From assembly GCF_014203355.1 (NCBI RefSeq), contig NZ_JACHIR010000003.1:62001-126000 (forward strand): a DNA stretch of 64,000 bases, given 5' to 3'. The notes beneath the pieces are model-generated. The model was not told where the DNA came from, ran no database searches, and was given only the letters and a program-made list of their open reading frames with translations. Shown one piece after another: positions 1 through 64,000 of this stretch. The stretch's first letter is position 1. Every line of letters starts with the position of its first letter. The stretch comes from Kutzneria kofuensis (GTDB lineage Bacteria > Actinomycetota > Actinomycetes > Mycobacteriales > Pseudonocardiaceae). The position numbers and the translations under genes are program-made.

Positions 1-440
1 GTCACGTCGGGACGGTCGGCCAACCACTGCGCCGCGGCGTCCAGGAACCGGTCCGCCAGCAGCACTCCCGCGTCGGCGTCGAGCACGCCGACCGTGCCGG
101 CCGGGAACCGCACGTGCGGCAGCTTCTCCGGCTCGACGACCGTCAGCGAGCCGGCTCCGGTTCGCGGCCACGCCGTGACGATGCCGACCTGTCGGAAGAA
201 CCTCGTGCCCAGCAACGACTCCAGCGCCAGCCACCTTCGGCGGGAGTCGGCCATCCGAGCCGTCAGGACCGGATCGCCGGGCCTTTGCACCCGCAGCGCC
301 CGGTGCTGGTCGGCCGACGTGGACGCCGGGTTGGGGATCGGGCCGCGATCGAGCAGCGTCACGCGGTGTCCCGCCCGCGCGCACTCGATCGCCGTCACCA
401 TCCCCGTGACCCCGGCGCCGACGACGATGATCGTGGACAT
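1..440 (-). CDS. FAD-dependent amine/glycine-oxidase-like oxidoreductase (partial, C-terminus outside window)
   Basis: Only the first ~146 residues are present; the reading frame runs off the left edge with no stop. The protein opens with an FAD-binding Rossmann motif (VVGAGVTGMVTA, about residues 6-17), then an acidic residue ending the second strand (TLLDRG), as in the DAO/glycine oxidase family. Its ATG shares one base with the TGA of the MetRS-like gene (TGATG), so the two are translationally coupled. In known hydrazine pathways an FAD oxidase of this type cleaves N6-(carboxymethylamino)lysine to release hydrazinoacetic acid. I infer the same role here from position and fold class; the substrate is not shown by the sequence. 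Confidence 0.75.
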   Translation of the reverse strand, partial: MSTIIVVGAGVTGMVTAIECARAGHRVTLLDRGPIPNPASTSADQHRALRVQRPGDPVLTARMADSRRRWLALESLLGTRFFRQVGIVTAWPRTGAGSLTVVEPEKLPHVRFPAGTVGVLDADAGVLLADRFLDAAAQWLADRPDV

Positions 441-1981
441 CAGGCGCCGGCCCCGGTGAGGCGGGGCAGGGGAGCGGGCGTGATCGTCACGGCGTCCGGG
501 CGGGCCGGGATCGACGTGTCCGGCAACGCGGCCGCCGCCAGGTCGATCAACACCGGCGCGGCGCAGCGGAGGAACACGTCCACCTCGTGACACAGATCGC
601 CGGCGTTGTCCCTGGTCACCCCTGCGGCCATCTGGTCCAACCGCGCCAACTGCTCGGCCATGGTCGACGCCACGGCCGTGAGGCTGAAGCGCCGCACCCC
701 ATAGCCGGCGGCGAAGCGGTCGACCATCCGCTGCGCGGACCGCCGCGACCGCTCGGACACCGGCAACGCGCCCCGCCCCACCCAGGCGTCGACCGCCGCC
801 GCAACCCGGTTCCAGGGCCGGACCAGCCGCGTGTCGGTGACCCGAACCAGTGCCTCGCGGGTGAAGTCGGTGCGCTGGAACTCCGGGCTGGTCGCGGACA
901 GGTGGAACCGGATGAGGTCCCGCGGCACCTCCGCCGCCAGCTCCCGCCCCGACACCACATGTCCCCGGCTGGTGGAGAACTTCTCGTTCGCCAGCTCGTA
1001 GAAGTCGTTGGTGATGTACTGCGCCGGCACCACGTGCTCGCCCAGCGCGGTCAACATCGCCGTGCCCACGACCGCGAACGGATAGGTGGCGTCCAGGCCG
1101 GTGAAGTAGACGACGGTCGTGCCGGAGTCCTTGCGCCACAACTCGTCGTCGGAGGTCAGCACCGCGCCCCGCCGCTCGGCCGCCAGCGCAGTGGTGAACA
1201 TGCTCCACGGCATGCCCTCCATGTGCGGATAGATCACTTGCCCCGGCACCTCCGGGAACGGCGCCGGGATGCCCCACGAGGTCGGCTGTGTGATGGGGAA
1301 GTCGGGCAGCGGCCCGGCCATCACGTCCTCGATCATCTGCGCCATGTGCGGGCGCATGGTCGTCCCGGCGAAGTACGCCTCCAACTCGGCCCGGTACTCC
1401 TCGACCGGGAACACCAGGATCTCCGCCTCGCGGGTCTCCAGCGGCTCGTCCGGGTACAGCGTCGACCGCGGGTCGAGCAGGTCCCCGGGGGCGACCGGCA
1501 ACCCGCAGCTCTCGCAGATGCCGGCGTAGCCCGTGGCCAGGCAGAACGGGCAACCGCCGAGCACGTAGGCGTCCATCAGGTACTCGCCGGTGCTCGGCAG
1601 GTACGGGAAGCGCCAGGTGCGCAGCTTGAGCCGGCCCTGGCTGTGCAGCCGGTCGTAGAAGTCCAGCACCATCTTGGTGAACCGGTCGCCGATGCAGCCG
1701 AAGCCGTCCACCTCGATGCCCATCGCGGCCAGCGTCCGCTCGACCTGCTCGGCGGACCGGACCCGGAGGTGCTCCGGCGACACGCCGAGCTTGCGGGCGG
1801 CGGTGACCACGTAGTTCTGGGTGAAGTGCATGCCCGTGCCGTACAACGCCTCCCGGCCGGTGGCGCGGGCGTAGCGGGTGCACACGTCGGCGGCGAGGAA
1901 CGGGCCCGCCAGGTGACCGACGTGCAGGTCCCCGTTCGCGGTGGGCGCCGGTGAGATGATCACCAGCCGGTCGCTGGCCAT
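440..1981 (-). CDS. MetRS-like ligase, probable amino-acid-activating half of a split hydrazine synthetase
   Basis: This 513-residue class I aminoacyl-tRNA-synthetase-like protein has HVGH at residues 20-23, a zinc knuckle with Cys144, Cys147, Cys156 and Cys159, and a KMSKS-like KFSTS at 334-338. The C-terminal helical part is short. It sits directly after a lysine N-hydroxylase gene, sharing one base of its start (TGATG). In the hydrazine synthetases of s56-p1-type pathways a MetRS-like domain activates an amino acid such as glycine and esterifies N6-hydroxylysine, and a fused cupin domain rearranges the ester to an N-N bond. The cupin is absent here, but a separate cupin gene lies at 4435-4842. 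A housekeeping MetRS is unlikely because of the neighbours and the reduced C-terminus. Confidence 0.82.
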   Translation of the reverse strand: MASDRLVIISPAPTANGDLHVGHLAGPFLAADVCTRYARATGREALYGTGMHFTQNYVVTAARKLGVSPEHLRVRSAEQVERTLAAMGIEVDGFGCIGDRFTKMVLDFYDRLHSQGRLKLRTWRFPYLPSTGEYLMDAYVLGGCPFCLATGYAGICESCGLPVAPGDLLDPRSTLYPDEPLETREAEILVFPVEEYRAELEAYFAGTTMRPHMAQMIEDVMAGPLPDFPITQPTSWGIPAPFPEVPGQVIYPHMEGMPWSMFTTALAAERRGAVLTSDDELWRKDSGTTVVYFTGLDATYPFAVVGTAMLTALGEHVVPAQYITNDFYELANEKFSTSRGHVVSGRELAAEVPRDLIRFHLSATSPEFQRTDFTREALVRVTDTRLVRPWNRVAAAVDAWVGRGALPVSERSRRSAQRMVDRFAAGYGVRRFSLTAVASTMAEQLARLDQMAAGVTRDNAGDLCHEVDVFLRCAAPVLIDLAAAALPDTSIPARPDAVTITPAPLPRLTGAGA

Positions 1982-3255
1982 CAGGCGCTCCTCAGTTCGC
2001 CCCGCCGGGCCAGCAGGTCGTTGACGATGTCCTGGGACCGGTGGGCGAGCACGCTGATCAGCGAGTCGGCGATGCCGTGCGTGGCCTCGTTGACGCCCTG
2101 CAGGTACATCGCGCCCCAGGTGGAGTCGCCGAGGTCGACCCGGTAGCAGCGGCTGACGGAGACCTCGTCCAGCCCGACCCGGTCGGCGAGATCCCGGACC
2201 ATGGCCGGCATCCGTTGGTCGTATCCGGTGCCCAGCAGCACGATGTCGCAGCGCAGCGGCTCCACCTTGCCGCTGGTGCGGTCCCGGAGGTCCAGCACCA
2301 CCTCGTCGTCCTCGACGCGGGCGCCGACCACCTCGGTCAGCGGGCGCACCCGGGACCGCTCCTGGCCGACCCCCCGCTGCTGGTACAGCATCGTGTACAG
2401 CTGCTCAAGGAACGGCGGCGCCAGGCCGGCGTAGTTGGTCAGGTGCATCTCGTCGAGCAGCTGCCGGCGCACCTCCGGCGGGCTGTCGTAGAAGACGTCC
2501 ACAAAGGACGGGAAGAACAGCTCGTTGACGAACTTGCTGGTCTGGTAGTTCTGCAGGCCGATCGAGCGGACCACCATGGTCAGCTCGCTGTTGGGCAGGT
2601 TCTGGTGCAGCGCCATGAACATCTCGGCCGCGCTCTGCGCGCCGCCGACCACCACCGCCCGCAGCGGCGCGTCCGGTGGTAACTCAGCGATTCTGGTCCG
2701 GTACTGAGCGCTGTGGACGACCCGGTCGGCCGGCAGGTCGGCGAACACCCCCGGGATGTGCCGGTCCCGGCCGCCGCCGACCACGAGATCGCGGCAGCGG
2801 ATGGTGTCGCCGCCGTGCAGCGTGACCTTCCAGCCGGTGATGGAGCCGTCGTCGGCGCGGGTCGGCTCGATGCACTGGGCCTTGGCGTTGAAGCGGATTC
2901 TGACTCGGTCCAGCGACCGGGCCACCCACTGCAGGTAGTCGGAGATCTCCCAGCGGAACGGGTTGAAGGTGCCCAGGTTCACGAACTCGTCCAGCCGGCC
3001 GGAGTCGTGCAGGAAGTTCAGGAAGGAGAACTTGCTGCGCGGGTTGCGCAGCGTCACCAGGTCCTTGAGGAAGGACACCTGGCTGCGCGCCCACGGCATC
3101 AGCAGGTCGCGCTGCCACTTGATGTCCGGGCTCTGGTCCAGCAGCAGCGTCTCGTCGGCCAGTGCGTCCGAACCGGACTCCTCGATGGCCACCGCGAGCG
3201 CCAGGTTCGCCGGCCCCGCCCCGATCGCAAGCAAGCCCACCTCTTGGTCAGTCAC
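1981..3255 (-). CDS. L-lysine N6-monooxygenase (SidA/IucD/PvdA family)
   Basis: The 424-residue flavoprotein has an FAD motif at residues 12-17 (GAGPAN), an NADPH-binding segment (VVVGGAQSAAE, about residue 200) and the family's LLGTGYD motif (about 345), which replaces the usual ATGY. This family hydroxylates the side-chain amine of lysine or ornithine using FAD, NADPH and O2. Lysine is inferred from the MetRS-like/FAD-oxidase neighbours, which match the hydrazine pathway and not a siderophore cluster; no NRPS or IucA/C synthetase is in view. The start is GTG with GAGGTG seven bases upstream. It is the first gene of the leftward operon, whose promoter carries the inverted repeat at 3388-3407. 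Confidence 0.88.
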   Translation of the reverse strand: MTDQEVGLLAIGAGPANLALAVAIEESGSDALADETLLLDQSPDIKWQRDLLMPWARSQVSFLKDLVTLRNPRSKFSFLNFLHDSGRLDEFVNLGTFNPFRWEISDYLQWVARSLDRVRIRFNAKAQCIEPTRADDGSITGWKVTLHGGDTIRCRDLVVGGGRDRHIPGVFADLPADRVVHSAQYRTRIAELPPDAPLRAVVVGGAQSAAEMFMALHQNLPNSELTMVVRSIGLQNYQTSKFVNELFFPSFVDVFYDSPPEVRRQLLDEMHLTNYAGLAPPFLEQLYTMLYQQRGVGQERSRVRPLTEVVGARVEDDEVVLDLRDRTSGKVEPLRCDIVLLGTGYDQRMPAMVRDLADRVGLDEVSVSRCYRVDLGDSTWGAMYLQGVNEATHGIADSLISVLAHRSQDIVNDLLARRGELRSA

Positions 3256-3371
3256 AGATGCACCTCGTTCATCGTGATCGATTCGCCCGCCCGGCCGGCG
3301 GCCCGGGGCGGTGATGGGTGAAACGCGTGACGTGGTCCCATGTGTCGAGCGAGTGACCAGCTCGTGACCCG

Positions 3372-3407
3372 ATGCTATGGTCGGGCCCTTCCCGGTTGGT
3401 AGGGAAG
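3372..3407 (-). promoter_or_regulatory. Promoter/operator of the leftward hydrazine operon
   Basis: On the minus strand an inverted repeat CTTCCC-N8-GGGAAG (3388-3407) is followed after exactly 10 nt by TAGCAT (3377-3372), a plausible -10 box. The same arrangement occurs upstream of the cupin gene at 4358-4394. The repeat would overlap the -35 position, as is usual for an activator of the LuxR/NarL type. The regulator encoded at 3594-4316 is the obvious candidate. The leader to the GTG at 3255 is about 110 nt. Confidence 0.55.
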
Positions 3408-3593
3408 CTTTGCCCTTCTGTCGGGGAATCTGCCGCCCTCGGCGTGCTTTCAGCGGTATCCAGTACGCGCTTTGGCCGGATCAAGCCCCTGGTCTTTGGC
3501 GTCTCAACTAACGTTGTGTGGTTGCGGTTCGCTAGCTTGACAACCCGAGACAGGCGGGCGCTGGGGGGAGCCTGTGGACGTTTGGGGGACGAC

Positions 3594-4316
3594 ATGACTC
3601 ACCCAGCACAGATCGAGGGCTTGTTCGCCGGCAGACAGAGCGCGACCATCGAGGCCGCCCGCGGCCCCCGGGTGACGGTCCTGCTGGCCGATGCCCATCC
3701 CGTGGCCCGCCGCCGTGTCCGGTCCACGTTGGAGCGGGCCGGTGGCTTCGTTATCGTCGGCGAGGCCACCACCGCCGCCGAGACGTTCGCCGAGACGGCG
3801 TGGCACCGGCCGGACGTGCTGGTGGTGGACCCGCACGAGTTCGGCCATCTCGATGTGGCCGACATGATCGGTCACGTGTTCCGGATCGCCCCGGGCACAA
3901 GGGTTCTGGTGGTCACGTCGGTGGACGACGACGCGTCGGTGCGGTCGGCGTTGCACGCCGGCGCGCGGGGTTACCTGGTCGCCGCGGACGCCGATGCCGA
4001 TCAGGTGCTGCGCGGTGTGCAGGTGGTGGCCAACGGCGAGGTGATCGTCGGGCGGTCCGTCGCGGGTCGGCTGCCGGCGCTGTTCGGCCCGCTGGGCGGG
4101 CACGTGCCGTATCCGTTCCCGCAGTTGACCGCGCGGGAACAGCAGGTGCTGGAACGGATCGCGGCCGGCAAGTCGAATCTGGCGATCGCGCGTGACCTCG
4201 CGCTGGCGCCGAAGACGATCAGCAACCGGGTGTCCGCGGTGCTGGGCAAGCTGGGCGTCACCGATCGCGCGCAGGCCATCGTGTTGGCCCGGGACGCGGG
4301 ACTGGGACGCGGCTGA
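3594..4316 (+). CDS. Atypical NarL/LuxR-type response regulator
   Basis: The 240-residue protein has an N-terminal receiver domain (about 26-150) and a C-terminal LuxR HTH (about 177-236, with LTAREQQVLERIAAGKSN). The phosphoacceptor Asp79 and acidic Asp33 are present, as is Thr108, but the conserved receiver Lys is replaced (GYLVA, Ala130), so phosphorylation-dependent switching may be altered. No histidine kinase gene is nearby. I take the ATG at 3594, preceded by TTTGGGGGAC, rather than longer in-frame extensions. It lies between the two divergent hydrazine operons and is the natural candidate to bind their shared inverted repeat. The 338-base gap before it (3256-3593) holds the leftward operon promoter; I see no convincing promoter for this gene itself. 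Confidence 0.85.
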   Translation: MTHPAQIEGLFAGRQSATIEAARGPRVTVLLADAHPVARRRVRSTLERAGGFVIVGEATTAAETFAETAWHRPDVLVVDPHEFGHLDVADMIGHVFRIAPGTRVLVVTSVDDDASVRSALHAGARGYLVAADADADQVLRGVQVVANGEVIVGRSVAGRLPALFGPLGGHVPYPFPQLTAREQQVLERIAAGKSNLAIARDLALAPKTISNRVSAVLGKLGVTDRAQAIVLARDAGLGRG

Positions 4317-4337
4317 CCCTGTTGGCGGGCAAGGGAT

Positions 4338-4394
4338 TTCCCGGGAGCACGGGACAACTTCCCCTACCGTGAGGGAAAGCTCCGACATTAGCCT
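4338..4394 (+). promoter_or_regulatory. Promoter/operator of the cupin operon, matching the leftward operon promoter
   Basis: TTCCC-N9-GGGAA (4359-4377) is followed, 10 nt after GGGAAA, by TAGCCT (4389-4394). This repeats the layout at 3372-3407: CTTCCC, TACC, GGGAAR, 10 nt, TAGCMT, CGG. A weaker half-conserved copy (TTCCC-N8-GGGAC) lies just upstream at 4338-4355. The match suggests one regulator switches both operons together. The leader to the GTG at 4435 is about 40 nt. Confidence 0.55.
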
Positions 4395-4434
4395 CGGTCG
4401 CAGTCAACAGGATCCGGCTGATCGGAGTGGGGAC

Positions 4435-4842
4435 GTGACCGACCAAGAGCCCGTGGCCGTGGACTTCCGCCGACTGGAGCACGAGAACCTGGTCCGTGCC
4501 TATGGACTGGAGATGAAGCTGCTCTACCCGTGGGACGGCCTGACGGCCCCGTTCGAGGGCGCGTGGTGCGTGCTGCGGCCGGGCGACACGTCGGTGACGC
4601 ACGCCCACCACGAGCACGAGATCTTCATCGGGATGACGGGCCGGGCCGAGGTGGTCACGCCCGACGAGCGCTACGAGTTCAACGCCGGGGACATCGCGTT
4701 CCTGCGGCCCGGCATCGAGCACCATCTGACCAACACCAGCGACGGGGACTTCGCCTACTACGCGATCTGGTGGGACCGGGCGATGTCCGAGGGGTTCGTC
4801 AAGCAGGAGGAGGAGCGGGCCGCCGCCGGTGGTCGACAGTGA
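4435..4842 (+). CDS. Stand-alone cupin, probable N-N-bond-forming half of a split hydrazine synthetase
   Basis: The 135-residue single-domain cupin has motif 1 with His56, His58, His59, His61 and Glu62 (HAHHEHE) and motif 2 GDIAFLRPGIEHHLTN (85-100) with His96/His97. The metal site is therefore intact. In characterised hydrazine synthetases a zinc-binding cupin domain is fused to a MetRS-like domain and rearranges the N6-hydroxylysine-amino acid ester to a hydrazine. Here the MetRS-like gene has no cupin and this gene supplies one, under a matching promoter. I chose the GTG at 4435, preceded by GGAGTGGGGAC; the open frame extends further upstream but reads into the promoter. A generic cupin with another role remains possible. 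Confidence 0.72.
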   Translation: MTDQEPVAVDFRRLEHENLVRAYGLEMKLLYPWDGLTAPFEGAWCVLRPGDTSVTHAHHEHEIFIGMTGRAEVVTPDERYEFNAGDIAFLRPGIEHHLTNTSDGDFAYYAIWWDRAMSEGFVKQEEERAAAGGRQ

Positions 4843-5171
4843 TCGACTACAACGGCCGCCGGTTCCGCAAGGAGGGCGCCGGCGACGCGCCGGTGGCGGT
4901 GTACCGGCAGCGGGGCGATGTCGTGTGGACGGAGGTGTCCGGCGGCCCGGTGCTGCGTTGTTCTGTCACGGGATTGAGTGATCGCGACGGCACCCTCCAC
5001 ATGGGATACACGATCGTGCTCGACTCCGGGGACGTGATCTGCGGCCGTACCGTGAACACGCCGGAGGTCGCCGACGACGGCCGGATCCGGCTGTGCGAGC
5101 AGTGGGAGCGCTACGGCCCGCACGCCGCCACCGGCACGTCCTACCTCGAAGAGGTGAGGGATCTCAGATGA
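4839..5171 (+). CDS. Small conserved protein of unknown function
   Basis: The 110-residue protein starts at GTG overlapping the cupin stop (GTGA) and ends overlapping the next ATG (ATGA), so it is embedded in the operon. It is mostly beta-rich by eye, with a recurring DYNGRRF start and a C-terminal WERYGPHAATGTSYLEEV segment. Proteins of this shape are often named N-acetylglutamate synthase in annotations, but I see no GNAT acetyl-CoA motif and do not endorse that name. Tight coupling to the cupin suggests a role in the same pathway. Confidence 0.7.
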   Translation: MIDYNGRRFRKEGAGDAPVAVYRQRGDVVWTEVSGGPVLRCSVTGLSDRDGTLHMGYTIVLDSGDVICGRTVNTPEVADDGRIRLCEQWERYGPHAATGTSYLEEVRDLR

Positions 5172-6541
5172 AGTCACCGTCCGAAGAGGACTGGCGACGC
5201 CTCGGCCGGGCGGTTTCCGGCCGGGTGCTGCGCCCCGGGGACGTCGGCTTCGGTCCGGCGAGCACGCCGTTCAACCGGCGGTTCGCCGGGACCGTGCCGG
5301 CCGGCGTGGTGTCCGTCGCCGACACCGTCGACGTGCAGCGGGCCGTTGTGTGGGCGCGGGAGCTGGGCGTCGGTGTTTCGGTGCGGGGCGGCGGGCACAG
5401 CTACGCCGGCTATTCGGTCGGCTCGGGGCTCGTGATCGACATGGGCGGGTTGAGCACCGTGACCGCCAACGGTTCCACCGGGTTGGTGACGGCTGGCGGC
5501 GGCGCGTCCATGGCCAACGTGTACGCCGCCATCGAACCGTGTGAGATGGCGTTCGCGCTCGGCAACGGGGCAACGGTCGGCATTGGTGGTCTCACGCTCG
5601 GGGGCGGTTACGGCGCCACCTCCCGCGTGCACGGCATCACCGCCGACGCGTTGGTGGCGACAACGCTCGTGACCGCCGACGGGGAGGTGCTTCGCTGTGA
5701 CGCCGACGAGAACGCCGACCTGTTCTGGGCGTGTCGCGGCGGTGGCGGCGGCAACTTCGGCGTGAACGTGTCCTTCACGTTCCAGGCCCAGGCGGTCGCC
5801 GACTGCGCGACCTACGTGCTGCTGTGGCGCATCGAGGACGCGGAGAAGGTGTTCTCGGTCGTGCAGGAGACCGTGCGGTCCGCGCCGGACGCGTTCGCGG
5901 CCCGGGTCGGCGTCAGCACCACCGGCTCGGACGCCATCGTGTCGTGCATCGGCCAGCACCTCGGGTCGGCGGCGGAACTGCGGGAGATCCTCGACCCCGT
6001 GCTGTCGGTGGCGCAGCCGTTCCGGGTGGCCATCGACGACCGAACGTACTGGCAGGCCAAGGATGATCTGCTGCACGAGACCTCAGCCGGCGCGTTCGCG
6101 GCCCGGACGAGCGTGTTGAACCGGCCGCTGCCCGATGAGGCCATCAGCGCGATGTTGGCGGCGGTCCGTCGATGGCCCGGCAGTGGCAACCCGGATGGAG
6201 GCGGGGCTGCGCTGTTCTCCTGGGGTGGGGCGGTGAACCGGGTTCCGGTGGCCGGCACCGCCTTCGCCCACCGGGACGCGATGTTCCTGCTGTCCATGGA
6301 CACTTCGTGGGCGGAGGACGACTCCCGTGCGGTCGTGGACGCGAATCTCGGCTGGCTGGGCGAGCTCGCCGACACCATGGCGCCGTACGGCAGCGACCGG
6401 TCGTACCTGAACTTCACCGACCCCGACCTGAAGTCATGGCGGAGCGCTTATTACGGCGTCAACTACGAGCGGCTGTCGGAGATCAAGCAGCGGGTCGACC
6501 CGGACGGCTTCTTCGCCTTCGCTCAGGGGATCGGGTCATGA
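5168..6541 (+). CDS. BBE-like FAD-linked oxidase
   Basis: The 457-residue protein has an FAD-binding type 4 domain (about 35-200) and a C-terminal berberine-bridge-enzyme tail with YYGVNYERLSEIKQRVDP. The covalent FAD histidine is present in GGGHSYAGYS. The second attachment cysteine of bicovalent members is missing (GNGATVGIGG instead of a GxCPTVG segment), so the flavin is probably held by one covalent bond. These enzymes oxidise alcohols, amines or C-C bonds with O2. In a hydrazine pathway it could dehydrogenate a hydrazine to a hydrazone or azo compound; that is inference only. Its ATG overlaps the previous stop, and its stop overlaps the next ATG. Confidence 0.85.
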   Translation: MKSPSEEDWRRLGRAVSGRVLRPGDVGFGPASTPFNRRFAGTVPAGVVSVADTVDVQRAVVWARELGVGVSVRGGGHSYAGYSVGSGLVIDMGGLSTVTANGSTGLVTAGGGASMANVYAAIEPCEMAFALGNGATVGIGGLTLGGGYGATSRVHGITADALVATTLVTADGEVLRCDADENADLFWACRGGGGGNFGVNVSFTFQAQAVADCATYVLLWRIEDAEKVFSVVQETVRSAPDAFAARVGVSTTGSDAIVSCIGQHLGSAAELREILDPVLSVAQPFRVAIDDRTYWQAKDDLLHETSAGAFAARTSVLNRPLPDEAISAMLAAVRRWPGSGNPDGGGAALFSWGGAVNRVPVAGTAFAHRDAMFLLSMDTSWAEDDSRAVVDANLGWLGELADTMAPYGSDRSYLNFTDPDLKSWRSAYYGVNYERLSEIKQRVDPDGFFAFAQGIGS

Positions 6542-7182
6542 CGACGCCGCCGCAGGTCGACGCGCGGGTGCTGTTCTGGTCGGCGGCGGAGGTCGACGCC
6601 GGGGACGTGCCCGATGAGCATCGGCCGTACGTGCAGGAGATCCTGGCGTGGGCGCGGAGGTATCTCGTGTCCCCGCATCCGGAGCTCGGTCGCAACGGAC
6701 CGGTGTGCCCGTACACGCAGCCGTCGCTCCACAAGGGACTGTTCCATCTGGCGGCGTTGTCGGGTGACGGGGACGTCAACGAGGCCGTGGAAAGCCTGCG
6801 TTCTTGGTACGAACGCATCGGCTCGACCATGTCCGGCTCCGACCGTGAGCTGCTGACCGTGCTGCTTGTGTTGCCGCACCTCGACTACACCGACGCCAGC
6901 GGGCTGGACGAACTGCAGCGCGTGGCCAAGGACAAGTTCGTCGAGGACGGGCTGATGATCGGCCAGTTCCACCCGGTGTGCGACGCGCCGGGACTGTGGA
7001 ACCCCGAGTTCAAGGCGCTGCGGGCGCCGGTGCCGCTGCTGGCGATCCGCAAGCTGGTCGTGTTCGACCTGCCGTTCCTGGTGGAGCACCGGGCCCACGC
7101 CGAGAGCTACATCCGCCGCTTCGCCCCGGAGATCCCGCCCCGCATCCGCAAGCAGCTCGCTCAGCGCATGACCGCTCGCTGA
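6538..7182 (+). CDS. DUF6875-like protein of unknown function
   Basis: The 214-residue protein starts in an ATGA overlap with the oxidase gene. The segment HPELGRNGPVCPY (about 47-59) and a later HPVC...GLWNPEF...APVPLLAIRKLV block look like the DUF6875 family as I remember it. I cannot assign a reaction. It has no signal peptide or membrane segment. Two conserved HPxxx..C clusters could hint at metal or thiol chemistry, but this is weak. Its place between a flavin oxidase and a peptidase in one operon ties it to the hydrazine pathway. Confidence 0.65.
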   Translation: MTTPPQVDARVLFWSAAEVDAGDVPDEHRPYVQEILAWARRYLVSPHPELGRNGPVCPYTQPSLHKGLFHLAALSGDGDVNEAVESLRSWYERIGSTMSGSDRELLTVLLVLPHLDYTDASGLDELQRVAKDKFVEDGLMIGQFHPVCDAPGLWNPEFKALRAPVPLLAIRKLVVFDLPFLVEHRAHAESYIRRFAPEIPPRIRKQLAQRMTAR

Positions 7183-7197
7183 GCAACGCTGAGGTGC

Positions 7198-8523
7198 ATG
7201 GACGCTATCGAGGAGTACGTGGCGCGGCACGGCGACCAGCACGAGCGGGAGCTCGCCGCGTGGGTCGCCGCGCCGAGCGTCAGCGCCACCGGCGAGGGCA
7301 TGGCCGAGGCCGCCGATCACGCCCGTGACCTGCTGGTTCGTAGCGGCTTGGCGCCCCGTGTCGTCGAGACCGGGGGATGGCCGCTGGTGGTCGGGCACGG
7401 GACGGGGCCGGCGGGGAGCCCGCACGTGGTGATCTACGGCCACTACGACGTGCAACCGGCCGGGCCGCTGGCGGAGTGGGACAGCCCGCCGTTCGAGGCG
7501 GTGATCCGGGACGGCCGGATGTACGGGCGCGGGACCGGCGACAACAAGGGGCAGCATCTGGCTCAGCTACTGGCGATCAGGGCGTTGCGGGACTGCGAGG
7601 GCGGATTGCCGTGCTCGGTGACGGTGATCCTCGACGGCGAGGAGGAGATCGGCAGCCCGCACCTGGCGTCGACACTCGCCGGGATGCGGAAGGAGCTGAA
7701 CGCCGACGTCGCCCTGTACAGCGACGGCCCGGTCAACGACGGCTACGAGCCAACGGTGTCACTCGGCGTGCGCGGCGTCGTGAGCTTCGAGATTGTCGTG
7801 CGGGGCGCGGGGGCCGTCTTCCACTCCGGTAACTGGGGCAATGTGGCCCCGAATCCGGCCTGGGAACTGGTGTGGCTGCTGGGGACCATGCGCGCGCCGG
7901 ACGGCCGGGTTCTCGTCGAGGGATACGACGACGGCGTTGTCCCGCTCACCGAGGCTGAACTTGCGTGTCTGGAAGCGCTGCCGGTCAGCGCGGATGTCGG
8001 CCTTGACCGTTTTGATCTGGCGACGGGTGGAGTGAACGAGCGGTTGGCGATGCCCACGTTCTCCATCAACTCGCTGACCTGCCTGGACAACGACGAGCAT
8101 CGGACCGTCATCCCGGCTGTTGCCGTTGCCCGGTGTGACATGCGGCTGGCGTGTGGGCAGCGGACGTCCACGGTCGTCGACGCCGTCCAGAAGCATGTCG
8201 CGCGGCACCTGCCGCATGCGGAGGTCCGGTTCAAGGCGATGATGGAGCCGTCGCGCACCCTGCCCGACGCGCCGTTCGCGAAGGTCGTGCTCGACGCCGT
8301 CGGAGCGGCCGCTGGCCGGCCCGCGTTGTTCGAGCCGGCCATGGGCGGCAGCCTCCCCATCGCCGGCATCACCGACGGCCTCGGGCTGCCGTGCTACGGC
8401 ATCCAGCTCGCCAATGTGGATGAGCGCAACCATGCGCCGAACGAGAACTTCGAGCTCCGGCGGTTCCACGCCGGGATCGTGACCGCGGCGAGGGTGCTGC
8501 AGGGGATAGGCCGCAGTGAGTGA
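7198..8523 (+). CDS. M20-family dipeptidase/amidohydrolase
   Basis: The 441-residue zinc peptidase of the ArgE/DapE/carnosinase type carries metal-site residues in GHYDVQP (His82, Asp84), GTGDNKG (Asp115) and GEEEIGSP (Glu148-150). The lid/dimerisation domain fits the middle third, and a late NEN...H segment is present. It lies 15 bases after the DUF6875-like gene and ends the operon. M20 enzymes cleave dipeptides or N-acyl amino acids. Here it could release a peptide-protected intermediate or a dipeptide-like hydrazine product, which is inferred from position only. Downstream is the palindromic repeat at 8593-8702, which may also serve as terminator. Confidence 0.85.
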   Translation: MDAIEEYVARHGDQHERELAAWVAAPSVSATGEGMAEAADHARDLLVRSGLAPRVVETGGWPLVVGHGTGPAGSPHVVIYGHYDVQPAGPLAEWDSPPFEAVIRDGRMYGRGTGDNKGQHLAQLLAIRALRDCEGGLPCSVTVILDGEEEIGSPHLASTLAGMRKELNADVALYSDGPVNDGYEPTVSLGVRGVVSFEIVVRGAGAVFHSGNWGNVAPNPAWELVWLLGTMRAPDGRVLVEGYDDGVVPLTEAELACLEALPVSADVGLDRFDLATGGVNERLAMPTFSINSLTCLDNDEHRTVIPAVAVARCDMRLACGQRTSTVVDAVQKHVARHLPHAEVRFKAMMEPSRTLPDAPFAKVVLDAVGAAAGRPALFEPAMGGSLPIAGITDGLGLPCYGIQLANVDERNHAPNENFELRRFHAGIVTAARVLQGIGRSE

Positions 8524-8592
8524 GTCGCGAAATCCCGGTGGCGCCGTGCATTTTTGGTTGGTGGTGGCGGGGTTCGGGGTGTTGGGTGGACC

Positions 8593-8702
8593 GATTTTGT
8601 GTGGAGCCTCTGGACGATGGCCTACGAGGGGCAATTCCGGGGCAGGCTTCGCCTGCCCCTCGCGCGGAGAGCTTAGGCCATCGTCCACCTCCACACAAAA
8701 TC
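8593..8702. repeat. 110-bp palindromic repeat, copy 1
   Basis: The element begins GATTTTGTGTGGAG and ends CTCCACACAAAATC, with TGGACGATGGCCTA repeated in inverse near the right end and a central GGGGCAGGC-TTC-GCCTGCCCC hairpin. It is thus a long imperfect palindrome able to fold into one extended stem. The reverse complement matches the copy at 10030-10139 at 109 of 110 positions. The only difference is CGTAGG versus CGGAGG, read on the copy 2 strand. It sits in the 251-base gap between the M20 gene and the HNH gene. I see no target duplication. Confidence 0.9.
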
Positions 8703-8774
8703 GGCCCAAGTGCATTGCTGGGGGTGGTGGGTTGGCGGTTGTTGGTCGCTGTGGAATTGTCAAGGAACCGGGGG

Positions 8775-9917
8775 TCAGTATTCGAAGGGGTGGGTCGCGT
8801 AATGGCGGCCGGTCGGGGTGGTCCAGTGTGAGGTGCCGTTAGGGTCCCTGGTCACGGTGTAGTTGTCGTGTTTGCGGTGGTGGTGCCACCGGCAGAGGCC
8901 CTGGAGATTGGCGGGTTCGGTGTTGCCGGTTGGCCAGGGGGTGATGTGGTCGTATTCCTGAATGGGGCTGGCGCAACCCGGGGCAGTACAAGTCCCGCCG
9001 GCGGACACGTGGGCGAATTCCTTCATCAACGCGGTGGGGCGGTAGGTGTCGGTGGTGATGGCGGTGGCGTGGCGGTACTCGTCGAGCAGGATGCCGCGCC
9101 AGGGGCCGTGCATAGCTAGCTCCCGGGCGGCGTCGGCGGCGATGGGGCCGTAGCCGGCGAGGTGGCCGGGGTCGTTGGTCAGGCCCAGCAACGTCTCCAT
9201 CGAGAGGGTGACGAAGGTCCGCACGTTCCAGTCGCGCTTGGTCCCCCGTAGGCGGTCCAGCAGGGCATCGGAGCGTTTCTGGTCGGTGGTGCGGTCGTCG
9301 GTGGGGAGGGCTTTGGCGTCTTTGCAGAGTTGTTGGAACACGAGGTGGGCTTCGGTGGCGGGCAGGATCCAGGTCAGTTTGGCCATCCCGTCGGGGAGTG
9401 GGGCGAACTCGACCCGGCGGTCCTTGGTGGCCTTGTGGCAGCGCTGCTCGTAGCCGTCGGGGTCGGCCTGGGCGACCAGGGCGGTGGTCTTGCGGCACAG
9501 CTGGGTCCGGTTCAACCCAGCAGCGACCTCGACCAGTGCATCCTCAACCTCGGTGACCAGGTCGGGGGACAGGTGTTGGACCCGTTCCCGCACGGCGTCG
9601 AGCCGGCGGAAGTCCAACTCGCCGCGCCGCAACTGCTCGGCCAGCCGGGGCAGCGTCTCCAGGGCTTCGCTGGCTTCTTTCCGCCGGGCCACGATTTGCT
9701 CCGGTTCGGTGAGGGCCATGGCGAGTTCGGTGGGGTCCTCGGTCCGGCGTAGTGCGGCCAGTTCGACCCATTCGCAGGCGGACTTCAGTTTGCGGGCGAG
9801 GATGGACACCGTCACCAACTGGTCGGCGTCCAGTCTCGCCCATTCCACACCCATGATCAGGTCGAACAGGTCGCCACTAGGCTCCCTGGTCTCCATTTCG
9901 CGGGTGAGTTCTTCCAT
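8775..9917 (-). CDS. DUF222 / HNH endonuclease protein (13E12-repeat type)
   Basis: The 380-residue protein has an N-terminal alpha-helical DUF222 region (about 20-290) and a C-terminal HNH nuclease domain: CTAPGC (two Cys), EYDHITPW, then NLQGLCRWHHHRKH. This is the architecture of the 13E12 repeat family of mycobacteria and other actinomycetes, whose biological role is not established. The nuclease residues (His of DHI, Asn of NLQ, His of HHH) look intact. The gene is flanked by inverted copies of a 110-bp palindrome, 72 bp downstream of its stop and 112 bp upstream of its start. That suggests an element whose spread may be linked to the nuclease. Confidence 0.88.
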   Translation of the reverse strand: MEELTREMETREPSGDLFDLIMGVEWARLDADQLVTVSILARKLKSACEWVELAALRRTEDPTELAMALTEPEQIVARRKEASEALETLPRLAEQLRRGELDFRRLDAVRERVQHLSPDLVTEVEDALVEVAAGLNRTQLCRKTTALVAQADPDGYEQRCHKATKDRRVEFAPLPDGMAKLTWILPATEAHLVFQQLCKDAKALPTDDRTTDQKRSDALLDRLRGTKRDWNVRTFVTLSMETLLGLTNDPGHLAGYGPIAADAARELAMHGPWRGILLDEYRHATAITTDTYRPTALMKEFAHVSAGGTCTAPGCASPIQEYDHITPWPTGNTEPANLQGLCRWHHHRKHDNYTVTRDPNGTSHWTTPTGRHYATHPFEY

Positions 9918-10029
9918 GTGTCCAGAATACTCGCACGCATGATCGAACTCGAATCACTAATGGGTGAACCTTTTCATGCATAATTACGCCGGCTGCCACC
10001 CCACCGTCGACACCGAACACCTGAGCGTG

Positions 10030-10139
10030 GATTTTGTGTGGAGGTGGACGATGGCCTAAGCTCTCCGCGCGAGGGGCAGGCGAAGCCTGCCCCGGAATTG
10101 CCCCTCGGAGGCCATCGTCCAGAGGCTCCACACAAAATC
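10030..10139. repeat. 110-bp palindromic repeat, copy 2 (inverted relative to copy 1)
   Basis: This copy is the reverse complement of 8593-8702 with a single mismatch. The terminal inverted repeat is longer here because the flanks pair too: GCGTGGATTTTGTGTGG (10025-10041) against its complement (10128-10144). It lies in the 318-base gap between the HNH start and the molybdopterin oxidoreductase; the rest of that gap shows nothing else I can name. Near-identity of the copies implies recent duplication or ongoing gene conversion. Confidence 0.9.
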
Positions 10140-10235
10140 CACGCGACCCAACACGCGCAAACCCAACGCCATCCTCGGCCCGAAAAACCCCACCACCCTT
10201 GACAACCTGGGTCTTGTTACGAAACCCTGCTGGGT

Positions 10236-12542
10236 ATGAGCACCTGGCACAAGACCGCCTGCAGCCTCTGCTACGTCAACTGTGGCATCGAGGTGCTCAC
10301 CGACGGCCGGGCGATCATTCGCGTCCGTGGCGACCGGGACAACCCCCGCTCCCAGGGCTACCTGTGCCAGAAGGCGCAGCGGCTCACCTGGTACGGCGAC
10401 CACGACGACCGGCTCACCACCCCGCTGCGCCGCCGTCCGGACGGCACGCACGAGGCGATCAGCTGGGACACCGCCCTCACCGAGATCGCCGCCAAGCTGA
10501 AAGCCGTCAAACGAGAAGACGAGCGGGCAAACCGCCCGGGTTCGATGGCCTACGTGGGCGGTGGCGGCCAGGGCAACCACTCCGGCGGCGGCTACGGCTT
10601 CGCCCTGCGCCGCTGGATGAACTCGCCGCGCTTCTTCGGCGCCCTCTCCCAGGAGAAGACCGGTGACTTCTGGGTCAACGGCAAGATGTTCGGCGGCCAG
10701 ACCAACCACACCGCCGAGGGCATCGACGAATGCGACCTGCTGCTGGTCATCGGCTGCAACCCGTGGCTGGCCAACGGTTTCACCCGCGCCCGCAGCGCCG
10801 TCAACGACATCAGGAACGATCCCGACCGCAAGATGATCGTCATCGACCCGCGCCGGACCGAGACCGCCGACATCGCCGACGTGCACCTGCCGCTGCGCCC
10901 CGGCACCGACGCCTACCTCCTCGGCGCGATCCTCGCCCTCATCATCGAACGCGGCGGCCAGGACGCCGACTTCCTCGACGCGCACACCGAAGGCTTCGCC
11001 GAAGTAGCGGCCACTCTCGGCAAGATCCCCGTCGACGACTGGATCGCCCACGCCGAGGTCGACCGTGAAGACGTCGACCACGCCGTCGACCTGATCCTCG
11101 CCGCGAACGCGATGTCGGTCCGCGTCGAGTTGGGCATCCAGCAGGGCCGCAACTCCACGCTCAACAGCTACCTCGAAAAGCTCCTGTACCTGATCACCGG
11201 CAACTTCGGCCGGCCCGGCACGAACGCCCTGCACACCTGGCTGATGCCGCTGTGGGGCGAGTCCCGTGGCGAACGCTCGGAGATCACCGGCTTCGAGTAC
11301 ATCGGCGGCATGCTGCCGCTGAACACGCTGGCCGAGGAGATCCTCGCCGACCACCCGAACCGCGCCCGGGTGCTGTGGGTGGAGTCCTCCAACCCGGCCA
11401 ACACCGCCGCCGACACGCTGGGCATGGAGCGGGCGATCCGCGCCGCCGAACTGTCCGTCGTCATCGACATCGCCTACACCGAAACCGCCGCGTTGGCCGA
11501 CTACGTGCTTCCGGCGGCGTCGCAGCACGAGAAGTGGGAGTTCACGTTCTTCGACTTCGACTTCCCCACGAACTACTTCCACCTCCGGCCACCGCTGTTC
11601 GAGCCACTCCCGGGCACGCTCGTGGAGGCGGAGATCTACGCCCGGCTGTTCGAGGAACTCGGCGCCATGCCCGAGCAGTCCACAATGGACCAGTTGGCCG
11701 GGACGAACCGCGAGGACCTTCTCAAGGCCGCAGGCCCCGTCCTGCGGGAGAATCCGGCAATCGCCCCGATCCTGCTCTACCGCACGCTCGGCCGAACGCT
11801 GCCGGACCGCGCCGCCCCGGTGGCGATGCTCTGGCCGGGTCTCCTGGCGCTGGCCAAGCGCATGCCCGTTGCCGTGCGACGAGCGTTGGGCTCCAGCCAG
11901 GAAGGCCCGGCGCTGGCGGGGGAGTTGTTCGACCGGATCCTGAACAGCCCGAGCGGAACCGCCTTCACCACGCATGAGTACGACGAGGTCTGGCAGCTCA
12001 TGCGCCACGACCGCGTGCACCTGGCCGTGCCGGAACTCTTGTCCTGGCTGGAAAACCTTGACCCGGCCACCGACCGTCCTGACCTGGACTACCCGCTCTC
12101 GCTGATCAACGGGCAGCGTCGCCGGCACAACGCCAACCAGATCCTGCGCCCGCCGGGCTGGCGTCGCACCGACCCGGACGGCGCGCTGCACGTCCGTACC
12201 GACGACCTGAAGGCCATAGGCGCCAACGAAGGCGACTGGGTGGCGGTCGTCAGCCGCGTGGGCCGGATCGTCGTCCGGGCGGAGATCGACGACTCCCTGC
12301 GCAAGGGGCAGCTGGCGTTGCCGCACGGTTTCGGCATGGCGGTGCCGGACGGCCGCGGCGGCCGGGTCTTGAACGGCCCGAGGATCAACCTGCTCACCGA
12401 CGCGCACGACCGCGACCCCATCGCCGGCACGCCCCACCACAAGGACATGCCCGTACGCCTCGAACCCGCCACCGCCGAGGAGGCGGAGGCGGCGCAGCGG
12501 GACGCCGAACTCGTGCACGCCCTCATCTCCGCCGGCTCCTGA
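10236..12542 (+). CDS. Molybdopterin-dependent oxidoreductase (formate dehydrogenase/nitrate reductase-like)
   Basis: The 768-residue protein begins with a 4Fe-4S motif (CSLCYVNC, with a further Cys in GYLCQK at about residue 46), then the Mo-bis-MGD catalytic domain (about 55-600) and a molybdopterin dinucleotide-binding domain with HGFGMAVPDG near the C-terminus. This is the FdhF/NarB/DMSO-reductase superfamily; the substrate cannot be read from the sequence. It has no Tat signal, so it is cytoplasmic. It stands alone with no electron-transfer or maturation subunits beside it, which is common for this actinobacterial subgroup. The ATG at 10236 follows a weak ribosome site. Confidence 0.88.
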   Translation: MSTWHKTACSLCYVNCGIEVLTDGRAIIRVRGDRDNPRSQGYLCQKAQRLTWYGDHDDRLTTPLRRRPDGTHEAISWDTALTEIAAKLKAVKREDERANRPGSMAYVGGGGQGNHSGGGYGFALRRWMNSPRFFGALSQEKTGDFWVNGKMFGGQTNHTAEGIDECDLLLVIGCNPWLANGFTRARSAVNDIRNDPDRKMIVIDPRRTETADIADVHLPLRPGTDAYLLGAILALIIERGGQDADFLDAHTEGFAEVAATLGKIPVDDWIAHAEVDREDVDHAVDLILAANAMSVRVELGIQQGRNSTLNSYLEKLLYLITGNFGRPGTNALHTWLMPLWGESRGERSEITGFEYIGGMLPLNTLAEEILADHPNRARVLWVESSNPANTAADTLGMERAIRAAELSVVIDIAYTETAALADYVLPAASQHEKWEFTFFDFDFPTNYFHLRPPLFEPLPGTLVEAEIYARLFEELGAMPEQSTMDQLAGTNREDLLKAAGPVLRENPAIAPILLYRTLGRTLPDRAAPVAMLWPGLLALAKRMPVAVRRALGSSQEGPALAGELFDRILNSPSGTAFTTHEYDEVWQLMRHDRVHLAVPELLSWLENLDPATDRPDLDYPLSLINGQRRRHNANQILRPPGWRRTDPDGALHVRTDDLKAIGANEGDWVAVVSRVGRIVVRAEIDDSLRKGQLALPHGFGMAVPDGRGGRVLNGPRINLLTDAHDRDPIAGTPHHKDMPVRLEPATAEEAEAAQRDAELVHALISAGS

Positions 12543-12659
12543 GAGCGTTAGACCAGGCTCACGTCCGAGATTCGCTGCTCACGGGTGTTTCATCGAACTT
12601 GCCGCCTCGACGAACGGCTTGTCCCGGCGCATACTGGCCGCCGCATACCGGCGAGGTGA

Positions 12660-13850
12660 GTGCCAGTGCACGAGGTGCTGAGAGCAGCAGCCGGCAGCCA
12701 GGTGTTCGCGGTGACCGCCGCGCCCTACCTCCTGCTGGACCGCGACCTGCGGATCCAGGCGGCGAACCCCGCTTATCTCCGCGCGACCGCCCGCCACCCG
12801 GACGAGTTGACCGGCGCGTTCGTGTTCGACGCCTTCCCCGACAACCCGGGCGACCCCGCCGCCGACGGGGTGCGCCGGCTCGGCTCCTCGCTGGAGCGGG
12901 TGCTGCGCCACGGCGTGCCGCACGACATGGGCGTGCAGCGCTACGACATCCCCGACCCCGAGGATCCCTCGTCCTTCCGGGTGAAGGTGTGGTGCCCGGT
13001 CAACTCGCCGCTGGTGGACGGCGACGGGCGGGTCATCGGGGTGCTGCACCACGTCGAGGACATCACGACCGTGCACGACATCCTCGATCACGCCGGGAGC
13101 TTGCGGCGGCCCGGGGCGATCGTGCGGCACGCGATGCTCTCCGCTGCCCGGTACAAGCGGGCGGCGTCGCAGTCGAGCGCCAGTCAGTCCAGGCGGGACC
13201 GGCTCTGGCACCGCCTGACCCACGACGCCCGCGCGGGCCGGTGCGTCGACGCACTGTGCGCGGCCGCCGTCGAGGAGCTGCCCGGCATCGACGGCGCCGT
13301 GATCACCTTGTACAGCGGGGGATCAGTGCAGTGTCTGCTCACGGCCAGCGACCGCTGGGCCCGCCGGGTGCAGGAACTTCAGGTGATCATCGGACGGGTG
13401 CCGGCGCTGCAGGCCTTCGCCACGGGCGAGCCGGTCCTACTGCCCGACCTGGAACGCGCCGGCCACCGCTGGCCCGCGTACACCGAGGCGGCCCTCGGTC
13501 TCGGCGTGGCGGCGGTGTTCGCGTATCCGTTGCACACGGCCACATTCGCGGTTGGTGCCCTCACGCTGTACAGCCGCGGTCACGTGAGCCCGCCGGTCGA
13601 CGCGGAGGCGTTCGCTGACATCGCCACCGTGCTGGTGCTGGCCGACACCGACAACGACGTGATCGACCGGCTGGCCGCCGCCGGCGACGAGGACGACATC
13701 AACCTGGCGGTCGGCTTTCTCGCCGCCACAAGGGGAATCACCATCGAAGCCGCCAAGGCAGTGGTGAACCAGGTGGCCCACACGAGCCTTCGCCGCCCGG
13801 TCGACGTCGCCCGTGACGTGCTCGCCCGGCGGCCGGGAGTGCTCACCTAG
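12660..13850 (+). CDS. PAS-GAF sensor protein with C-terminal ANTAR-like domain
   Basis: The 396-residue protein has an N-terminal PAS-like domain (about 15-135, ending VIGVLHHVEDIT), a linker, a GAF domain (about 190-325) and a C-terminal helical ANTAR-like segment (about 340-390, LAVGFLAATRGITIEAAKAVV). ANTAR domains bind RNA hairpins and antiterminate transcription, and PAS-GAF-ANTAR is a common actinobacterial layout. The ANTAR part here is divergent, so RNA binding is uncertain. The start is GTG at 12660. It is a single gene, and the signal is unknown. Confidence 0.75.
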   Translation: MPVHEVLRAAAGSQVFAVTAAPYLLLDRDLRIQAANPAYLRATARHPDELTGAFVFDAFPDNPGDPAADGVRRLGSSLERVLRHGVPHDMGVQRYDIPDPEDPSSFRVKVWCPVNSPLVDGDGRVIGVLHHVEDITTVHDILDHAGSLRRPGAIVRHAMLSAARYKRAASQSSASQSRRDRLWHRLTHDARAGRCVDALCAAAVEELPGIDGAVITLYSGGSVQCLLTASDRWARRVQELQVIIGRVPALQAFATGEPVLLPDLERAGHRWPAYTEAALGLGVAAVFAYPLHTATFAVGALTLYSRGHVSPPVDAEAFADIATVLVLADTDNDVIDRLAAAGDEDDINLAVGFLAATRGITIEAAKAVVNQVAHTSLRRPVDVARDVLARRPGVLT

Positions 13851-13896
13851 CGGCGGGCGACGCCGGGCGCCTCGGTTCCTGGCGCTCGACGCCCAC

Positions 13897-14820
13897 CTAC
13901 AGCTGGGGCGCGATGTCGGACGCGACGACGTCCAACTGCCCGAGGTCGCTGATGTCCAGCACCTGCACGTAGAGCCGGGTGATCCCGGTGCGCTCGCGCC
14001 ACCGCCCGATCTGGTCGACGATCTGCGCGGGCGAACCGGCCAGCGGGTTCGCCGCCGGGTCGGCCGTCCGCAGCCCGAGTGCCTCCGCCCGGCTCTCGAC
14101 CTCGGCGTCGGTCTTGCCGAGGACCAGCGTGTGCGCGCAGGAGCGGACGATCTCCGCCGGGTCGCGGCCGGCGTCGACGCAGGCCTGCGCGACCCGGTCG
14201 AACTGCGTGGCCACCTCGTCGATGGGGGTGAACGGGACGTTGAACTCGGTGGCGTAGCGGGCCGCCAGCGCCGGCGTGCGGCGCGCGCCCTTGCCGCCGA
14301 CGATCACCGGGATCGGTGCGAGCGGCTTGGGCAGCGCGGGCGAGTCGGCCACCGTGTAGTGCTTGCCCTGGAAGGAGAAGGTCTGCCCGGCCGGCGTGGA
14401 CCACAGGCCGGTGATGATCTCCAGCTGCTCGGTGAGCCGGTCGAAGCGCTCGCCCAGCGGCGGGAACGGGATGCCGTACGCGGTGTGCTCGGCCTCGAAC
14501 CAGCCGGCTCCGAGGCCGAGTTCGACCCGGCCGCCGGACATCTGGTCGGCCTGCGCGACGGCGATCGCGAGCGGGCCGGGCAGCCGGAACGTGCCGGACG
14601 TGACGAGTGTGCCGAGGCGGATGCGCTCGGTCTGCACGGCCAGCGCGGACAGCGTCGTCCACGCGTCGGTCGGGCCGGGCAGCCCGTCGCCGGCCATGGC
14701 GAGATAGTGGTCGGAGCGGAAGAAGCCGTCGAACCCGGCGGCCTCGCTGGCCTTGGCGACCCGCAGCAGGTCGGCGTAGGTGGCGCCCTGCTGGGGTTCC
14801 GTGAAGATCCTCAGATCCAT
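13897..14820 (-). CDS. LLM-class F420-dependent oxidoreductase
   Basis: The 307-residue TIM-barrel protein matches the luciferase-like monooxygenase fold with hallmark segments SEAAGFDGFFRSDHY, RIRLGTLV, GRVELGLGAGWFEAEH and PIPVIVGGKG. The actinobacterial subgroup uses coenzyme F420. Its substrate is unknown. It lies downstream of, and in the same direction as, the TetR gene with a gap of nine bases, so it is probably co-transcribed with it from the 15449-15490 operator region. It may take part in the aromatic degradation encoded divergently. Confidence 0.88.
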   Translation of the reverse strand: MDLRIFTEPQQGATYADLLRVAKASEAAGFDGFFRSDHYLAMAGDGLPGPTDAWTTLSALAVQTERIRLGTLVTSGTFRLPGPLAIAVAQADQMSGGRVELGLGAGWFEAEHTAYGIPFPPLGERFDRLTEQLEIITGLWSTPAGQTFSFQGKHYTVADSPALPKPLAPIPVIVGGKGARRTPALAARYATEFNVPFTPIDEVATQFDRVAQACVDAGRDPAEIVRSCAHTLVLGKTDAEVESRAEALGLRTADPAANPLAGSPAQIVDQIGRWRERTGITRLYVQVLDISDLGQLDVVASDIAPQL

Positions 14821-14829
14821 GTCGCCATC

Positions 14830-15420
14830 CTAGGCAGACAGGTGGCGGGCGGCGTCCACGAGCACTCGCCCGTGCAGCGCGAACAATGCGCCCAGATCGA
14901 CCGAATCCCCGCCGATCTCGTGGGCCACGAAGAACCCGTCCACCGCGGCCATCGTGTACAGCGCCAGCAGTCGTACGGCCTCGTCGCCCAGCTCGGGGGC
15001 GTGTTCCCGGATCGTCGAAGCGATTCGCTCCAGCGTCGTCGCCCGCACCTGCAGGAACATCCGACGCGCGCTCGCCTCGTGGGGACGCCGCTCCAGGGCG
15101 AGCATCAGTCCCAGGCGAAGGAAGTCCGGGGTCGCGACCAGCGCCTCGCCGATCCGCACCACCAGTTCGGGGACGTCCTCACCCTCGGCGTCGAACGCCG
15201 TCAGCCACTGTTCGAAGCTGCGCTCGATGACGGCCGCGATGAGCTCGTCCTTGTCCTTGAAGTGCCAGTAGATGGAGCTCACCGGCAGCCCGCACCGGGC
15301 GCTGACCTGCGCGATGCTGGTGCCGTCGTAGCCGCGCTCGCCCGCGACCTCCGCCGCGGCGTCGAGGATCCGCCGCCGCGACTCCTCGCCGTTGGCGCGC
15401 CGCTTCCGCTCGGTGCTCAT
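14830..15420 (-). CDS. TetR-family repressor of the divergent aromatic-degradation operon
   Basis: The 196-residue protein has an N-terminal TetR HTH (about 14-60: RRILDAAAEVAGERGYDGTS...SSIYWHFKDKDEL) and a helical ligand-binding C-terminal domain. A good ribosome site AAGGAGG precedes the ATG. It is divergent from the flavin hydroxylase gene, with a 42-bp imperfect palindrome in the 82-bp space between, which is the expected autoregulatory operator. Confidence 0.9.
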   Translation of the reverse strand: MSTERKRRANGEESRRRILDAAAEVAGERGYDGTSIAQVSARCGLPVSSIYWHFKDKDELIAAVIERSFEQWLTAFDAEGEDVPELVVRIGEALVATPDFLRLGLMLALERRPHEASARRMFLQVRATTLERIASTIREHAPELGDEAVRLLALYTMAAVDGFFVAHEIGGDSVDLGALFALHGRVLVDAARHLSA

Positions 15421-15448
15421 CCGCCCACCTCCTTGACAACCCAGCTTA

Positions 15449-15490
15449 CTGTAGCGACCATTCCAGTAATTACTGGAGTGATCGCTACAG
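15449..15490. promoter_or_regulatory. 42-bp palindromic TetR operator
   Basis: The symmetrical site starts CTGTAGCGA and ends TCGCTACAG around a perfect 16-bp core, TCCAGTAATTACTGGA (15462-15477). Only two base pairs break the symmetry. It lies between divergent TetR and hydroxylase genes and would overlap both promoters. It is unusually AT-rich for this genome. Confidence 0.8.
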
Positions 15491-15502
15491 GAACGAGGTC
15501 CG

Positions 15503-16945
15503 GTGTCCCACTACGACGTCGCCGTCGTCGGGTACGGCCCGACCGGCGTCACCGCCGCCAACCTGCTCGGCGCCCTCGGCTTGAAGGTGCTGGTCGTCGA
15601 GCGTGACGCCGAGGTCTACGCCCGCGCCCGGGCGATCTCCACCGACGAGGAGGTCGTGCGCGTCTGGCAGGGCGTCGGCCTTGCCGACGAGCTCACCCGC
15701 GACATGCTCGCCGACCGCCCGATCAGCTTCGTCGACCACAACGGCAGGTGCTTCTACGAGGCCGCCTTCACGCCGCGCGGCCATGGTCATCCGCCGCAGC
15801 TGTTCCTCTACCAACCCGCCCTGGAGGCCACCCTCCGCCAGGGCGTCAAGCGGTTCCCCGACGTTGACGTCCGCCTCGACCAGGAATGCCTTGGCATCAA
15901 ACAAGACCCCACCGGCGTGGACATCGAGCTGGCCGAGGGCATCGAGCGCGCTTCCTATCTGATCGCCGCCGACGGCGGCTCCAGCCCGATCCGCACCCGG
16001 CTCGGCATCAGCTTCGACGGCCGCACCTACGAGGACCGCTGGGTGGTCGTCGACACCAGGGTCAAACGCGAGTGGCCGGGCCACGACCACCTCAGATTCC
16101 ACTGCGACCCCAGCCGCCCGGCCGTCGACTGCCCGACCCCGCTCGGCCACCACCGCTGGGAATTCCCCGTGCTGCCGGGCGAGACCGAGCAGCACCTCGT
16201 CGCCGACGTCTGGCGGCTGCTCAACCGCCACGGCATCACCGACGAGCACGTCGAGGTCCTCCGCGCGGTCGTCTACAGCCACCACGTGCGGGTCGCCGCC
16301 CGTTGGCGTGTCGGGCGCGTCTTCCTCGCCGGCGACGCCGCGCACGCGATGCCGCCGTGGATCGGGCAGGGCATGTCCGCCGGCGTGCGGGACGTCGCCA
16401 ATCTGTGCTGGAAACTGGCCGGCGTCCTCAGCGGGGAACTCTCCGACACCGTGCTCGATTCGTACGAAACCGAGCGCAAACCCCACGTCCGGGCCACCAT
16501 GCGCCGCGCGGCGCTGGTCGGACGCGTAATCACCGAACGCCGACCCGCGATCACCGCGGCCCGTGACGCCGTGTTCCGCCGGTTCGGCCGCAGCCCCTGG
16601 CTCCGGCGGCAGCTGATGCGGCAGAGCTGGGTTCCCGAGCCCCGTTACGCACAGGGGTTCTTCACCCGTAGCCCCGGTGCCGGGCACAAGATCCCGCAGC
16701 CGTGGGTGCTCGACGGCGTCGGCGCTCGTCGCCGACTCGACGACCTGACCAGCGGCTGGACCGTGTTCAGTCTCGCGGAACAGCCCGACGCCGTCACCGT
16801 CCTGCCGCCCGGCTCGCCGCCGCGTCCCGGTTGTGTCGTCGACATCACCGGGGCGCTCATCGCGTGGCTGAGCCAGCACAAGGTCGAGCAGATCACCGTG
16901 CGGCCGGACGGATTTGTCCACTCCAGCAGGAAGCGAACGGCATGA
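15503..16945 (+). CDS. FAD-dependent aromatic hydroxylase (MhpA-like)
   Basis: The 480-residue class A flavoprotein monooxygenase has an N-terminal FAD motif (VVGYGPTGVTAANLL), the DG motif (AADGGSSPIRTRLG) and the second FAD motif GRVFLAGDAAHAMPPWIGQGMSAGVRD split over ~290. It resembles 3-(3-hydroxyphenyl)propionate hydroxylase. The C-terminal thioredoxin-like region is present. With the following hydrolase and extradiol dioxygenase it forms a hydroxylation-meta-cleavage-hydrolysis set. The GTG start at 15503 follows GAGG, and its stop overlaps the next ATG. Confidence 0.85.
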   Translation: MSHYDVAVVGYGPTGVTAANLLGALGLKVLVVERDAEVYARARAISTDEEVVRVWQGVGLADELTRDMLADRPISFVDHNGRCFYEAAFTPRGHGHPPQLFLYQPALEATLRQGVKRFPDVDVRLDQECLGIKQDPTGVDIELAEGIERASYLIAADGGSSPIRTRLGISFDGRTYEDRWVVVDTRVKREWPGHDHLRFHCDPSRPAVDCPTPLGHHRWEFPVLPGETEQHLVADVWRLLNRHGITDEHVEVLRAVVYSHHVRVAARWRVGRVFLAGDAAHAMPPWIGQGMSAGVRDVANLCWKLAGVLSGELSDTVLDSYETERKPHVRATMRRAALVGRVITERRPAITAARDAVFRRFGRSPWLRRQLMRQSWVPEPRYAQGFFTRSPGAGHKIPQPWVLDGVGARRRLDDLTSGWTVFSLAEQPDAVTVLPPGSPPRPGCVVDITGALIAWLSQHKVEQITVRPDGFVHSSRKRTA

Positions 16946-17772
16946 ACGAGCACACCATCAAGGCCGGCGGCCACGAGATCTTCCTGGCCGAGACCGGCGC
17001 CGGTCCGGCGGTCGTGCTGCTGCACGGTGGCGGGCCCGGCGCCTCCGGAGTCCCCACCTACAAGGCCAACATCGACGTCCTGGCCAAGCAGTTCCGGGTG
17101 ATCGTGCCCGACCTGCCCGGCTACGGTCGGTCCAGCAAGACCATCGACCAGGAGGATCCGTTCGGCTCGCTGGCCGACGCCGTCCGCGGCGTGCTCGACG
17201 CGCTGGGCATCGACTCCGCCACGCTGGTCGGCAACTCCTACGGCGGGTCCGCGGCGCTGCGGCTCGCCCTGGACACGCCCAGCCGCGTCGACCGGCTCGT
17301 GCTGATGGGCCCCGGCGGCATCGGCACGACCCGCGCAGTCCCGACAAAAGGCCTGCGGCGTCTGCTCGGCTACTACCCGGAGCCCAGCCGGGAGAAGCTG
17401 GCCACCTTCATCCGCGAGTACCTGGTCTTCGACGGCGCTTCCGTGAGCGAATCGATGATCGACGAACGGTATCGGGCCAGCCTGGATCCCGAGGTGATCG
17501 CCAATCCGCCGCTGCGCCGGCCGTCCAACGCCAAGACGCTGTTCCGGATGGATCTCACCTGTGACCGCCGGCTGCGCGGGCTCGACGTGCCGACGCTGGT
17601 GTTGTGGGGCACCAAGGACAAGGTGAACCGTCCGTCCGGCGGCGTGGCCCTGGCCCGGCTCATGCCGAACTGCGACCTCATGCTGTTCGCCAACACCGGC
17701 CACTGGGTGCAGTGGGAGCAAGCCGACCGGTTCAACCGGATGGTCGCCGACTTCGTGGGGTGTCCAGAATGA
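16942..17772 (+). CDS. Meta-cleavage product hydrolase (MhpC/BphD-like alpha/beta hydrolase)
   Basis: The 276-residue alpha/beta hydrolase shows the oxyanion segment LLHGGGPGASG typical of C-C hydrolases acting on meta-fission products, a nucleophile elbow GNSYGGSAAL, an acid in LWGTKDKVN and the terminal His in NTGHWVQWE. It overlaps both neighbours by ATGA. It would hydrolyse the ring-opened product made by the following dioxygenase. The GGGPGASG signature separates it from general esterases. Confidence 0.88.
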   Translation: MNEHTIKAGGHEIFLAETGAGPAVVLLHGGGPGASGVPTYKANIDVLAKQFRVIVPDLPGYGRSSKTIDQEDPFGSLADAVRGVLDALGIDSATLVGNSYGGSAALRLALDTPSRVDRLVLMGPGGIGTTRAVPTKGLRRLLGYYPEPSREKLATFIREYLVFDGASVSESMIDERYRASLDPEVIANPPLRRPSNAKTLFRMDLTCDRRLRGLDVPTLVLWGTKDKVNRPSGGVALARLMPNCDLMLFANTGHWVQWEQADRFNRMVADFVGCPE

Positions 17773-18770
17773 ATCGACACAGCGTGAACTCCGTCTTCGG
17801 CAACGTGCACCTGGGGCACATCGTCATCGAGACGCGGAAGTTCGCCGAGTGGCGGCGGTTCGGCGTCGACGCCATCGGCATGCACCTCGACACCCTGGAC
17901 CACGGCACGATGCGTTTCCGGCTGGACGAGCGGCAGTGCCGGTTCCTGCTGAACTACGGGCCGGCGGAGGACGCGGTCGCCCTCGGCTGGCACATCGACG
18001 ATCACGAGACGTTCGACCGGATCCTGGCCCGGGTTGTGGACCGGGGCGTTCCCGTCACCGAGGGCACGCCCGACGAGGCCGCGCAACGCGGCGTGGAACG
18101 GCTGTGGCGGTTCCCCGGGCCGAAGGGGCTCACCCAGGAGATCTTCACGACGCCGCTGGTGGATCCCAAGCCGGTCAAGGGTTTCGTCACCGGCGAGGGC
18201 GGCCTGGGGCACATCGCGGTGACCACCATGGAGCCGCACAAGGTCCGCGGCTACTACAACACGGTGTTCGACGCCCGGCTCACCGACTACGTCGACGAGA
18301 CCATCAGCGGCGTCAAGCTGAAGATCCGGTTCCTGCGGGTCAACAGCCGGCACCACTCCGTCGCCGTCGCCGCGACCGGCGGCCTCAAGGTGAACCCGAT
18401 CCGCACCCGCATCCAGCACCTCAACATCCAGGTCGCCAACCTGGACGACATGCTCCTGGCGTACCAACGGGTCCAGGAGCTCGGCTTCGGCATGGCGCTG
18501 TCGGTCGGCCAGCACACCAACGACCGGGAACTGTCCTTCTATGCCCGCAGCCCCTCCGGTTTCGAGTGGGAGGTGGGCTGGAACCCGATCGTCGTCGACG
18601 AGTCCACCTGGGAACCGGCGACCCACCAGAGCATCAGCATCTGGGGGCACCAGCCGGTCGGACAGACGGTGATCGACAAGCTGGCCCAGTTCGCCCGGGC
18701 CGCGCAGTCGTTGCGACACCGGGAGGAGACGGTGCCGGCGCTCAGCGGCGCCGGCATCCCGGACGAATGA
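17769..18770 (+). CDS. Extradiol ring-cleavage dioxygenase (BphC-like)
   Basis: The 333-residue two-module VOC-fold protein has likely Fe(II) ligands at His in GLGHIAV of the second module, His in RIQHLNIQV and Glu in FEWEVGWNP, each in the usual family positions. It would cleave a catechol next to the hydroxyls (meta cleavage). The C-terminal ~45 residues form a linker-like tail after the second module. It ends the rightward operon and converges on the ACMSD-like gene with three bases between them. Confidence 0.87.
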   Translation: MNRHSVNSVFGNVHLGHIVIETRKFAEWRRFGVDAIGMHLDTLDHGTMRFRLDERQCRFLLNYGPAEDAVALGWHIDDHETFDRILARVVDRGVPVTEGTPDEAAQRGVERLWRFPGPKGLTQEIFTTPLVDPKPVKGFVTGEGGLGHIAVTTMEPHKVRGYYNTVFDARLTDYVDETISGVKLKIRFLRVNSRHHSVAVAATGGLKVNPIRTRIQHLNIQVANLDDMLLAYQRVQELGFGMALSVGQHTNDRELSFYARSPSGFEWEVGWNPIVVDESTWEPATHQSISIWGHQPVGQTVIDKLAQFARAAQSLRHREETVPALSGAGIPDE

Positions 18771-18773
18771 TCG

Positions 18774-19769
18774 TCAGGCCACGGCCACCGGCAAGGACAG
18801 GAACTTCGCGGCGTTCCCGCCGAGGATCTTGTCCTTGTCCGGCTGGGACAGGAAGTCCGACTCGCGGACGACCCGGCCGACCGGCCGTTCCCCGAGCGGG
18901 TAAGGGTAGTCGCTGCCAGTCATCACGTTGTCGACGCCGAGCGTGTCCACCAGCAGCCGCAGCGCCGCCGGCTCGAACACGACACTGTCCACACTGAACC
19001 GCCCGACATAGGCCGACGGCGGCTTTTCGGAGGTGCCGAGCAGATCGTGCCGCTGGTGCCAGGCGTTCTCGAACCGGCCCAGCCAGAACGCGAACGAGCC
19101 GCCGCCGTGGGCGAAGCAGATGCGAAGATCGTCCGACACCCGGTCGAACACGCCGCCGAGCACCATCGCCACCAGCGACAGGTGCGTCTCGGCCGGCATA
19201 CCCGTGATCCATTGGGCCATCCAGCGGTTCAGCCGCGGCGAGGCCGGCATGTCCCACGGGTGCACGAAAACCGGCGCGCCCCGGTCGGCGCAGTGCTGCA
19301 GGAACTGGACGATGCCCTCGTCGTCGAGGTCGCGGTCGCCGACGTGGTTGCCGATCTCCACGCCGCGATGCCCGTTGTCCAGGCAGCGGTCGAGCTCCCG
19401 ACAGGCCAGATCGGGATCCTGCAACGGAACCTGGCAGAACGGGATCAACCGCCCGTTCGACGGCGCGGTCAGCTCCAACGCCGCGTCGTTGAACACCTCG
19501 GCGATCCGCAGCGCCTCCCGCGGCGACCGGTCGTAGGAGAAGAACACCGGGGTGGGGGAGACCACCTGGGTGTCGACGCTGTCGGCCCCCATGTCGGCCA
19601 ACCGCACCGTGTGGTCCCAGGAGTTGGACTGGATGCGCCGGAACTCAGCGGAGCCGACCATGATCGTCGCCTCGCGGGCGCTGTCCACCCGCAGCCACGG
19701 CGCGTCGTCCCAGCCGAGCGCCGGCCACTGCGCCGGCACGTAGTGGGTGTGGACGTCGATGACGCTCAT
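18774..19769 (-). CDS. Amidohydrolase, 2-amino-3-carboxymuconate-6-semialdehyde decarboxylase (ACMSD)-like
   Basis: The 331-residue amidohydrolase_2 protein has the metal motif DVHTHYVP at the N-terminus, His in VFVHPWD and in FAHGGGSF, and Asp in TGSDYPYP. This is the ACMSD/NbaD layout, which decarboxylates the product of 3-hydroxyanthranilate dioxygenase. I start it at the ATG (19769) overlapping the upstream dioxygenase stop (ATGA); longer frames add an arginine-rich stretch unlike the family. The partner dioxygenase gene upstream is truncated, so the substrate may no longer be made here. Confidence 0.87.
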   Translation of the reverse strand: MSVIDVHTHYVPAQWPALGWDDAPWLRVDSAREATIMVGSAEFRRIQSNSWDHTVRLADMGADSVDTQVVSPTPVFFSYDRSPREALRIAEVFNDAALELTAPSNGRLIPFCQVPLQDPDLACRELDRCLDNGHRGVEIGNHVGDRDLDDEGIVQFLQHCADRGAPVFVHPWDMPASPRLNRWMAQWITGMPAETHLSLVAMVLGGVFDRVSDDLRICFAHGGGSFAFWLGRFENAWHQRHDLLGTSEKPPSAYVGRFSVDSVVFEPAALRLLVDTLGVDNVMTGSDYPYPLGERPVGRVVRESDFLSQPDKDKILGGNAAKFLSLPVAVA

Positions 19770-20133
19770 CGGGCCGCCTTTCCGGGATGCACGGCGCCGC
19801 AGTTGTCGCACTTGCGGACGGTCTCGTCAGCGTAGAACTGCTCGAACACCGGCGGCAGGTCGACGACGATGTCCCGCACCTGCAACTCGACCTCGTGCAC
19901 GAGGTGGTTGCAGTTCAGGCAGTACCACTGGAACTTCTCCAGCACCCCCTCCTCGCGGATGCGCTCGATCACGACACCGGCCGAGCCGGGATCGGGGCGC
20001 TGCGGGGAATGCGGCGTGTTGCGCGGCAGCAGCCACATCTCGCCCTCGCGGACGTGCTGCGTGACCACACCTTCGTCGGTCTGCAGGTTGATGTGCATGT
20101 CGCCGCGGACTGGTAGAACCACTCCTCGTCCAT
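19766..20133 (-). pseudogene. 3-hydroxyanthranilate 3,4-dioxygenase remnant (N-terminally truncated and frameshifted)
   Basis: The C-terminal two thirds are clear: RGDMHINLQTDEG, LLPRNTPHSPQRPDPGSA, the two rubredoxin-like CxxC pairs (YCLNC, KCDNC) and GAVHPGK. In the family this is preceded by ...HxxxxEEWFYQ. Here MDEEWFYQ is encoded at 20133-20110, but in another frame; a single extra C near 20104-20109 would join it to RGDM. Everything before it, about 45-50 residues including one of the His iron ligands, is missing and replaced by the phosphatase gene, which ends two bases upstream. A one-base sequencing error could explain the shift but not the missing N-terminus. Confidence 0.75.
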
Positions 20134-20135
20134 GG

Positions 20136-20561
20136 TCACCCTCCGAACCGGGCCACGAACCGCTTCTGCCACGGGGTCTCGACGGCTCGTCGCGAGTAGT
20201 GCTCGCGGACGTACGCGACGGCCTCGTCGGCCGGCACGCCGTCCAGCACCGCCAGGCAGGCCAACGCCGTTCCGGTGCGGCCGAACCCGCCGCCGCAGGC
20301 GATCTCCACCCGTTCGCCCGCAGCCCGCTCCAACAGCTCGGTCAACGCCTGCGCGAAACCCGCCCGGTCGGTCGGCAACCAGAAGTCGGGCCAGCGGACC
20401 CACCGGCTGTCCCACCCCATCGCGCCCGGATCGGCCCCTTGGAGATAGAGCCCGAACTCGGGCGTCGGCCCGGGCGGCAGCGGATTACGGAGGCCACGCC
20501 CGCGAACCAGCCGCCCCGACGGCAATCGCAGCAGACCGGGCGTGTCGGGTTCCCACGTCAT
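20136..20561 (-). CDS. Protein-tyrosine-phosphatase-like protein
   Basis: The 141-residue protein contains a CX5R phosphatase loop, ACGGGFGRTGTALACLA (Cys followed by Arg six residues later), as in dual-specificity phosphatases. The usual His before the Cys is Ala, which may lower activity. The start ATG overlaps the stop region of the upstream membrane gene, and the stop is two bases before the broken dioxygenase. It belongs to a leftward run from the methyltransferase. The target is unknown. Confidence 0.72.
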   Translation of the reverse strand: MTWEPDTPGLLRLPSGRLVRGRGLRNPLPPGPTPEFGLYLQGADPGAMGWDSRWVRWPDFWLPTDRAGFAQALTELLERAAGERVEIACGGGFGRTGTALACLAVLDGVPADEAVAYVREHYSRRAVETPWQKRFVARFGG

Positions 20562-21064
20562 CCGACGGAGCCTATCGGGGCGCGATACCAGCGGTGGTGC
20601 GTCAGCGGCTCCACCGCGAGCACGGCGGCGGCCGCCACGACGGCGTCGAGGCGGACCAGCCAGTCGTCGGTGCCGAGCCCGGCCCACACCACGGCGGCGA
20701 CCACGACCAGCGGGCGGACCAGCGTGAACGGCCCGAGGCCGACCAGGATGACAAACGTGCTCTCACGCATCGGCAGCAGCCAGTACGCCACCATCGACAG
20801 CACGACCACGGCGGCGAACGGCAGCAGCACCTGGCCCATGAGAACGCCGGCAACCACGAGGTCGTCGAACCGGTCCCCGAGCGGCACCAGAATCACCGTG
20901 GCGGTAACGGCCATGCCGATCGCGCCCAGAGCCAGCCCCCGAGCGGCGGCCCGCGCGTAGTAGCGACGCTTCCGGATCCGCGCATTGCGGCCGGTCGCCG
21001 CCCGGAAGCCGGCGAACGCGGCGTCGACCAGGGCGAGGAGCACCAGGGACACGGCGACGGTCAC
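20558..21064 (-). CDS. Small integral membrane protein of unknown function
   Basis: The 168-residue protein starts at GTG overlapping the methyltransferase stop (GTGA). It has about four hydrophobic segments (roughly 3-20, 43-60, 68-98 and 103-130) and a fifth weaker one near 138-152, with a basic cytoplasmic loop RNARIRKRRYY at 27-36. I do not recognise the family. Its lower sequence complexity and coupling indicate co-expression with its neighbours. Confidence 0.65.
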   Translation of the reverse strand: MTVAVSLVLLALVDAAFAGFRAATGRNARIRKRRYYARAAARGLALGAIGMAVTATVILVPLGDRFDDLVVAGVLMGQVLLPFAAVVVLSMVAYWLLPMRESTFVILVGLGPFTLVRPLVVVAAVVWAGLGTDDWLVRLDAVVAAAAVLAVEPLTHHRWYRAPIGSVG

Positions 21065-21990
21065 GCGACCAACCCCCGCGCCCGCCGGCCGAGAGCCCGG
21101 CGGAACCCGTCGGTGAGCTCCGGCCGTAGCCCGAGCACCGGCCGCATCGCGGCGCAGAACGGGTTCGCGAACCGGATCGGCTCGAACAGGAACGCGTCCA
21201 GGCCGGCCGCTTGCCGCGCGGCCGACAGCAGCACGTCGTCGCCGTGCGCGCGGCGGGCCGAGGCGACGCCGTCGTGCCGGCCGAGCGGCTCCCGCATGCG
21301 GGCCCGGTGGAACAGCCACGCCCCGAACGGCGCCAGCGGCGTCGCGGCGATGTCGTAGTGCAGGAAGCCGTGAGTGCCCGGCCGGTCCTGGGCCTGGAAG
21401 AACTCGGCCAGGCTGGCGGCGGGGAAGTGGTGCAGCACGCCGTTCGACAGGTACACGGTCGCGTCCTCGTCCAGCGCGAACGCGTCCCCGCAGACGAACC
21501 GGCACGGCAGCCCTTCCGCCGCCGCGAGCCTGGCCGCCTCGTCGACCAGGGCGCGGTTGCCGTCCACGCCGACCAGTTCCACGTCCGCGCCGAGCAGGCC
21601 CGAGGCCGCCAGTGACCGGAGGACGAAGCCCAGGCCGCAGCCGATGTCCACCACCCGGGGCCGGCGCACGCCCGTCGCGGCGAGCATCGGCCGCAGCAGC
21701 TCGGCGAAGCGCTGCGCCATGTGCAGCTCCTCGTTCAACCGCTGCAGCTCGGTGTGCACGCGGACGAGCGTCCGGTTCACGGCCCGCTGATCCAGGAACT
21801 CGCCGGCCACCGGCATCCGTTCGACGATCCGGGCCGCCCTGGCGTCGCCCGCCGCCCGCAGCGTCGCCAGCACGTCGTCGCGGCGGACCGGGAGCTGCTC
21901 CCCGCTGCGGGGATCCCAGGCCACCACCAGGTCGGAGATCTCCAGCACCGCCACGGCCGGCAACACTAGCGCTGCTAGCCTGGGGCACAC
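21061..21990 (-). CDS. Class I SAM-dependent methyltransferase
   Basis: The ~300-residue protein has a SAM motif VVDIGCGLGFVLRSL (about 115-129), an acidic end of strand 2 in GVDGNRAL and a post-motif YLSNGVLHHF. The substrate is unknown. The start is uncertain: GTG at 21990 or GTG at 21966, and I see no decisive ribosome site. It is divergent from gltX with only about 32 bases between 21990 and 22023, so the two promoters must overlap or one gene is leaderless. Confidence 0.8.
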   Translation of the reverse strand: MCPRLAALVLPAVAVLEISDLVVAWDPRSGEQLPVRRDDVLATLRAAGDARAARIVERMPVAGEFLDQRAVNRTLVRVHTELQRLNEELHMAQRFAELLRPMLAATGVRRPRVVDIGCGLGFVLRSLAASGLLGADVELVGVDGNRALVDEAARLAAAEGLPCRFVCGDAFALDEDATVYLSNGVLHHFPAASLAEFFQAQDRPGTHGFLHYDIAATPLAPFGAWLFHRARMREPLGRHDGVASARRAHGDDVLLSAARQAAGLDAFLFEPIRFANPFCAAMRPVLGLRPELTDGFRRALGRRARGLVA

Positions 21991-22022
21991 TTGTTGACCT
22001 GCGTGCTGGAGACCGAGACCCG

Positions 22023-23663
22023 ATGCTTGACCGTGCCGTCATCGACGCGTTGTTCCCCGCCGATCTGCCCGAGCCGGCGCACTGGGAGCAGCGCTACCCG
22101 CAGCGGGAGCTCCCGGACGGCGCCCAGGTCACCCGGGTCGGGCCGTCGCCGACCGGCTGGCTGCACATCGGCGCGCTCTACGTGGGCGCGATCAACCGTG
22201 ACATCGCGCACCGCACCGGCGGCCGCTACCTGCTGCGCATCGAGGACACCGACCAGGCCCGCGAGGTCGAGGGGGCGGTCGAGCAGTTCACCCGCGCCTT
22301 CGACTACTTCGGTCTGCCGGCCGACGAGGCCGAGGGCAACGGCGACTACGGCCCGTACCTGCAGTCCGAGCGCGAGCAGATCTACCTGACCTACGCGCGG
22401 GAGCTGCTGCGCGAGGGCAAGGCGTACCTGTGCTTCGCCACCGAGGACGAGCTGGCCGACATCCGCCGCCGGCAGGAGGCCAGCAAGATCCCGCCCGGCT
22501 ACTACGGCGGCTGGGCCATCTGGCGCGACCGGGACGACGCCGACGTGCAAGCCAAGCTGGACGAGGGCGCGCCGTACGTGGTGCGGTTCCGCTCGCCGGG
22601 CCAGGTCGACGGCCGGGCCGTGTTCACCGACGCCATCCGCGGCCGGCTGGAGCACGAGGACAACCGCAACGACGTGGTCATCCTCAAGTCCTCGGCCAAC
22701 CCGGTGCGGCTGCCCACCTACCACTTCGCGCACGCCGTCGACGACCACCTGATGCGGGTGAACCTGGTGATCCGGGCCGAGGAGTGGATCTCCTCGGTGC
22801 CCACCCACCTGCAGCTGTTCGCCGCGCTCGGCTTCGAGCAGCCCACGTACGCGCACATCGCGCCGCTGATGAAGCAGATCTCCGGCGGCAAGCGCAAGCT
22901 GTCCAAGCGCAAGGACCCCGAGGCCTCGGTCGACTTCTACATCGCCGAGGGCTACCCGGCCAAGGCGGTGCTGTACTACCTGAAGGGCCTGGCCAACGGG
23001 CGCATCGCCGAGATGCCGCTGGCCGAGGCGCTGGACGCGCCGATCAAGCTGGACGAGATGGGCGTGGCCGGGCCGCTGATCGACATGGCCAAGCTGGACG
23101 ACATCAGCGCCGACCACATCGCCACCCTGACCGGCGCCGAGATCCTCGCCGCCGTGCGCGAGTGGGCGCTGACCCACGACGCCGACCTGGTGCCGGTGCT
23201 CGACGCCAACCCCGACCTGGCGCTGGCCGCGCTGGCCGTGGAGCGCGAGGGCGTCGACAACCCGCGCAAGGACCTGCGCAAGTGGTCCGACTTCCGCACC
23301 GCGTACGGCTTCTTCTTCCCGGAGCTGTTCACCCTGGTCACGGCGTCCGACGAGCGGATTCAGGGCGTGGAGCCGGCGCTGGCGCGGGCCTTCGCCGCCG
23401 ACTTCGCCGCCGGCTACCAGCACCTCGACGACGGCCAGGAGTGGTTCGGCCAGATCCGGGAGCTGGCCGCCAAGCACGGCTTCGCGCCGAACGCCAAGGA
23501 GTACAAGAAGAACCCGGACGCCTACCCGGGTTCGATCCGCGAGGCCTCGCAGATCATCCGGGTCGCGCTGACCGGCTCCACCCGCAGCCCCGACCTGCAC
23601 GCCGTGGCCACCACCCTCGGCGCCGACGAGGTGCTGCGCCGCATCGGCCACGTGGCTGGCTGA
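22023..23663 (+). CDS. gltX: Glutamyl-tRNA synthetase of the non-canonical (clostridial-like) type
   Basis: The 546-residue protein is a class I GluRS with PSPTGWLHIGAL (HIGH box read as HIGA), the RIEDTDQ strand and a KMSKS-like KRKLSKRKDPEAS. Its N-terminal extension ending in LPDGAQVTRVGPSPTG, the PGYYGGWAIWRD segment and the KRKDPEAS loop resemble the longer GluRS seen in clostridia. The usual actinobacterial enzyme opens nearly at the FSPSPTG motif. It is therefore probably a second copy. Extra synthetases may confer self-resistance or supply Glu-tRNA for a biosynthetic step; neither is shown here. Confidence 0.85.
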   Translation: MLDRAVIDALFPADLPEPAHWEQRYPQRELPDGAQVTRVGPSPTGWLHIGALYVGAINRDIAHRTGGRYLLRIEDTDQAREVEGAVEQFTRAFDYFGLPADEAEGNGDYGPYLQSEREQIYLTYARELLREGKAYLCFATEDELADIRRRQEASKIPPGYYGGWAIWRDRDDADVQAKLDEGAPYVVRFRSPGQVDGRAVFTDAIRGRLEHEDNRNDVVILKSSANPVRLPTYHFAHAVDDHLMRVNLVIRAEEWISSVPTHLQLFAALGFEQPTYAHIAPLMKQISGGKRKLSKRKDPEASVDFYIAEGYPAKAVLYYLKGLANGRIAEMPLAEALDAPIKLDEMGVAGPLIDMAKLDDISADHIATLTGAEILAAVREWALTHDADLVPVLDANPDLALAALAVEREGVDNPRKDLRKWSDFRTAYGFFFPELFTLVTASDERIQGVEPALARAFAADFAAGYQHLDDGQEWFGQIRELAAKHGFAPNAKEYKKNPDAYPGSIREASQIIRVALTGSTRSPDLHAVATTLGADEVLRRIGHVAG

Positions 23664-23700
23664 AACCCGGCGGAGATTGGCAGGCCGGCGGCTTCCGCAC

Positions 23701-23728
23701 GGGGCGAACGCGTTCTAGCGTTCGCCCC
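23701..23728 (+). terminator. Hairpin after gltX
   Basis: A perfect 10-bp stem GGGGCGAACG/CGTTCGCCCC with an eight-base loop lies 37 bases after the gltX stop. There is no T-run, as is usual for actinomycete terminators. It would also shield the convergent flavoprotein gene. Confidence 0.7.
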
Positions 23729-23839
23729 GCGACGGCCGAGCTGGTGTCCGCGGAGGGTCTCGTGACGTGCCCAGCGGCAACGGGTTGATGTCGCCGCGGG
23801 CCGAGTCCCGCCTGGACCCTGCGCGGGTCATGCCGGTGG

Positions 23840-25165
23840 TCAGCCGGCCAGGCTGAACTTCTCGGCGTGCACCTGGCGCTCGGGCACCTTCAACGCCCGC
23901 ACGCTGGCCAGGACGGCGTTGGTCATGGCGGCCGGGCCGCAGACGAACACGTCGCGGGCCCAGATGTCCGGGACCATGTAACGCAGGCTCTCCGGGTTGA
24001 ACTGCCCGGCCGACGGTCCACTGAGGACACGGACCACCGGCGCCAGGGCGCGGAGTTCGTCCAGCAGCACGGCATCCCGCTCGTCACGGACCCGGTACAA
24101 CACCACGACGTGCCCGCGGATCTCCTCCAGCAGCGCGCGGATCGGCGTCACGCCGACGCCGCCGGCGATGAGCAGGGCGTGCGGGTGAACCTGGTTGGCG
24201 GTGGTGAAAGCGCCGTACGGACCCTCGGCGTAGACGCGAGTGCCGACCTTGAGGTCGCGCAGGGCGGCGCTCGCGGTGCCGACGGCCTTGGCGGTCAGGC
24301 GTAGGCAGCGGCCGTCCGGCGCGGCCGACAGCGAGAACGGGTTGGCGCGGTGCCACATGCCCTTGGCCAGGAAACGCCACACGAAGAACTGGCCCGCCCG
24401 TGCCGGCAGCTCGTGCAGGTTCCGGCCGGAGATGTAGACGGAGACGACGTTGTGCGACTCGGCGACCACGCCCGCGACCCGCAGCTGGTAGCGGCGGTTG
24501 CGCAGCAGCGGGCGGATCACCCGACCGGTGATCAGCACGCCGATCGCCGCGCCCCACAACAGGATCCAGTAGATGCGGCCGCCGGTGGACGCGATCGTCG
24601 TGCCGGAGATGAACTGGTGCGTGAACGCCAGCGCCACGATCGCGTAGGTCAGCAGGTGGATCGCGTGCCACGTCTCGTACGGCAGCCGCTTCCGCGCGAT
24701 CCGGGCCGAGGTCGCGCCCACGACGATCACCAGCAGGAAGGCGATGATCGCCAGGAAGACGCCGGTGAACGTGTCGGACAGGACAACAACCTCGGAGATC
24801 ACGTCGTGGGCCTCGAGCTCGGCGTAGCCGACCACGATCAGCACCACGTGCGCCAGCAACGTCCACATCAGACCGATGCCGTTCCAGCGGTGGTAGGACG
24901 TGAGCCGGTCCATGCCGAGCCGCTCGTCCAGCCACGGCAGGCGGGCGATGAGCAGGAACTGGAAGGCCATCAGCAGGCCCGCCACCAGCCCGGCGATTCG
25001 TTCCAGCGTGATCAGGATGTTCGGTGACGCCCCGGTCGCCACCACCAGCGCGGCGACGATCAGCACGTTCACGCCGAGCGCCGCGAGCAGCGCCACGCGC
25101 GCCGTCGAGCGGCGGTCCGGCTTGGCGGCCGGCGCCACGGCCGGACGGTGTTGAGTGGTGGTCAC
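23840..25165 (-). CDS. Ferric-reductase-like membrane flavoprotein with ferredoxin-reductase domain
   Basis: The 441-residue protein has six or so membrane helices (about 20-230) with a ferric-reductase-type heme domain: His in YHRWNG, LLAHVVLI, WHAIHLLTYAI and FTHQF. An FAD/NAD(P)H ferredoxin-reductase domain follows (about 235-441) with RxxPFSLSAAP, GGVGVTPIRALL and the C-terminal HAEKFSLAG. It moves electrons from NAD(P)H across the membrane through heme. I use the GTG at 25165, preceded by GGAGGA, because the longer frame adds a charged leader unlike the family. It is a single gene. Confidence 0.86.
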   Translation of the reverse strand: MTTTQHRPAVAPAAKPDRRSTARVALLAALGVNVLIVAALVVATGASPNILITLERIAGLVAGLLMAFQFLLIARLPWLDERLGMDRLTSYHRWNGIGLMWTLLAHVVLIVVGYAELEAHDVISEVVVLSDTFTGVFLAIIAFLLVIVVGATSARIARKRLPYETWHAIHLLTYAIVALAFTHQFISGTTIASTGGRIYWILLWGAAIGVLITGRVIRPLLRNRRYQLRVAGVVAESHNVVSVYISGRNLHELPARAGQFFVWRFLAKGMWHRANPFSLSAAPDGRCLRLTAKAVGTASAALRDLKVGTRVYAEGPYGAFTTANQVHPHALLIAGGVGVTPIRALLEEIRGHVVVLYRVRDERDAVLLDELRALAPVVRVLSGPSAGQFNPESLRYMVPDIWARDVFVCGPAAMTNAVLASVRALKVPERQVHAEKFSLAG

Positions 25166-25397
25166 GGGGTCCTCCCGGGGAATCGGTACGCCAGCACACA
25201 CGAACCGGCGCCGCCCCCGGTTCACCCCGCGACCAAGATCTTTCCTCGCCGGGGACCGGTCGCCGCGTGGAACCCAGCCCGTGACGTGCTCGGCGTCCTC
25301 GGTCACCACCCGATCGGCGAAACTTTCGATGTCGCGGATTCCCGCCGTCACGGTCCGAACGCCCTCGGCGATCACCAGCCGTTGCTACGGTTCAACG

Positions 25398-26669
25398 GTG
25401 GGTGAAAGTGGGGTTCTGCATACCGACAGCGCGGCGCTGACCAGGGTGTCGTCGGACTTCGGCGGGATGATCCGACGCCGGCCGGACGCGGTGCTGGTGC
25501 CGGGTGCGGCCGCCGACATCGCCGAGGTCATCCGCTCCGGCAGGCCCGTGACCGCCCGTGGGCGCGGGCATTCCACGCACGGCCAGTCGCTTGTGGACGG
25601 TGGCGTCGTGATCGACATGGCCGGCCTGGGCACCGTGCACCGGGTCGAGCCCGGCTACGCCGTCATCGACGGCGGCGCCTCGTGGCGGACCGTGCTGGAA
25701 GCGACTCTGCCGCACGGGTTGACGCCACCCGTGATCACCGACTTCCTCGATCTCTCCGTCGGCGGCACGCTCTCGCTCGGCGGCATCGGCGGCACCAGCC
25801 ATCGTCACGGGGCGCAGTCCGACAACGTGCTCGAACTGGAGGTTGTCACCGGCGCCGGCGAGATCGTCACCTGCTCACCGGGGACGGACCTGTTCCGGGC
25901 CGTGCTCGGCGGGCTCGGCCAGTGCGGCATCATCACCCGGGCGACGATCAAGCTGGTGGCGGCCCCGCCGACCGTCCTCCACCGCAAGATCCGCTACCCC
26001 GACACCGCCGCCCTGAACGCCGCCCAGCGGGATCTGGTCCTCAGTGGACAGTGTGACCACGTCGAGGGGCTCATCGTCCAGGACGGCGGCTGGTCGCACG
26101 TCCTTGAGGCCGTCTCCTTCGGGGCGGAGGAGTTCGCCGTGCCCGGCGGCGGCGAGATCATCCGGTCGGAAACCGTGTCGTACTTCGACTTCCTCAACCG
26201 CCTGGGCACCGAGGACGAGTTCCTGGCCACCCTCAGCCGCCGCGTCCAACCCCGCCCCTGGTGCACCGTCTTCCTGCCCCACACCGCCATCGACGCAGCC
26301 GTCGACGCCTCGCTGGCCCGGCCGCTGGCCGAGGTCGGCACCGCCGGCGGGTTCCTCGTCTATCCCATCCAGCGGTCCGTCTTCAACACCCCGCTCCTGC
26401 GCGTCCCCGAGGACCCGATGCCCTTCCAGTTCAGCGTCTTCCGTTACGCCGACGACGACGGTGACTCCGCCGCCATGCTCGCCGCCAACCGCGCCGTGTA
26501 CGGTCTCGCCCTCGCCGCCGGCGGCACCCTCTACCCCTTCGCCTCCGTGCCCCTCGACCACGCCGGCTGGCAGGCGCACTGGGGCCCGCACTGGGAATTC
26601 CTTCGTGCCGCCAGGTCCAGCTACGACCCGGCCGGCATCCTCAACCGCGGACAGGGCATCTTCCCGTGA
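25398..26669 (+). CDS. Cytokinin-dehydrogenase-like FAD oxidase
   Basis: The 423-residue protein has an FAD-binding type 4 domain with GRGHSTHGQS, the covalent-FAD His motif of plant-like cytokinin dehydrogenases. It also has SVGGTLSLGGIGG, and a C-terminal substrate domain ending HWEFLRAARSSYDPAGILNRGQGIF. These enzymes cleave N6-substituted adenines or oxidise other secondary amines. The GTG start at 25398 fits the domain boundary; the frame is open further upstream but reads into the divergent gene. Its stop overlaps the next GTG. Confidence 0.83.
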   Translation: MGESGVLHTDSAALTRVSSDFGGMIRRRPDAVLVPGAAADIAEVIRSGRPVTARGRGHSTHGQSLVDGGVVIDMAGLGTVHRVEPGYAVIDGGASWRTVLEATLPHGLTPPVITDFLDLSVGGTLSLGGIGGTSHRHGAQSDNVLELEVVTGAGEIVTCSPGTDLFRAVLGGLGQCGIITRATIKLVAAPPTVLHRKIRYPDTAALNAAQRDLVLSGQCDHVEGLIVQDGGWSHVLEAVSFGAEEFAVPGGGEIIRSETVSYFDFLNRLGTEDEFLATLSRRVQPRPWCTVFLPHTAIDAAVDASLARPLAEVGTAGGFLVYPIQRSVFNTPLLRVPEDPMPFQFSVFRYADDDGDSAAMLAANRAVYGLALAAGGTLYPFASVPLDHAGWQAHWGPHWEFLRAARSSYDPAGILNRGQGIFP

Positions 26670-27280
26670 GCCCGCAGCGGAACCGGGTGACGCCGACCGG
26701 GGAGATCGAGGCGTTTCCGTTGCGCGGGGCGTGGACGGGCAACCGCGGCGTGATCCACCGCGGCCGGGAGATCGTGCGGTTCCACGCCGGCGACCTGTGG
26801 ATCACGTGTGCGCTGGAGTTCAAGGGGCGGTGGCGGGAGCAGTGGCTGCCGAACCGGTGGACGCACCTCTACTTCCACGACGAGGCGGTGTCGTTCGCCG
26901 CCGGCCACCGGCCGTGCGGAGAATGCCGGCGGGCCAGCTACGTCGCCTACCGGGACGCCTGGGCCGATGCCGTGGGCCACCGGCCGTCCGCCACGGAGAT
27001 GAACCGCCAGCTGCACGGCGAGCGCATCATCCGCGGCACCCACACCCGGCGGTTCCACGACCTGCCGTGGGCCGGGCTGCCCGATGGCACGTTTGTGCTG
27101 GTGGACGCGCTGCCGGCGCTCGTCGTCGACGGCTCGCTGGCGCTGTGGACCCGGGCCGGCTACCTCGGCCGCAAGCGGCGGCCGACGGCCGGCACCGCCA
27201 CGGTGATCACCCCGCCGTCCACGGTCACGGTGCTCCGGGCCGGCTATCCGGTGCAGGTCGACGAGTCGGCCCGTCACTAA
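26666..27280 (+). CDS. Conserved protein with HRPCGECRR motif, function unknown
   Basis: The 204-residue protein begins at GTG overlapping the oxidase stop (GTGA). A central segment YFHDEAVSFAAGHRPCGECRRASY has a CxxC pair flanked by His, suggesting a small metal site, and a second HTRRFHDLPW segment follows. The N-terminal region is beta-rich. I recognise this as a recurrent actinobacterial hypothetical but cannot give it a role. It is coupled to the FAD oxidase. Confidence 0.65.
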   Translation: MSPQRNRVTPTGEIEAFPLRGAWTGNRGVIHRGREIVRFHAGDLWITCALEFKGRWREQWLPNRWTHLYFHDEAVSFAAGHRPCGECRRASYVAYRDAWADAVGHRPSATEMNRQLHGERIIRGTHTRRFHDLPWAGLPDGTFVLVDALPALVVDGSLALWTRAGYLGRKRRPTAGTATVITPPSTVTVLRAGYPVQVDESARH

Positions 27281-27289
27281 AATCGTGGT

Positions 27290-27964
27290 GTGATCACCGT
27301 GGCGACCTGGAACGTGCTGCACCGCATCCACGCCGACAACTGGGGCGAGGACGTGGCCGGCAACTGGCCGGACGAGGCGAAGCGGGTCGCCGCGATCGCG
27401 CACCGGGTGGCCGAGCTGACCGAGGACGTCATCGCGCTGCAGGAGGTCAGCGGCGACCAGTTGGCGGCCCTGCGCGAGACCGGCCGCACGGTGCACGCGA
27501 TGCGGTACCCGCGGCTCCCGCGCCCGAGGGTGACGACCTCCCAGCTCACGGACGACGCCGAATACCTGGTGCTGCTGGTGAACGGCCCGAGCCGGGAGCT
27601 CTCGCAGGAGGCGTTCCCGGACGACGGCGGCAAGGGAGCGCTCGCGATCACCGTCGAGGGCCTGACGGTCGTCGCCACGCACGTCAGCTGGGGCCGGAAG
27701 CGCGTCGGCCAACTGACCAGGCTGGCGGCGCTCGCGCCCGCGCCGGCCGTGCTGCTCGGCGACTTCAACGCCGACGCCGAGACGGTGCTGGCCGTCCTGG
27801 GCGACGACTTCGGCGCCGCCGAGTTGCCGCCGGGGGAGCCCACCCGCGGCAGGCAGGTCATCGACCACGTGATCGTGCACGGCGCGACGGCCACGAACGC
27901 GCAGGTGCTCAACGCGGACGGCCTCTCCGACCACAACCCGGTGCGGGCGACGATCAGTTACTGA
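27290..27964 (+). CDS. Endonuclease/exonuclease/phosphatase-family protein
   Basis: The 224-residue protein shows the EEP fold's catalytic signatures: TWNV near the N-terminus, ALQEV (metal Glu), ATHVSWG, GDFNAD and the terminal SDHNPV. Family members cleave phosphodiester bonds in DNA, RNA, inositol phosphates or lipids; which one applies here is not visible. It has no signal peptide. The start is GTG at 27290, ten bases after the previous gene. Its 3' end overlaps the convergent XRE gene by 11 bases. Confidence 0.86.
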   Translation: MITVATWNVLHRIHADNWGEDVAGNWPDEAKRVAAIAHRVAELTEDVIALQEVSGDQLAALRETGRTVHAMRYPRLPRPRVTTSQLTDDAEYLVLLVNGPSRELSQEAFPDDGGKGALAITVEGLTVVATHVSWGRKRVGQLTRLAALAPAPAVLLGDFNADAETVLAVLGDDFGAAELPPGEPTRGRQVIDHVIVHGATATNAQVLNADGLSDHNPVRATISY

Positions 27965-28799
27965 CCGGAAAGCGCTCGTTGCCGAGCACGTTGAGCAGCT
28001 GCAGCTTCTCGTACCCCTCGGACCGCGGCGCGGCGGTCAGCACGAGCAGCGCCTGCGACTGGTCCTCGGTGAACAGGGCCTGGCAGTCCACTTCGATGGG
28101 TCCCAGCTCGGGGTGTATCAGCGTCTTGTGGTCGACGAACCGCTGCGCGACCTCCTGCCGTTCCCACAGCTCGGCGAACTCGGCGCTGGCCTTGCACAGC
28201 ACTGCCACCAGCTCGCCGGCCCGCGACTTCGGGCCCATCTGGCCGTAGGCGGCGCGAAGGTTGGCGACCAGGGCCCGGCTCTGCCGGTCACGATCGTCCT
28301 CGGGATAGACCTTGCGCTGGTCGAGGTCGGTGAACCAGCGGTAGATCTCGCTGCGGGCATGCCCGGTGTGCCCGGTGTGGTCCCCGAGCAGGGCCTTGGA
28401 CATGCGGTTCTGCACCAGCACCTCGCCGAGGTTGGACAGGATCAGCGCGGGCGTGTCGTCGAGGCGGTCCAGCACCCGCAGCAGCGCGGGGGCGACGTGC
28501 GCGGCGACCGAGATGGAGGACGGGGCGTTGCGTCCGGCGACCCGGAACAGGTAGTCCCGCTCCTGGGTGGACAGCCGCAGCGCCCGGGCCAACGCGGCCA
28601 GCATCTGCTCGCTGGGCTGCGGGCCCCGTTCCTGCTCCAGCCGCGTGTAGTAGTCGGTCGACATCGCGGCGAGTGACGCCACCTCCTCCCGGCGCAGTCC
28701 CCGGGTACGGCGGCGTGCGCCGGTGGGCAGCCCGATGTCCTCGGGTTGCAGCGCCTCCCGTCGCGTGCGCAGGAACGCGGCCAGTGCGGGTCGATCCAT
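27954..28799 (-). CDS. XRE-family regulator with MmyB-like ligand domain
   Basis: The 281-residue protein has an N-terminal HTH (about 5-75, including RRTRGLRREEVASLAAMSTD and YYTRLEQERGPQPS) and a C-terminal MmyB-like domain (about 105-270), which binds a small lipid-like ligand in known structures. I start it at MDRPAL (28799); the frame is open upstream. It is divergent from an SDR gene, a pairing frequent in actinomycetes, and probably controls that gene. Confidence 0.88.
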   Translation of the reverse strand: MDRPALAAFLRTRREALQPEDIGLPTGARRRTRGLRREEVASLAAMSTDYYTRLEQERGPQPSEQMLAALARALRLSTQERDYLFRVAGRNAPSSISVAAHVAPALLRVLDRLDDTPALILSNLGEVLVQNRMSKALLGDHTGHTGHARSEIYRWFTDLDQRKVYPEDDRDRQSRALVANLRAAYGQMGPKSRAGELVAVLCKASAEFAELWERQEVAQRFVDHKTLIHPELGPIEVDCQALFTEDQSQALLVLTAAPRSEGYEKLQLLNVLGNERFPVSN

Positions 28800-28900
28800 G
28801 CACCCAGTATCGGACCGGGCCGATCGGCCAGCCAGGGATCGCCGATCCCCCGATATGCGCTCTCTGCACACGTCCGCCGAAACCGAGCAGGCTTCAGGCC

Positions 28901-29665
28901 ATGGACATCACCGGAAACACGATCTTCATCCCCGGCGCCACCAGCGGCATCGGCCTCGCCCTGGCACTGGCCCTGAAGGACAAGGGCAATAAGATCATCA
29001 TCGGCGGGCGGCGGGCCGCGCTGCTCGACCAGATCGCCGCCGAGCACCCCGAGATCGACACGGTGCAGATCGACACCGCGGACTCGGCCAGCATCCAGGT
29101 CGCGGCCAAGGAGGTGCTGGCCCGGCACCCCGAGCTGAACGTGCTCATCGCGATGGCCGGCATCATGCAGGTGGAGGACTGGCACAAGCCGGCGGGCTTC
29201 CTCGCCTCGGCCGAGGCCGTCGTGACGACCAACGTGCTCGGCCCGATCCGCCTGGTCGCGGCCTTCGTCGAGCACCTGCAGACCCGCCCGGACGCCACCA
29301 TCGTCACCGTCTCCTCGGGCCTGGCGTTCACCCCGCTCAAGGTCACGCCGAGCTACAACGCCTCCAAGGCCGCCATCCACATGCTCAGCGAGTCGCTGCG
29401 CCTGCAGCTGTCCGACACCACCGTCAAGGTGCTGGAGCTGGAGCCGCCGTCGGTGCGCACCCCGCTGATGCCCGGCCAGGAGGACAACGAGCACGCCATG
29501 CCGCTCGACGAGTTCATCGCCGAGGTCGTGACCCTGATCGAGACCCAGCCGGACGCCAAGGAGATCCAGGTGGAGCGGGTGAAGTTCCTCCGCTACGGCG
29601 AGGCCCGCGGCGACTACGACCAGGTCGTGGCCACGCTGAACGGGACCGACCCGCACGGCAAGTAG
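28901..29665 (+). CDS. Short-chain dehydrogenase/reductase (DltE-like)
   Basis: The 254-residue Rossmann-fold protein has the cofactor motif GATSGIGLAL (12-21), an NNAG-like LIAMAGIM, and the catalytic SSG...YNASKAA (Tyr and Lys, Ser upstream). Its substrate is unknown. It starts 101 bases from the divergent XRE regulator, and MmyB-like regulators commonly sit beside and repress such SDR genes. Confidence 0.88.
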   Translation: MDITGNTIFIPGATSGIGLALALALKDKGNKIIIGGRRAALLDQIAAEHPEIDTVQIDTADSASIQVAAKEVLARHPELNVLIAMAGIMQVEDWHKPAGFLASAEAVVTTNVLGPIRLVAAFVEHLQTRPDATIVTVSSGLAFTPLKVTPSYNASKAAIHMLSESLRLQLSDTTVKVLELEPPSVRTPLMPGQEDNEHAMPLDEFIAEVVTLIETQPDAKEIQVERVKFLRYGEARGDYDQVVATLNGTDPHGK

Positions 29666-29732
29666 CCCGATGCCGGCCGGCGACGCGAAAACCCCACGCG
29701 TCGCCGGCATCTTCCGTGCCAGAATCCGCCGA

Positions 29733-30473
29733 GTGCCCGACTTTCGCAGCTTCGACGGCCTGAGGATCGCGTACCGGGAACTGGGGGAGGGCCGGCCGGT
29801 CGTGCTGCTGCACGGCATGATGGGCCTCGGCTCGCAGTGGATCGACCAGGGGCCGGCGGCGGCCATCGCCGAGCGCGGCCACCGGGTGATCCTGCCCGAT
29901 CTGCGCGGGCACGGCGACAGCGCCCGGCCGCACGATCCGACCGGCTATCCGCCGGACGCGCTCGCCGACGACATGCTGGCCCTGGTCGAGCACCTCGGCC
30001 TCGACGACTACGACCTCGGCGGCTACTCGCTGGGTGGCCGCGTGACCCTGCGGATGCTGGTTCGCGGCGCCCGTCCGCGCCGCGCCGTCATCGCCGGTCA
30101 GGGCTTGGACGCGATCGAGGGAGTGACCAGCAGGACCGGCGGCTATCGCAGCGTGCTGACCTCGATCCTCGACGGCGGCGAGCTGGATCCCGCCGGGCAG
30201 CGGACCGCGCGCTGGCTGGACCAGCTCGGCGCCGACCCGTACGCGCTGCTGCACGTGCTGGACACGCATGTGGCGACGCCGATCGAGGACCTGGGCCGGG
30301 TGAAGGTGCCGACGCTGGTGCTGGTCGGCGACGGCGACGACGGGCACGCGTCCGCCGTGGACCTTGCGGCGGCGCTGCCCGAGTCGCGGTACGTGCGGGT
30401 TCCCGGCGACCACTGGAGCGCCTTCACCGGCCCGGACTTCGCCGCCGCGATCTTGGACTGGCTGGCCTACTGA
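29733..30473 (+). CDS. Alpha/beta hydrolase
   Basis: The 246-residue hydrolase has LLHGMMGLGSQW (oxyanion loop), the nucleophile elbow GGYSLGGRVTL, an Asp after LVLVGDGDDG and a terminal His in VPGDHWSAF. I start at the GTG at 29733 (VPDFRSFDGLRIAY), because the preceding 21 residues are not family-like. The substrate is unknown. The LacI operator at 30477 lies four bases beyond its stop and belongs to the next gene. Confidence 0.84.
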   Translation: MPDFRSFDGLRIAYRELGEGRPVVLLHGMMGLGSQWIDQGPAAAIAERGHRVILPDLRGHGDSARPHDPTGYPPDALADDMLALVEHLGLDDYDLGGYSLGGRVTLRMLVRGARPRRAVIAGQGLDAIEGVTSRTGGYRSVLTSILDGGELDPAGQRTARWLDQLGADPYALLHVLDTHVATPIEDLGRVKVPTLVLVGDGDDGHASAVDLAAALPESRYVRVPGDHWSAFTGPDFAAAILDWLAY

Positions 30474-30476
30474 TCG

Positions 30477-30488
30477 CGAAACGTTTCG
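30477..30488. promoter_or_regulatory. LacI-family operator
   Basis: The perfect 12-bp palindrome CGAAACGTTTCG has the AACGTT-type centre typical of LacI-family sites. It lies 20 bases upstream of the LacI gene at 30508, indicating autoregulation. I did not find a second copy by reading the window. Confidence 0.65.
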
Positions 30489-30507
30489 ACGCGTAGCATG
30501 CCGGACC

Positions 30508-31515
30508 ATGCGTGGTGACGCCCCGACGCTGGCGGAGATCGCACGGGAGGCGGGCGTGTCCACGCCGACCGTGTCGAAAGTGCTCAACGGACGCTCCGAC
30601 GTCGCGCCGGCCACCCGCGCCCGCGTCGAGGAGCTGCTCCAGCGGCACGGCTACCGGCGGCGCTCCAGCGGACCACCGTCGCGGCTGTTCGACCTCGTGT
30701 TCCACGAGCTGGAGAGCGCGTGGGCGATGGAGGTCATCCGCGGCGTCGAGAACGTTGCCCGGCAGGAGAATCTGCACGTCGTGCTGTCCGAGTCGGCGGG
30801 TCGGCTGATGCCCGGCCAGTCCTGGGTGGACGGCGTGCTGGCGCGCCGGCCCAGCGGGGTCGTGCTGGTGCTCAGCGACCTCGACGCCACCCAGCGGACG
30901 CAGCTGGCCAGCCGCGACATCCCGTTCGTGGTGCTGGATCCGGCCGGCGACCCGGCCGAGGGCGTGCCGGCCGTCGGCACCAACAACTGGCTCGGCGGGC
31001 TCACCGCGACCCGGCACCTGATCGACCTCGGGCACCGGCGGATCGGCATGATCGGCGGCCCGTCCCGGATGATGTGCAGCCGCGCCCGGCTGGACGGCTA
31101 CCGCGCCGCGCTGGAGACCGCCGGCCTGCCCGTCGACCTGAAACTGGTGCGGGAGGGCGACTTCCACTTCGAGTCCGGCTACAGCGCCGGCCGTGACCTG
31201 CTCTCGCGGCCGGAGCCGCCGACCGCCGTGTTCGCCGGCAACGACCTCCAGGCCCTCGGCCTCTACGAGGCCGCGCGCGAGCTCGGCCTGCGCGTTCCCG
31301 AAGACCTGAGCGTGGTCGGCTTCGACGACCTGCCGATGGCCCGCTGGGTCGGGCCGCCGCTGACCACCGTCCGGCAACCGCTCGTGGCGATGGCGGAAAC
31401 CGCGGCGCGGCTGGCCTTGGAGCTCGGCCGCGGCGAGCGGCCCACCGCCACCCGGGTGGACCTGGCGACCACGCTGGTGATCCGGCACAGCACCGCCGCC
31501 CCCGGCAACGTTTGA
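30508..31515 (+). CDS. LacI-family transcriptional regulator
   Basis: The 335-residue protein has a LacI HTH (TLAEIAREAGVSTPTVSKVLNGRSDVAPATR, about residues 6-36, split by the turn) and a periplasmic-binding-like effector domain to the C-terminus. The hinge KVLN pattern is normal. Its operator lies just upstream. It does not border a sugar transporter directly; the next gene in line is the second LacI, which belongs to the ABC/GH operon, so its own targets may be elsewhere. Confidence 0.9.
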   Translation: MRGDAPTLAEIAREAGVSTPTVSKVLNGRSDVAPATRARVEELLQRHGYRRRSSGPPSRLFDLVFHELESAWAMEVIRGVENVARQENLHVVLSESAGRLMPGQSWVDGVLARRPSGVVLVLSDLDATQRTQLASRDIPFVVLDPAGDPAEGVPAVGTNNWLGGLTATRHLIDLGHRRIGMIGGPSRMMCSRARLDGYRAALETAGLPVDLKLVREGDFHFESGYSAGRDLLSRPEPPTAVFAGNDLQALGLYEAARELGLRVPEDLSVVGFDDLPMARWVGPPLTTVRQPLVAMAETAARLALELGRGERPTATRVDLATTLVIRHSTAAPGNV

Positions 31516-31560
31516 GGTCGCGCGGCGTCTACGTTCGGAAACTCCGCCGAAACATCCGCT

Positions 31561-31616
31561 CTGTCCGCCACCGGTGAAGGCCCCGCCCCCGTCGGAAGGC
31601 GGGGGCGGTCGGACAG
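31561..31616 (+). terminator. Large hairpin after the first LacI gene
   Basis: An inner perfect stem CCGCCCCCG/CGGGGGCGG (31583-31591 with 31600-31608) is nested within an outer stem CTGTCCG/CGGACAG (31561-31567 with 31610-31616). It lies 46 bases after the LacI stop and before the next promoter, fitting a strong terminator that insulates the sugar operon. Confidence 0.7.
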
Positions 31617-31697
31617 GGGTGAAAGTTCCGCGGAACGGACCCTGTCCCGTTCCGGCCGACAGCGACACCGGCGCTCCCCGGCGGGGAAGCGTCGGTG

Positions 31698-31755
31698 TTG
31701 ACGTGCCCGAGGCCCGGCCCTACAGTCTGGCGAACCGGTTCGCGAACCGGTTCGC
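31698..31755 (+). promoter_or_regulatory. Promoter and tandem LacI operators of the sugar operon
   Basis: A near-consensus promoter is visible: TTGACG (31698-31703), 17-base spacer, TACAGT (31721-31726). Immediately after it lie two perfect 14-bp palindromes GCGAACCGGTTCGC at 31730-31743 and 31742-31755, overlapping by two bases. Their centres are 12 bp apart, close to one helical turn. Repressor bound here would block initiation. The GTG of the second LacI follows 17 bases later. Confidence 0.85.
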
Positions 31756-31772
31756 AGGCAAGGAGGCCGCGG

Positions 31773-32774
31773 GTGAACATCGGCGAGATCGCCAAGCTGG
31801 CCGGCGTGTCCCGGAGCACGGTGTCGTACGTGCTGAGCGGGAAACGGCAGGTGAGCCCCGAGCTGCACGAGCGCATCACCCGCGTGATCGAGGAGGCCGG
31901 CTACCGGCCCAACGCCACCGCCCGGGCGCTGGCCGAGGGCTCCACCCGGACGATCGGGCTGGTGATACCGCCGACCGGGCCGCACCTGAGCGTGGACCAA
32001 CTGCACTTCGTCGGCGCGGTCGCGGAGGCCGCCGCCGACCGCGACTTCGACGTGCTGCTGTCGCCGGAGCGGCAGCAGTCGTTCGAGCGCATGGTCACGG
32101 AGAAACGCGTGGACGGCGTCATCCTGATGGAGACGGTGCTGCGCGACGCCCGCGTGACCAGGCTGATCGACGAAGGCTTTCCCTTTGTCACCATCGGCCG
32201 CACCGGCGCCGACGACGCGCACGGCTGGGTCGACCTCGACTACGCGGGCCTGGTGACCGAGGGGGTGCGACGCCTGTCGGCGTTGGGGCACAGGTCGATC
32301 GCGCTGGTCAACCGCCCGCAGGAGTTGTTGGACCACGAGTACGGCCCGGCGTTCCGGGCGGCGGACGCGTTCGAGAAGGCGACCGTCGAGTTGGAGATCG
32401 CCGGCATCTCGCGGTGCTGCGACGACAGCGACGATGCCGCCGCCGGCTGCCTGGACGAGATCCTCGCCCAGGCCCCGGACACGACGGCGATCCTGACCAT
32501 CAACGAGCGCTCGCTCGCCGGCCTGGTGTCGGCGCTTTCGGCTCGTGGCAAGGCAATTCCGGACGACGTGTCGCTGCTGGCGATCACCTCCGTCCGCAAC
32601 GCCACCGCGTTGCGTCCCCAGATCAGCGCCGCCGACGTGCCGGCCGCGGAGATGGGGGAGGCCGCCGTGGATGCGCTGCTGCGCCGCATCCGCTCCCACA
32701 CCGAGCCCGGACCGAACGTGCTGATCTCGCCGCCTTTCGTCGACCGCGGCAGCCTCGCGCCGCCGCGCCGCTGA
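31773..32774 (+). CDS. LacI-family repressor of the sugar ABC/GH operon
   Basis: The 333-residue protein has the HTH NIGEIAKLAGVSRSTVSYVL at the N-terminus and a sugar-responsive periplasmic-binding-like domain. GTG at 31773 follows AAGGAGG with nine bases between. It is the first gene after the tandem GCGAACCGGTTCGC operators and probably represses itself and the downstream transporter and glycosidases. It differs clearly from the LacI at 30508, and each has its own operator sequence. Confidence 0.9.
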   Translation: MNIGEIAKLAGVSRSTVSYVLSGKRQVSPELHERITRVIEEAGYRPNATARALAEGSTRTIGLVIPPTGPHLSVDQLHFVGAVAEAAADRDFDVLLSPERQQSFERMVTEKRVDGVILMETVLRDARVTRLIDEGFPFVTIGRTGADDAHGWVDLDYAGLVTEGVRRLSALGHRSIALVNRPQELLDHEYGPAFRAADAFEKATVELEIAGISRCCDDSDDAAAGCLDEILAQAPDTTAILTINERSLAGLVSALSARGKAIPDDVSLLAITSVRNATALRPQISAADVPAAEMGEAAVDALLRRIRSHTEPGPNVLISPPFVDRGSLAPPRR

Positions 32775-32809
32775 CCCACCACTCTCTTTTGCGCGAAGGA
32801 GGCTTCGCG

Positions 32810-33988
32810 ATGAGGAAACTCGCCCTGATCGCGGCGACCGTCATGCTGCTCACCGCCGGCTGCGGCGGCGCGTCCGCCGGTGACGACTCGACGCTGACCG
32901 AAATGGACTACTACAACACCGACCCCCTGCTCACCGCCTTGCCGCAGCTGCTCGACACCTGCGGCAAGCAGGCCGGCGTCACGATCAAGCGCCAGGTCGT
33001 CCCCGACCTGCGCACCAAGGTCTTACAACTGGTCGGCAGTCACGACGTGCCCGACCTGGTGCTGCTGGACAACCCGGACCTGCAGCAGATCGCCGCCACC
33101 GGCGCGTTGTCCGAACTCGGCCTCGCCACCGACGGCCTGTACCCCAACGTCGTCGAAGCCGGTCGCTACCAGGGCAAACTCTACGGCGTCGCACCCGGTG
33201 TGAACGCCCTTGCCCTGTACTACAACACCAAGCTCTTCGCCGCCGCCGGTGTCGCCCCGCCCAAGACCTGGGACGACCTCAAGGCCGCCGCCGCCCGCCT
33301 CACCACCGGCAACCAGCACGGCATCGGGTTCGCCGTTCCCGCCACCGAGGAGGGCAGCTTCCAGTTCGAGGCGTTCTTCCTCAGCGCCGGCGGTTCGTTG
33401 TCCAGTTTGGACTCCCCGCAGTCCGTCGCCGCGCTGCAACTGCTCACCGACCTCGTCGGCAGCGGTTCCGCTCCGAAGGACGTCCTCACCTGGACCCAGG
33501 CCAACCTGGAGGAGCAGTTCGCCAACGGCGCCCTCGCCATGATGGTCAACGGTCCCTGGCAGTTGCCCCAACTCGCCAAGGCCGGCATGACCGACTTCGC
33601 CATCGCCCCCATCCCCGTGCCCGCCGGCGGCACCCCGTCCAGCGCGCTGGGCGGCGAAGTCTGGGCCGCCGGCAACGGTCCCAGGTCGGCCAAGGCCACC
33701 GAGGTCGTCAAGTGCCTCACCGCCAAGGACAACAGCCTGTCCTGGTCGAAGCTGACGAACTATGTGCCCAGCAACGAACAGGCCGCCCATCAGCTGGCCG
33801 AGACCGATCCCCGGTTCAGGTCCTTCGTGGACGAGATCGCCGACGCCAAGGGCCGCACCGCCACCCTCGGCGTGAACTACCCGAAGTACTCGCAGGCCCT
33901 GTGGACAGCCGTGCAGTCCGCGCTGGCCGGCCGGGCCACTCCCGCCGCCGCGCTCGAAGCGGCCCAGAAGCAGGCGACCGGCCAATGA
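32810..33988 (+). CDS. Sugar ABC transporter substrate-binding lipoprotein
   Basis: The 392-residue family 1 solute-binding protein has a lipoprotein signal: a basic start, a hydrophobic stretch, and lipobox LTAGC with Cys at about residue 18. The mature part shows the usual segments YNTDPLLTALPQ, LYYNTKLFAAAGVAPPKTWDDL and ALGGEVWAAGNG. It captures an oligosaccharide outside the membrane and delivers it to the following permeases. AAGGAGG precedes the ATG. The ATPase is not encoded here, as in many actinomycetes that use a shared MsiK-type ATPase. Confidence 0.92.
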   Translation: MRKLALIAATVMLLTAGCGGASAGDDSTLTEMDYYNTDPLLTALPQLLDTCGKQAGVTIKRQVVPDLRTKVLQLVGSHDVPDLVLLDNPDLQQIAATGALSELGLATDGLYPNVVEAGRYQGKLYGVAPGVNALALYYNTKLFAAAGVAPPKTWDDLKAAAARLTTGNQHGIGFAVPATEEGSFQFEAFFLSAGGSLSSLDSPQSVAALQLLTDLVGSGSAPKDVLTWTQANLEEQFANGALAMMVNGPWQLPQLAKAGMTDFAIAPIPVPAGGTPSSALGGEVWAAGNGPRSAKATEVVKCLTAKDNSLSWSKLTNYVPSNEQAAHQLAETDPRFRSFVDEIADAKGRTATLGVNYPKYSQALWTAVQSALAGRATPAAALEAAQKQATGQ

Positions 33989-35016
33989 GAGCCGCACAGG
34001 ACGGGGCAACGGTGGCCGGGGAGTGGCAGCGCCAGCCGGCCGCAGCCGGCGGGAGGCCGGGCCGGTGGGCCGTGGGGCGGCTCGGGTGGGAGCGCGGTGA
34101 CCGCCCGGCGCGGGGGAGCGGCGTCCGGCGGCGGTGGAACTCCGTCGCCCGCATCGGCTTCGTCCTGCCGGTGATCCTCTACCTGGCCCTCTTCTTCCTC
34201 TACCCGCTCGTCAGCAATCTCGTTCTCTCGTTCCAGGACTTCGGCATCCAGTCGGTCTACAGTGGACGAGCACCGTTCAACGGCGTCGACAACTACCTGC
34301 GCCTGCTGCGCGACCCGGTGTTCGGCACAGCGGTGGTCAACACCGTCGTTTTCGTGGTGGGCTCGCTGGTCTTCCAGTTCACCATCGGCCTGGGGCTGGC
34401 GGTGTTCTTCAACCGGGCTTTCCCGCTGAGCGGGCTCCTGCGTTCGCTGCTGCTGATCCCGTGGCTGCTGCCGCTGGTGGTGACGGGCACGGTGTTCCGC
34501 TGGATCCTGGACACGAGCAACGGAGTGCTCAACCACGTGCTACTGAGCCTGCACCTCGTAGATGCGCCGGTGCCGTGGCTGAACAGCGTGAGCACGGCGA
34601 TGATCGGCGTGTTGCTGTGCAACGTGTGGATCGGGATCCCGTTCAACATGGTGATCCTGTACGGCGGCCTGCGATCGATCCCCGTGGACGTGCACGAGGC
34701 GGCGGCACTGGACGGGGCCACGGGGTTGGCGCGGTTCCGGCACATCACGATGCCGCTGCTGAGGCCGGTGGTGGCGGTGGTGCTGACGCTGGGCCTGATC
34801 TACACGATCAAGGTGTTCGACGTGATCTGGGTGATGACCAAGGGCGGCCCGGCGAACTCGACGCAGACGGTGACCACCTACGGCTACCAGCTGTCCTTCG
34901 GCGGGCTGTCGCAGTTCGGGCTGGGGGCGGCGGCCAGCAACCTCCTGATCGTGGTGGCGCTGGTGTTCGCGGTCTTCTACCTGAGGTCGACGCGGTCCGA
35001 GGTGGTGGCGCGATGA
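33985..35016 (+). CDS. Sugar ABC transporter permease (MalF/UgpA-like)
   Basis: The 343-residue protein has a long basic N-terminal leader (about 50 residues), six membrane segments and the ATPase-docking EAA loop EAAALDGATGLARFRHITMPLL. The start ATG overlaps the binding-protein stop (ATGA). It forms the channel with the next gene's product. Confidence 0.92.
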   Translation: MRAAQDGATVAGEWQRQPAAAGGRPGRWAVGRLGWERGDRPARGSGVRRRWNSVARIGFVLPVILYLALFFLYPLVSNLVLSFQDFGIQSVYSGRAPFNGVDNYLRLLRDPVFGTAVVNTVVFVVGSLVFQFTIGLGLAVFFNRAFPLSGLLRSLLLIPWLLPLVVTGTVFRWILDTSNGVLNHVLLSLHLVDAPVPWLNSVSTAMIGVLLCNVWIGIPFNMVILYGGLRSIPVDVHEAAALDGATGLARFRHITMPLLRPVVAVVLTLGLIYTIKVFDVIWVMTKGGPANSTQTVTTYGYQLSFGGLSQFGLGAAASNLLIVVALVFAVFYLRSTRSEVVAR

Positions 35017-35810
35017 GAACCGCCATCGCGATCGTCCTCCTCGCGGTGATGTTGTTCCCGCTGTACTGGATGGTCGACGCCTCCTTGCAGACCAACCAGC
35101 AGATCGCCGACCGGGAGCCGCACTGGTTGCCGTTCGGCGGAACCCTCGACGGTTACCGGGACGCGCTCGGCCAGCAGGGCGGCCACCTGGTCGTGTCGGT
35201 GATCGTCGCGCTCGGCACGGTTGTCCTGACGCTGCTGATCGCGGCGCCGGCGGCCTACGGGCTGTCGCGGCGGAACTCGCGGCCGGTGCTGTTCACGCTG
35301 CTCATCGTGCAGCTGATCCCGGGCATCGTGATGGCCAACGCGCTGTACCGGGTGTTCTCGACGCTGGGCGTGCTGAACTCGCCGGAAGCGTTGGTGCTGG
35401 CCGATTCCACGCTGGCGGTGCCGTTCGCGGTGCTGATCATGCGGGCCTTCATGCTGTCGGTGCCGAAGGAGCTGGTCGAGGCGGCCGGGCTCGACGGGGC
35501 CGGGGCGGTGCGCACGTTCGTCACGATCGTGTTGCCGGTCAGCCGCAACGGCGTGGTCACGGCCGGCTTGTTCGCGTTCCTGTTCTCGTGGGGCGACTTC
35601 ATGTTCGCGTCCACGCTGAACCTCGGTGCCCCGAACTGGACGCCGATCACCGTCGGCCTCTACGACTTCATCGGCGCCGGCACGAACACCACCAGCTGGA
35701 ACTCGGTGATGGCAACCGGGGTGCTGGCGTCGTTGCCGGTCGCCGTCCTGCTCGTGGTGGCGCAGCGGCACGTGTCGGCGGGCCTGGCCGCCGGCGCGGT
35801 CAAGGACTGA
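35013..35810 (+). CDS. Sugar ABC transporter permease (MalG/UgpE-like)
   Basis: The 265-residue protein has about six membrane segments and the EAA loop EAAGLDGAGAVRTFVTIVLP. Its start overlaps the previous stop (ATGA). It pairs with the MalF-like permease. Proteins of this family end slightly beyond the last helix, as here. Confidence 0.92.
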   Translation: MRTAIAIVLLAVMLFPLYWMVDASLQTNQQIADREPHWLPFGGTLDGYRDALGQQGGHLVVSVIVALGTVVLTLLIAAPAAYGLSRRNSRPVLFTLLIVQLIPGIVMANALYRVFSTLGVLNSPEALVLADSTLAVPFAVLIMRAFMLSVPKELVEAAGLDGAGAVRTFVTIVLPVSRNGVVTAGLFAFLFSWGDFMFASTLNLGAPNWTPITVGLYDFIGAGTNTTSWNSVMATGVLASLPVAVLLVVAQRHVSAGLAAGAVKD

Positions 35811-35820
35811 GGGGAGTCCC

Positions 35821-37749
35821 GTGACAGAACTGTGGTTCCGCAGCGGCGACCACGTGCTGTGCGCGCAGCCGTGGGGTGCGGACAGCATCCGGGTTCGCGT
35901 CGGCCGCAAGGCGATCCTGCCCGACATTCCGGGCGCGCTGGAGATCACGCCGCCGGAAGTGCCGGCAGCGGCAACGGAAACTTCGCTGACGGTCGGGAAG
36001 CTGCGGCTCGACCTGTCCGAGGACGGGCTGCTGACCTTCTCCGAGGACGGCAGGGAGTTGCTGGCCGAGCAGCCGGCGCACTTCGCCTGGCCGGGGCCGA
36101 GGTTGTTCGCCGCCAACGGCGACGGCTACCACCGGCTGGAACAGCGGTTCCGCGCCTACGAGGACGAGAAGATCTTCGGGCTCGGGCAGCACCAGCACGG
36201 CCGCCTCGACCAGAAGGGCATGGTGCTGGACCTGGTGCAGCGCAACGCGGAGGTGACGATCCCGTTCGCGTTGTCCTCCCGCGGCTACGGCATCCTGTGG
36301 AACCTGCCCGCCGTCGGCCGCGTCGAGTTCGCCGAGAACGGGACGCGTTGGGTGGCCGACTCGGCCCGGCAGATCGACTACTGGGTGACCACCGGCGACG
36401 GCCCGGCCGAGATCCTCCAGCACTACGCCGACGCCACCGGCCACGCGCCGGCCCTGCCGCACTGGGCAACCGGCTTCTGGCAGTCCAAGCTCCGTTACGA
36501 GACCCAGGACGAGCTGCTCGCCGTCGCCCGCGAGTACCGCGATCGCGGCCTGCCGCTGGCGGTGATCGTGGCCGACTACTACCACTGGACGCACCTGGGG
36601 GACTGGCGGTTCGACCCGGCGGAGTGGCCGGACCCGGCGGCGATGGTGAAGGAACTCGACGGCATGGGCGTGAAGCTCATGGTGTCGGTGTGGCCGTCGG
36701 TGAACCCGTTGAGCGAGAACTACGAGCACATGCGGGACAACGGGTTCCTGATCGGGACCGAGCAGGGCATGCCGCTGCACCAGATCTTCCCGGACAAGGG
36801 TTTCGACGGGAACCGGCACGGCGTCGCCTTCTACGACGCCACCGACCCGGCTGCGCGCGACTTCGTCTGGGAGAAGCTGAAGGCCGGCTACTACGACCAC
36901 GGGGTGCGGGTGTGGTGGTTGGACGCCTGCGAGCCGGAGATCTTCCCGGAGCAGTTCGGCAACCTCCGCTTCGCCGCCGGGCCGGGCCGCGAGGTGGCGA
37001 ATCTTTATCCCCGCGAACACGTTCGGGGCCTGCACGAGCACATGGCCGCCGAGGGGGAGGACGAGGTCGTCTGTCTGGTGCGGTCGGCCTGGGCGGGCAG
37101 CCAGCGGTTCGGGGCGGCGCTGTGGTCCGGTGACATCCCGGCGACGTTCGCCTCGCTGCGCACCCAGATCCGCGCCGGCCTGAACGTCGCCATCAGTGGA
37201 ATCCCGTGGTGGACAACGGACATCGGTGGTTTTCACGGCGGCGACCCGTCGTCGGAGGAGTACCGCGAGCTGATGGTCCGCTGGTTCCAGTACGGCGTGT
37301 TCTGCCCGCTGTTCCGCCTGCACGGCCACCGTGAGCCCCGGATCGGCTTCGGCGCGGGACATTCCGGCGGTCCCAACGAGGTCTGGTCGTACGGCGACGA
37401 CGCGTACGAGCTCGTCGCCGAGCAGCTGCGCCTGCGGGAGCGCCTCCGCGACTACATCCACGAGCAGCTGCGAACGGGATTCCCGTTGCAGCGCCCCATG
37501 TTCGTGGACTTCCCGGACGATTCGTCCGCATGGACGGTCGAGGACCAGTTCCTGTTCGGTCCCGACCTGCTCGTCGCGCCGGTCACAGAGTTCGGCGCAC
37601 GGTCCCGCCCGGTGCACCTGCCGGCCGGAACCGCCTGGATCGACGTGCACACCGGCATCGAGCACGCCGGCGGTGTCACCGTCGAGGCCCAGGCCCCGCT
37701 GGCGCGCATCCCCGTCTTCCGGCGCGCCGGCAGCACCCTGCACCTGTAG
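35821..37749 (+). CDS. Glycoside hydrolase family 31, alpha-xylosidase-like
   Basis: The 642-residue enzyme has a beta-sandwich N-terminal domain, a GH31 barrel (about 215-560) and C-terminal beta domains. The catalytic nucleophile Asp368 lies in VWWLDACEPE and the acid/base Asp438 in WSGDIPA. The VWWLDxxEPE form and WWTTDIGGF favour alpha-xylosidase/sulfoquinovosidase-type subfamilies over classical alpha-glucosidase. It has no signal peptide, so it acts on imported oligosaccharides. GTG follows GAGG, ten bases after the permease gene. Confidence 0.88.
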   Translation: MTELWFRSGDHVLCAQPWGADSIRVRVGRKAILPDIPGALEITPPEVPAAATETSLTVGKLRLDLSEDGLLTFSEDGRELLAEQPAHFAWPGPRLFAANGDGYHRLEQRFRAYEDEKIFGLGQHQHGRLDQKGMVLDLVQRNAEVTIPFALSSRGYGILWNLPAVGRVEFAENGTRWVADSARQIDYWVTTGDGPAEILQHYADATGHAPALPHWATGFWQSKLRYETQDELLAVAREYRDRGLPLAVIVADYYHWTHLGDWRFDPAEWPDPAAMVKELDGMGVKLMVSVWPSVNPLSENYEHMRDNGFLIGTEQGMPLHQIFPDKGFDGNRHGVAFYDATDPAARDFVWEKLKAGYYDHGVRVWWLDACEPEIFPEQFGNLRFAAGPGREVANLYPREHVRGLHEHMAAEGEDEVVCLVRSAWAGSQRFGAALWSGDIPATFASLRTQIRAGLNVAISGIPWWTTDIGGFHGGDPSSEEYRELMVRWFQYGVFCPLFRLHGHREPRIGFGAGHSGGPNEVWSYGDDAYELVAEQLRLRERLRDYIHEQLRTGFPLQRPMFVDFPDDSSAWTVEDQFLFGPDLLVAPVTEFGARSRPVHLPAGTAWIDVHTGIEHAGGVTVEAQAPLARIPVFRRAGSTLHL

Positions 37750-37768
37750 GACCGACGAAGGGTCAACG

Positions 37769-39478
37769 ATGACCACGTCCCTTGTCGCCGCGGCCACCCT
37801 GCTGCTCGCCGCGGCGGTTCCCTCACCGCAGACCGACCACACTGTCACCGTCGATCTCGGCACGTCGCTGGGCGCGCCGACCGGCGTCGGCTCCGGCTTC
37901 CTCTACGGCCTGAGCCAGGACGGCAGCGCACCCGCCGACAACCTGCTCCGCCCGCTCAACGTGAAGTCCGGCCGCGGCGGCGGGGCCCGGATCGACGGGC
38001 ACGGCTGGATCGGCGACGGCATGACCGCCGGCAACGGCTACCGCGTCCGGATCACCTCCGCGCTCGACCAGGCCCGGCGGCTGAGCACCTACCAGGCCGG
38101 CTACGACCTTCTGGTCAGCGATCTGTTCGGCGCCGACACCACGCAACCGTCGTCGACGGTGTATCCCTGCACCAACGGCGACTGTTCCAACTGGACGAAG
38201 TTCATCGACCAGGTCGTCAACGACGTCAGGGCATCCGGGCTGACCGTGAACTACGACGTGTGGAACGAACCGGACGGCACCGCGTTCTGGCCCGCCGGCA
38301 TGAACTCCACGCAGTACTTCCAGATGTGGGACGCCGCCGTACGCGAGATCCGGCGACTCGCACCTGCCGCGTCGATCATGGGGCCGAGCATGTCCGGCTG
38401 GAATCCGTCGGCGCTGGGCACGTTCCTCGACCACGCGAAGTCCGCCGGCACCGTCCCGACCTACCTGAACTGGCACTTCAGCCCGCACCCGGTCGAGGAC
38501 GCGCGCACCGCCCAGTCCCTGCTGTCCGCCCGGGGAATCACGGGAGTCAAGCTCGCCGACAACGAGTACCTGTTCTCCGGCGAGCAGCACGCCGGCTACG
38601 AGGCGTGGTACCTGGCCGAGCTGGCGAAGTCCGGGATCAGCCTGGCCGATCACGCCATCTGGTCGGACTGCTGCGTCACCGGCAGCCTCGACTCGACCCT
38701 GGTCAACGGGCAGCCGACCGGCCAGTGGTGGGTGTACCAGGCGTACGCCAACATCACCGGCCAGCTCGTCTCCGTCGACAATGCCGGCGCCTCGACCGAC
38801 GCCGTCGCCGCCAAGGACCAATCGCTTCGACGGGCGACTGTCCTGTTGGGAGACTCGGCCGGCAACACGGGGACGATCACCCTGGCGTTGCGGAACCTTC
38901 CCTCCTGGCTGGCGGGAAGTTCCGGCGTGCAGGTGACCGTGCAGCGCATCCCCGACCAGAACCCCTTGGCGCAGCCCATCACCGTCAGCACGACGGTCGT
39001 CACCGGCAACGCGACCGTGCCGATCGGCTGGGCCGCCGGCACCGACGCCTACTTCGTCACGCTGTCACCGGCGAACGGCCCGATCACCCGGATCATCGAC
39101 GGCACGGTGACCTCCGGCCCCGACTACTTCCAGTACGGCAGCAACTGGGGTCAGACCAACGGCGTCTCCGACATGTACGACGGCACCGCGAACTGGAGCT
39201 ACGTCCCGGGTTCCGTCGCCCAGTTCCACTTCACCGGCAGCCAGGTCGCGCTGCATGCCGTGCGGGACTTCGACCAGGGCCAGATGCTGCTGTCCATGGA
39301 CGGCGGCCCGGCCGTCACCATCGACGACTACGCCCCGAGCCGGAACGCCTCCGGCATAGTGTGGACGAGCCCCGGCCTCACCACGGGGGCGCACACGCTG
39401 ACGATCACCGTTGGCAGCGGCCAGAACCCCGCCAGCGCCGGCCGGAACATCGCGATCGACCGCGCCGACGTGAGTTGA
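37769..39478 (+). CDS. Secreted GH39-like glycosidase with C-terminal carbohydrate-binding-like domain
   Basis: The 569-residue protein has a cleavable signal peptide (about 1-20), a TIM-barrel glycosidase domain (about 30-400) with the acid/base Glu167 in DVWNEPDG, and a C-terminal jelly-roll domain (about 440-569). It resembles GH39-type xylosidases, but I do not assign a linkage. It would trim extracellular oligosaccharides for the transporter upstream. Its operon position, 19 bases after the GH31, supports this. Confidence 0.78.
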   Translation: MTTSLVAAATLLLAAAVPSPQTDHTVTVDLGTSLGAPTGVGSGFLYGLSQDGSAPADNLLRPLNVKSGRGGGARIDGHGWIGDGMTAGNGYRVRITSALDQARRLSTYQAGYDLLVSDLFGADTTQPSSTVYPCTNGDCSNWTKFIDQVVNDVRASGLTVNYDVWNEPDGTAFWPAGMNSTQYFQMWDAAVREIRRLAPAASIMGPSMSGWNPSALGTFLDHAKSAGTVPTYLNWHFSPHPVEDARTAQSLLSARGITGVKLADNEYLFSGEQHAGYEAWYLAELAKSGISLADHAIWSDCCVTGSLDSTLVNGQPTGQWWVYQAYANITGQLVSVDNAGASTDAVAAKDQSLRRATVLLGDSAGNTGTITLALRNLPSWLAGSSGVQVTVQRIPDQNPLAQPITVSTTVVTGNATVPIGWAAGTDAYFVTLSPANGPITRIIDGTVTSGPDYFQYGSNWGQTNGVSDMYDGTANWSYVPGSVAQFHFTGSQVALHAVRDFDQGQMLLSMDGGPAVTIDDYAPSRNASGIVWTSPGLTTGAHTLTITVGSGQNPASAGRNIAIDRADVS

Positions 39479-39516
39479 CTGCGCTGAAGGAACGAGGCGT
39501 CCAGGGCACGCGTCCC

Positions 39517-39900
39517 CTATGCCACGCTGTCCGGCGCGAAGTAGTCGCGCAGCCGCGCTATCTTCCCGTCGCGCAGGCGGACGATCTGCACCAGCGACTT
39601 GGCCACGCCGTCGACGACGGTGTCGATCTCGGCGATGAACACGTCGGGGTCGGCGGTGTCGTGCAGCACGTAGCTTGACCGCGTGGTGTCGACGGTGCCC
39701 TGGGCGCCGGCCGGCAGCCGGTAGTACTCGGCCATGCCTGCCCGGATCGCGTCCCGGCCGACGAGGTGGTTGGGGAAGACGTGCCCGTCGGGGACGAGCG
39801 GCGCCTCGAACACGCCGTCCTCGGTGAAGAGGTCCGCGAGCGCGTCGGCGTCGCGGCTGAGCGCGCCGGCGTGCACGTAGCGGCCGAAGATCTCTCGCAC
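39517..39900 (-). CDS. SnoaL-like / NTF2-fold protein
   Basis: The 127-residue protein fits the SnoaL-like cone fold: LADLFTEDGVFEAPL, VGRDAIRAGMAEYY and a C-terminal LVQIVRLRDGKIARLRDYFAPD. Such proteins act as isomerases, cyclases or hydrolases, or simply bind small molecules. It is a single gene converging on the glycosidase and separated by 131 bases from kup. No function can be assigned. Confidence 0.8.
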   Translation of the reverse strand: MREIFGRYVHAGALSRDADALADLFTEDGVFEAPLVPDGHVFPNHLVGRDAIRAGMAEYYRLPAGAQGTVDTTRSSYVLHDTADPDVFIAEIDTVVDGVAKSLVQIVRLRDGKIARLRDYFAPDSVA

Positions 39901-40031
39901 GGTGGCTCCTCTGCTGGTGGGGCCGCCGACGATAGGCGTTGGAAGGCGAGCGGGATCCGTGAACCGGCTGGTTACTGCCCGGACGGGTGTCGTCGGGGGC
40001 GTGATCCACTGGGGCCGGGCAGACTGTCGGC

Positions 40032-41930
40032 GTGAGCAACGAGAGACACCATCGCACCGGGATGGCGGCGCTGGCGGTGAGCGCGCTCGGCGTCGTCTTC
40101 GGCGACATCGGCACCAGCCCGCTGTACTCGCTGCAGACGGTCTTCGCCATCGACGGCGGCGCGATCCGGCCGGTGGCGGCCGACGTGTACGGCGTGATCT
40201 CGCTGGTCTTCTGGGCCGTGCTGCTGATCGTGTCGATCAAGTACGTGGTGTTCGTGATGCGCGCCGGCAACGACGGCGAGGGCGGCATCATGGCGCTGGC
40301 GGCGCTGATCCGGCGCAGCGTCACCGGCCGGACCAGGATGGTCGCGACGGCGATGCTGTTCGGGGTGATCGGAGCGTCGCTGTTCTTCGGCGACAGCGTG
40401 ATCACCCCGGCGATCTCCGTGCTGTCCGCGGTCGAGGGCATCGAGGTGGTGTCGCCGGAGATCAAGGAGATCGTGCTGCCGGTCGGCGTCACCATCCTGG
40501 TGGTGCTGTTCCTGGTGCAGCGCCTCGGCACGCACCGGGTCGGCCGGTTCTTCGGGCCGGTGATGCTGCTCTGGTTCGTGGTGATCGGGGTGCTCGGGCT
40601 GCCGTGGGTCGTGGCCAGGCCCGGTATCCTGCTGGCGCTGTCGCCGACGTCGGCCGTCGCGTTCTTCGTGGACCGCCCGCTGCTGGCGTTCATCGCGATG
40701 GGCGCGGTCGTGCTGGCCATCACCGGCGCCGAGGCGCTCTACGCCGACATGGGCCACTTCGGCCGGCCGGCGATCAGCCGGGCCTGGTTCTTCGTGGTGT
40801 TTCCCGCCCTGACGCTGAACTACCTCGGCCAGGGGGCGCTGATTCTCAGCCGGCCCGACGCGGTGGCGAACCCGTTCTTCATCCTGGCCCCGGGCTGGGC
40901 GCAGATCCCGCTGATCGTGCTGGCCACGGTGGCGACCGTCATCGCGTCGCAGTCGGTGATCTCGGGTGCGTTCTCGATGGCCCGGCAGGCCGTTCAGCTG
41001 GGATTCCTGCCGATCCTGACCGTGCGCCACACCTCGAAGGAGGAAAGCGGCCAGATCTACGTGCCGGGAATCAACTGGATTCTGCTGGCCGGCGTGCTGA
41101 TCTTGACGGTGACCTTCGGCTCCTCGCAGTCCCTTGCCACGGCATACGGACTCGCGGTCACCGGCACGCTGCTCCTGACGACGTCGCTGTTCCTCGTGCT
41201 GGCGGCCGCCGCGTGGCACTGGAAGTGGTGGCAGCTGACGCTCGTCGCCGTCGTGTTCGGCGGGCTGGAGCTGGTGTTCCTCGCCGGCAACCTGACCAAG
41301 GTCGTGCACGGCGGCTGGCTGCCGCTCCTGCTCGGCGCGCTCGTCGTTACGGTCATGCTGACCTGGCAGCGCGGCCGCCGGGTCGTCACCGCGCGCCGGG
41401 CCGAAATCGAGGGTTCGATGGCGGAGTTCGTGGACGAGCTGCGTTCCGCCGGCACCGTCCGCGTGCCGGGAACCGCCGTGTTCCCGCACCCCTCGAAGGA
41501 GACCGTGCCGCTCGCTCTGCGGGCGAACTTCGAGTTCAACGGCGTCGTGCACGAACACGTCGTGATCGTGACCGTGATCCCCGAGAACGTCCCTCATGTG
41601 CCACGCAACGAGCGCCTGAACGTGGATTCCCTGCACCGGACCGACGACGGCATCGTCCACCTGACCGTGCGCTTCGGTTTCCAGGACGACCAGGACATTC
41701 CGTCCGCCCTGCGCGACGCCTTCATGCTCACCTCCGAACTGGAGGTCGATCCGGCGTCGGCCTTCTACTACCTTTCCCGCGTCAGCATCGAGCTCGGGGC
41801 CGGCGACGGCCTGCCCCGATGGCAGAAGATGCTGTTCATCGGGCTCGCGCACAACGCGGCCAGCCCGGCGTTGTACTTCCGGCTGCCGGTCGAACGGACC
41901 GTGGTGATGGGAACCCGCGTGGATCTCTAA
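40032..41930 (+). CDS. kup: KUP-family potassium uptake protein
   Basis: The 632-residue transporter has the family N-terminus GVVFGDIGTSPLYSL, about twelve membrane segments to ~residue 460 and a cytoplasmic C-terminal domain. Signature pieces include GDSVITPAISVLSA and ALYADMGHFG. It imports K+ with protons. It is a single gene; GTG at 40032 is chosen from the start of conserved sequence. Its TAA overlaps the convergent ArsR stop. Confidence 0.95.
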   Translation: MSNERHHRTGMAALAVSALGVVFGDIGTSPLYSLQTVFAIDGGAIRPVAADVYGVISLVFWAVLLIVSIKYVVFVMRAGNDGEGGIMALAALIRRSVTGRTRMVATAMLFGVIGASLFFGDSVITPAISVLSAVEGIEVVSPEIKEIVLPVGVTILVVLFLVQRLGTHRVGRFFGPVMLLWFVVIGVLGLPWVVARPGILLALSPTSAVAFFVDRPLLAFIAMGAVVLAITGAEALYADMGHFGRPAISRAWFFVVFPALTLNYLGQGALILSRPDAVANPFFILAPGWAQIPLIVLATVATVIASQSVISGAFSMARQAVQLGFLPILTVRHTSKEESGQIYVPGINWILLAGVLILTVTFGSSQSLATAYGLAVTGTLLLTTSLFLVLAAAAWHWKWWQLTLVAVVFGGLELVFLAGNLTKVVHGGWLPLLLGALVVTVMLTWQRGRRVVTARRAEIEGSMAEFVDELRSAGTVRVPGTAVFPHPSKETVPLALRANFEFNGVVHEHVVIVTVIPENVPHVPRNERLNVDSLHRTDDGIVHLTVRFGFQDDQDIPSALRDAFMLTSELEVDPASAFYYLSRVSIELGAGDGLPRWQKMLFIGLAHNAASPALYFRLPVERTVVMGTRVDL

Positions 41931-42286
41931 CCGTGGTGATGGGGAATCCCCAGCACCGCGTGATCCGCGAACCCGAGCGCCTCGTCGACCAGCCCCGACA
42001 GGTGGTCGCTGGTGATGCGGTAGAGCATCCGCCGGCCGTCCCGGCGCGCCTGGACGAGGCCGGCGAGCCGCAGCCGCCCCAGGTGCTGCGACACGGATGA
42101 CCGTGACGCCGCCACCTGCGTGGTCAGGGTGGTGACGTCCTGCTCGCCGTCGCCGAGCAGCCGGAGCAGGTGCAGCCGGGTCGGGTCGGCCAGGTGGCGC
42201 AGCACGTCGGCGGCGACGGCGAGCCGTTCGCCGTCGATCTGCTGGTGCGAATCGCTGGCACCTGCCATGTTCTTGTGCGCGCACAT
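41927..42286 (-). CDS. ArsR/SmtB-family metal-responsive repressor
   Basis: The ~119-residue winged-helix protein (LADPTRLHLLRLLGDGEQDVTTL, VAASRSSVSQHLGRLRLAGLV) ends in a His-rich tail GIPHHHG and begins MCAHKN, so Cys and His residues at both ends could bind a metal such as Zn, Ni or Co. It is divergent from a CDF efflux gene. The start at 42286 is uncertain; 42268 is another candidate. The palindrome ATGCTTGCAT (42285-42294) overlaps this start and may be part of the operator. Confidence 0.85.
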   Translation of the reverse strand: MCAHKNMAGASDSHQQIDGERLAVAADVLRHLADPTRLHLLRLLGDGEQDVTTLTTQVAASRSSVSQHLGRLRLAGLVQARRDGRRMLYRITSDHLSGLVDEALGFADHAVLGIPHHHG

Positions 42287-42323
42287 GCTTGCATATTGCT
42301 CCTGACCAGCGCATCCTGGCAAC

Positions 42324-43334
42324 GTGACGCCTCAACACGGACACGGTCACGGCCACCGGCACTCGCGGTGGGCGAAGCTGCGGCATCTGGTCACGCCGCA
42401 CAGCCATGACAGCGCCGATCGCGTCGACACGGCGTTGGAGACCAGCCGGCAGGGCATGCGGACCCTGGCGTGGTCCTTCGCCGCGCTGTTCGTCACGGCT
42501 GTCGCGCAGCTCGCGGTGGTGCTGGTCAGCGGCTCCGTGGCGTTGCTCGGCGACACCATCCACAACTTCGCCGACGCGCTGACGGCCGTGCCGCTCGGCG
42601 TCGCGTTCCTGCTCGGCCGCCGCGCCGCCACCCGCCGCTACACGTACGGTCTGGGCCGCGCGGAGGACCTCGCCGGGGTTGTGGTCGTTCTGATCATCGC
42701 CGGCTCCGCGGTGGTCGCCGGCTGGCAGGCCGTCGACCGCCTCTTCCACCCGCAGACCGTCGATCACCTCTGGGTGGTCGCCGCTGCGGGTGTCATCGGC
42801 TTCCTGGGCAACGAGATCGTCGCCCGCTACCGCATTGTCGTCGGCCGCCGCATCGGCTCCGCCGCCCTCGTCGCCGACGGCGTGCACGCCCGGACCGACG
42901 GCTTCACCTCGCTCGCCGTTGTCCTCGGCGCCGGGGGAGTGGCTCTCGGTTTCCCGCTCGCCGACCCGATCATCGGGCTCGGCATCACCGTGGCCATCCT
43001 GTTCGTGCTTCGCGACGCCGCCCGTGAGGTCTTCCGCCGGCTCATGGACGCCGTCGACCCCGCCACCATCGACCTCGCCGAGCGCACGGCGTCGGAAGTG
43101 CCGAATGTCCTTGCCGCCGGCCAGGTTCGGATGCGCTGGATCGGCCACACCCTGCGCGCCGAGCTCGCCGTGACCGTCGACGCCGACCTCACCGTCGAGC
43201 AGGCGCACCGCATCGCCCACGACGTCGAACACCGGCTTGTGCATGCCGTTCCCCGTCTCGCCGCCGCCACCGTGCACACCGAGCCCGCCGTCCGCGCCGG
43301 CGACGCCCACCAGACCCTCGCGCATCACCGGTGA
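42324..43334 (+). CDS. Cation diffusion facilitator (CDF) metal efflux transporter
   Basis: The 336-residue protein has a His-rich N-terminus (HGHGHGHRHS), six membrane segments with metal-site residues HNFAD and HARTD, and a C-terminal cytoplasmic domain (about 240-320). It exports divalent cations by proton exchange. It starts 38 bases from the divergent ArsR gene, the normal pair for metal-induced efflux. Its 3' end overlaps the convergent hydrolase by ten bases. Confidence 0.92.
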   Translation: MTPQHGHGHGHRHSRWAKLRHLVTPHSHDSADRVDTALETSRQGMRTLAWSFAALFVTAVAQLAVVLVSGSVALLGDTIHNFADALTAVPLGVAFLLGRRAATRRYTYGLGRAEDLAGVVVVLIIAGSAVVAGWQAVDRLFHPQTVDHLWVVAAAGVIGFLGNEIVARYRIVVGRRIGSAALVADGVHARTDGFTSLAVVLGAGGVALGFPLADPIIGLGITVAILFVLRDAAREVFRRLMDAVDPATIDLAERTASEVPNVLAAGQVRMRWIGHTLRAELAVTVDADLTVEQAHRIAHDVEHRLVHAVPRLAAATVHTEPAVRAGDAHQTLAHHR

Positions 43335-44107
43335 TCTAGGAACTCCCTGATCGCCGGCGCGACCCTGCGGTCGAACATCGTCGTCATGTGATCGCCGCCC
43401 TCGATCGCCAGCAGCGTCGCGTCCGGGATCCCCGCCGCCGTGGCGCGAGCCAGTTCGAACGGGATGATCGCGTCCCGCGTGCCCGCGATCACCAGGGTCG
43501 GCGCCGCAACCTCGCCGAGGCGGTCTGTCACGTCCCAGTTCTGCACCGCCTCGACCAGCGCGAACTCGCCCGGCGCTCGCTTCCTTCCGCCGACGGCCGC
43601 CGCCGCGTACGCCACGAACGTCAGCACGCGTCGAGGCCCCCGCGTCACCAGCCCGCTCGCCGCCCACGGATCGTTCCGCCCCTCCCGCTCGCCCCGCGTC
43701 AGCCGCAGCAGCGTTTTCTTTCCCTGCTCACCCGGTCTGCTCGCGATCGTGCAGAGGATCAGTCGCCGCACCACGTCCGGATGATCGATCGCCAGTTGCA
43801 GCGCCGTCGCCCCGCCGCCCGACGTGCCCATCACGTCCACTGCCCCGTCGAACCGCTCTCGCAACGCCGTCGCGTGCCACCCCGCTAGCTCCGCCAGCGT
43901 CGTCCCCACCCGCATCGCCGGCGGCCGCTGGATGTGGTGGACCCGCCGGTTCAACCCCCGTGCCAGCACTGTCGCCGAGAAGCCCGCCAGCGGCGGCACC
44001 TTCACCGCCAGATCCGCCCCCTTGCCCAGCCCTGGCAACGTGACCAGCGGCGGACCTTCCCCCACCACCACCGCTGTCAACCCGTCGTTCAGCCGCTCCC
44101 CACGCAT
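43325..44107 (-). CDS. Alpha/beta hydrolase
   Basis: The 260-residue hydrolase has LVTLPGLGKG in the oxyanion position, nucleophile elbow MGTSGGGATAL, Asp in AGTRDAIIP and His in EGGDHMTTM. I start at ATG 44107, preceded by AAGGGGGG, rather than the longer frame. The substrate is unknown. It is a single gene facing away from the enoyl-CoA hydratase. Confidence 0.85.
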   Translation of the reverse strand: MRGERLNDGLTAVVVGEGPPLVTLPGLGKGADLAVKVPPLAGFSATVLARGLNRRVHHIQRPPAMRVGTTLAELAGWHATALRERFDGAVDVMGTSGGGATALQLAIDHPDVVRRLILCTIASRPGEQGKKTLLRLTRGEREGRNDPWAASGLVTRGPRRVLTFVAYAAAAVGGRKRAPGEFALVEAVQNWDVTDRLGEVAAPTLVIAGTRDAIIPFELARATAAGIPDATLLAIEGGDHMTTMFDRRVAPAIREFLDHR

Positions 44108-44247
44108 GTTCCCCCCTTGTCCCGTGCCGGTGGAACGCCGCCGACCCCGGCTCGGGTTCCATGCTTGAGCGTGGCTTGACGCGAGGTGCTTCGCCTCCGA
44201 CACACCACTGAGTTTCAAAACGGAACTGTGATGCTACCGTGAGCCCC

Positions 44248-44967
44248 ATGGACGAGATCACCACGGCGGTGGACGGCCCGGCGCTGACGATCACCATCAA
44301 CCGGCCGGCCAAGCGCAACGCGCTGACCACGGCGATGTACCGCGAGCTCGCGACCGCGCTCCGAGACCATCGCGACGTCCGGGTGGTGGTCCTCACCGGC
44401 ACCGGCGGCGTGTTCAGCGCGGGCAACGATCTCGGGGACTTCGTCGGCGACTTCAAGGCGGACGACGCCGTGCGGCAGTTCCAGGAGGCGGTGCTCGACA
44501 CGACGGCGGTGCTGGTCGCGGCGGTCGACGGCCCGGCCGTCGGCATCGGGGCGACACTGTTGCTGCACTGCGATCTCGTGTACGCGACCGAGCGCAGCTA
44601 TCTGCAGTTCCCGTTCGTCAACCTCGGCGTGGTGCCGGAGTTCGGCAGCAGCCTCCTGCTGGCGCAGCGCGTCGGCCGGCAGCGGGCAGCGGAGCTGCTG
44701 CTGTTCGGCGACCGCCTGCCGGCCACCACGGCGCAAGAACTGGGACTGGTCAACGAAGTTCTCGTCAACGTTGAAGAACTGCACACCCGCGTCAAGGACC
44801 GGGTGTCCACGCTGCTGGCGAAGCCGGCCCGGTCGCTACAGGAGACCCGGGCGTTGCTGCACAACACAATTCACCCGCACGACCAGCTCGAGCGCGAATC
44901 GGTCGTGTTCGGGGAACTGCTCGACGACCCGGACACGAAGGCCCGTATCGAGGCGATGCGCCGCTGA
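44248..44967 (+). CDS. Enoyl-CoA hydratase/isomerase
   Basis: The ~239-residue crotonase-fold protein has NRPAKRNAL, the oxyanion loop FSAGNDLGDF, and AVDGPAVGIGATLLLHCDLVYA. The second glutamate (VPEFGSS) is in place. I prefer ATG 44248 to GTG 44239 because a -10-like TACCGT ends seven bases upstream of the ATG, suggesting a leaderless message. It is a single gene; the acyl-CoA pathway is unknown. Confidence 0.86.
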   Translation: MDEITTAVDGPALTITINRPAKRNALTTAMYRELATALRDHRDVRVVVLTGTGGVFSAGNDLGDFVGDFKADDAVRQFQEAVLDTTAVLVAAVDGPAVGIGATLLLHCDLVYATERSYLQFPFVNLGVVPEFGSSLLLAQRVGRQRAAELLLFGDRLPATTAQELGLVNEVLVNVEELHTRVKDRVSTLLAKPARSLQETRALLHNTIHPHDQLERESVVFGELLDDPDTKARIEAMRR

Positions 44968-44985
44968 CCGGCGGCGGTCGGCTCC

Positions 44986-45018
44986 CCGGGCCGGCGCGAT
45001 GAGCGCGCCGCGGCCCGG
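44986..45018 (+). terminator. GC-rich hairpin after the enoyl-CoA hydratase
   Basis: CCGGGCCGGCGCG pairs with CGCGCC-GC-GGCCCGG around a five-base loop, with a two-base bulge. It lies 18 bases after the stop. No T-run is present. Confidence 0.6.
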
Positions 45019-45089
45019 CGAGTAGCGGCGACATCGCCCCAAATGTCCCGGAGATCGAAGTGACCCGGGTCGCCTGGCACACTCGCGTG

Positions 45090-45833
45090 ATGGCGACCCT
45101 GGTGGCGTTCCACGCGCACCCCGACGACGAGGTGCTCCTTACCGGCGGCACACTGGCGAAAGCGGCCGCCGAGGGGCATCGCGTGGTGATCGTCGTGGCG
45201 ACCGACACCATGGTCGCCGCCGACGAGGGGCAGCCGCAGCGCATGATCGAGCTGCGGGCCAGCGCCCACGTACTGGGCGCGCAGCGGGTCGTGCACCTCG
45301 GGTACGCCGACAGCGGTCACGGCCCCGTGCTCTATCCCGACCCGCCGGACCGGCAGCGCTTCGCCCGCGCCGACGTGGACGAGGCCGCCGGCCGGCTCGC
45401 CGAGCTGCTTCGCGAGGAACGGGCCGACCTGCTGCTCAGCTACGACGCCAATGGCGGCTACCGGCACCGTGATCACGTCAAGGTGCACGTCGTCGGCAAG
45501 CGGGCCGCCGAACTGGCCGGTGGCGTGCGGGTGTTGGAGGCGACAGTGCCGCGTGACTTCGTCGTCCGCATGATGCGGCTGATCCGCCTGCTCCGGGTGC
45601 CGTTCGGACACGACCCGGAGGCGTGGGCGAGCGCGTTCAGCCCGTCGAACGCGATCACGCACCGGATCTCCGTGCGGAAGTACGCCGCCCAGAAGCAGTC
45701 GGCGCTGGCCATGCATCGCACGCAGGTCTACGGCGGCGGGCGGCTGGCGGCGGTGATGCGGCTGCTGGTGCGGATGCCGACCAGGCTGTTCGGCCTGCTC
45801 CTGGGCTACGAATGGTTCGTGGAGGAGCCTTAG
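45090..45833 (+). CDS. PIG-L-family deacetylase (LmbE-like)
   Basis: The 247-residue protein has the zinc motif AHPDDE near the N-terminus, LGYADSG, and a second His in YRHRDHVKVH. Family members de-N-acetylate sugar conjugates such as mycothiol precursors or glycolipid intermediates. I start at ATG 45090 (MATLVAFHAHPDDE); GTG 45060 is possible. The stop overlaps the convergent YbhN-type gene by four bases. Confidence 0.88.
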   Translation: MATLVAFHAHPDDEVLLTGGTLAKAAAEGHRVVIVVATDTMVAADEGQPQRMIELRASAHVLGAQRVVHLGYADSGHGPVLYPDPPDRQRFARADVDEAAGRLAELLREERADLLLSYDANGGYRHRDHVKVHVVGKRAAELAGGVRVLEATVPRDFVVRMMRLIRLLRVPFGHDPEAWASAFSPSNAITHRISVRKYAAQKQSALAMHRTQVYGGGRLAAVMRLLVRMPTRLFGLLLGYEWFVEEP

Positions 45834-46873
45834 AAGGCCAGCTCGGGCTCGGCGTCGCGGCGGCCGGTGCGCGGCAGCACGGCGTAGACGGCCCAGCCGA
45901 TCACGGCCAGCCCCAGCCACGTGATGGCCCGGTAGAACAACACGATCGCGCCGGCCGGCGCGGCGGCGATGCCCGCGCCGAGCAACACACCCAGCAGGCC
46001 GGTCTCGGCGAGGCCGGCGCCGCCGGGCAGGATCTGCAGCGCGATGCTGCCCTGCACGATCAGGAAGCCGACGACCAGCGCCGCCCAGGGGATCTCGACG
46101 TCGACGCTGAGCACGCTCGCCACCAGCGTGACGAAGTCGAGGACCCAGCTCAGCAACGCGACGCCCACGAGCGCCAGCCACCGGCGGCCGCTGGGGCGCA
46201 TCGACGCCACGTTGTCCGACAGCGCGATCGCCGAGGATTCGGCGCGCTCGGCCCAGCTGCGGGGCGCGAGGCGGAGCAGGGCGTGCAGGCCGCGGCGCAG
46301 CACGGCCGGGTGCGTCAGCAGCTGCCACGCGCCGATCGTCCCGAAGCCGATGACCAACGCGATCGGCACCGCCACGATGGCCGGCAGCTCGCCGGCGACG
46401 GCCAGCGCCAGCGCGCCGATGACGATCAACGTCACGGTGGTGATCAGCCCGGCCATCAGCACCGACCAGGCGGCGACCGGCCCGTTCACGCCACGCTTGC
46501 GCAGCTGCGTGATGCCGTAGCCGAGCGACCCGGCCCCGCCGACCACGGGCACCGTCGTCGAGACCGCGTTCTGCGCGAAGTTGATGCCCTGCACAGTGCC
46601 GGCCGGCAGCTCGACGCCGCCCACGACCAGCAGCTGCCGGTGCAGTTCCCCATATGCCGCGAGCGCCCCGGCGCCGCTCAGGATCGCCACGAGCAGCCAG
46701 CCCCACTGCACGTGGTCGAGGTGCACGCCGGTCGCGGTGAACTGGGCGACCATGTCCGGGATCCGCCACGCGACCCATCCCAGTGCGGCCCCGACCACGG
46801 CCCAGTGCAGCACGGCGCGCCACGGGAAGACGAACGGCTTGTGCTCTTCGTGCACCCACCCGATAGCCGTCAT
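45830..46873 (-). CDS. YbhN/UPF0104-family (lysylphosphatidylglycerol synthase TM-like) membrane protein
   Basis: The 347-residue protein has about eight to nine membrane helices and the family segments NAVSTTVPVVGGAGSLGYG and QILPGGAGLAETGLLGVLL. This is the flippase-like half of LPG synthases without the transferase domain. Its lipid partner is unknown. Its gene is convergent with the PIG-L deacetylase, so co-transcription is excluded even though a lipid-sugar link is tempting. The next 145 bases hold no gene. Confidence 0.85.
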   Translation of the reverse strand: MTAIGWVHEEHKPFVFPWRAVLHWAVVGAALGWVAWRIPDMVAQFTATGVHLDHVQWGWLLVAILSGAGALAAYGELHRQLLVVGGVELPAGTVQGINFAQNAVSTTVPVVGGAGSLGYGITQLRKRGVNGPVAAWSVLMAGLITTVTLIVIGALALAVAGELPAIVAVPIALVIGFGTIGAWQLLTHPAVLRRGLHALLRLAPRSWAERAESSAIALSDNVASMRPSGRRWLALVGVALLSWVLDFVTLVASVLSVDVEIPWAALVVGFLIVQGSIALQILPGGAGLAETGLLGVLLGAGIAAAPAGAIVLFYRAITWLGLAVIGWAVYAVLPRTGRRDAEPELAF

Positions 46874-47018
46874 CGCCGCCTCCCTCGTCCACCCGAGTCA
46901 ACCTTGCCGTCGGTGAACGAATTTCCGCCAACGGCGGCGATGTGGCCAGCGTCTCTCCGACTCAGGCCGCCCTGTGCCCCTCGCGGACGCGCGAGAGGCA
47001 GGGCGATCGAGGACTTCG

Positions 47019-47588
47019 TCAGCTGACCGTCCATCCGGGATCGCGGCCGGTCAGGCCGAGGACGCGGTGCATGGCCGGCGCCGACTTCGCGACGGCCACC
47101 TCCGGTCCGAAGATGCCCATCTGACGGGCCTGCTCGGCGGTCTTGGCCAGCTCGGCTTCCAGGTACTCGGCGATGTCCGGGTCCACGGGCAGGTCCCGGC
47201 CGGCGGCGCGGGCGAGGTCCCAGCCGTGCACGACGAACTCGCCGGCGACCATGGCGCCGACCAGCTCCGCCGGCAGCTCCATCGGGCCGCCCATGTAAGT
47301 CGTGCCCTCCCAGGCGGCCGGGTCGCTCCACGCCTTGACGGTGGTGGTGATCGAGGCCGTCAGCGCGGCCAGGCAGTCGCCGGTGGTGAGGTCGAGGTCG
47401 GACTCCGCTGCGGCCGGCGGTGCGATGGCCTCCTTGGTCGCGCCGCCGGTCAGGGACGGGGCCCAGAACAGCAGGTGGTTGATCAGCTGCCGGACGGTGT
47501 AGTCGGTGCAGGGCGTCCGGGCCTCCAGGTGCGGTTCGAGTTCCGGGATGAGGTCGAGCAGTGGAGCGGTGGCGCGTTCGATCAGCAT
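47019..47588 (-). CDS. TIGR03086-type (DinB/mycothiol-dependent maleylpyruvate isomerase-like) metal-binding protein
   Basis: The ~189-residue helical-bundle protein has TPCTDYTVRQLINHLLFW (first metal His) and VHGWDLARAAGRD (second His region), the arrangement of the DinB-like TIGR03086 group. These bind a divalent metal and are thought to use bacillithiol/mycothiol-like cofactors, but few functions are known. I start at MLIERAT (47588). It is divergent from the SRPBCC gene with two palindromes between. Confidence 0.8.
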   Translation of the reverse strand: MLIERATAPLLDLIPELEPHLEARTPCTDYTVRQLINHLLFWAPSLTGGATKEAIAPPAAAESDLDLTTGDCLAALTASITTTVKAWSDPAAWEGTTYMGGPMELPAELVGAMVAGEFVVHGWDLARAAGRDLPVDPDIAEYLEAELAKTAEQARQMGIFGPEVAVAKSAPAMHRVLGLTGRDPGWTVS

Positions 47589-47632
47589 GTGCGCAGTCAA
47601 GTCCGCCCTGCCGGCGATGTATTGAACAAACG

Positions 47633-47694
47633 CGACGCGCAACTGATGGTTGCGCGTCGGGTCGTTGGCGGCCTAAGGTGCAACCACTGGTTGC
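47633..47694. promoter_or_regulatory. Two palindromes in the divergent control region
   Basis: CGACGCGCAAC/GTTGCGCGTCG (11-bp arms, 47633-47643 and 47649-47659) and GCAACCA-C-TGGTTGC (47680-47694) share the half-site GCAAC. The second lies 19 bases before the SRPBCC ATG. They are probable sites for the ArsR protein of the operon at 48150. Confidence 0.6.
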
Positions 47695-47712
47695 GAATCC
47701 GAGGGAGACGTC

Positions 47713-48153
47713 ATGGAGTACGGCACCATCGAGCGGGAGATCCACATCGCCGCCACCCCCGAGGTGGTCTTCGAGGTCATCAGCAAGCCGGAGCACCTGG
47801 CCGCCTGGTGGGGCGTCGACGCGCGGTTCGAGGCCGGCACGATGTCCTGGCACCGGCCGGAGCGCTCGACGGTCGTGCAGGTCGACGTCGTCGAGGCGGA
47901 AGCCCCGAAGCGGTTCGCGTTCCGTTGGCTGCAGCCGGAAGGCGAGTCGGCGACCCCGCGGAACTCGTTCCTCGTGACGTTCGAGCTGTCGCCGGCCGAC
48001 GGCGGCACGCTGCTGCGGCTGACCGAGGCCGGTTTTCGGGAGATCGGCTGGGAAGCCGCGAAGCTCGAGGAGCACTACCGTTCCCACAGCATCGGCTGGG
48101 ACGAGCACCTCGCCGACCTGGTGACCTACGCGGCCGACCTGGTGCGGGCATGA
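47713..48153 (+). CDS. SRPBCC (AHSA1-like) domain protein
   Basis: The 146-residue protein has the typical start IEREIHIAATPEVVFEVISKPEHLAAWWG and C-terminal helix GWDEHLADLVTYAADLV. AHSA1-like proteins bind hydrophobic ligands; when paired with an ArsR gene, as here (ATGA overlap), they form a common two-gene unit in actinomycetes of unclear substrate. GAGGGAGACGTC precedes the ATG. Confidence 0.88.
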   Translation: MEYGTIEREIHIAATPEVVFEVISKPEHLAAWWGVDARFEAGTMSWHRPERSTVVQVDVVEAEAPKRFAFRWLQPEGESATPRNSFLVTFELSPADGGTLLRLTEAGFREIGWEAAKLEEHYRSHSIGWDEHLADLVTYAADLVRA

Positions 48154-48497
48154 CCTTCACCATCGACGACGAGCTGTGGGCCGCCCTCGGCGACCCGACC
48201 CGCCGTCGGCTGCTGGACCTGCTGCTGGCCGACGGCGCCGGCACGGCGACCGGCCTCAGCGACCGACTGCCCGTGACGCGGCAGGCCGTCTCGAAGCACC
48301 TCGGCGTCCTGGAGCGCGCCGAACTGGTCGTGTCCCACAAGGACGGTCGTGAGGTGCGGTACGCCGTCAACGAGGCGCAGTTCGCGCGCGCCGTCCGGCA
48401 ACTCGCCCACGTCGGCGCGACCTGGGATGCCCGACTGCGCCGCGTCGCGGCCATCGCCGAGTCGATCCAGGCGAAGCGCCTAGAATCGGGCCGGTGA
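48150..48497 (+). CDS. ArsR-family winged-helix regulator
   Basis: The 115-residue protein has LWAALGDPTRRRLLDLLL and TGLSDRLPVTRQAVSKHLGVLERAEL, an ArsR HTH without obvious metal-binding Cys. This subgroup usually represses its own SRPBCC partner. It starts in an ATGA overlap with it, and its stop overlaps the GTG of the AraC-type gene. Confidence 0.9.
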   Translation: MTFTIDDELWAALGDPTRRRLLDLLLADGAGTATGLSDRLPVTRQAVSKHLGVLERAELVVSHKDGREVRYAVNEAQFARAVRQLAHVGATWDARLRRVAAIAESIQAKRLESGR

Positions 48498-49237
48498 GGG
48501 ACGACCGGGAGCTGCACGGCGCCTGGCGGCGGTTCCAGCGCCACGACTTCCCGCCGCCGTCGCCGGACCTCGCGGCGTACGTGGACCACTACTGGATCGT
48601 CAGCTGGTCGTACGCGGAGCCGTACCGGCAGAAGATCGTGCCCTATCCGCGGGTCAACCTGACCATCGCCGACGACGGCACGGCGGCGGTCACCGGCGTC
48701 GCCAGCGAACACGGAATCCGCGTCCTGGAAGGCGATCGCACGGTTCTCGGCGTCGCCTTCCGGCCCGGCGGCTTCCGGCCGTTCCTCGGCCAGTCGGTCA
48801 GCACGATCACCGACCGGGTGGTGCCCGCGGCGGAGATCTTCGGCCCAGAGCTGCCGCCCGAGCCGACGGTCGAGGCCGTGGAGGAGCTGCTGCGACGGCA
48901 GCGGCCGGAGCCCGATCGGCGGGCGGAGGAGGCGGCGGACATCGTCGCCACCATCGCCGCGAAGCCCGAGATCACCCGGGTCGACGAACTCGTGCGAGCG
49001 TTCGGCATGACCGTCCGCCAGCTGCAGCGGCTGTTCGCGGACTACGTCGGCATCAACCCGAAATGGGTGATCCGGCGCTACCGCCTGCACGAGGTGACCG
49101 AGCGCCTGGCCAAGGGCGCGAAGATCGACTGGGCGGGCCTCGCCGCCGAGTTGGGCTACGCCGACCAGGCGCACTTCGTGCGTGACTTCACCAAGATGTT
49201 CGGGGAGACGCCGACGCACTACGCCCAGCGGTACTAG
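48494..49237 (+). CDS. AraC-family regulator with DUF6597-like N-terminal domain
   Basis: The 247-residue protein has an N-terminal sensor-like domain (DHYWIVSWSY...VNLTIADDG, VAFRPGGFRPFLG, about 20-120) and a C-terminal AraC HTH (FGMTVRQLQRLFADYVGINPKWVIRRYRL, LAAELGYADQAHFVRDF, about 155-245). It starts at GTG overlapping the ArsR stop. Its 3' end overlaps the TetR stop by three bases. Confidence 0.88.
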   Translation: MRDDRELHGAWRRFQRHDFPPPSPDLAAYVDHYWIVSWSYAEPYRQKIVPYPRVNLTIADDGTAAVTGVASEHGIRVLEGDRTVLGVAFRPGGFRPFLGQSVSTITDRVVPAAEIFGPELPPEPTVEAVEELLRRQRPEPDRRAEEAADIVATIAAKPEITRVDELVRAFGMTVRQLQRLFADYVGINPKWVIRRYRLHEVTERLAKGAKIDWAGLAAELGYADQAHFVRDFTKMFGETPTHYAQRY

Positions 49238-49830
49238 CCGGCGAGCCCGCTCAGGTACGCCCGGCAGGTGGCGCGCATCCGGTCCACGGTCATGTTCCGC
49301 GACCCGAGCAGCACCTGGATGGCCAGCCCGTCGATCATCGCCACCACGGTGTTGGCCAGCAGCACCGGATCGCCGTCCCCGATCAGCCCCTGGTCCTGGG
49401 CGTCGCGGAGCAGCCCGATCACGGTCCGCCGCCAGTCGCCGTAGATGCTCTCGTTGAGCTCCTGCAGCTCCGGCTCGCGCAGCCCGTGCACCCACAGCTC
49501 GGCCCACACCCGCCAAGCCGAAACGCTCTCCGCGTCCAGCGGCGCGTACGACTCGACGAGCCTGGTCAGCAGCTCCAGGGGGTTTCCGTCGGCGGCGAGC
49601 ACCGCGGCGCGGCGTTCCAGCGAGTGCCGGAAGTTGTACTCGAACGCCGCGTGCAGCAGCGCCTGCTTGCTGTCGAAGTAGTAGTGGATGGTGCCGGAAC
49701 TGACGCCCGCTCGCGTCGCCACGTCGGTCAGCCGCAGGTCGTGGATGCCGGACTCGGCGATCACCGCGCACGTCGCGCTCAGGATCTGCGCCTTGCGCTC
49801 GGCCTCGACGCTCGGACGCGGCACGGTCAC
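49234..49830 (-). CDS. TetR-family regulator of the adjacent acyl-CoA operon
   Basis: The 198-residue protein has the TetR HTH (ILSATCAVIAESGIHDLRLTD, VSSGTIHYYFDSKQALL). It lies 46 bases downstream of the acyl-CoA dehydrogenase gene in the same direction. The sequence just upstream contains GATAACTGG, also found upstream of the acyl-CoA synthetase gene, so it probably controls both itself and that operon. Confidence 0.9.
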   Translation of the reverse strand: MTVPRPSVEAERKAQILSATCAVIAESGIHDLRLTDVATRAGVSSGTIHYYFDSKQALLHAAFEYNFRHSLERRAAVLAADGNPLELLTRLVESYAPLDAESVSAWRVWAELWVHGLREPELQELNESIYGDWRRTVIGLLRDAQDQGLIGDGDPVLLANTVVAMIDGLAIQVLLGSRNMTVDRMRATCRAYLSGLAG

Positions 49831-49859
49831 TCCTCCCTGCGGGTGTGACCGTGAGTATA

Positions 49860-49884
49860 GATAACTGGCCCGCCGGTCAGAGAT
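49860..49884. promoter_or_regulatory. Degenerate TetR operator before the TetR gene
   Basis: GATAACTGG...CCGGTCAGAGAT resembles the more symmetrical site at 53051-53076, sharing GATAACTGG and GTCAG. It overlaps the stop of the acyl-CoA dehydrogenase gene and lies about 30 bases from the TetR start. Confidence 0.5.
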
Positions 49885-51031
49885 GACGGGAGATCACCAG
49901 CCGCATGATGTCCGAGGTGCCCTCCTCGATCTCCTCCAGCTTCACGTCCCGCATCCACTGCTCCACCGGGAACTCCCGCGAGTAGCCCCAGCCGCCGAGC
50001 GTCTGCACGGCCGCCCAGGTCACGAACATCGCCGTCTCGGACGCGGTCAGCTTCGCCATCGCGGCCAGGCCGGTGACCCGCTGGCCGGCGTCGATCTGGC
50101 GGGCGGCGTGGTGCACCAGCAGCCGCGCCGACTCGATCCGGGTCGCCATGTCCGACAGCCGGAACGCGACCGCCTGGTGCTCGATGATCGGCACGCCGAA
50201 CTGCTGGCGGTGGCGGGCGTAGTCCAGTGCGAACTCGTACGCGGCGCGGGCCGCGCCGACCGCGGCGGCGCCGAGAACGACCCGGGAGATGTCGAAAGCG
50301 CCCATCAGGCCGTGGAAACCGCGGCCCTCGTCGCCGAGCCGGTGCTCCGCCGGCACGAAGACGTTGTCGAAGAAGACCTCCCGGCAGACGATCGCCCGCT
50401 GGCCCATCTTCCGCATCGGCTCGCCGAACCGCAGGCCGGGCGCGTCCCGTTCGAGCAGGAACGCCGTCACGCCCGCGGACCGCTTGCTGCGGTCGGTCTT
50501 GGCGAACACCACGTAGTACCTCGCCGCGCCGGCATTGGAGATCCACGCCTTCTGGCCGGTGAGCTCGTAGCCGCCCTCGACCCGCCGGGCCGTGGTGATC
50601 ATCGACGCCGCGTCCGAGCCGGCGTTCGGCTCGGTGGTGGCCAGGGCCGTCATCGGGGCGTCCGGGCCGGTCAGCGGGGTCAGCCACCGGCGCTTCTGCT
50701 CACCGGTGCCCAGCACGAGGATCGGGTCGGCGTAGAAACCGTTGGAGCACAGCAGGTTCCCGATGCCCGGGTCGCCCCAGCACAGCTCCTCCTGCACCAG
50801 GCACTGGGTGAACACGTCGGTGAAGCCGCCGCCGCCGTACTCCTCGGGCAGCATGAAGTTGGTGATGCCGACCTCGGCGGCCTTCGCGAACAGGTCCACC
50901 GGCGTCACCACGTCCGCCTCGTCCACCTCCCGCGCCCGCGGCCGGATCTCCTTGGCGGCGAAGTCCCTGCACAGCTGGACGATCTGCCGCTGCTCGTCGG
51001 TGAGCGGCCAGGCCGGGAAGTGGATGGTCAT
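49877..51031 (-). CDS. Acyl-CoA dehydrogenase
   Basis: The 384-residue flavoprotein has the FAD-binding ALATTEPNAGSDAASM, a KAWISNAG segment, and the C-terminal EEIEEGTSDIMRL where the catalytic Glu sits in the short-chain and isovaleryl-type enzymes. It oxidises an acyl-CoA to the enoyl-CoA and passes electrons to ETF. Its ATG overlaps the stop of the acyl-CoA synthetase gene (ATGA). The chain length is unknown. Confidence 0.92.
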   Translation of the reverse strand: MTIHFPAWPLTDEQRQIVQLCRDFAAKEIRPRAREVDEADVVTPVDLFAKAAEVGITNFMLPEEYGGGGFTDVFTQCLVQEELCWGDPGIGNLLCSNGFYADPILVLGTGEQKRRWLTPLTGPDAPMTALATTEPNAGSDAASMITTARRVEGGYELTGQKAWISNAGAARYYVVFAKTDRSKRSAGVTAFLLERDAPGLRFGEPMRKMGQRAIVCREVFFDNVFVPAEHRLGDEGRGFHGLMGAFDISRVVLGAAAVGAARAAYEFALDYARHRQQFGVPIIEHQAVAFRLSDMATRIESARLLVHHAARQIDAGQRVTGLAAMAKLTASETAMFVTWAAVQTLGGWGYSREFPVEQWMRDVKLEEIEEGTSDIMRLVISRHL

Positions 51032-53034
51032 GCTCGATGTGCCTCCAGACGTGTCGTCGGGATGATCAGGGCGTCGACGGCCAGCGGCCCGTCCGGCCCG
51101 ACGCGGACGGGGTTCAGCTCCAGCTCGCCGACCAGCGGCGAGCCCGCGACCAGCACGGATACCCGGTGCACCAGCTCGGCCAGGCCGTCGATGTCGACCG
51201 GCGGCCGGCCGCGCCAGCCGTGCAGCAGCCGGGCACAGCGGAGCCGGTCGAGCATTTTCCGGGCCGTTCCCGGGGAAACCGGGGCCAGCTCGGTGGCGGT
51301 GTCGTGCTGCACCTCGGTCTCGGTGCCGCCGGCGCCGACCGTGATGAGCGGGCCGAAGTCGGGGTCGCGTTTCCCGCCGACGAGGATCTCGACGGTGTTC
51401 GGGCGGGTGTCCTGCTCCTCGACGACGTACTCGCCGGGGCCGAGACGGGCCGCCATCTCGTCGAATGCCCGGGCCAGGGCCTCCGGAGTGGACAGTCCGG
51501 TGCGGACGCCGCCGGCCTCGCTCTTGTGCTCCAGCCAGGCGGCCTTGAGCACGTACGGAGCGGTCAGCCGGGCGGCGTTGCCGAGGTCCTCGCGGCGGCG
51601 CGCGACGAAGGCCCGCGGGAAGGCGACGTCGACCAGCACCTGCCGAGTCTCCCAGTAGCCGTCGGGCAGAACGCCGATGGGTCGGGTCTGGTCGGGGAGT
51701 GGCAGCTCAGCCGGCCGGCCGAAGGCGGTGAGGCCCTTCAGCGCCGACAATGTCGCCTCGATGCGGTCGTAGGTCGGCACGCCGGCCGCCCACAACGCGT
51801 GCGCGGTGGCGCTGTCGGGGCCCATGGAGTGCACCAGCACCGGCTTGCCGGCGGTCGCCGCGATCTCGCCGATCCGTTGCGCCACGGCGACTTCCTGGTC
51901 GCCGATGGCCGGAATGTCCAGCCCGTAGCGTCCGAAGTAGCCGGTCAGCACGGCGGCGTCGACGTGGTCGGACCGCAGCACGGCCTCGGTGACGCGGGCG
52001 TAGTTGGCGATGTCCTGCTCGCCCGCGCCGGCCAGGTCGACGGGATTGTGCTGCGCCGCGCCGTCCGGCAGTGTCACGGCGATGTCGACCGGCGGAACCC
52101 GCAGCTGGTGGGCGTGCGCCACATCCGCCGCGATCCCGCACTGGCCGCCACTGTCGCCGATGATCGCCACCCGTCCGCCGCGCGGCGGACGGGTGGCCAG
52201 CAGCGCACGGGCAACGTCGATCACCTCGGCCGGCGTGCCCACCCGCGCGACTCCGGCGGCCCGGCACGCCGCGTCCACGACGTCCAGCGAGGACGTCAGG
52301 GATCCGGTGTGCGAGCGGGCCAGCCGGGTGCTCGCCGCGCTGCCGCCGACGGTCAGCAGCAGGGTCGGCTTGCCCAGCTTCCGCAACACGTCGAGCAGCG
52401 CCGCGCCGTTGGCGAAGTTCTCCAGGTAGACGGCGACGACACGGGTCGACTCGTGGTCGACCAGGTCGGCCAGCAACTCCGTCGCGGTGACGTCGCTGGC
52501 GTTGCCGAGGGAGACGAACCGCGAGATGCCCAGTCCGTGCCGGACGCCGAGCAGCGCCAGCTCCGAGCCGACCTGCCCGCTCTGCGACACGATCGCCAGC
52601 GGGCCCGGTGTGAAACTGCCCCAGGCCAGGCACAACTGCGTCGCCGTGTCGACGATGCCGAGGCTGTTCGCGCCGACGAGCCGTGCGCCGGCGGCTCGAA
52701 TCCGTTGCGCCAGCTCAGCTTCCGCCGGAACGGCGGCCGTGATGCCGAGGAAACCCTTGACGCCGGCCGAAAGCCCCTCGTCGACCACGTCCGACACGTG
52801 TGCCGGCGGCACGCAGAGCGCGACCAGCTCGGGCACGTCGTCCAGCGCCGAGAGGCTCGGGGCGGACGGCTGCCCGCAGACGGTGCCGCCACGGCGGTTG
52901 ACCAGGTCGACCCGGCGGCGGTGGGCGCCCGTCAACGCCCCCGCCGCCAGCCAGTAGCCCCACTTGGACCGGTTGTCCGAGGCGCCGACCACCGCCACCG
53001 ACGCCGGGTCGCGGAACACGCCCAGTCGCTGCAT
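51028..53034 (-). CDS. NDP-forming acyl-CoA synthetase (CoA-binding/ATP-grasp)
   Basis: The 668-residue protein combines a CoA-binding Rossmann domain (VAVVGASDNRSKWGYWLAAG, about 12-31), a succinyl-CoA-ligase-like domain (SQSGQVGSELALLG, GDSGGQCGIAADV) and a C-terminal ATP-grasp domain (about 450-650, KAAWLEHKSEAGGVRTGL). This is the ADP-forming acetyl/acyl-CoA synthetase layout. It would activate the acid that the next enzyme dehydrogenates. A clear TetR-type operator precedes it. Confidence 0.88.
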   Translation of the reverse strand: MQRLGVFRDPASVAVVGASDNRSKWGYWLAAGALTGAHRRRVDLVNRRGGTVCGQPSAPSLSALDDVPELVALCVPPAHVSDVVDEGLSAGVKGFLGITAAVPAEAELAQRIRAAGARLVGANSLGIVDTATQLCLAWGSFTPGPLAIVSQSGQVGSELALLGVRHGLGISRFVSLGNASDVTATELLADLVDHESTRVVAVYLENFANGAALLDVLRKLGKPTLLLTVGGSAASTRLARSHTGSLTSSLDVVDAACRAAGVARVGTPAEVIDVARALLATRPPRGGRVAIIGDSGGQCGIAADVAHAHQLRVPPVDIAVTLPDGAAQHNPVDLAGAGEQDIANYARVTEAVLRSDHVDAAVLTGYFGRYGLDIPAIGDQEVAVAQRIGEIAATAGKPVLVHSMGPDSATAHALWAAGVPTYDRIEATLSALKGLTAFGRPAELPLPDQTRPIGVLPDGYWETRQVLVDVAFPRAFVARRREDLGNAARLTAPYVLKAAWLEHKSEAGGVRTGLSTPEALARAFDEMAARLGPGEYVVEEQDTRPNTVEILVGGKRDPDFGPLITVGAGGTETEVQHDTATELAPVSPGTARKMLDRLRCARLLHGWRGRPPVDIDGLAELVHRVSVLVAGSPLVGELELNPVRVGPDGPLAVDALIIPTTRLEAHRA

Positions 53035-53050
53035 CGCCGCCCCCGAGGTA

Positions 53051-53076
53051 GATAACTGGCTGACCAGTCAGTTATC
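53051..53076. promoter_or_regulatory. TetR operator of the acyl-CoA operon
   Basis: A 26-bp site with GATAACTG at one end and CAGTTATC at the other is centred on CTGAC-CA-GTCAG. It lies 16 bases upstream of the synthetase start, so repressor binding would cover the promoter. A related sequence is upstream of the TetR gene at 49860. Confidence 0.75.
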
Positions 53077-53126
53077 GTGGGCGGCGTGGCGCGTGGTTGT
53101 CAACGGCGGGCTGTCGTCGACCGCGC

Positions 53127-53945
53127 CTAGGCGTGTGCCATGGCCGCCAGCCGGTCGATGGCGTCCTGGCTGGCCAGGCTCTCCGCGGTGCCGACCAGGA
53201 GCTGCTGCCCGGGCGCGTCCGTCACGTCGAAGGTCTGGTACGTAAGTTCCACTCGACCCACCCCGGGGTGCACGAACACCTTGTACGCCCGGGTGAGGCC
53301 GGCGACCGTGTGGTCCGCCCACAGCTCCCGGAACTCCGCCGACGCCGCGGACAACTCCGCCACCAGCGCGGAGATCCCCGGATCCGACGGGAAACGGCCG
53401 GCGTTGAGCCGCAGCGCGTGCACGGTCGCGCCGGCCACCAGCGGCCACTCCACGAACACCGTCCGCGCCGCCGGATGCGTGAACAGGATCCGCGGCATGT
53501 TCCGCTCGTCGCCGAACGGGAACAGCAACCCGTCGGCGATGCGGTTCGTGGCCAGCACGTCGAACGCCGGTCCCAGCACGTATGCCGCCGCCCGCGGGAA
53601 GGCGTCCACCAGCTGCGACAACGACGGATGCACCCGCGTCGGCGCCACGTCCGACAGGCCGGGCAGCAGCCCCGCCAGCCGGTGCAGATGATCGCGGGCG
53701 TCCGGGGTCAGCCGCAGCGCACGGGCCAGCGCCGTCACCACCTGAGCCGACGGATTCCGTTCCCGCCCTTGCTCCAGCCGGGTGTAGTAGTCGGCGCTGA
53801 CGCCCGACAGCACCGCCACCTCCTCGCGGCGCAGCCCGGTCACCCGGCGCGCGGTCAGGTCGCCGGGCAGCCCCGCCGCCGACGGCTCCAGCCGGCCCCG
53901 ACTGGAGCGCAGGAACTCACCCAGTTGGTTCTCGCGGGTCGCCAT
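53127..53945 (-). CDS. XRE-family regulator with MmyB-like ligand domain
   Basis: The 272-residue protein has an N-terminal HTH (TARRVTGLRREEVAVLSGVS, YYTRLEQGRERNPS) and an MmyB-like domain (about 105-265). It follows the DUF574 methyltransferase gene by 20 bases in the same direction and may be the last gene of the cyclodipeptide operon. It is similar in layout to the regulator at 27954 but diverged in sequence. Confidence 0.86.
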   Translation of the reverse strand: MATRENQLGEFLRSSRGRLEPSAAGLPGDLTARRVTGLRREEVAVLSGVSADYYTRLEQGRERNPSAQVVTALARALRLTPDARDHLHRLAGLLPGLSDVAPTRVHPSLSQLVDAFPRAAAYVLGPAFDVLATNRIADGLLFPFGDERNMPRILFTHPAARTVFVEWPLVAGATVHALRLNAGRFPSDPGISALVAELSAASAEFRELWADHTVAGLTRAYKVFVHPGVGRVELTYQTFDVTDAPGQQLLVGTAESLASQDAIDRLAAMAHA

Positions 53946-53965
53946 GCCCAGATGCTACGGCCTGG

Positions 53966-54784
53966 TCAGTACAACGGCTTGCGGCCGATCGCCCCGTAGG
54001 CGCAGCTACGCTCCGGATGCTCGTCCACGTCGTCCGGCGACTCCGGCCGCCACTGCGGCACGTAGACCACGCCCGGGTCGACCAGGTCCAGCCCCTTGAA
54101 CAGCTGGGTGAACTGGTCGCGGTTGCGCGCCGTGAACGGGCTGTCGGTCTCGTCGTACAGGCGGATCACCTGCTCGCCCTGCTCGCCGGCGGTCTCCTGG
54201 GTGCCCTGGGAGATCACGACGAAGCTGCCGGGCGCGATGGCGTTGCGGTAGCCCGCGACGATGGACTGCGCCTCGGCGTCGGACTCGACGAAGTGCAGCA
54301 CCGCCGACATCAGCACCGCCACCGGCTGGGACAGGTCCAGCAGGTCCGTGACGACGTCGCTGTGCAGCACGTCCCGCGGCCGGCGCAGGTCCGCCCGCAG
54401 CGCCACGGCGTTGGCGTTCTTCTCCAGCATCAGCGCGGAGTGCGCGATGGCGACGGAGTCCCGGTCCACGTAGGCGACCCGCGCGTGCGGCGCGACCGCC
54501 TGCGCGATCTCGTGCACGTTGCCGGCGGTGGGGATGCCGGAGCCGAGGTCGAGGAACTGGGTGATGCCCTCGTCCAGCAGGAAGTGCACGGCCCGGCGCA
54601 GGAACCGGCGCGAGGTGCGCAGGATCACCGGCAGGTCCGGCATCGTCTCCTGGGCCCGGTGCGCAAACTCCCGGTCGACGGCCAGGTTGTGGTAGCCGCC
54701 GAGGAAATAGTCGTACACCCGGGCGGCGCTGGGTACTTCCGGATCCAGCCCCGTTGGCATCCAGGCGGATTCGTGCACGAGCAT
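53966..54784 (-). CDS. DUF574-family SAM-dependent methyltransferase
   Basis: The ~272-residue protein shows the DUF574 signature: SAARVYDYFLGGYHNLAVDREFA at the N-terminus, FLDLGSGIPTAGNVHE (SAM motif), VAYVDRDSVAIAHS and a C-terminal CAYGAIGRKP. Substrates of this actinomycete-specific family are mostly unknown. I start at ATG 54784; GTG 54799 is an alternative. It lies 65 bases after the class I methyltransferase in the same direction, so it may be a tailoring gene of the cyclodipeptide cluster. Confidence 0.86.
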   Translation of the reverse strand: MLVHESAWMPTGLDPEVPSAARVYDYFLGGYHNLAVDREFAHRAQETMPDLPVILRTSRRFLRRAVHFLLDEGITQFLDLGSGIPTAGNVHEIAQAVAPHARVAYVDRDSVAIAHSALMLEKNANAVALRADLRRPRDVLHSDVVTDLLDLSQPVAVLMSAVLHFVESDAEAQSIVAGYRNAIAPGSFVVISQGTQETAGEQGEQVIRLYDETDSPFTARNRDQFTQLFKGLDLVDPGVVYVPQWRPESPDDVDEHPERSCAYGAIGRKPLY

Positions 54785-54849
54785 GACCTCCCGTTTCACC
54801 GCACGTTCTGCGGACGCCCCCGATTCGCCGCGGGAATACTAGTACAACC

Positions 54850-55596
54850 TCACGCGGTTGCGGTGACAACTAGGGTTGGTGGCCTGCGCAGATATTCGCG
54901 GAAGTGGACCGTATCGGCGGCAGGGTCGCAGACCGGATCCCACCACGTGACCTGCCGGAAGCCGGCCCTGAGCAGGGCATGTTCCTGGGTGGCCCGTGAC
55001 CAGTAGTGCGGGGTCACGTCGATCGTGCCGCCGAGGAACTCGCTGTGTAACTGAATCGGATCACCGTCGTGAAGTTCAGCCGAAGGGGCTATCAAGTCGA
55101 ATCCGTAGCGGGTGTAGTAACCCGGCTCGCGGGCGAAACCGGGATTGATGGTCACGGTCACGAATCGCTTTCCCGGCCCGGACAGCGCTGATCGGGCGGT
55201 CGCGCACATCGCGGCGAACGCCTCGAAGGTCTCCGCGTACGGCAGTAGGTGCACGGCGAGGACCAGGTCGAAGCCGCCGTTGACCGGCTCCACCGCGTCC
55301 TGCAGCACGAAGGTCGCGCCGGACGGCTCCTCGGCCTCGCGCCGCCGAGCGTAGTCGATCATGCCGGCGGCGCCGTCCATGCCGACCACCGGCCGCGCCC
55401 CGCGCTCGGCCAGCAGCCGGGTGTACGCCCCGGAGCCGCAGCCGAGGTCCAGCGCCGCCAACCCGGTCACGTCGCCGAGCGCCGTCAGCACGGAATGCTG
55501 CTCCACGTCCCGTCGGTACGGCCACACGTCGAAGCTGCGCTCGTACAGGAAGGCCAACTGGTCGAACTGGCTCCCGGAGCTGGTCGTCTCGGTCAT
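54850..55596 (-). CDS. Class I SAM methyltransferase, probable cyclodipeptide tailoring enzyme
   Basis: The 248-residue protein has LAALDLGCGSGAYTRLLAERGA (SAM motif split by the helix, about 48-62), VVGMDGAAGMIDYA and a YAETFEAF post-motif. I start at ATG 55596, with GGAG eight bases upstream, eight bases after the P450 stop. In cyclodipeptide clusters methyltransferases of this class act on ring nitrogens or side chains; that role is inferred from position. Confidence 0.85.
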   Translation of the reverse strand: MTETTSSGSQFDQLAFLYERSFDVWPYRRDVEQHSVLTALGDVTGLAALDLGCGSGAYTRLLAERGARPVVGMDGAAGMIDYARRREAEEPSGATFVLQDAVEPVNGGFDLVLAVHLLPYAETFEAFAAMCATARSALSGPGKRFVTVTINPGFAREPGYYTRYGFDLIAPSAELHDGDPIQLHSEFLGGTIDVTPHYWSRATQEHALLRAGFRQVTWWDPVCDPAADTVHFREYLRRPPTLVVTATA

Positions 55597-55604
55597 GGCG
55601 CTCC

Positions 55605-56810
55605 TCACCAGGTGACGGGCAGCTGCATCGGGCGGGTGAACATGCGGTTCGGGTCCCATGGCAGCTCCCGCTCGCTGACCGCCAGGTCCAGCGTCGGAAA
55701 CCGGTGGAACAGCGCGGAAATGGCCTCCTGCAACACGACCCGGGCCAGCTGCGAGCCGAGGCAGTAGTGCGGCCCGGCGCCGAAGGTGGCCGACCCGTCG
55801 GTGGACCGGTGGATGTTGAACCGCTCCGGGTTGTGGTAGTGCCGGGGATCCCAGGTGACGGCCTGCATCGGCACCACGACCGCGTCGCCGCGCTTGATCA
55901 GCGTGCCGTGCAGCTCCACGTCCTCACGGGCGATCCGCGGAAAACCCAGGCCGCCGTTGTGGAAGTAGCGCAGCACCTCCTCGATCGCCTTGGGCCACAA
56001 CGCCGGCTCGGCCAGGCACTCGGCGAGTTGCTTGCGATGCAACATGAGGATCATCGGCCCGGTGGTCAGCGGAGCCACCAGCGGGTCGAACGACGTGACG
56101 AAGATCAGGAACACCGTGCCGAACATCTCCGACTCGCTGATCACGCCCTGGGAGCGCGCCCGGAGCAGCGCGTGCACGGGGGAGTCGGGCACCGGATCGG
56201 CCCGGTGCGCGGCGATGAGCCGGGCGATGAACTGCTTGGCGGCGTCGGTCTCCTTCTCGACGGCCTCCTGCGTGGACGACAGGTCCAGGCTCATCGGGTA
56301 CGTGCGACGGCACTGTTCGGCCAGCTCCGCCGGCACGCCGAGAAGTTCGCCCATCGCGTCCAGCGGCAGCGCCGCCGAGTAGGACTCGACGAGGTCGGTC
56401 GGGTTGGGGCCGTTCGACATCAGGTCCAGCAGTCGGTTCGCGTGGCGGGCGACGAGCGGGCGGTGCCGCTGCACCGCGCGGCGGGTGAACCAGCCGCTGA
56501 GCACCTGCCGCACCCGGTCGTGGTCGGGCGGGTCCAGGTTGAAGATCGCGTCGTCCACCGAGGTGAGGTCCTCGCCGACCATGCGGGGCGAGCCGCGTTC
56601 GGCGAGGTCCCGGCTGAACCGGTTGTCGGCGAGCATCCGGGCCACGTCGTCCTTGCGGGTCAGCATCCAGGCGGTGATGCCGCTGGGCAGCCGCACCGGG
56701 CAGACCGGTCTGGCGCGCTGCGCCCACGCGGTCAGCGGTGGCAGCGCACCGGTGTCACCGAGCGGGAACGGGTATTGCAGCGGGAGTCGCGGTTCGGGCG
56801 AGTTCGTCAT
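55605..56810 (-). CDS. Cytochrome P450, probable cyclodipeptide oxidase
   Basis: The 401-residue P450 has the heme motif FGAGPHYCLGSQLAR with axial Cys350, the EEVLR (277-281) K-helix and a PERF-like NPERF. The I-helix reads IFVTSFDPLVAP (236-247), so the usual AG-x-(D/E)-T proton-relay pair is missing. P450s that couple or dehydrogenate cyclodipeptides often lack it. Its 5' end overlaps the cyclodipeptide synthase gene by 56 bases, indicating tight coupling. It probably oxidises the diketopiperazine. Confidence 0.9.
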   Translation of the reverse strand: MTNSPEPRLPLQYPFPLGDTGALPPLTAWAQRARPVCPVRLPSGITAWMLTRKDDVARMLADNRFSRDLAERGSPRMVGEDLTSVDDAIFNLDPPDHDRVRQVLSGWFTRRAVQRHRPLVARHANRLLDLMSNGPNPTDLVESYSAALPLDAMGELLGVPAELAEQCRRTYPMSLDLSSTQEAVEKETDAAKQFIARLIAAHRADPVPDSPVHALLRARSQGVISESEMFGTVFLIFVTSFDPLVAPLTTGPMILMLHRKQLAECLAEPALWPKAIEEVLRYFHNGGLGFPRIAREDVELHGTLIKRGDAVVVPMQAVTWDPRHYHNPERFNIHRSTDGSATFGAGPHYCLGSQLARVVLQEAISALFHRFPTLDLAVSERELPWDPNRMFTRPMQLPVTW

Positions 56811-57471
56811 GATTGTTCTCCTGGTGGCTGGCGACCGCCCACGCCTGTCCGGGCGCCGCGGTGAGAATGGAGTTGCCCGCCGCGATCGCGGTCACCAGTG
56901 GAGTGGCACGGTGGTACACGAATACGCTCCGATCGGCGCCGAAGACGCTCGGACCGTCGGTGAGCAGCGGAATTTCGGCAATCACGTAGCGAACCGCGAT
57001 GTCGATATCGGCCGGCGTGGCCGGGCGTCGCCCCGCGGCGTTGCCGACCACCTCGGCGGTCATCTCCCGGCAGACCCGCCGAATGTGCGGATCCGTCAGA
57101 TACGCCTTCCTCGACCGGATCAGCGACGCCCGATAGGCGGCGTTCGCGTGCAGCTTGGTCCAGCTCGTCACGTGCCCGGCCGGGTCCGGTACGCCCAGGT
57201 CGGCCAGGGCTCGGACCGCCGGGTTGCGCAGCTGGCGGTAGGCCCGGCGGGCCCGGTGCACCGCCTGCGCCGGCGGGTGGCCCGCCGCCACCAGTGTGTA
57301 CGCCGCCTCGAATCCCGGGATGACCACGTCAATGGATCTGAACCGGGGATGCAGCCACCAAATCAGCTGCCGGATGTATTCCGGCTTGTATCGTCCGTTC
57401 TGCGGACTCAGCCCGACGAGAACGTGGTCGCAGTGCCTGTCGGTCGTTGTTAACCAGCCGAGCGTGAACAC
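56755..57471 (-). CDS. Cyclodipeptide synthase (CDPS), NYH-type
   Basis: The 238-residue protein matches the AlbC-like fold: VGLSPQNGRY with nucleophile Ser22 and Asn25, then YVIAE with Tyr162 and Glu166, then VFVYHR with Tyr186-His187. Asn, Tyr and His at these places mark the NYH subfamily. CDPSs take two aminoacyl-tRNAs and make a diketopiperazine; the amino acids cannot be read by eye. I prefer GTG 57471, preceded by GGGAGGGG at proper spacing, over ATG 57501, which lacks a ribosome site. P450 and methyltransferase genes follow. Confidence 0.88.
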   Translation of the reverse strand: MFTLGWLTTTDRHCDHVLVGLSPQNGRYKPEYIRQLIWWLHPRFRSIDVVIPGFEAAYTLVAAGHPPAQAVHRARRAYRQLRNPAVRALADLGVPDPAGHVTSWTKLHANAAYRASLIRSRKAYLTDPHIRRVCREMTAEVVGNAAGRRPATPADIDIAVRYVIAEIPLLTDGPSVFGADRSVFVYHRATPLVTAIAAGNSILTAAPGQAWAVASHQENNHDELARTATPAAIPVPAR

Positions 57472-57501
57472 GATGGAGCCCCTCCCTCGCCCGTTCGACA
57501 T

Positions 57502-58000
57502 GGCGTCGACGGACCGTTGGAGACGGACAACTGCGCATTATGCATAGTCATATCTGCAAATTTCGGCACAAGTCTAGGTCGTGTTCGTCGGTGGCGGACA
57601 GAGCTAGTTCGTGTGAAAGAGCAATCACTCGCCGCAATCGCCCCTCACACTGTCGAGGGAACCGTCCCTCGGGTGAGGGACCCACGCCGCCGGTGCCGTT
57701 GAGACGCCCGGTACGCCTCCGGCCTGTGCGAGCGGGCCCGCCACCTGGTCATACACCGGATTCTCGCCACTATTGGGTGACTTTCGCCCCGATCACGCAC
57801 GACCAACGGGGCGAATGTGGCGGATTTGTGCGCGGGGGCCGAGGAAGGCATATGCGCAGCGGAGCACGCGGCCGGCGTGGCGACGCGTCGAGGCGCGCGG
57901 CGGCGCGTATGCGTTGTTCGCGGTCAGCGGGCGCGGGTCATCGCGACCCGCGCCGCCGTGTGCTGCCGCCTCACACTCGAGGCGGCAGCCGTGGAGATCC
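57502..58000. other. Intergenic region between msrA and the CDPS operon
   Basis: No convincing gene is present in this ~500-base space. It contains a locally AT-rich stretch (about 57530-57580, with TATGCATAAT-like sequence read on the minus strand) that is the likely CDPS promoter. It also holds three stem-loops: GTCCCTC/GAGGGAC at 57664-57681, TTCGCCCCG/CGGGGCGAA at 57783-57815, and GCGCGGGTC/GACCCGCGC at 57931-57953. A fourth is listed as the msrA terminator. Short open frames here lack family-like sequence. Confidence 0.6.
57962..57989 (-). terminator. msrA terminator hairpin
   Basis: A perfect 11-bp stem GCTGCCGCCTC/GAGGCGGCAGC with a six-base loop lies 12 bases beyond the msrA stop. 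A second hairpin (57931-57953) follows. There is no T-run. Confidence 0.75.
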
Positions 58001-58522
58001 TCAGCCCTGCGTGGACTCGGCGCGCTTCGGGAGCTTCCACCCCGGGCGCACGAAGTGGCAGGTGTAGCCGTTCGGGTAGCGCAGCAGGTAGTCCTGGTGC
58101 TCGGGCTCGGCCTCCCAGAAGTCACCCGCCGGCTGGACCTCGGTGACGACCTTGCCGGGCCACAGGCCGGAGGCATCGACGTCGGCGATGGTGTCCTCGG
58201 CGACGCGGCGCTGCTCGTCACTGGTGTAGAAGATCGCGGACCGGTAGCTGAGGCCGATGTCGTTGCCCTGGCGGTTCTTCGTGGTCGGGTCGTGCACCTG
58301 GAAGAAGAACTCCAGCAGGTCCCGGTAGCTCGTCGCGCTCGGGTCGAAGACGATCTCGACGGCCTCGGCGTGGGTGCCGTGGTTGCGGTAGGTGGCGTTG
58401 GGCGTGTCGCCGCCGGAGTACCCGACCCGGGTGGACAGCACGCCGGGCTGCCGCCGGATCAGGTCCTGCATGCCCCAGAAGCAGCCACCGGCCAGCACCG
58501 CGGTCTCGGTCGTGTTGCTCAT
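58001..58522 (-). CDS. msrA: Peptide-methionine (S)-S-oxide reductase
   Basis: The 173-residue enzyme has the catalytic motif GGCFWGMQ (about 12-19), [24 protein letters not shown] and YRSAIFY. It reduces methionine sulfoxide in proteins. The single active-site Cys is present; no C-terminal recycling Cys is seen, implying thioredoxin acts directly. It is a single gene with a terminator hairpin. Confidence 0.95.
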
Positions 58523-58675
58523 CGCTCCCTCTCTCGTCCGTTGCCCCCGGCCGATACAACACCGGTCAGTCCGGTTTTGGTCCCGGCTGTGACGTGCGTC
58601 CGGTCCAGCGTAAGCGCCAGGTAATGACTCTCAGGAGCCCTCCCGAAGAAGCCGGCCACCAGGCCCACGGCAATC

Positions 58676-58710
58676 ACGAACTTGTTCGTAACGAACATGT
58701 TCGTTAGGCT
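58676..58710 (+). promoter_or_regulatory. Promoter with tandem TetR operators, leaderless hydrolase gene
   Basis: ACGAACTTGTTCGT (58676-58689) and AACGAACATGTTCGTT (58690-58705) are adjacent palindromes. TTGTTC (58682-58687), a 17-base spacer and TAGGCT (58705-58710) form a plausible promoter running through them. The ATG is only six bases after TAGGCT, so transcription should begin at or next to the start codon. Confidence 0.7.
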
Positions 58711-58716
58711 GGGGTC

Positions 58717-59349
58717 ATGACCAAGACACTGCTGGCTCTGCACGGTGGCCCGGGGCGGCGCTCGGTGCAGCCGATCGTGGATCGCTTCGGCGCCACGCAC
58801 GAAGTCCTCGCCCCGACCCACGCCGGCTGGGACGGCACGCCCCGACCGGACTGGTACGAGGGCGTGGACGACCTCGCGATCGAATACCTCGACCTGCTTG
58901 ACGACCAGAACCTCGACGACGTGGTGCTGATCGCCAGTTCGTTCGGCGGCTGGGTCGCTGCCGAGATGGCGGTGCGCGACCGTGGCCGGCGCATCTCCGG
59001 TGTGGTGTTGATCGACGTGATCGGGCCGCGCATCCCGGGCCACTCCATCGCCATGCCGAACATGGACGACACCCGGCTGCCCGAGGCGGTGCGTGCCAAC
59101 TTCGGCCACTACACCGCGCGGCATCCGCAGGGCGACCCGCGGTTGCTGCACCGGGTGGGGCGGGTGGCCGTGCCGGTGCTGTTCATCTGGGGCGGGGACG
59201 ACCGGATCGTCGGGGCGGAGTACGGCCGCGCCTACGCCGAGCACTTCCCGAAGGCGGAGTTCGTGCTGCTGCCCGGCGTCGGCCACGCACCGCTGATGGA
59301 GGCGCCGGAGCGCACGCTGGACCTCATCGACGATTTCCTGCGTTCGTGA
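58717..59349 (+). CDS. Alpha/beta hydrolase under TetR control
   Basis: The 210-residue hydrolase has LLALHGGPG, the nucleophile elbow ASSFGGWVAA, Asp in GGDDRIV and His in GVGHAPL. No ribosome site precedes the ATG; it appears to be leaderless, with a promoter -10 six bases upstream. The operators upstream match the large palindrome before the TetR gene, so TetR represses both. The substrate is unknown. Confidence 0.84.
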   Translation: MTKTLLALHGGPGRRSVQPIVDRFGATHEVLAPTHAGWDGTPRPDWYEGVDDLAIEYLDLLDDQNLDDVVLIASSFGGWVAAEMAVRDRGRRISGVVLIDVIGPRIPGHSIAMPNMDDTRLPEAVRANFGHYTARHPQGDPRLLHRVGRVAVPVLFIWGGDDRIVGAEYGRAYAEHFPKAEFVLLPGVGHAPLMEAPERTLDLIDDFLRS

Positions 59350-59383
59350 CGAACATGTTCGTCACGAACGCGTCCGTTAGGCT
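59341..59383 (+). promoter_or_regulatory. 30-bp perfect palindrome operator and leaderless promoter of tetR
   Basis: Bases 59341-59370 form a perfect 30-bp palindrome around ACGAACATGTTCGT, the same core as at 58690. The hydrolase stop codon lies inside it. TAGGCT (59378-59383) stands six bases before the TetR ATG, exactly as in the hydrolase promoter, so this gene too is apparently leaderless and autoregulated. Confidence 0.75.
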
Positions 59384-59389
59384 CGGTCC

Positions 59390-60064
59390 ATGGACAAGAT
59401 CTACAACCGGCGGGAGCGCCCGGCCAAGCCGGCCCTGACCCGCGACGGCATCGTGGCCACCGCGCTCGCCGTGATGCGGGCCGAGGGCATGGACAAGGTG
59501 ACCATGCGGCGGCTGGCCAAGGAGCTCGACACCGGACCGGCCTCGCTCTACGTGTACGTGAAGGACACCGAGGAACTGCACGCCGCGATGCTCGACGAGT
59601 TGCTCGGCGAGATCGACCTGGCCACCGGCCACGAAGGCGACTGGCGGGCCAGGCTCTGGCAGGTCGTCAGCTCCTACCGGCAGGTGCTGCACGACAACCC
59701 GAGCCTGGCCCGGGTCGCGCTGGTCACCCGGCTCAGCGGCCCGAACTACCTGGCCGTCATCGAGGCGGTGCTGGCGCTGCTGGTCGAGAGCGGCATGCCG
59801 GCGGCACAGGCCGGCTGGGCGGTCGACCTGCTGCTGTTGATCGCCACGGCCAGCGCCGTGGAACACGGCACCCGCAGCGAGAACCCCGACGCCTCGGCGG
59901 CAGACCACGACCTGCTGCTGCGCACCGTGCGAGGCGCCTCGCCGGAGACCTACCCCAACATCGCCGCCCACGCCGCGGAACTGGTGGCGGGCCCCGAATC
60001 CGACCGGGCCCGCTGGATGTTCGACGTCCTGATCACCGGCGCGTTCGGCACACCCATACCGTAG
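59390..60064 (+). CDS. TetR-family regulator (TetR-C-terminal type)
   Basis: The 224-residue protein has an HTH (ALTRDGIVATALAVMRAEGMDKVTM, LAKELDTGPASLYVYVKDTEEL) and a C-terminal domain like that of tetracycline-type regulators. ATG 59390 is six bases from the -10 box. It is followed 13 bases later by a TetX-like monooxygenase gene, which it probably also controls because they share a transcript. Confidence 0.9.
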   Translation: MDKIYNRRERPAKPALTRDGIVATALAVMRAEGMDKVTMRRLAKELDTGPASLYVYVKDTEELHAAMLDELLGEIDLATGHEGDWRARLWQVVSSYRQVLHDNPSLARVALVTRLSGPNYLAVIEAVLALLVESGMPAAQAGWAVDLLLLIATASAVEHGTRSENPDASAADHDLLLRTVRGASPETYPNIAAHAAELVAGPESDRARWMFDVLITGAFGTPIP

Positions 60065-60077
60065 AAGGAGATCCGCC

Positions 60078-61187
60078 ATGAAGGTCACCATCGTCGGCGG
60101 CGGGCTCGGCGGCCTGACGCTCGCCCGAGTGCTGCACGTCAACGGCATCGAGGCCGTTGTGTACGAGCTCGACGGCTCGTCCACCGCCCGCGACCAGGGC
60201 GGCACGCTGGACATGCACGAGGAGTCCGGGCAGCGCGCGCTGCGCGCGGCCGGCCTGTTCGACCAGTTCCGCGCGGTCGCCCGGGACGAGGGCGAGGCGC
60301 TGCGGCTGTTGGACGGCAGGGGAGTCGTCCACCTCGACGAGAGGCCCGACGAGCCCGGCGGCCGGCCCGAAGTCGATCGCGGCGAGTTGAAGCGGATCCT
60401 CGTCGAGTCGCTGCCGGCCGGAACCGTTCACTGGGGCTCCAAGGTCACCGCCGTCGAGCCGTCGGCGATCACGCTCAGCGGCGGCGACACCGTCGAGGCC
60501 GACCTGGTCGTCGGCGCGGACGGGGCGTGGTCGAAGGTGCGGCCGCTGCTGTCGAGCGCCCGTCCCGTCTACTCCGGGCTCTCGTTCGTCGAGACACACA
60601 TGTCCGATGTGGACACTCGACACCCCGACCTGGCCGCGTTCGTCGGTCCCGGCTCGATGTTCGCTCTCGACGACGGGAAGGGCGTGCTGGCCCAGCGGAA
60701 CGGAGACGGCCGGATCCGCGTCTACGCCGCCGTGCGGGCCGAGGACGAGAACTGGGTGGCGACCGACGTCGTCGACAGCGACCCGGTGCAGACGCGGTTG
60801 CGGCTGCTGGAGATCTTCGACGACTTCCCCGAACTGGTGCGCGCGCTGATCGCCGACGGCGACGGCGTCTTCGTGCCGCGCCCGATCCACGCCCTGCCGG
60901 TCGGGCACCGCTGGCCGCGGGTTCCTGGGGTCACGCTGCTCGGCGACGCCGCGCACCTGATGTCACCCTTCGCCGGCGAGGGTGCGAACCTGGCCATGCT
61001 CGACGGCGCCGAGCTGGCGCTTTCCCTTGCCTCCCATGACGACGTGGAGTCGGCGCTGGCCGCGTACGAGGCGGCCATGTTCCCGCGCGCCGAACAGGCC
61101 GCGCGGGAGTCGGCGACGAACCTCGTCGAGTGCTTCGAGCCCGGCGGCGCCGCGCGGCTCGCCGGGTTCATGGGGTCAGGTCAGTAG
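60078..61187 (+). CDS. TetX-like FAD monooxygenase
   Basis: The 369-residue class A flavoprotein has GGGLGGLTLARVL (FAD), a GGTLDMHEESGQRALRAAGL segment closely like the tetracycline-inactivating TetX group, and LLGDAAHLMSPFAGEGANLAM. The family hydroxylates polycyclic phenols and includes tetracycline destructases, but also many biosynthetic and catabolic enzymes. AGAAGGAG precedes the ATG. With a TetR and a hydrolase under one operator it looks like a drug- or metabolite-inducible detoxification unit; that is inference. The 3' end overlaps the convergent SDR by 12 bases. Confidence 0.82.
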   Translation: MKVTIVGGGLGGLTLARVLHVNGIEAVVYELDGSSTARDQGGTLDMHEESGQRALRAAGLFDQFRAVARDEGEALRLLDGRGVVHLDERPDEPGGRPEVDRGELKRILVESLPAGTVHWGSKVTAVEPSAITLSGGDTVEADLVVGADGAWSKVRPLLSSARPVYSGLSFVETHMSDVDTRHPDLAAFVGPGSMFALDDGKGVLAQRNGDGRIRVYAAVRAEDENWVATDVVDSDPVQTRLRLLEIFDDFPELVRALIADGDGVFVPRPIHALPVGHRWPRVPGVTLLGDAAHLMSPFAGEGANLAMLDGAELALSLASHDDVESALAAYEAAMFPRAEQAARESATNLVECFEPGGAARLAGFMGSGQ

Positions 61188-61865
61188 CCAGCCGCCGTCC
61201 ACGTTCAGGTCGTGGGCGTTCATGCCGCCGTTGCGCAGCAGGAACTCGGTGGCGTCGGCCACCTCCTCCATGGTCACCAGCCGCCCGATCGGCGTGCGGG
61301 CCACCGCCGGGTGGTCGTCCCTCATGTGGGCCCACTTCGGGCTGTCGCCGACCACGCCGGAGTGCAGCGCGTTGACGCGGACCGGCGCGAGCTCGCGGGC
61401 CAGCGTGCGCATCAGGCCGGTGACGCCGGCGTTGATCGTGGTCACCATGGTCGAGCCCGGATAGGGGCGTTCCTTGGCCAGGCCGCCGAACAGCACCACC
61501 GAGGCGCCGGGGCGGAACCGCCCGTGCAGCACGCGGACGGTCTCCGCGTAGCCGACCAGCTTGATCGTCACCGAGTTGATCGCGTCGGCGATGTCGAAGG
61601 CCGCGATGGTCTGCTGCGTCTGCTCGATCGCCGTGACCACCAGGTGGTCGACCTCACCGACCTCGGCCAGTGCCGCCTCGATCGTGGTGGGAGCGGCCAG
61701 GTCCAGGGCGATGCCGGTGGTGGCGCCGCCGATCTCCGCCGCCACCGTCTGGGCGCGGGCCTTGTCCCGGCTGGTGATCACCACGGTGTCGCCGCGCCCG
61801 GCGGCCCGCTCGGCGATCAGGCGGCCGATCCCGTTGCTGCCGCCCACGACTACAGTTGTTGACAT
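61176..61865 (-). CDS. Short-chain dehydrogenase/reductase
   Basis: The 229-residue Rossmann protein has VVGGSNGIGRLIAE (9-16 region) and ends NAHDLNVDGGWLLT. The usual YxxxK is replaced by a TTINAGV segment (PGSTMVTTINAGVTGL), so the catalytic Tyr/Lys are absent or changed. It is therefore an atypical SDR that may bind cofactor without classical catalysis. It is a single gene. Confidence 0.8.
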   Translation of the reverse strand: MSTTVVVGGSNGIGRLIAERAAGRGDTVVITSRDKARAQTVAAEIGGATTGIALDLAAPTTIEAALAEVGEVDHLVVTAIEQTQQTIAAFDIADAINSVTIKLVGYAETVRVLHGRFRPGASVVLFGGLAKERPYPGSTMVTTINAGVTGLMRTLARELAPVRVNALHSGVVGDSPKWAHMRDDHPAVARTPIGRLVTMEEVADATEFLLRNGGMNAHDLNVDGGWLLT

Positions 61866-61939
61866 TTCATCATCGTGGCACGCGGTTCCCGGTGGACGAC
61901 CCGATGTGTACGAACGGGCAGACGGCCGTGATTGCCCGG

Positions 61940-62776
61940 TCAGCGCCGGAAATCCGCCCCGCGGGACAGCGATTCGTGGGCGCGTAGTTCGGTCAGCATC
62001 GAGTCGAGCTTGCCCGCCACCGCGTCGTAGCCCGCGTTGCCGAGCACGAGTCGCTGCGGCGGGTTGTCCGTGCTCATCGCCGCGAGCACGGCCCGTGCGC
62101 CGCGGTCGGGGTCGCCGGGCTGCTTTCCGTTGTCCTCGACGAAGGCCGCGCGGATCGCCGCCAGCATCGGCTGGTAGTCCGGGATGGCCTCGCCGATCGG
62201 CTCGTCCTCGAAGCCGGCGTAGGCGTTGGTGCGGAAGGCGCCTGGTTCGACCGTCAACACCTTGATGCCCAACGGTTCCACCTCGCTGCGCAGTGATTCG
62301 CCGAGGCCCTCCAGCGCGAACTTCGCCGCCGAGTAGTAGCCGAATCCCGTGACGCCGACCAGGCCCGCCACCGAGGACATGTTCACGATCCAGCCGCTGC
62401 CGCGGGCTCGCATCCCCGGCAGCACGGCGCGAATCACGGCGACCGTGCCGAAGAAGTTGAGGTCGAACGTCCGGCGGACCACCTCGTCGGCGGTGCCCTC
62501 GACCGACCCGTACCAGCCGCGGCCGGCGTTGTTGACCAGGACGTCGATGCCGCCGAACCGGGTTTCCGCCTCCTCGACGGCCTGCCGGATCTGCTTCTCG
62601 TCCGTGACGTCCAGCGGCAGCACCAGCACGCGGTCGCCTTGCCGCCGCGCCCATTCCGCCAGCTCGTGCGGCCGACGCGCCGTCAGCGCCACGCGATCGC
62701 CGGCATCGAGCGCCGCGTTCGCGTACGCCATGCCGAACCCGCCCGGCGTGCCGCCCGTGATGAACCAGGTACGCAT
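61940..62776 (-). CDS. Short-chain dehydrogenase/reductase
   Basis: The 278-residue classical SDR has ITGGTPGGFGMAYANAAL, NNAGRGW, SSVAG and the catalytic YYSAAKFAL. GAGGAGGCGGGC precedes ATG 62776, so I discard the longer frame. The substrate is unknown. Upstream, TGCTA...TAGCA (about 62790-62808) may be an operator for it. Confidence 0.88.
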   Translation of the reverse strand: MRTWFITGGTPGGFGMAYANAALDAGDRVALTARRPHELAEWARRQGDRVLVLPLDVTDEKQIRQAVEEAETRFGGIDVLVNNAGRGWYGSVEGTADEVVRRTFDLNFFGTVAVIRAVLPGMRARGSGWIVNMSSVAGLVGVTGFGYYSAAKFALEGLGESLRSEVEPLGIKVLTVEPGAFRTNAYAGFEDEPIGEAIPDYQPMLAAIRAAFVEDNGKQPGDPDRGARAVLAAMSTDNPPQRLVLGNAGYDAVAGKLDSMLTELRAHESLSRGADFRR

Positions 62777-62845
62777 GCCCGCCTCCTCTGCTACATACGC
62801 TATAGCAGACACTGTATCGACGTTACCCATCGCGTGCAACGAGAC

Positions 62846-62898
62846 GCCACATGCGCCTCCCATGTGGCACCAGGGCGCAGATGGGAAGCGCATGTGGC
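62846..62898 (-). terminator. Long stem-loop after the MarR gene
   Basis: GCCACATGCGC-c-TCCCAT pairs with ATGGGA-a-GCGCATGTGGC (one mismatch in 18 positions) around a 17-base loop. It ends 15 bases before the MarR stop codon in genome order, so it lies just downstream of that gene. It could be its terminator or a regulatory RNA structure between the two leftward genes. Confidence 0.6.
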
Positions 62899-62913
62899 AT
62901 TACCCGAGGGCTG

Positions 62914-63354
62914 TTACTCGTCGGCTTCCGCGGCCGCGTTGAGGGCGTCCATGGCGTCGGCCATCTTGCGCAGGGCCTCGTCGTCGAGGCGGCGGAGCAG
63001 GCGGCGCTTGTTGTCGCGGCCGGCGTCGCGGAGGACGGCGAGGGTGGCGGAGCCCTTGTCGGTGAGGTAGATCCGGCGAACCCGACGGTCATGGGGGTCG
63101 ACGGCGCGGCGGATGAGGCCGCGAGCGGAGAGCCGGTGCGTGATGCCGGTGACGGCGGCGAGTCCGACGCCGAGCGCGCGGGCGAGGTCCTGGCCGGAGG
63201 CGCCGTCCTGGAAGGACAGGACGAGCAGCACCTTGAGCTGGCGCATGGTCAGGTCGGTGTCCTGGAGCGGGCCGGCCCCGGTACGCGAGGTGATGCGCAG
63301 GAAGCGGTCGTCGGCATGCTCGATCCGCTCGATGAGCCGATCCCTGTCGTCCAC
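62914..63354 (-). CDS. MarR-family regulator
   Basis: The 146-residue winged-helix protein has LTMRQLKVLLVLSFQDGASGQDLARALGVGLAAVTGITHRLSARGLI (HTH, about 33-80) and VRRIYLTDKG (wing). GTG start at 63354. It is divergent from a flavin hydroxylase with a TTCACA/TGTGAA palindrome between them, and probably represses that gene in the absence of an aromatic ligand. Confidence 0.9.
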   Translation of the reverse strand: MDDRDRLIERIEHADDRFLRITSRTGAGPLQDTDLTMRQLKVLLVLSFQDGASGQDLARALGVGLAAVTGITHRLSARGLIRRAVDPHDRRVRRIYLTDKGSATLAVLRDAGRDNKRRLLRRLDDEALRKMADAMDALNAAAEADE

Positions 63355-63390
63355 GGCGCCTCCCGCTGATAGTTTACGGCATGCATACTG

Positions 63391-63405
63391 TTCACATCAT
63401 GTGAA
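63391..63405. promoter_or_regulatory. MarR operator
   Basis: TTCACA-TCA-TGTGAA is a perfect inverted repeat with a three-base centre, in the 77-bp space between divergent MarR and hydroxylase genes. It lies 26 bases before the hydroxylase ATG. Confidence 0.7.
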
Positions 63406-63431
63406 GTATTTCGCGTCAGGGGGAGGACGGC

Positions 63432-64000
63432 ATGGCGGACGTGTCGGTGCTGGTGGTCGGGGGCGGGCCGGTCGGCCTGTTCCTGGCGGCGGAGCTGCGG
63501 CTGGCGGGCGTGAAGCCGCTGGTGGTTGAGCGGCTGGCGCAGCCGGACCAGGGCAAGAGCGACGACGACCGGGGGCTGACGGCACGCACCGTGCAGACCC
63601 TCGACCTGCGTGGACTGGGTGACCCGGTGCGTGCGATGACGGCGGCGGCGCTGCGTCGCCTCGCCGGCTTCAGCGACGAGACCGCCGGCGAGGATCCCGG
63701 TGATCTCGCGGAGCTGATGGCCCGCCTCGGCATGGCGGACTTCAAGGGGGACTTCGCCGCGTTGCCGCTGATCGACCACGACGGCCAGTTGGGGGACCTG
63801 GCGCCGCCGCTGATCGTCATGCAGGGCGAGCTCGAGCAACTGCTGGCGGCCCGCGTCGCCGAGCTCGGCGTCGAGGTGCGGAAAGGCGCCGAAGTCGTCG
63901 ACATCGACGGCGGCACGGCCGTTCTCGCCGACGGCACGAGGATTTCCGCGGACTGGATCGTCGGCTGCGACGGCGGTCGGAGCACCGTGCGCCGCAAGGC
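63432..64000 (+). CDS. FAD-dependent aromatic hydroxylase (partial, C-terminus outside window)
   Basis: The first ~189 residues are present. They show the FAD motif VVGGGPVGLFLAAELRLAG (about 8-26), the RGLTARTVQTLDLRGL segment and the DG motif VGCDGGRSTVRRK at the window edge. This is the PheA/TfdB/tetracycline-hydroxylase class of monooxygenase. GGGAGG precedes ATG 63432. The divergent MarR gene suggests induction by a phenolic substrate or antibiotic. Confidence 0.88.
   Translation, partial: MADVSVLVVGGGPVGLFLAAELRLAGVKPLVVERLAQPDQGKSDDDRGLTARTVQTLDLRGLGDPVRAMTAAALRRLAGFSDETAGEDPGDLAELMARLGMADFKGDFAALPLIDHDGQLGDLAPPLIVMQGELEQLLAARVAELGVEVRKGAEVVDIDGGTAVLADGTRISADWIVGCDGGRSTVRRK

What the first reader, a model, noticed from the sequence alone, without database searches (positions are those of the whole stretch)
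440..4842. Split hydrazine synthetase: MetRS-like ligase and cupin encoded as separate genes
Seen: a lysine N6-hydroxylase, a MetRS-like protein without a cupin and an FAD oxidase form one leftward operon. An intact single-domain cupin (HAHHEHE; GDIAFLRPGIEHH) starts the divergent operon 1.2 kb away. Known: in s56-p1-type pathways (Spb40 hydroxylase; Spb38 fused cupin plus MetRS-like) these activities make an N-N bond from N6-hydroxylysine and an amino acid. Inferred: this locus makes a hydrazine with the two synthetase halves split, which would be a natural test of domain communication.
Basis: partly seen in the sequence, partly recalled or inferred. Interest (0 to 1): 0.9.

Follow-up and report, generated by a model that had tools for sequence, protein, structure and literature searches.

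The report
Split hydrazine-forming enzyme, already known kind
A soil actinobacterium encodes the two halves of a nitrogen-nitrogen bond-forming enzyme as separate genes, which is a known arrangement; what is mildly unusual is that in this branch one half has moved to a neighbouring operon and the other half has a changed substrate pocket.

The parts
1..440 (-). 5' part of a DAO-family FAD oxidase (continues beyond the window's left edge); candidate for oxidative cleavage of the hydrazine intermediate, by analogy with Spb39/Apy10
   Evidence: analogy
440..1981 (-). standalone MetRS-like ligase (513 aa), HVGH and KFSTS motifs and four zinc-ribbon cysteines intact; amino-acid pocket columns H52 F53 H253 A298
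1981..3255 (-). SidA/IucD/PvdA-type N-hydroxylase (lysine or ornithine, not settled)
3594..4316 (+). response regulator with LuxR-type HTH (likely start ATG 3594, my reading; the ORF opens at 3372)
4435..4842 (+). standalone cupin (135 aa); putative metal ligands H56 H58 E62 H96
4839..5171 (+). small conserved protein (110 aa), no Pfam family; present in many of the related loci
5168..6541 (+). berberine-bridge-type FAD oxidase (FAD_binding_4 + BBE)
6538..7182 (+). DUF6875 protein; among the 80 loci matched in 11 (L063-L073: Kutzneria, Amycolatopsis, Saccharothrix)
7198..8523 (+). M20 peptidase-family protein; among the 80 loci matched (E 1e-8) only in the two Kutzneria loci L063 and L064

Best explanation
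A two-protein hydrazine synthetase in a Kutzneria-like actinobacterium. The N-hydroxylase makes an N-hydroxy-diamino acid (lysine or ornithine). The MetRS-like ligase activates a second amino acid with ATP and passes it to the hydroxylamine oxygen, giving an unstable O-aminoacyl ester. The separate metal-bound cupin rearranges the ester to an N-N bond. The FAD oxidase then probably cuts one side of the hydrazine, and two ATP-grasp ligases, an acyl-CoA-dehydrogenase-like flavoenzyme and an exporter (left operon), with the BBE oxidase and DUF6875 protein (right operon), build and export a small hydrazine-containing, peptide-like product. The cupin most likely moved once, in the ancestor of this clade, from its usual place between hydroxylase and ligase into the divergent operon. 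Shown here: gene content, family membership by sequence and model, conserved metal ligands, arrangement in relatives. Inferred: the reactions, substrates and product.
Against: No assay. RHS1 is only a distant relative of the cupin (0.0012 in the single-sequence search) and is not among the 50 rows of the fold comparison. L047 is a cupin relative without ligase or hydroxylase in 20 kb, and L121's genome has only a 32%-identical ligase, so the cupin is not always tied to this ligase type. The genome's second, fused synthetase could in principle share parts with this locus. Columns that hold the amino acid in MetRS (roles recalled) are changed in this clade, so the ligase could have another acyl substrate or a changed reaction.
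Confidence: 0.85

Rival explanations
1. The ligase makes only an amide or ester with the hydroxylamine (a hydroxamate or siderophore-like product), and the cupin does something else in the divergent operon.
For: The cupin has left the ligase operon in this clade; PyrN's ligase domain without cupin gives the N-acyl hydroxamate (PMC8664883); hydroxylases of this family also serve siderophores, and a siderophore role was suggested in 2010 for some of these operons (PMC2922099, passages).
Against: The cupin keeps the catalytic Glu and metal positions in 32 of 32 aligned sequences; in the rows around this clade it is next to the ligase.
Confidence: 0.1
2. The cupin is a regulator or sensor of the divergent operon, and N-N bond formation is done by the fused enzyme elsewhere in the genome.
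For: A weak AraC_binding match (4.2e-07); a fused-synthetase cluster exists at G000:C1; cupin and response regulator are neighbours in this clade.
Against: The protein is a single 135-aa cupin with no other Pfam domain; the fused gene has its own hydroxylase and lies on another contig; the five divergent relatives examined keep both cupin and ligase.
Confidence: 0.04
3. The locus is decaying and inactive.
For: The arrangement departs from the usual trio.
Against: The frames are open; HVGH, KFSTS and the four Cys of the ligase are intact; two other Kutzneria loci keep cupin, ligase and hydroxylase at 93-96% identity.
Confidence: 0.02

Closest known systems
RHS1 locus, Rhodococcus jostii RHA1 pRHL1 (standalone cupin 5UQP plus standalone MetRS-like protein; Zhao et al. 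2021, PMC8664883)
   Same: Separate cupin and ligase, N-hydroxylase beside the ligase; the cupin is not adjacent to the ligase there either (cupin 6200-6568, ligase 8989-10464 of L060); same metal-binding pattern with Glu.
   Different: Ligase only 32% identical, hydroxylase 30%; RHS1 has Asp where this cupin has the first His; same strand in Rhodococcus, divergent here; a saccharopine-dehydrogenase-type gene is reported there, a DAO-type oxidase lies here.
PyrN / Spb40 / Tri28 fused cupin-MetRS hydrazine synthetases
   Same: Same two activities; ligase fold nearest to PyrN's.
   Different: Two genes instead of one; pocket columns differ from the five fused enzymes examined, none of them these three (D52, W253, N298 in 5 of 5; H52, H253, A298 here).
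Afn8/Afn9/Afn18 of albofungin (PMC11705231)
   Same: MetRS-like, cupin and lysine hydroxylase listed as separate genes.
   Different: Polyketide pathway; its sequences were not compared here.
Hydroxylase-cupin-MetRS-FAD oxidase clusters with MFS and ATP-grasp genes on Pantoea and Deinococcus plasmids (L058, L059)
   Same: Much of the same gene set, in similar order; the MFS gene lies in the neighbouring operon in Deinococcus.
   Different: Cupin lies between hydroxylase and ligase, its end overlapping the ligase start; ligase pocket D52/W253/N298.

Membership tests
cupin/MetRS-like hydrazine synthetase | MetRS-like ligase paralogous to, and distinct from, the housekeeping MetRS, with adenylation motifs intact | tested here: met
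   Closer to the PyrN ligase domain than to any true MetRS listed, by sequence and model; HVGH and KFSTS present; the housekeeping MetRS is a separate gene, 29% identical
cupin/MetRS-like hydrazine synthetase | Cupin with metal ligands and the essential Glu (PyrN E56, RHS1 E69) | tested here: met
   H56, H58, E62, H96 invariant in 32 of 32; the profile aligns over RHS1's site
cupin/MetRS-like hydrazine synthetase | Associated FAD/NADPH N-hydroxylase | tested here: met
   PF13434 2.7e-86
cupin/MetRS-like hydrazine synthetase | ATP-dependent N-N bond formation | not testable with these tools
   needs an assay
s56-p1 / hydrazinoacetic acid (lysine + glycine) branch | Hydroxylase specific for lysine | tested here: inconclusive
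   Best solved match an L-ornithine 5-monooxygenase (3s5w; the name PvdA is recalled) 2.5e-78, then MbtG (lysine) 1.5e-67; 28-30% identical to the hydroxylases of L007 and L060, while those two are 40% identical to each other
s56-p1 / hydrazinoacetic acid (lysine + glycine) branch | Ligase pocket of the glycine type | tested here: inconclusive
   Differs at 52, 53, 253 and 298 from L007, whose glycine specificity is itself only inferred from its gene neighbours; the published eight-residue code could not be read
s56-p1 / hydrazinoacetic acid (lysine + glycine) branch | Ligase and cupin fused in one protein | tested here: not met
   Separate genes on opposite strands

The most novel reading that the evidence does not exclude
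The clade with the relocated cupin (Kutzneria, Amycolatopsis, Saccharothrix, Lentzea, Actinokineospora and the genomes of the Actinacidiphila, Kitasatospora and two Streptomyces loci) is a functionally distinct branch of split hydrazine synthetases: its ligase has lost the Asp that anchors the substrate amine in MetRS (role recalled; H52 in 30 of 30) and changed positions 53, 253 and 298, so it activates an amino acid, or another acyl donor, not yet assigned to this enzyme family, and the cupin acts as a diffusing partner expressed from a separate operon. Against it: the glutamate-using RHS1 partner also lacks that Asp (A52), so its loss alone does not prove a new substrate.
Probability: 0.35. 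Interest if true: 0.55.

Novelty: new member of a known kind. Interest (0 to 1): 0.35.

Why it matters
It is an uncharacterised pathway to an N-N-bonded metabolite, in a genus known for another N-N chemistry (kutznerides; recalled), and the same genome carries a second, fused hydrazine synthetase with its own cluster. The arrangement series (fused; adjacent and overlapping; divergent) with a clade-specific pocket gives ready-made enzymes to ask what sets the amino-acid substrate and whether the unstable ester must be handed over within a complex. The split itself is not a discovery.

Tried and rejected
A cupin-MetRS fusion in Frankia (L080) was suggested by an open frame, but the two genes are separated by a run of N, so it says nothing. 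Structural comparison of the cupin did not list RHS1 among its 50 rows; not taken as evidence either way. The plasmid search with the ligase returned 306 records, 40 listed; five were opened, of which L060 and L062 carry no annotation; what the rest are was not examined. A substrate call from the pocket was not attempted beyond comparison, because the published eight-residue code (Matsuda 2024, ChemBioChem) was not found in the library searches; that paper was not seen. The promoter scan of 3200-4500 found none (sigma-70 consensus only). Dropped before counts: of 28 non-own cupin matches, 24 were examined and 4 were not (L026, L032, L036, L037); of 149 relatives only the best 80 were returned. 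In the tree, 14 of the 32 'relocated' labels rest on the ligase not lying in the held stretch (flank of at most 8 kb), not on its seen position; the tree is of the quick kind with SH-aLRT only and with long outside rows. One search scanned a meaningless 20-aa stretch besides the small protein. PMC13274452 was looked at in passages and not used.

Full report
Observation. The window is G000:C3:62001-126000 of a 10.4-Mb genome; the nearest named loci are from Kutzneria sp. 744 and CA-103260 (cupin 93-94% identical). Positions left of the window are given as negative numbers, 0 being the base before it. On the minus strand: N-hydroxylase 1981-3255, MetRS-like ligase 440-1981, and a DAO-type FAD oxidase from 440 to -558. 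The left operon continues with an MFS transporter (-1805 to -555), an ATP-grasp ligase (-3097 to -1802), an acyl-CoA-dehydrogenase-like protein and an ATP-grasp protein with an L-amino-acid-ligase C-terminal domain (-5583 to -4318). On the plus strand: a LuxR-type response regulator, the cupin (4435-4842), a small protein, a BBE oxidase, DUF6875 and an M20 peptidase.

What the cupin is. Alone it hits 4rd7 and Plu4264 (9.3e-34 and 2.4e-27) and RHS1 only at 0.0012. With a 21-member profile RHS1 rises to third place (4.9e-12); in the fold comparison it is not among the 50 rows. H56, H58, E62 and H96 are invariant in 21 of 21 and 32 of 32, matching the metal and catalytic positions that Zhao et al. 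mutated in PyrN and RHS1 (PMC8664883, parts 1-4 of 7 read).

Do they belong together? Cupin relatives were taken without asking for a ligase. In 298 genomes of the order, own included, 18 have a match and there are 29 matches. Of the 28 non-own matches I examined 24: in 17 a separate ligase gene follows the cupin directly on the same strand (gap -4 to +5 bases) with the hydroxylase upstream; in 5 the cupin is divergent as here; one (L047) has no ligase; one (L057) has a 30%-identical ligase 2.3 kb away. In 80 named loci (the best of 149): 46 have the ligase directly downstream (44 of them with the hydroxylase within 200 bases upstream; L110 and L128 have it further off), 16 are divergent at 2.3-2.7 kb, 2 have the ligase further away in the locus (L070, L102), 1 is interrupted by N (L080), and 15 have no ligase in the held stretch. 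Of those 15 genomes 14 hold a ligase 59-70% identical to the window's, L121's only one at 32%. Among the five plasmid records opened, the adjacent trio is carried by Pantoea agglomerans, Klebsiella variicola, Deinococcus ficus and Streptomyces sp. BHT-5-2; the fifth is the RHS1 locus.

Relocation. On a tree of 90 ligase rows, 30 of the 32 rows labelled relocated form one clade (SH-aLRT 99) among rows with the adjacent order; the two others (L102, L155) lie elsewhere. So the cupin most likely left the operon once in this lineage. In the window the hydroxylase and ligase ORFs overlap by one base where the cupin normally lies.

Pocket. By alignment with the housekeeping MetRS the columns 52, 53, 253 and 298 lie at or beside positions that in E. 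coli MetRS hold the amino acid (D52, W253, I297; roles recalled, but L13 and I297 appear as engineered positions in PDB titles). In 30 of 30 relocated-clade rows they read H52, F or S53, H or D253, A or G298. In the 24 sister rows: Q52 (24), D or E53 (24), N253 (22), N298 (24). In the 28 deeper split rows: D52, W253, N298 in all. In the five fused rows: D52, W253, N298. In the RHS1 partner, which uses glutamate (PMC8664883): A52, W53, A253, N298. So loss of D52 is not unique to this clade. The remodelled pocket and the relocation are shared by descent, one branch, so they are not independent evidence for each other.

Substrates. The hydroxylase is nearer an ornithine enzyme (3s5w) than MbtG (lysine) and is 28-30% identical to those of L007 and the RHS1 locus. 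Related systems use lysine, ornithine or diaminobutyrate, and the FAD oxidases cut either side (PMC11705231, section 4.1.2.1 read).

The second system. G000:C1 carries a fused cupin-MetRS (L007 8965-10956) with hydroxylase, a DAO-like frame between them (my reading of the translation), AMP-ligase, GNAT and an AAT/C45-type hydrolase, the enzyme kinds listed for the dob hydrazone pathway (PMC13061610, passages only). The fused rows lie far from the split clade.

Prior knowledge. A 2010 paper described the MetRS paralogue either fused to a cupin or with a standalone neighbouring cupin, together with a lysine N6-monooxygenase (PMC2922099, passages read). Zhao et al. 2021 state that the enzymes sometimes exist as two standalone proteins, showed that separated PyrN halves and RHS1 work in trans, and tested natural gene pairs. 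The review PMC11705231 lists several pairs in its Table 2. I found no description of the relocated-cupin clade in the seven library searches made, of which only listings and the papers named here were seen; most subscription papers are not held, and Matsuda 2024 was not seen. Verdict: real, functionally plausible, ordinary in kind; the clade-specific pocket is the part worth testing.

Noticed in passing
G000:C1:8126000-8145000 (locus L007): A second hydrazine/hydrazone-type cluster with a fused cupin-MetRS, hydroxylase, DAO-like frame, AMP-ligase, GNAT and AAT/C45 hydrolase in the same genome.
   Followed up: partly
window 8593-8702 and 10030-10139: A 110-bp, 99% complementary inverted repeat flanks a lone DUF222 gene (8775-9917) just downstream of the cluster, which looks like a small mobile unit or repeat-flanked insertion.
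   Followed up: partly
   Followed up: no
L061 (Klebsiella variicola plasmid, source human faecal samples) and L058 (Pantoea agglomerans conjugative plasmid): The split hydrazine trio is carried on plasmids of Enterobacterales, and a related one on a Deinococcus plasmid (L059).
   Followed up: partly
L057 (G058:C25) 6206-7576: Cupin and hydroxylase of this type beside a MetRS-like protein only 30% identical, possibly a partner swap.
   Followed up: no
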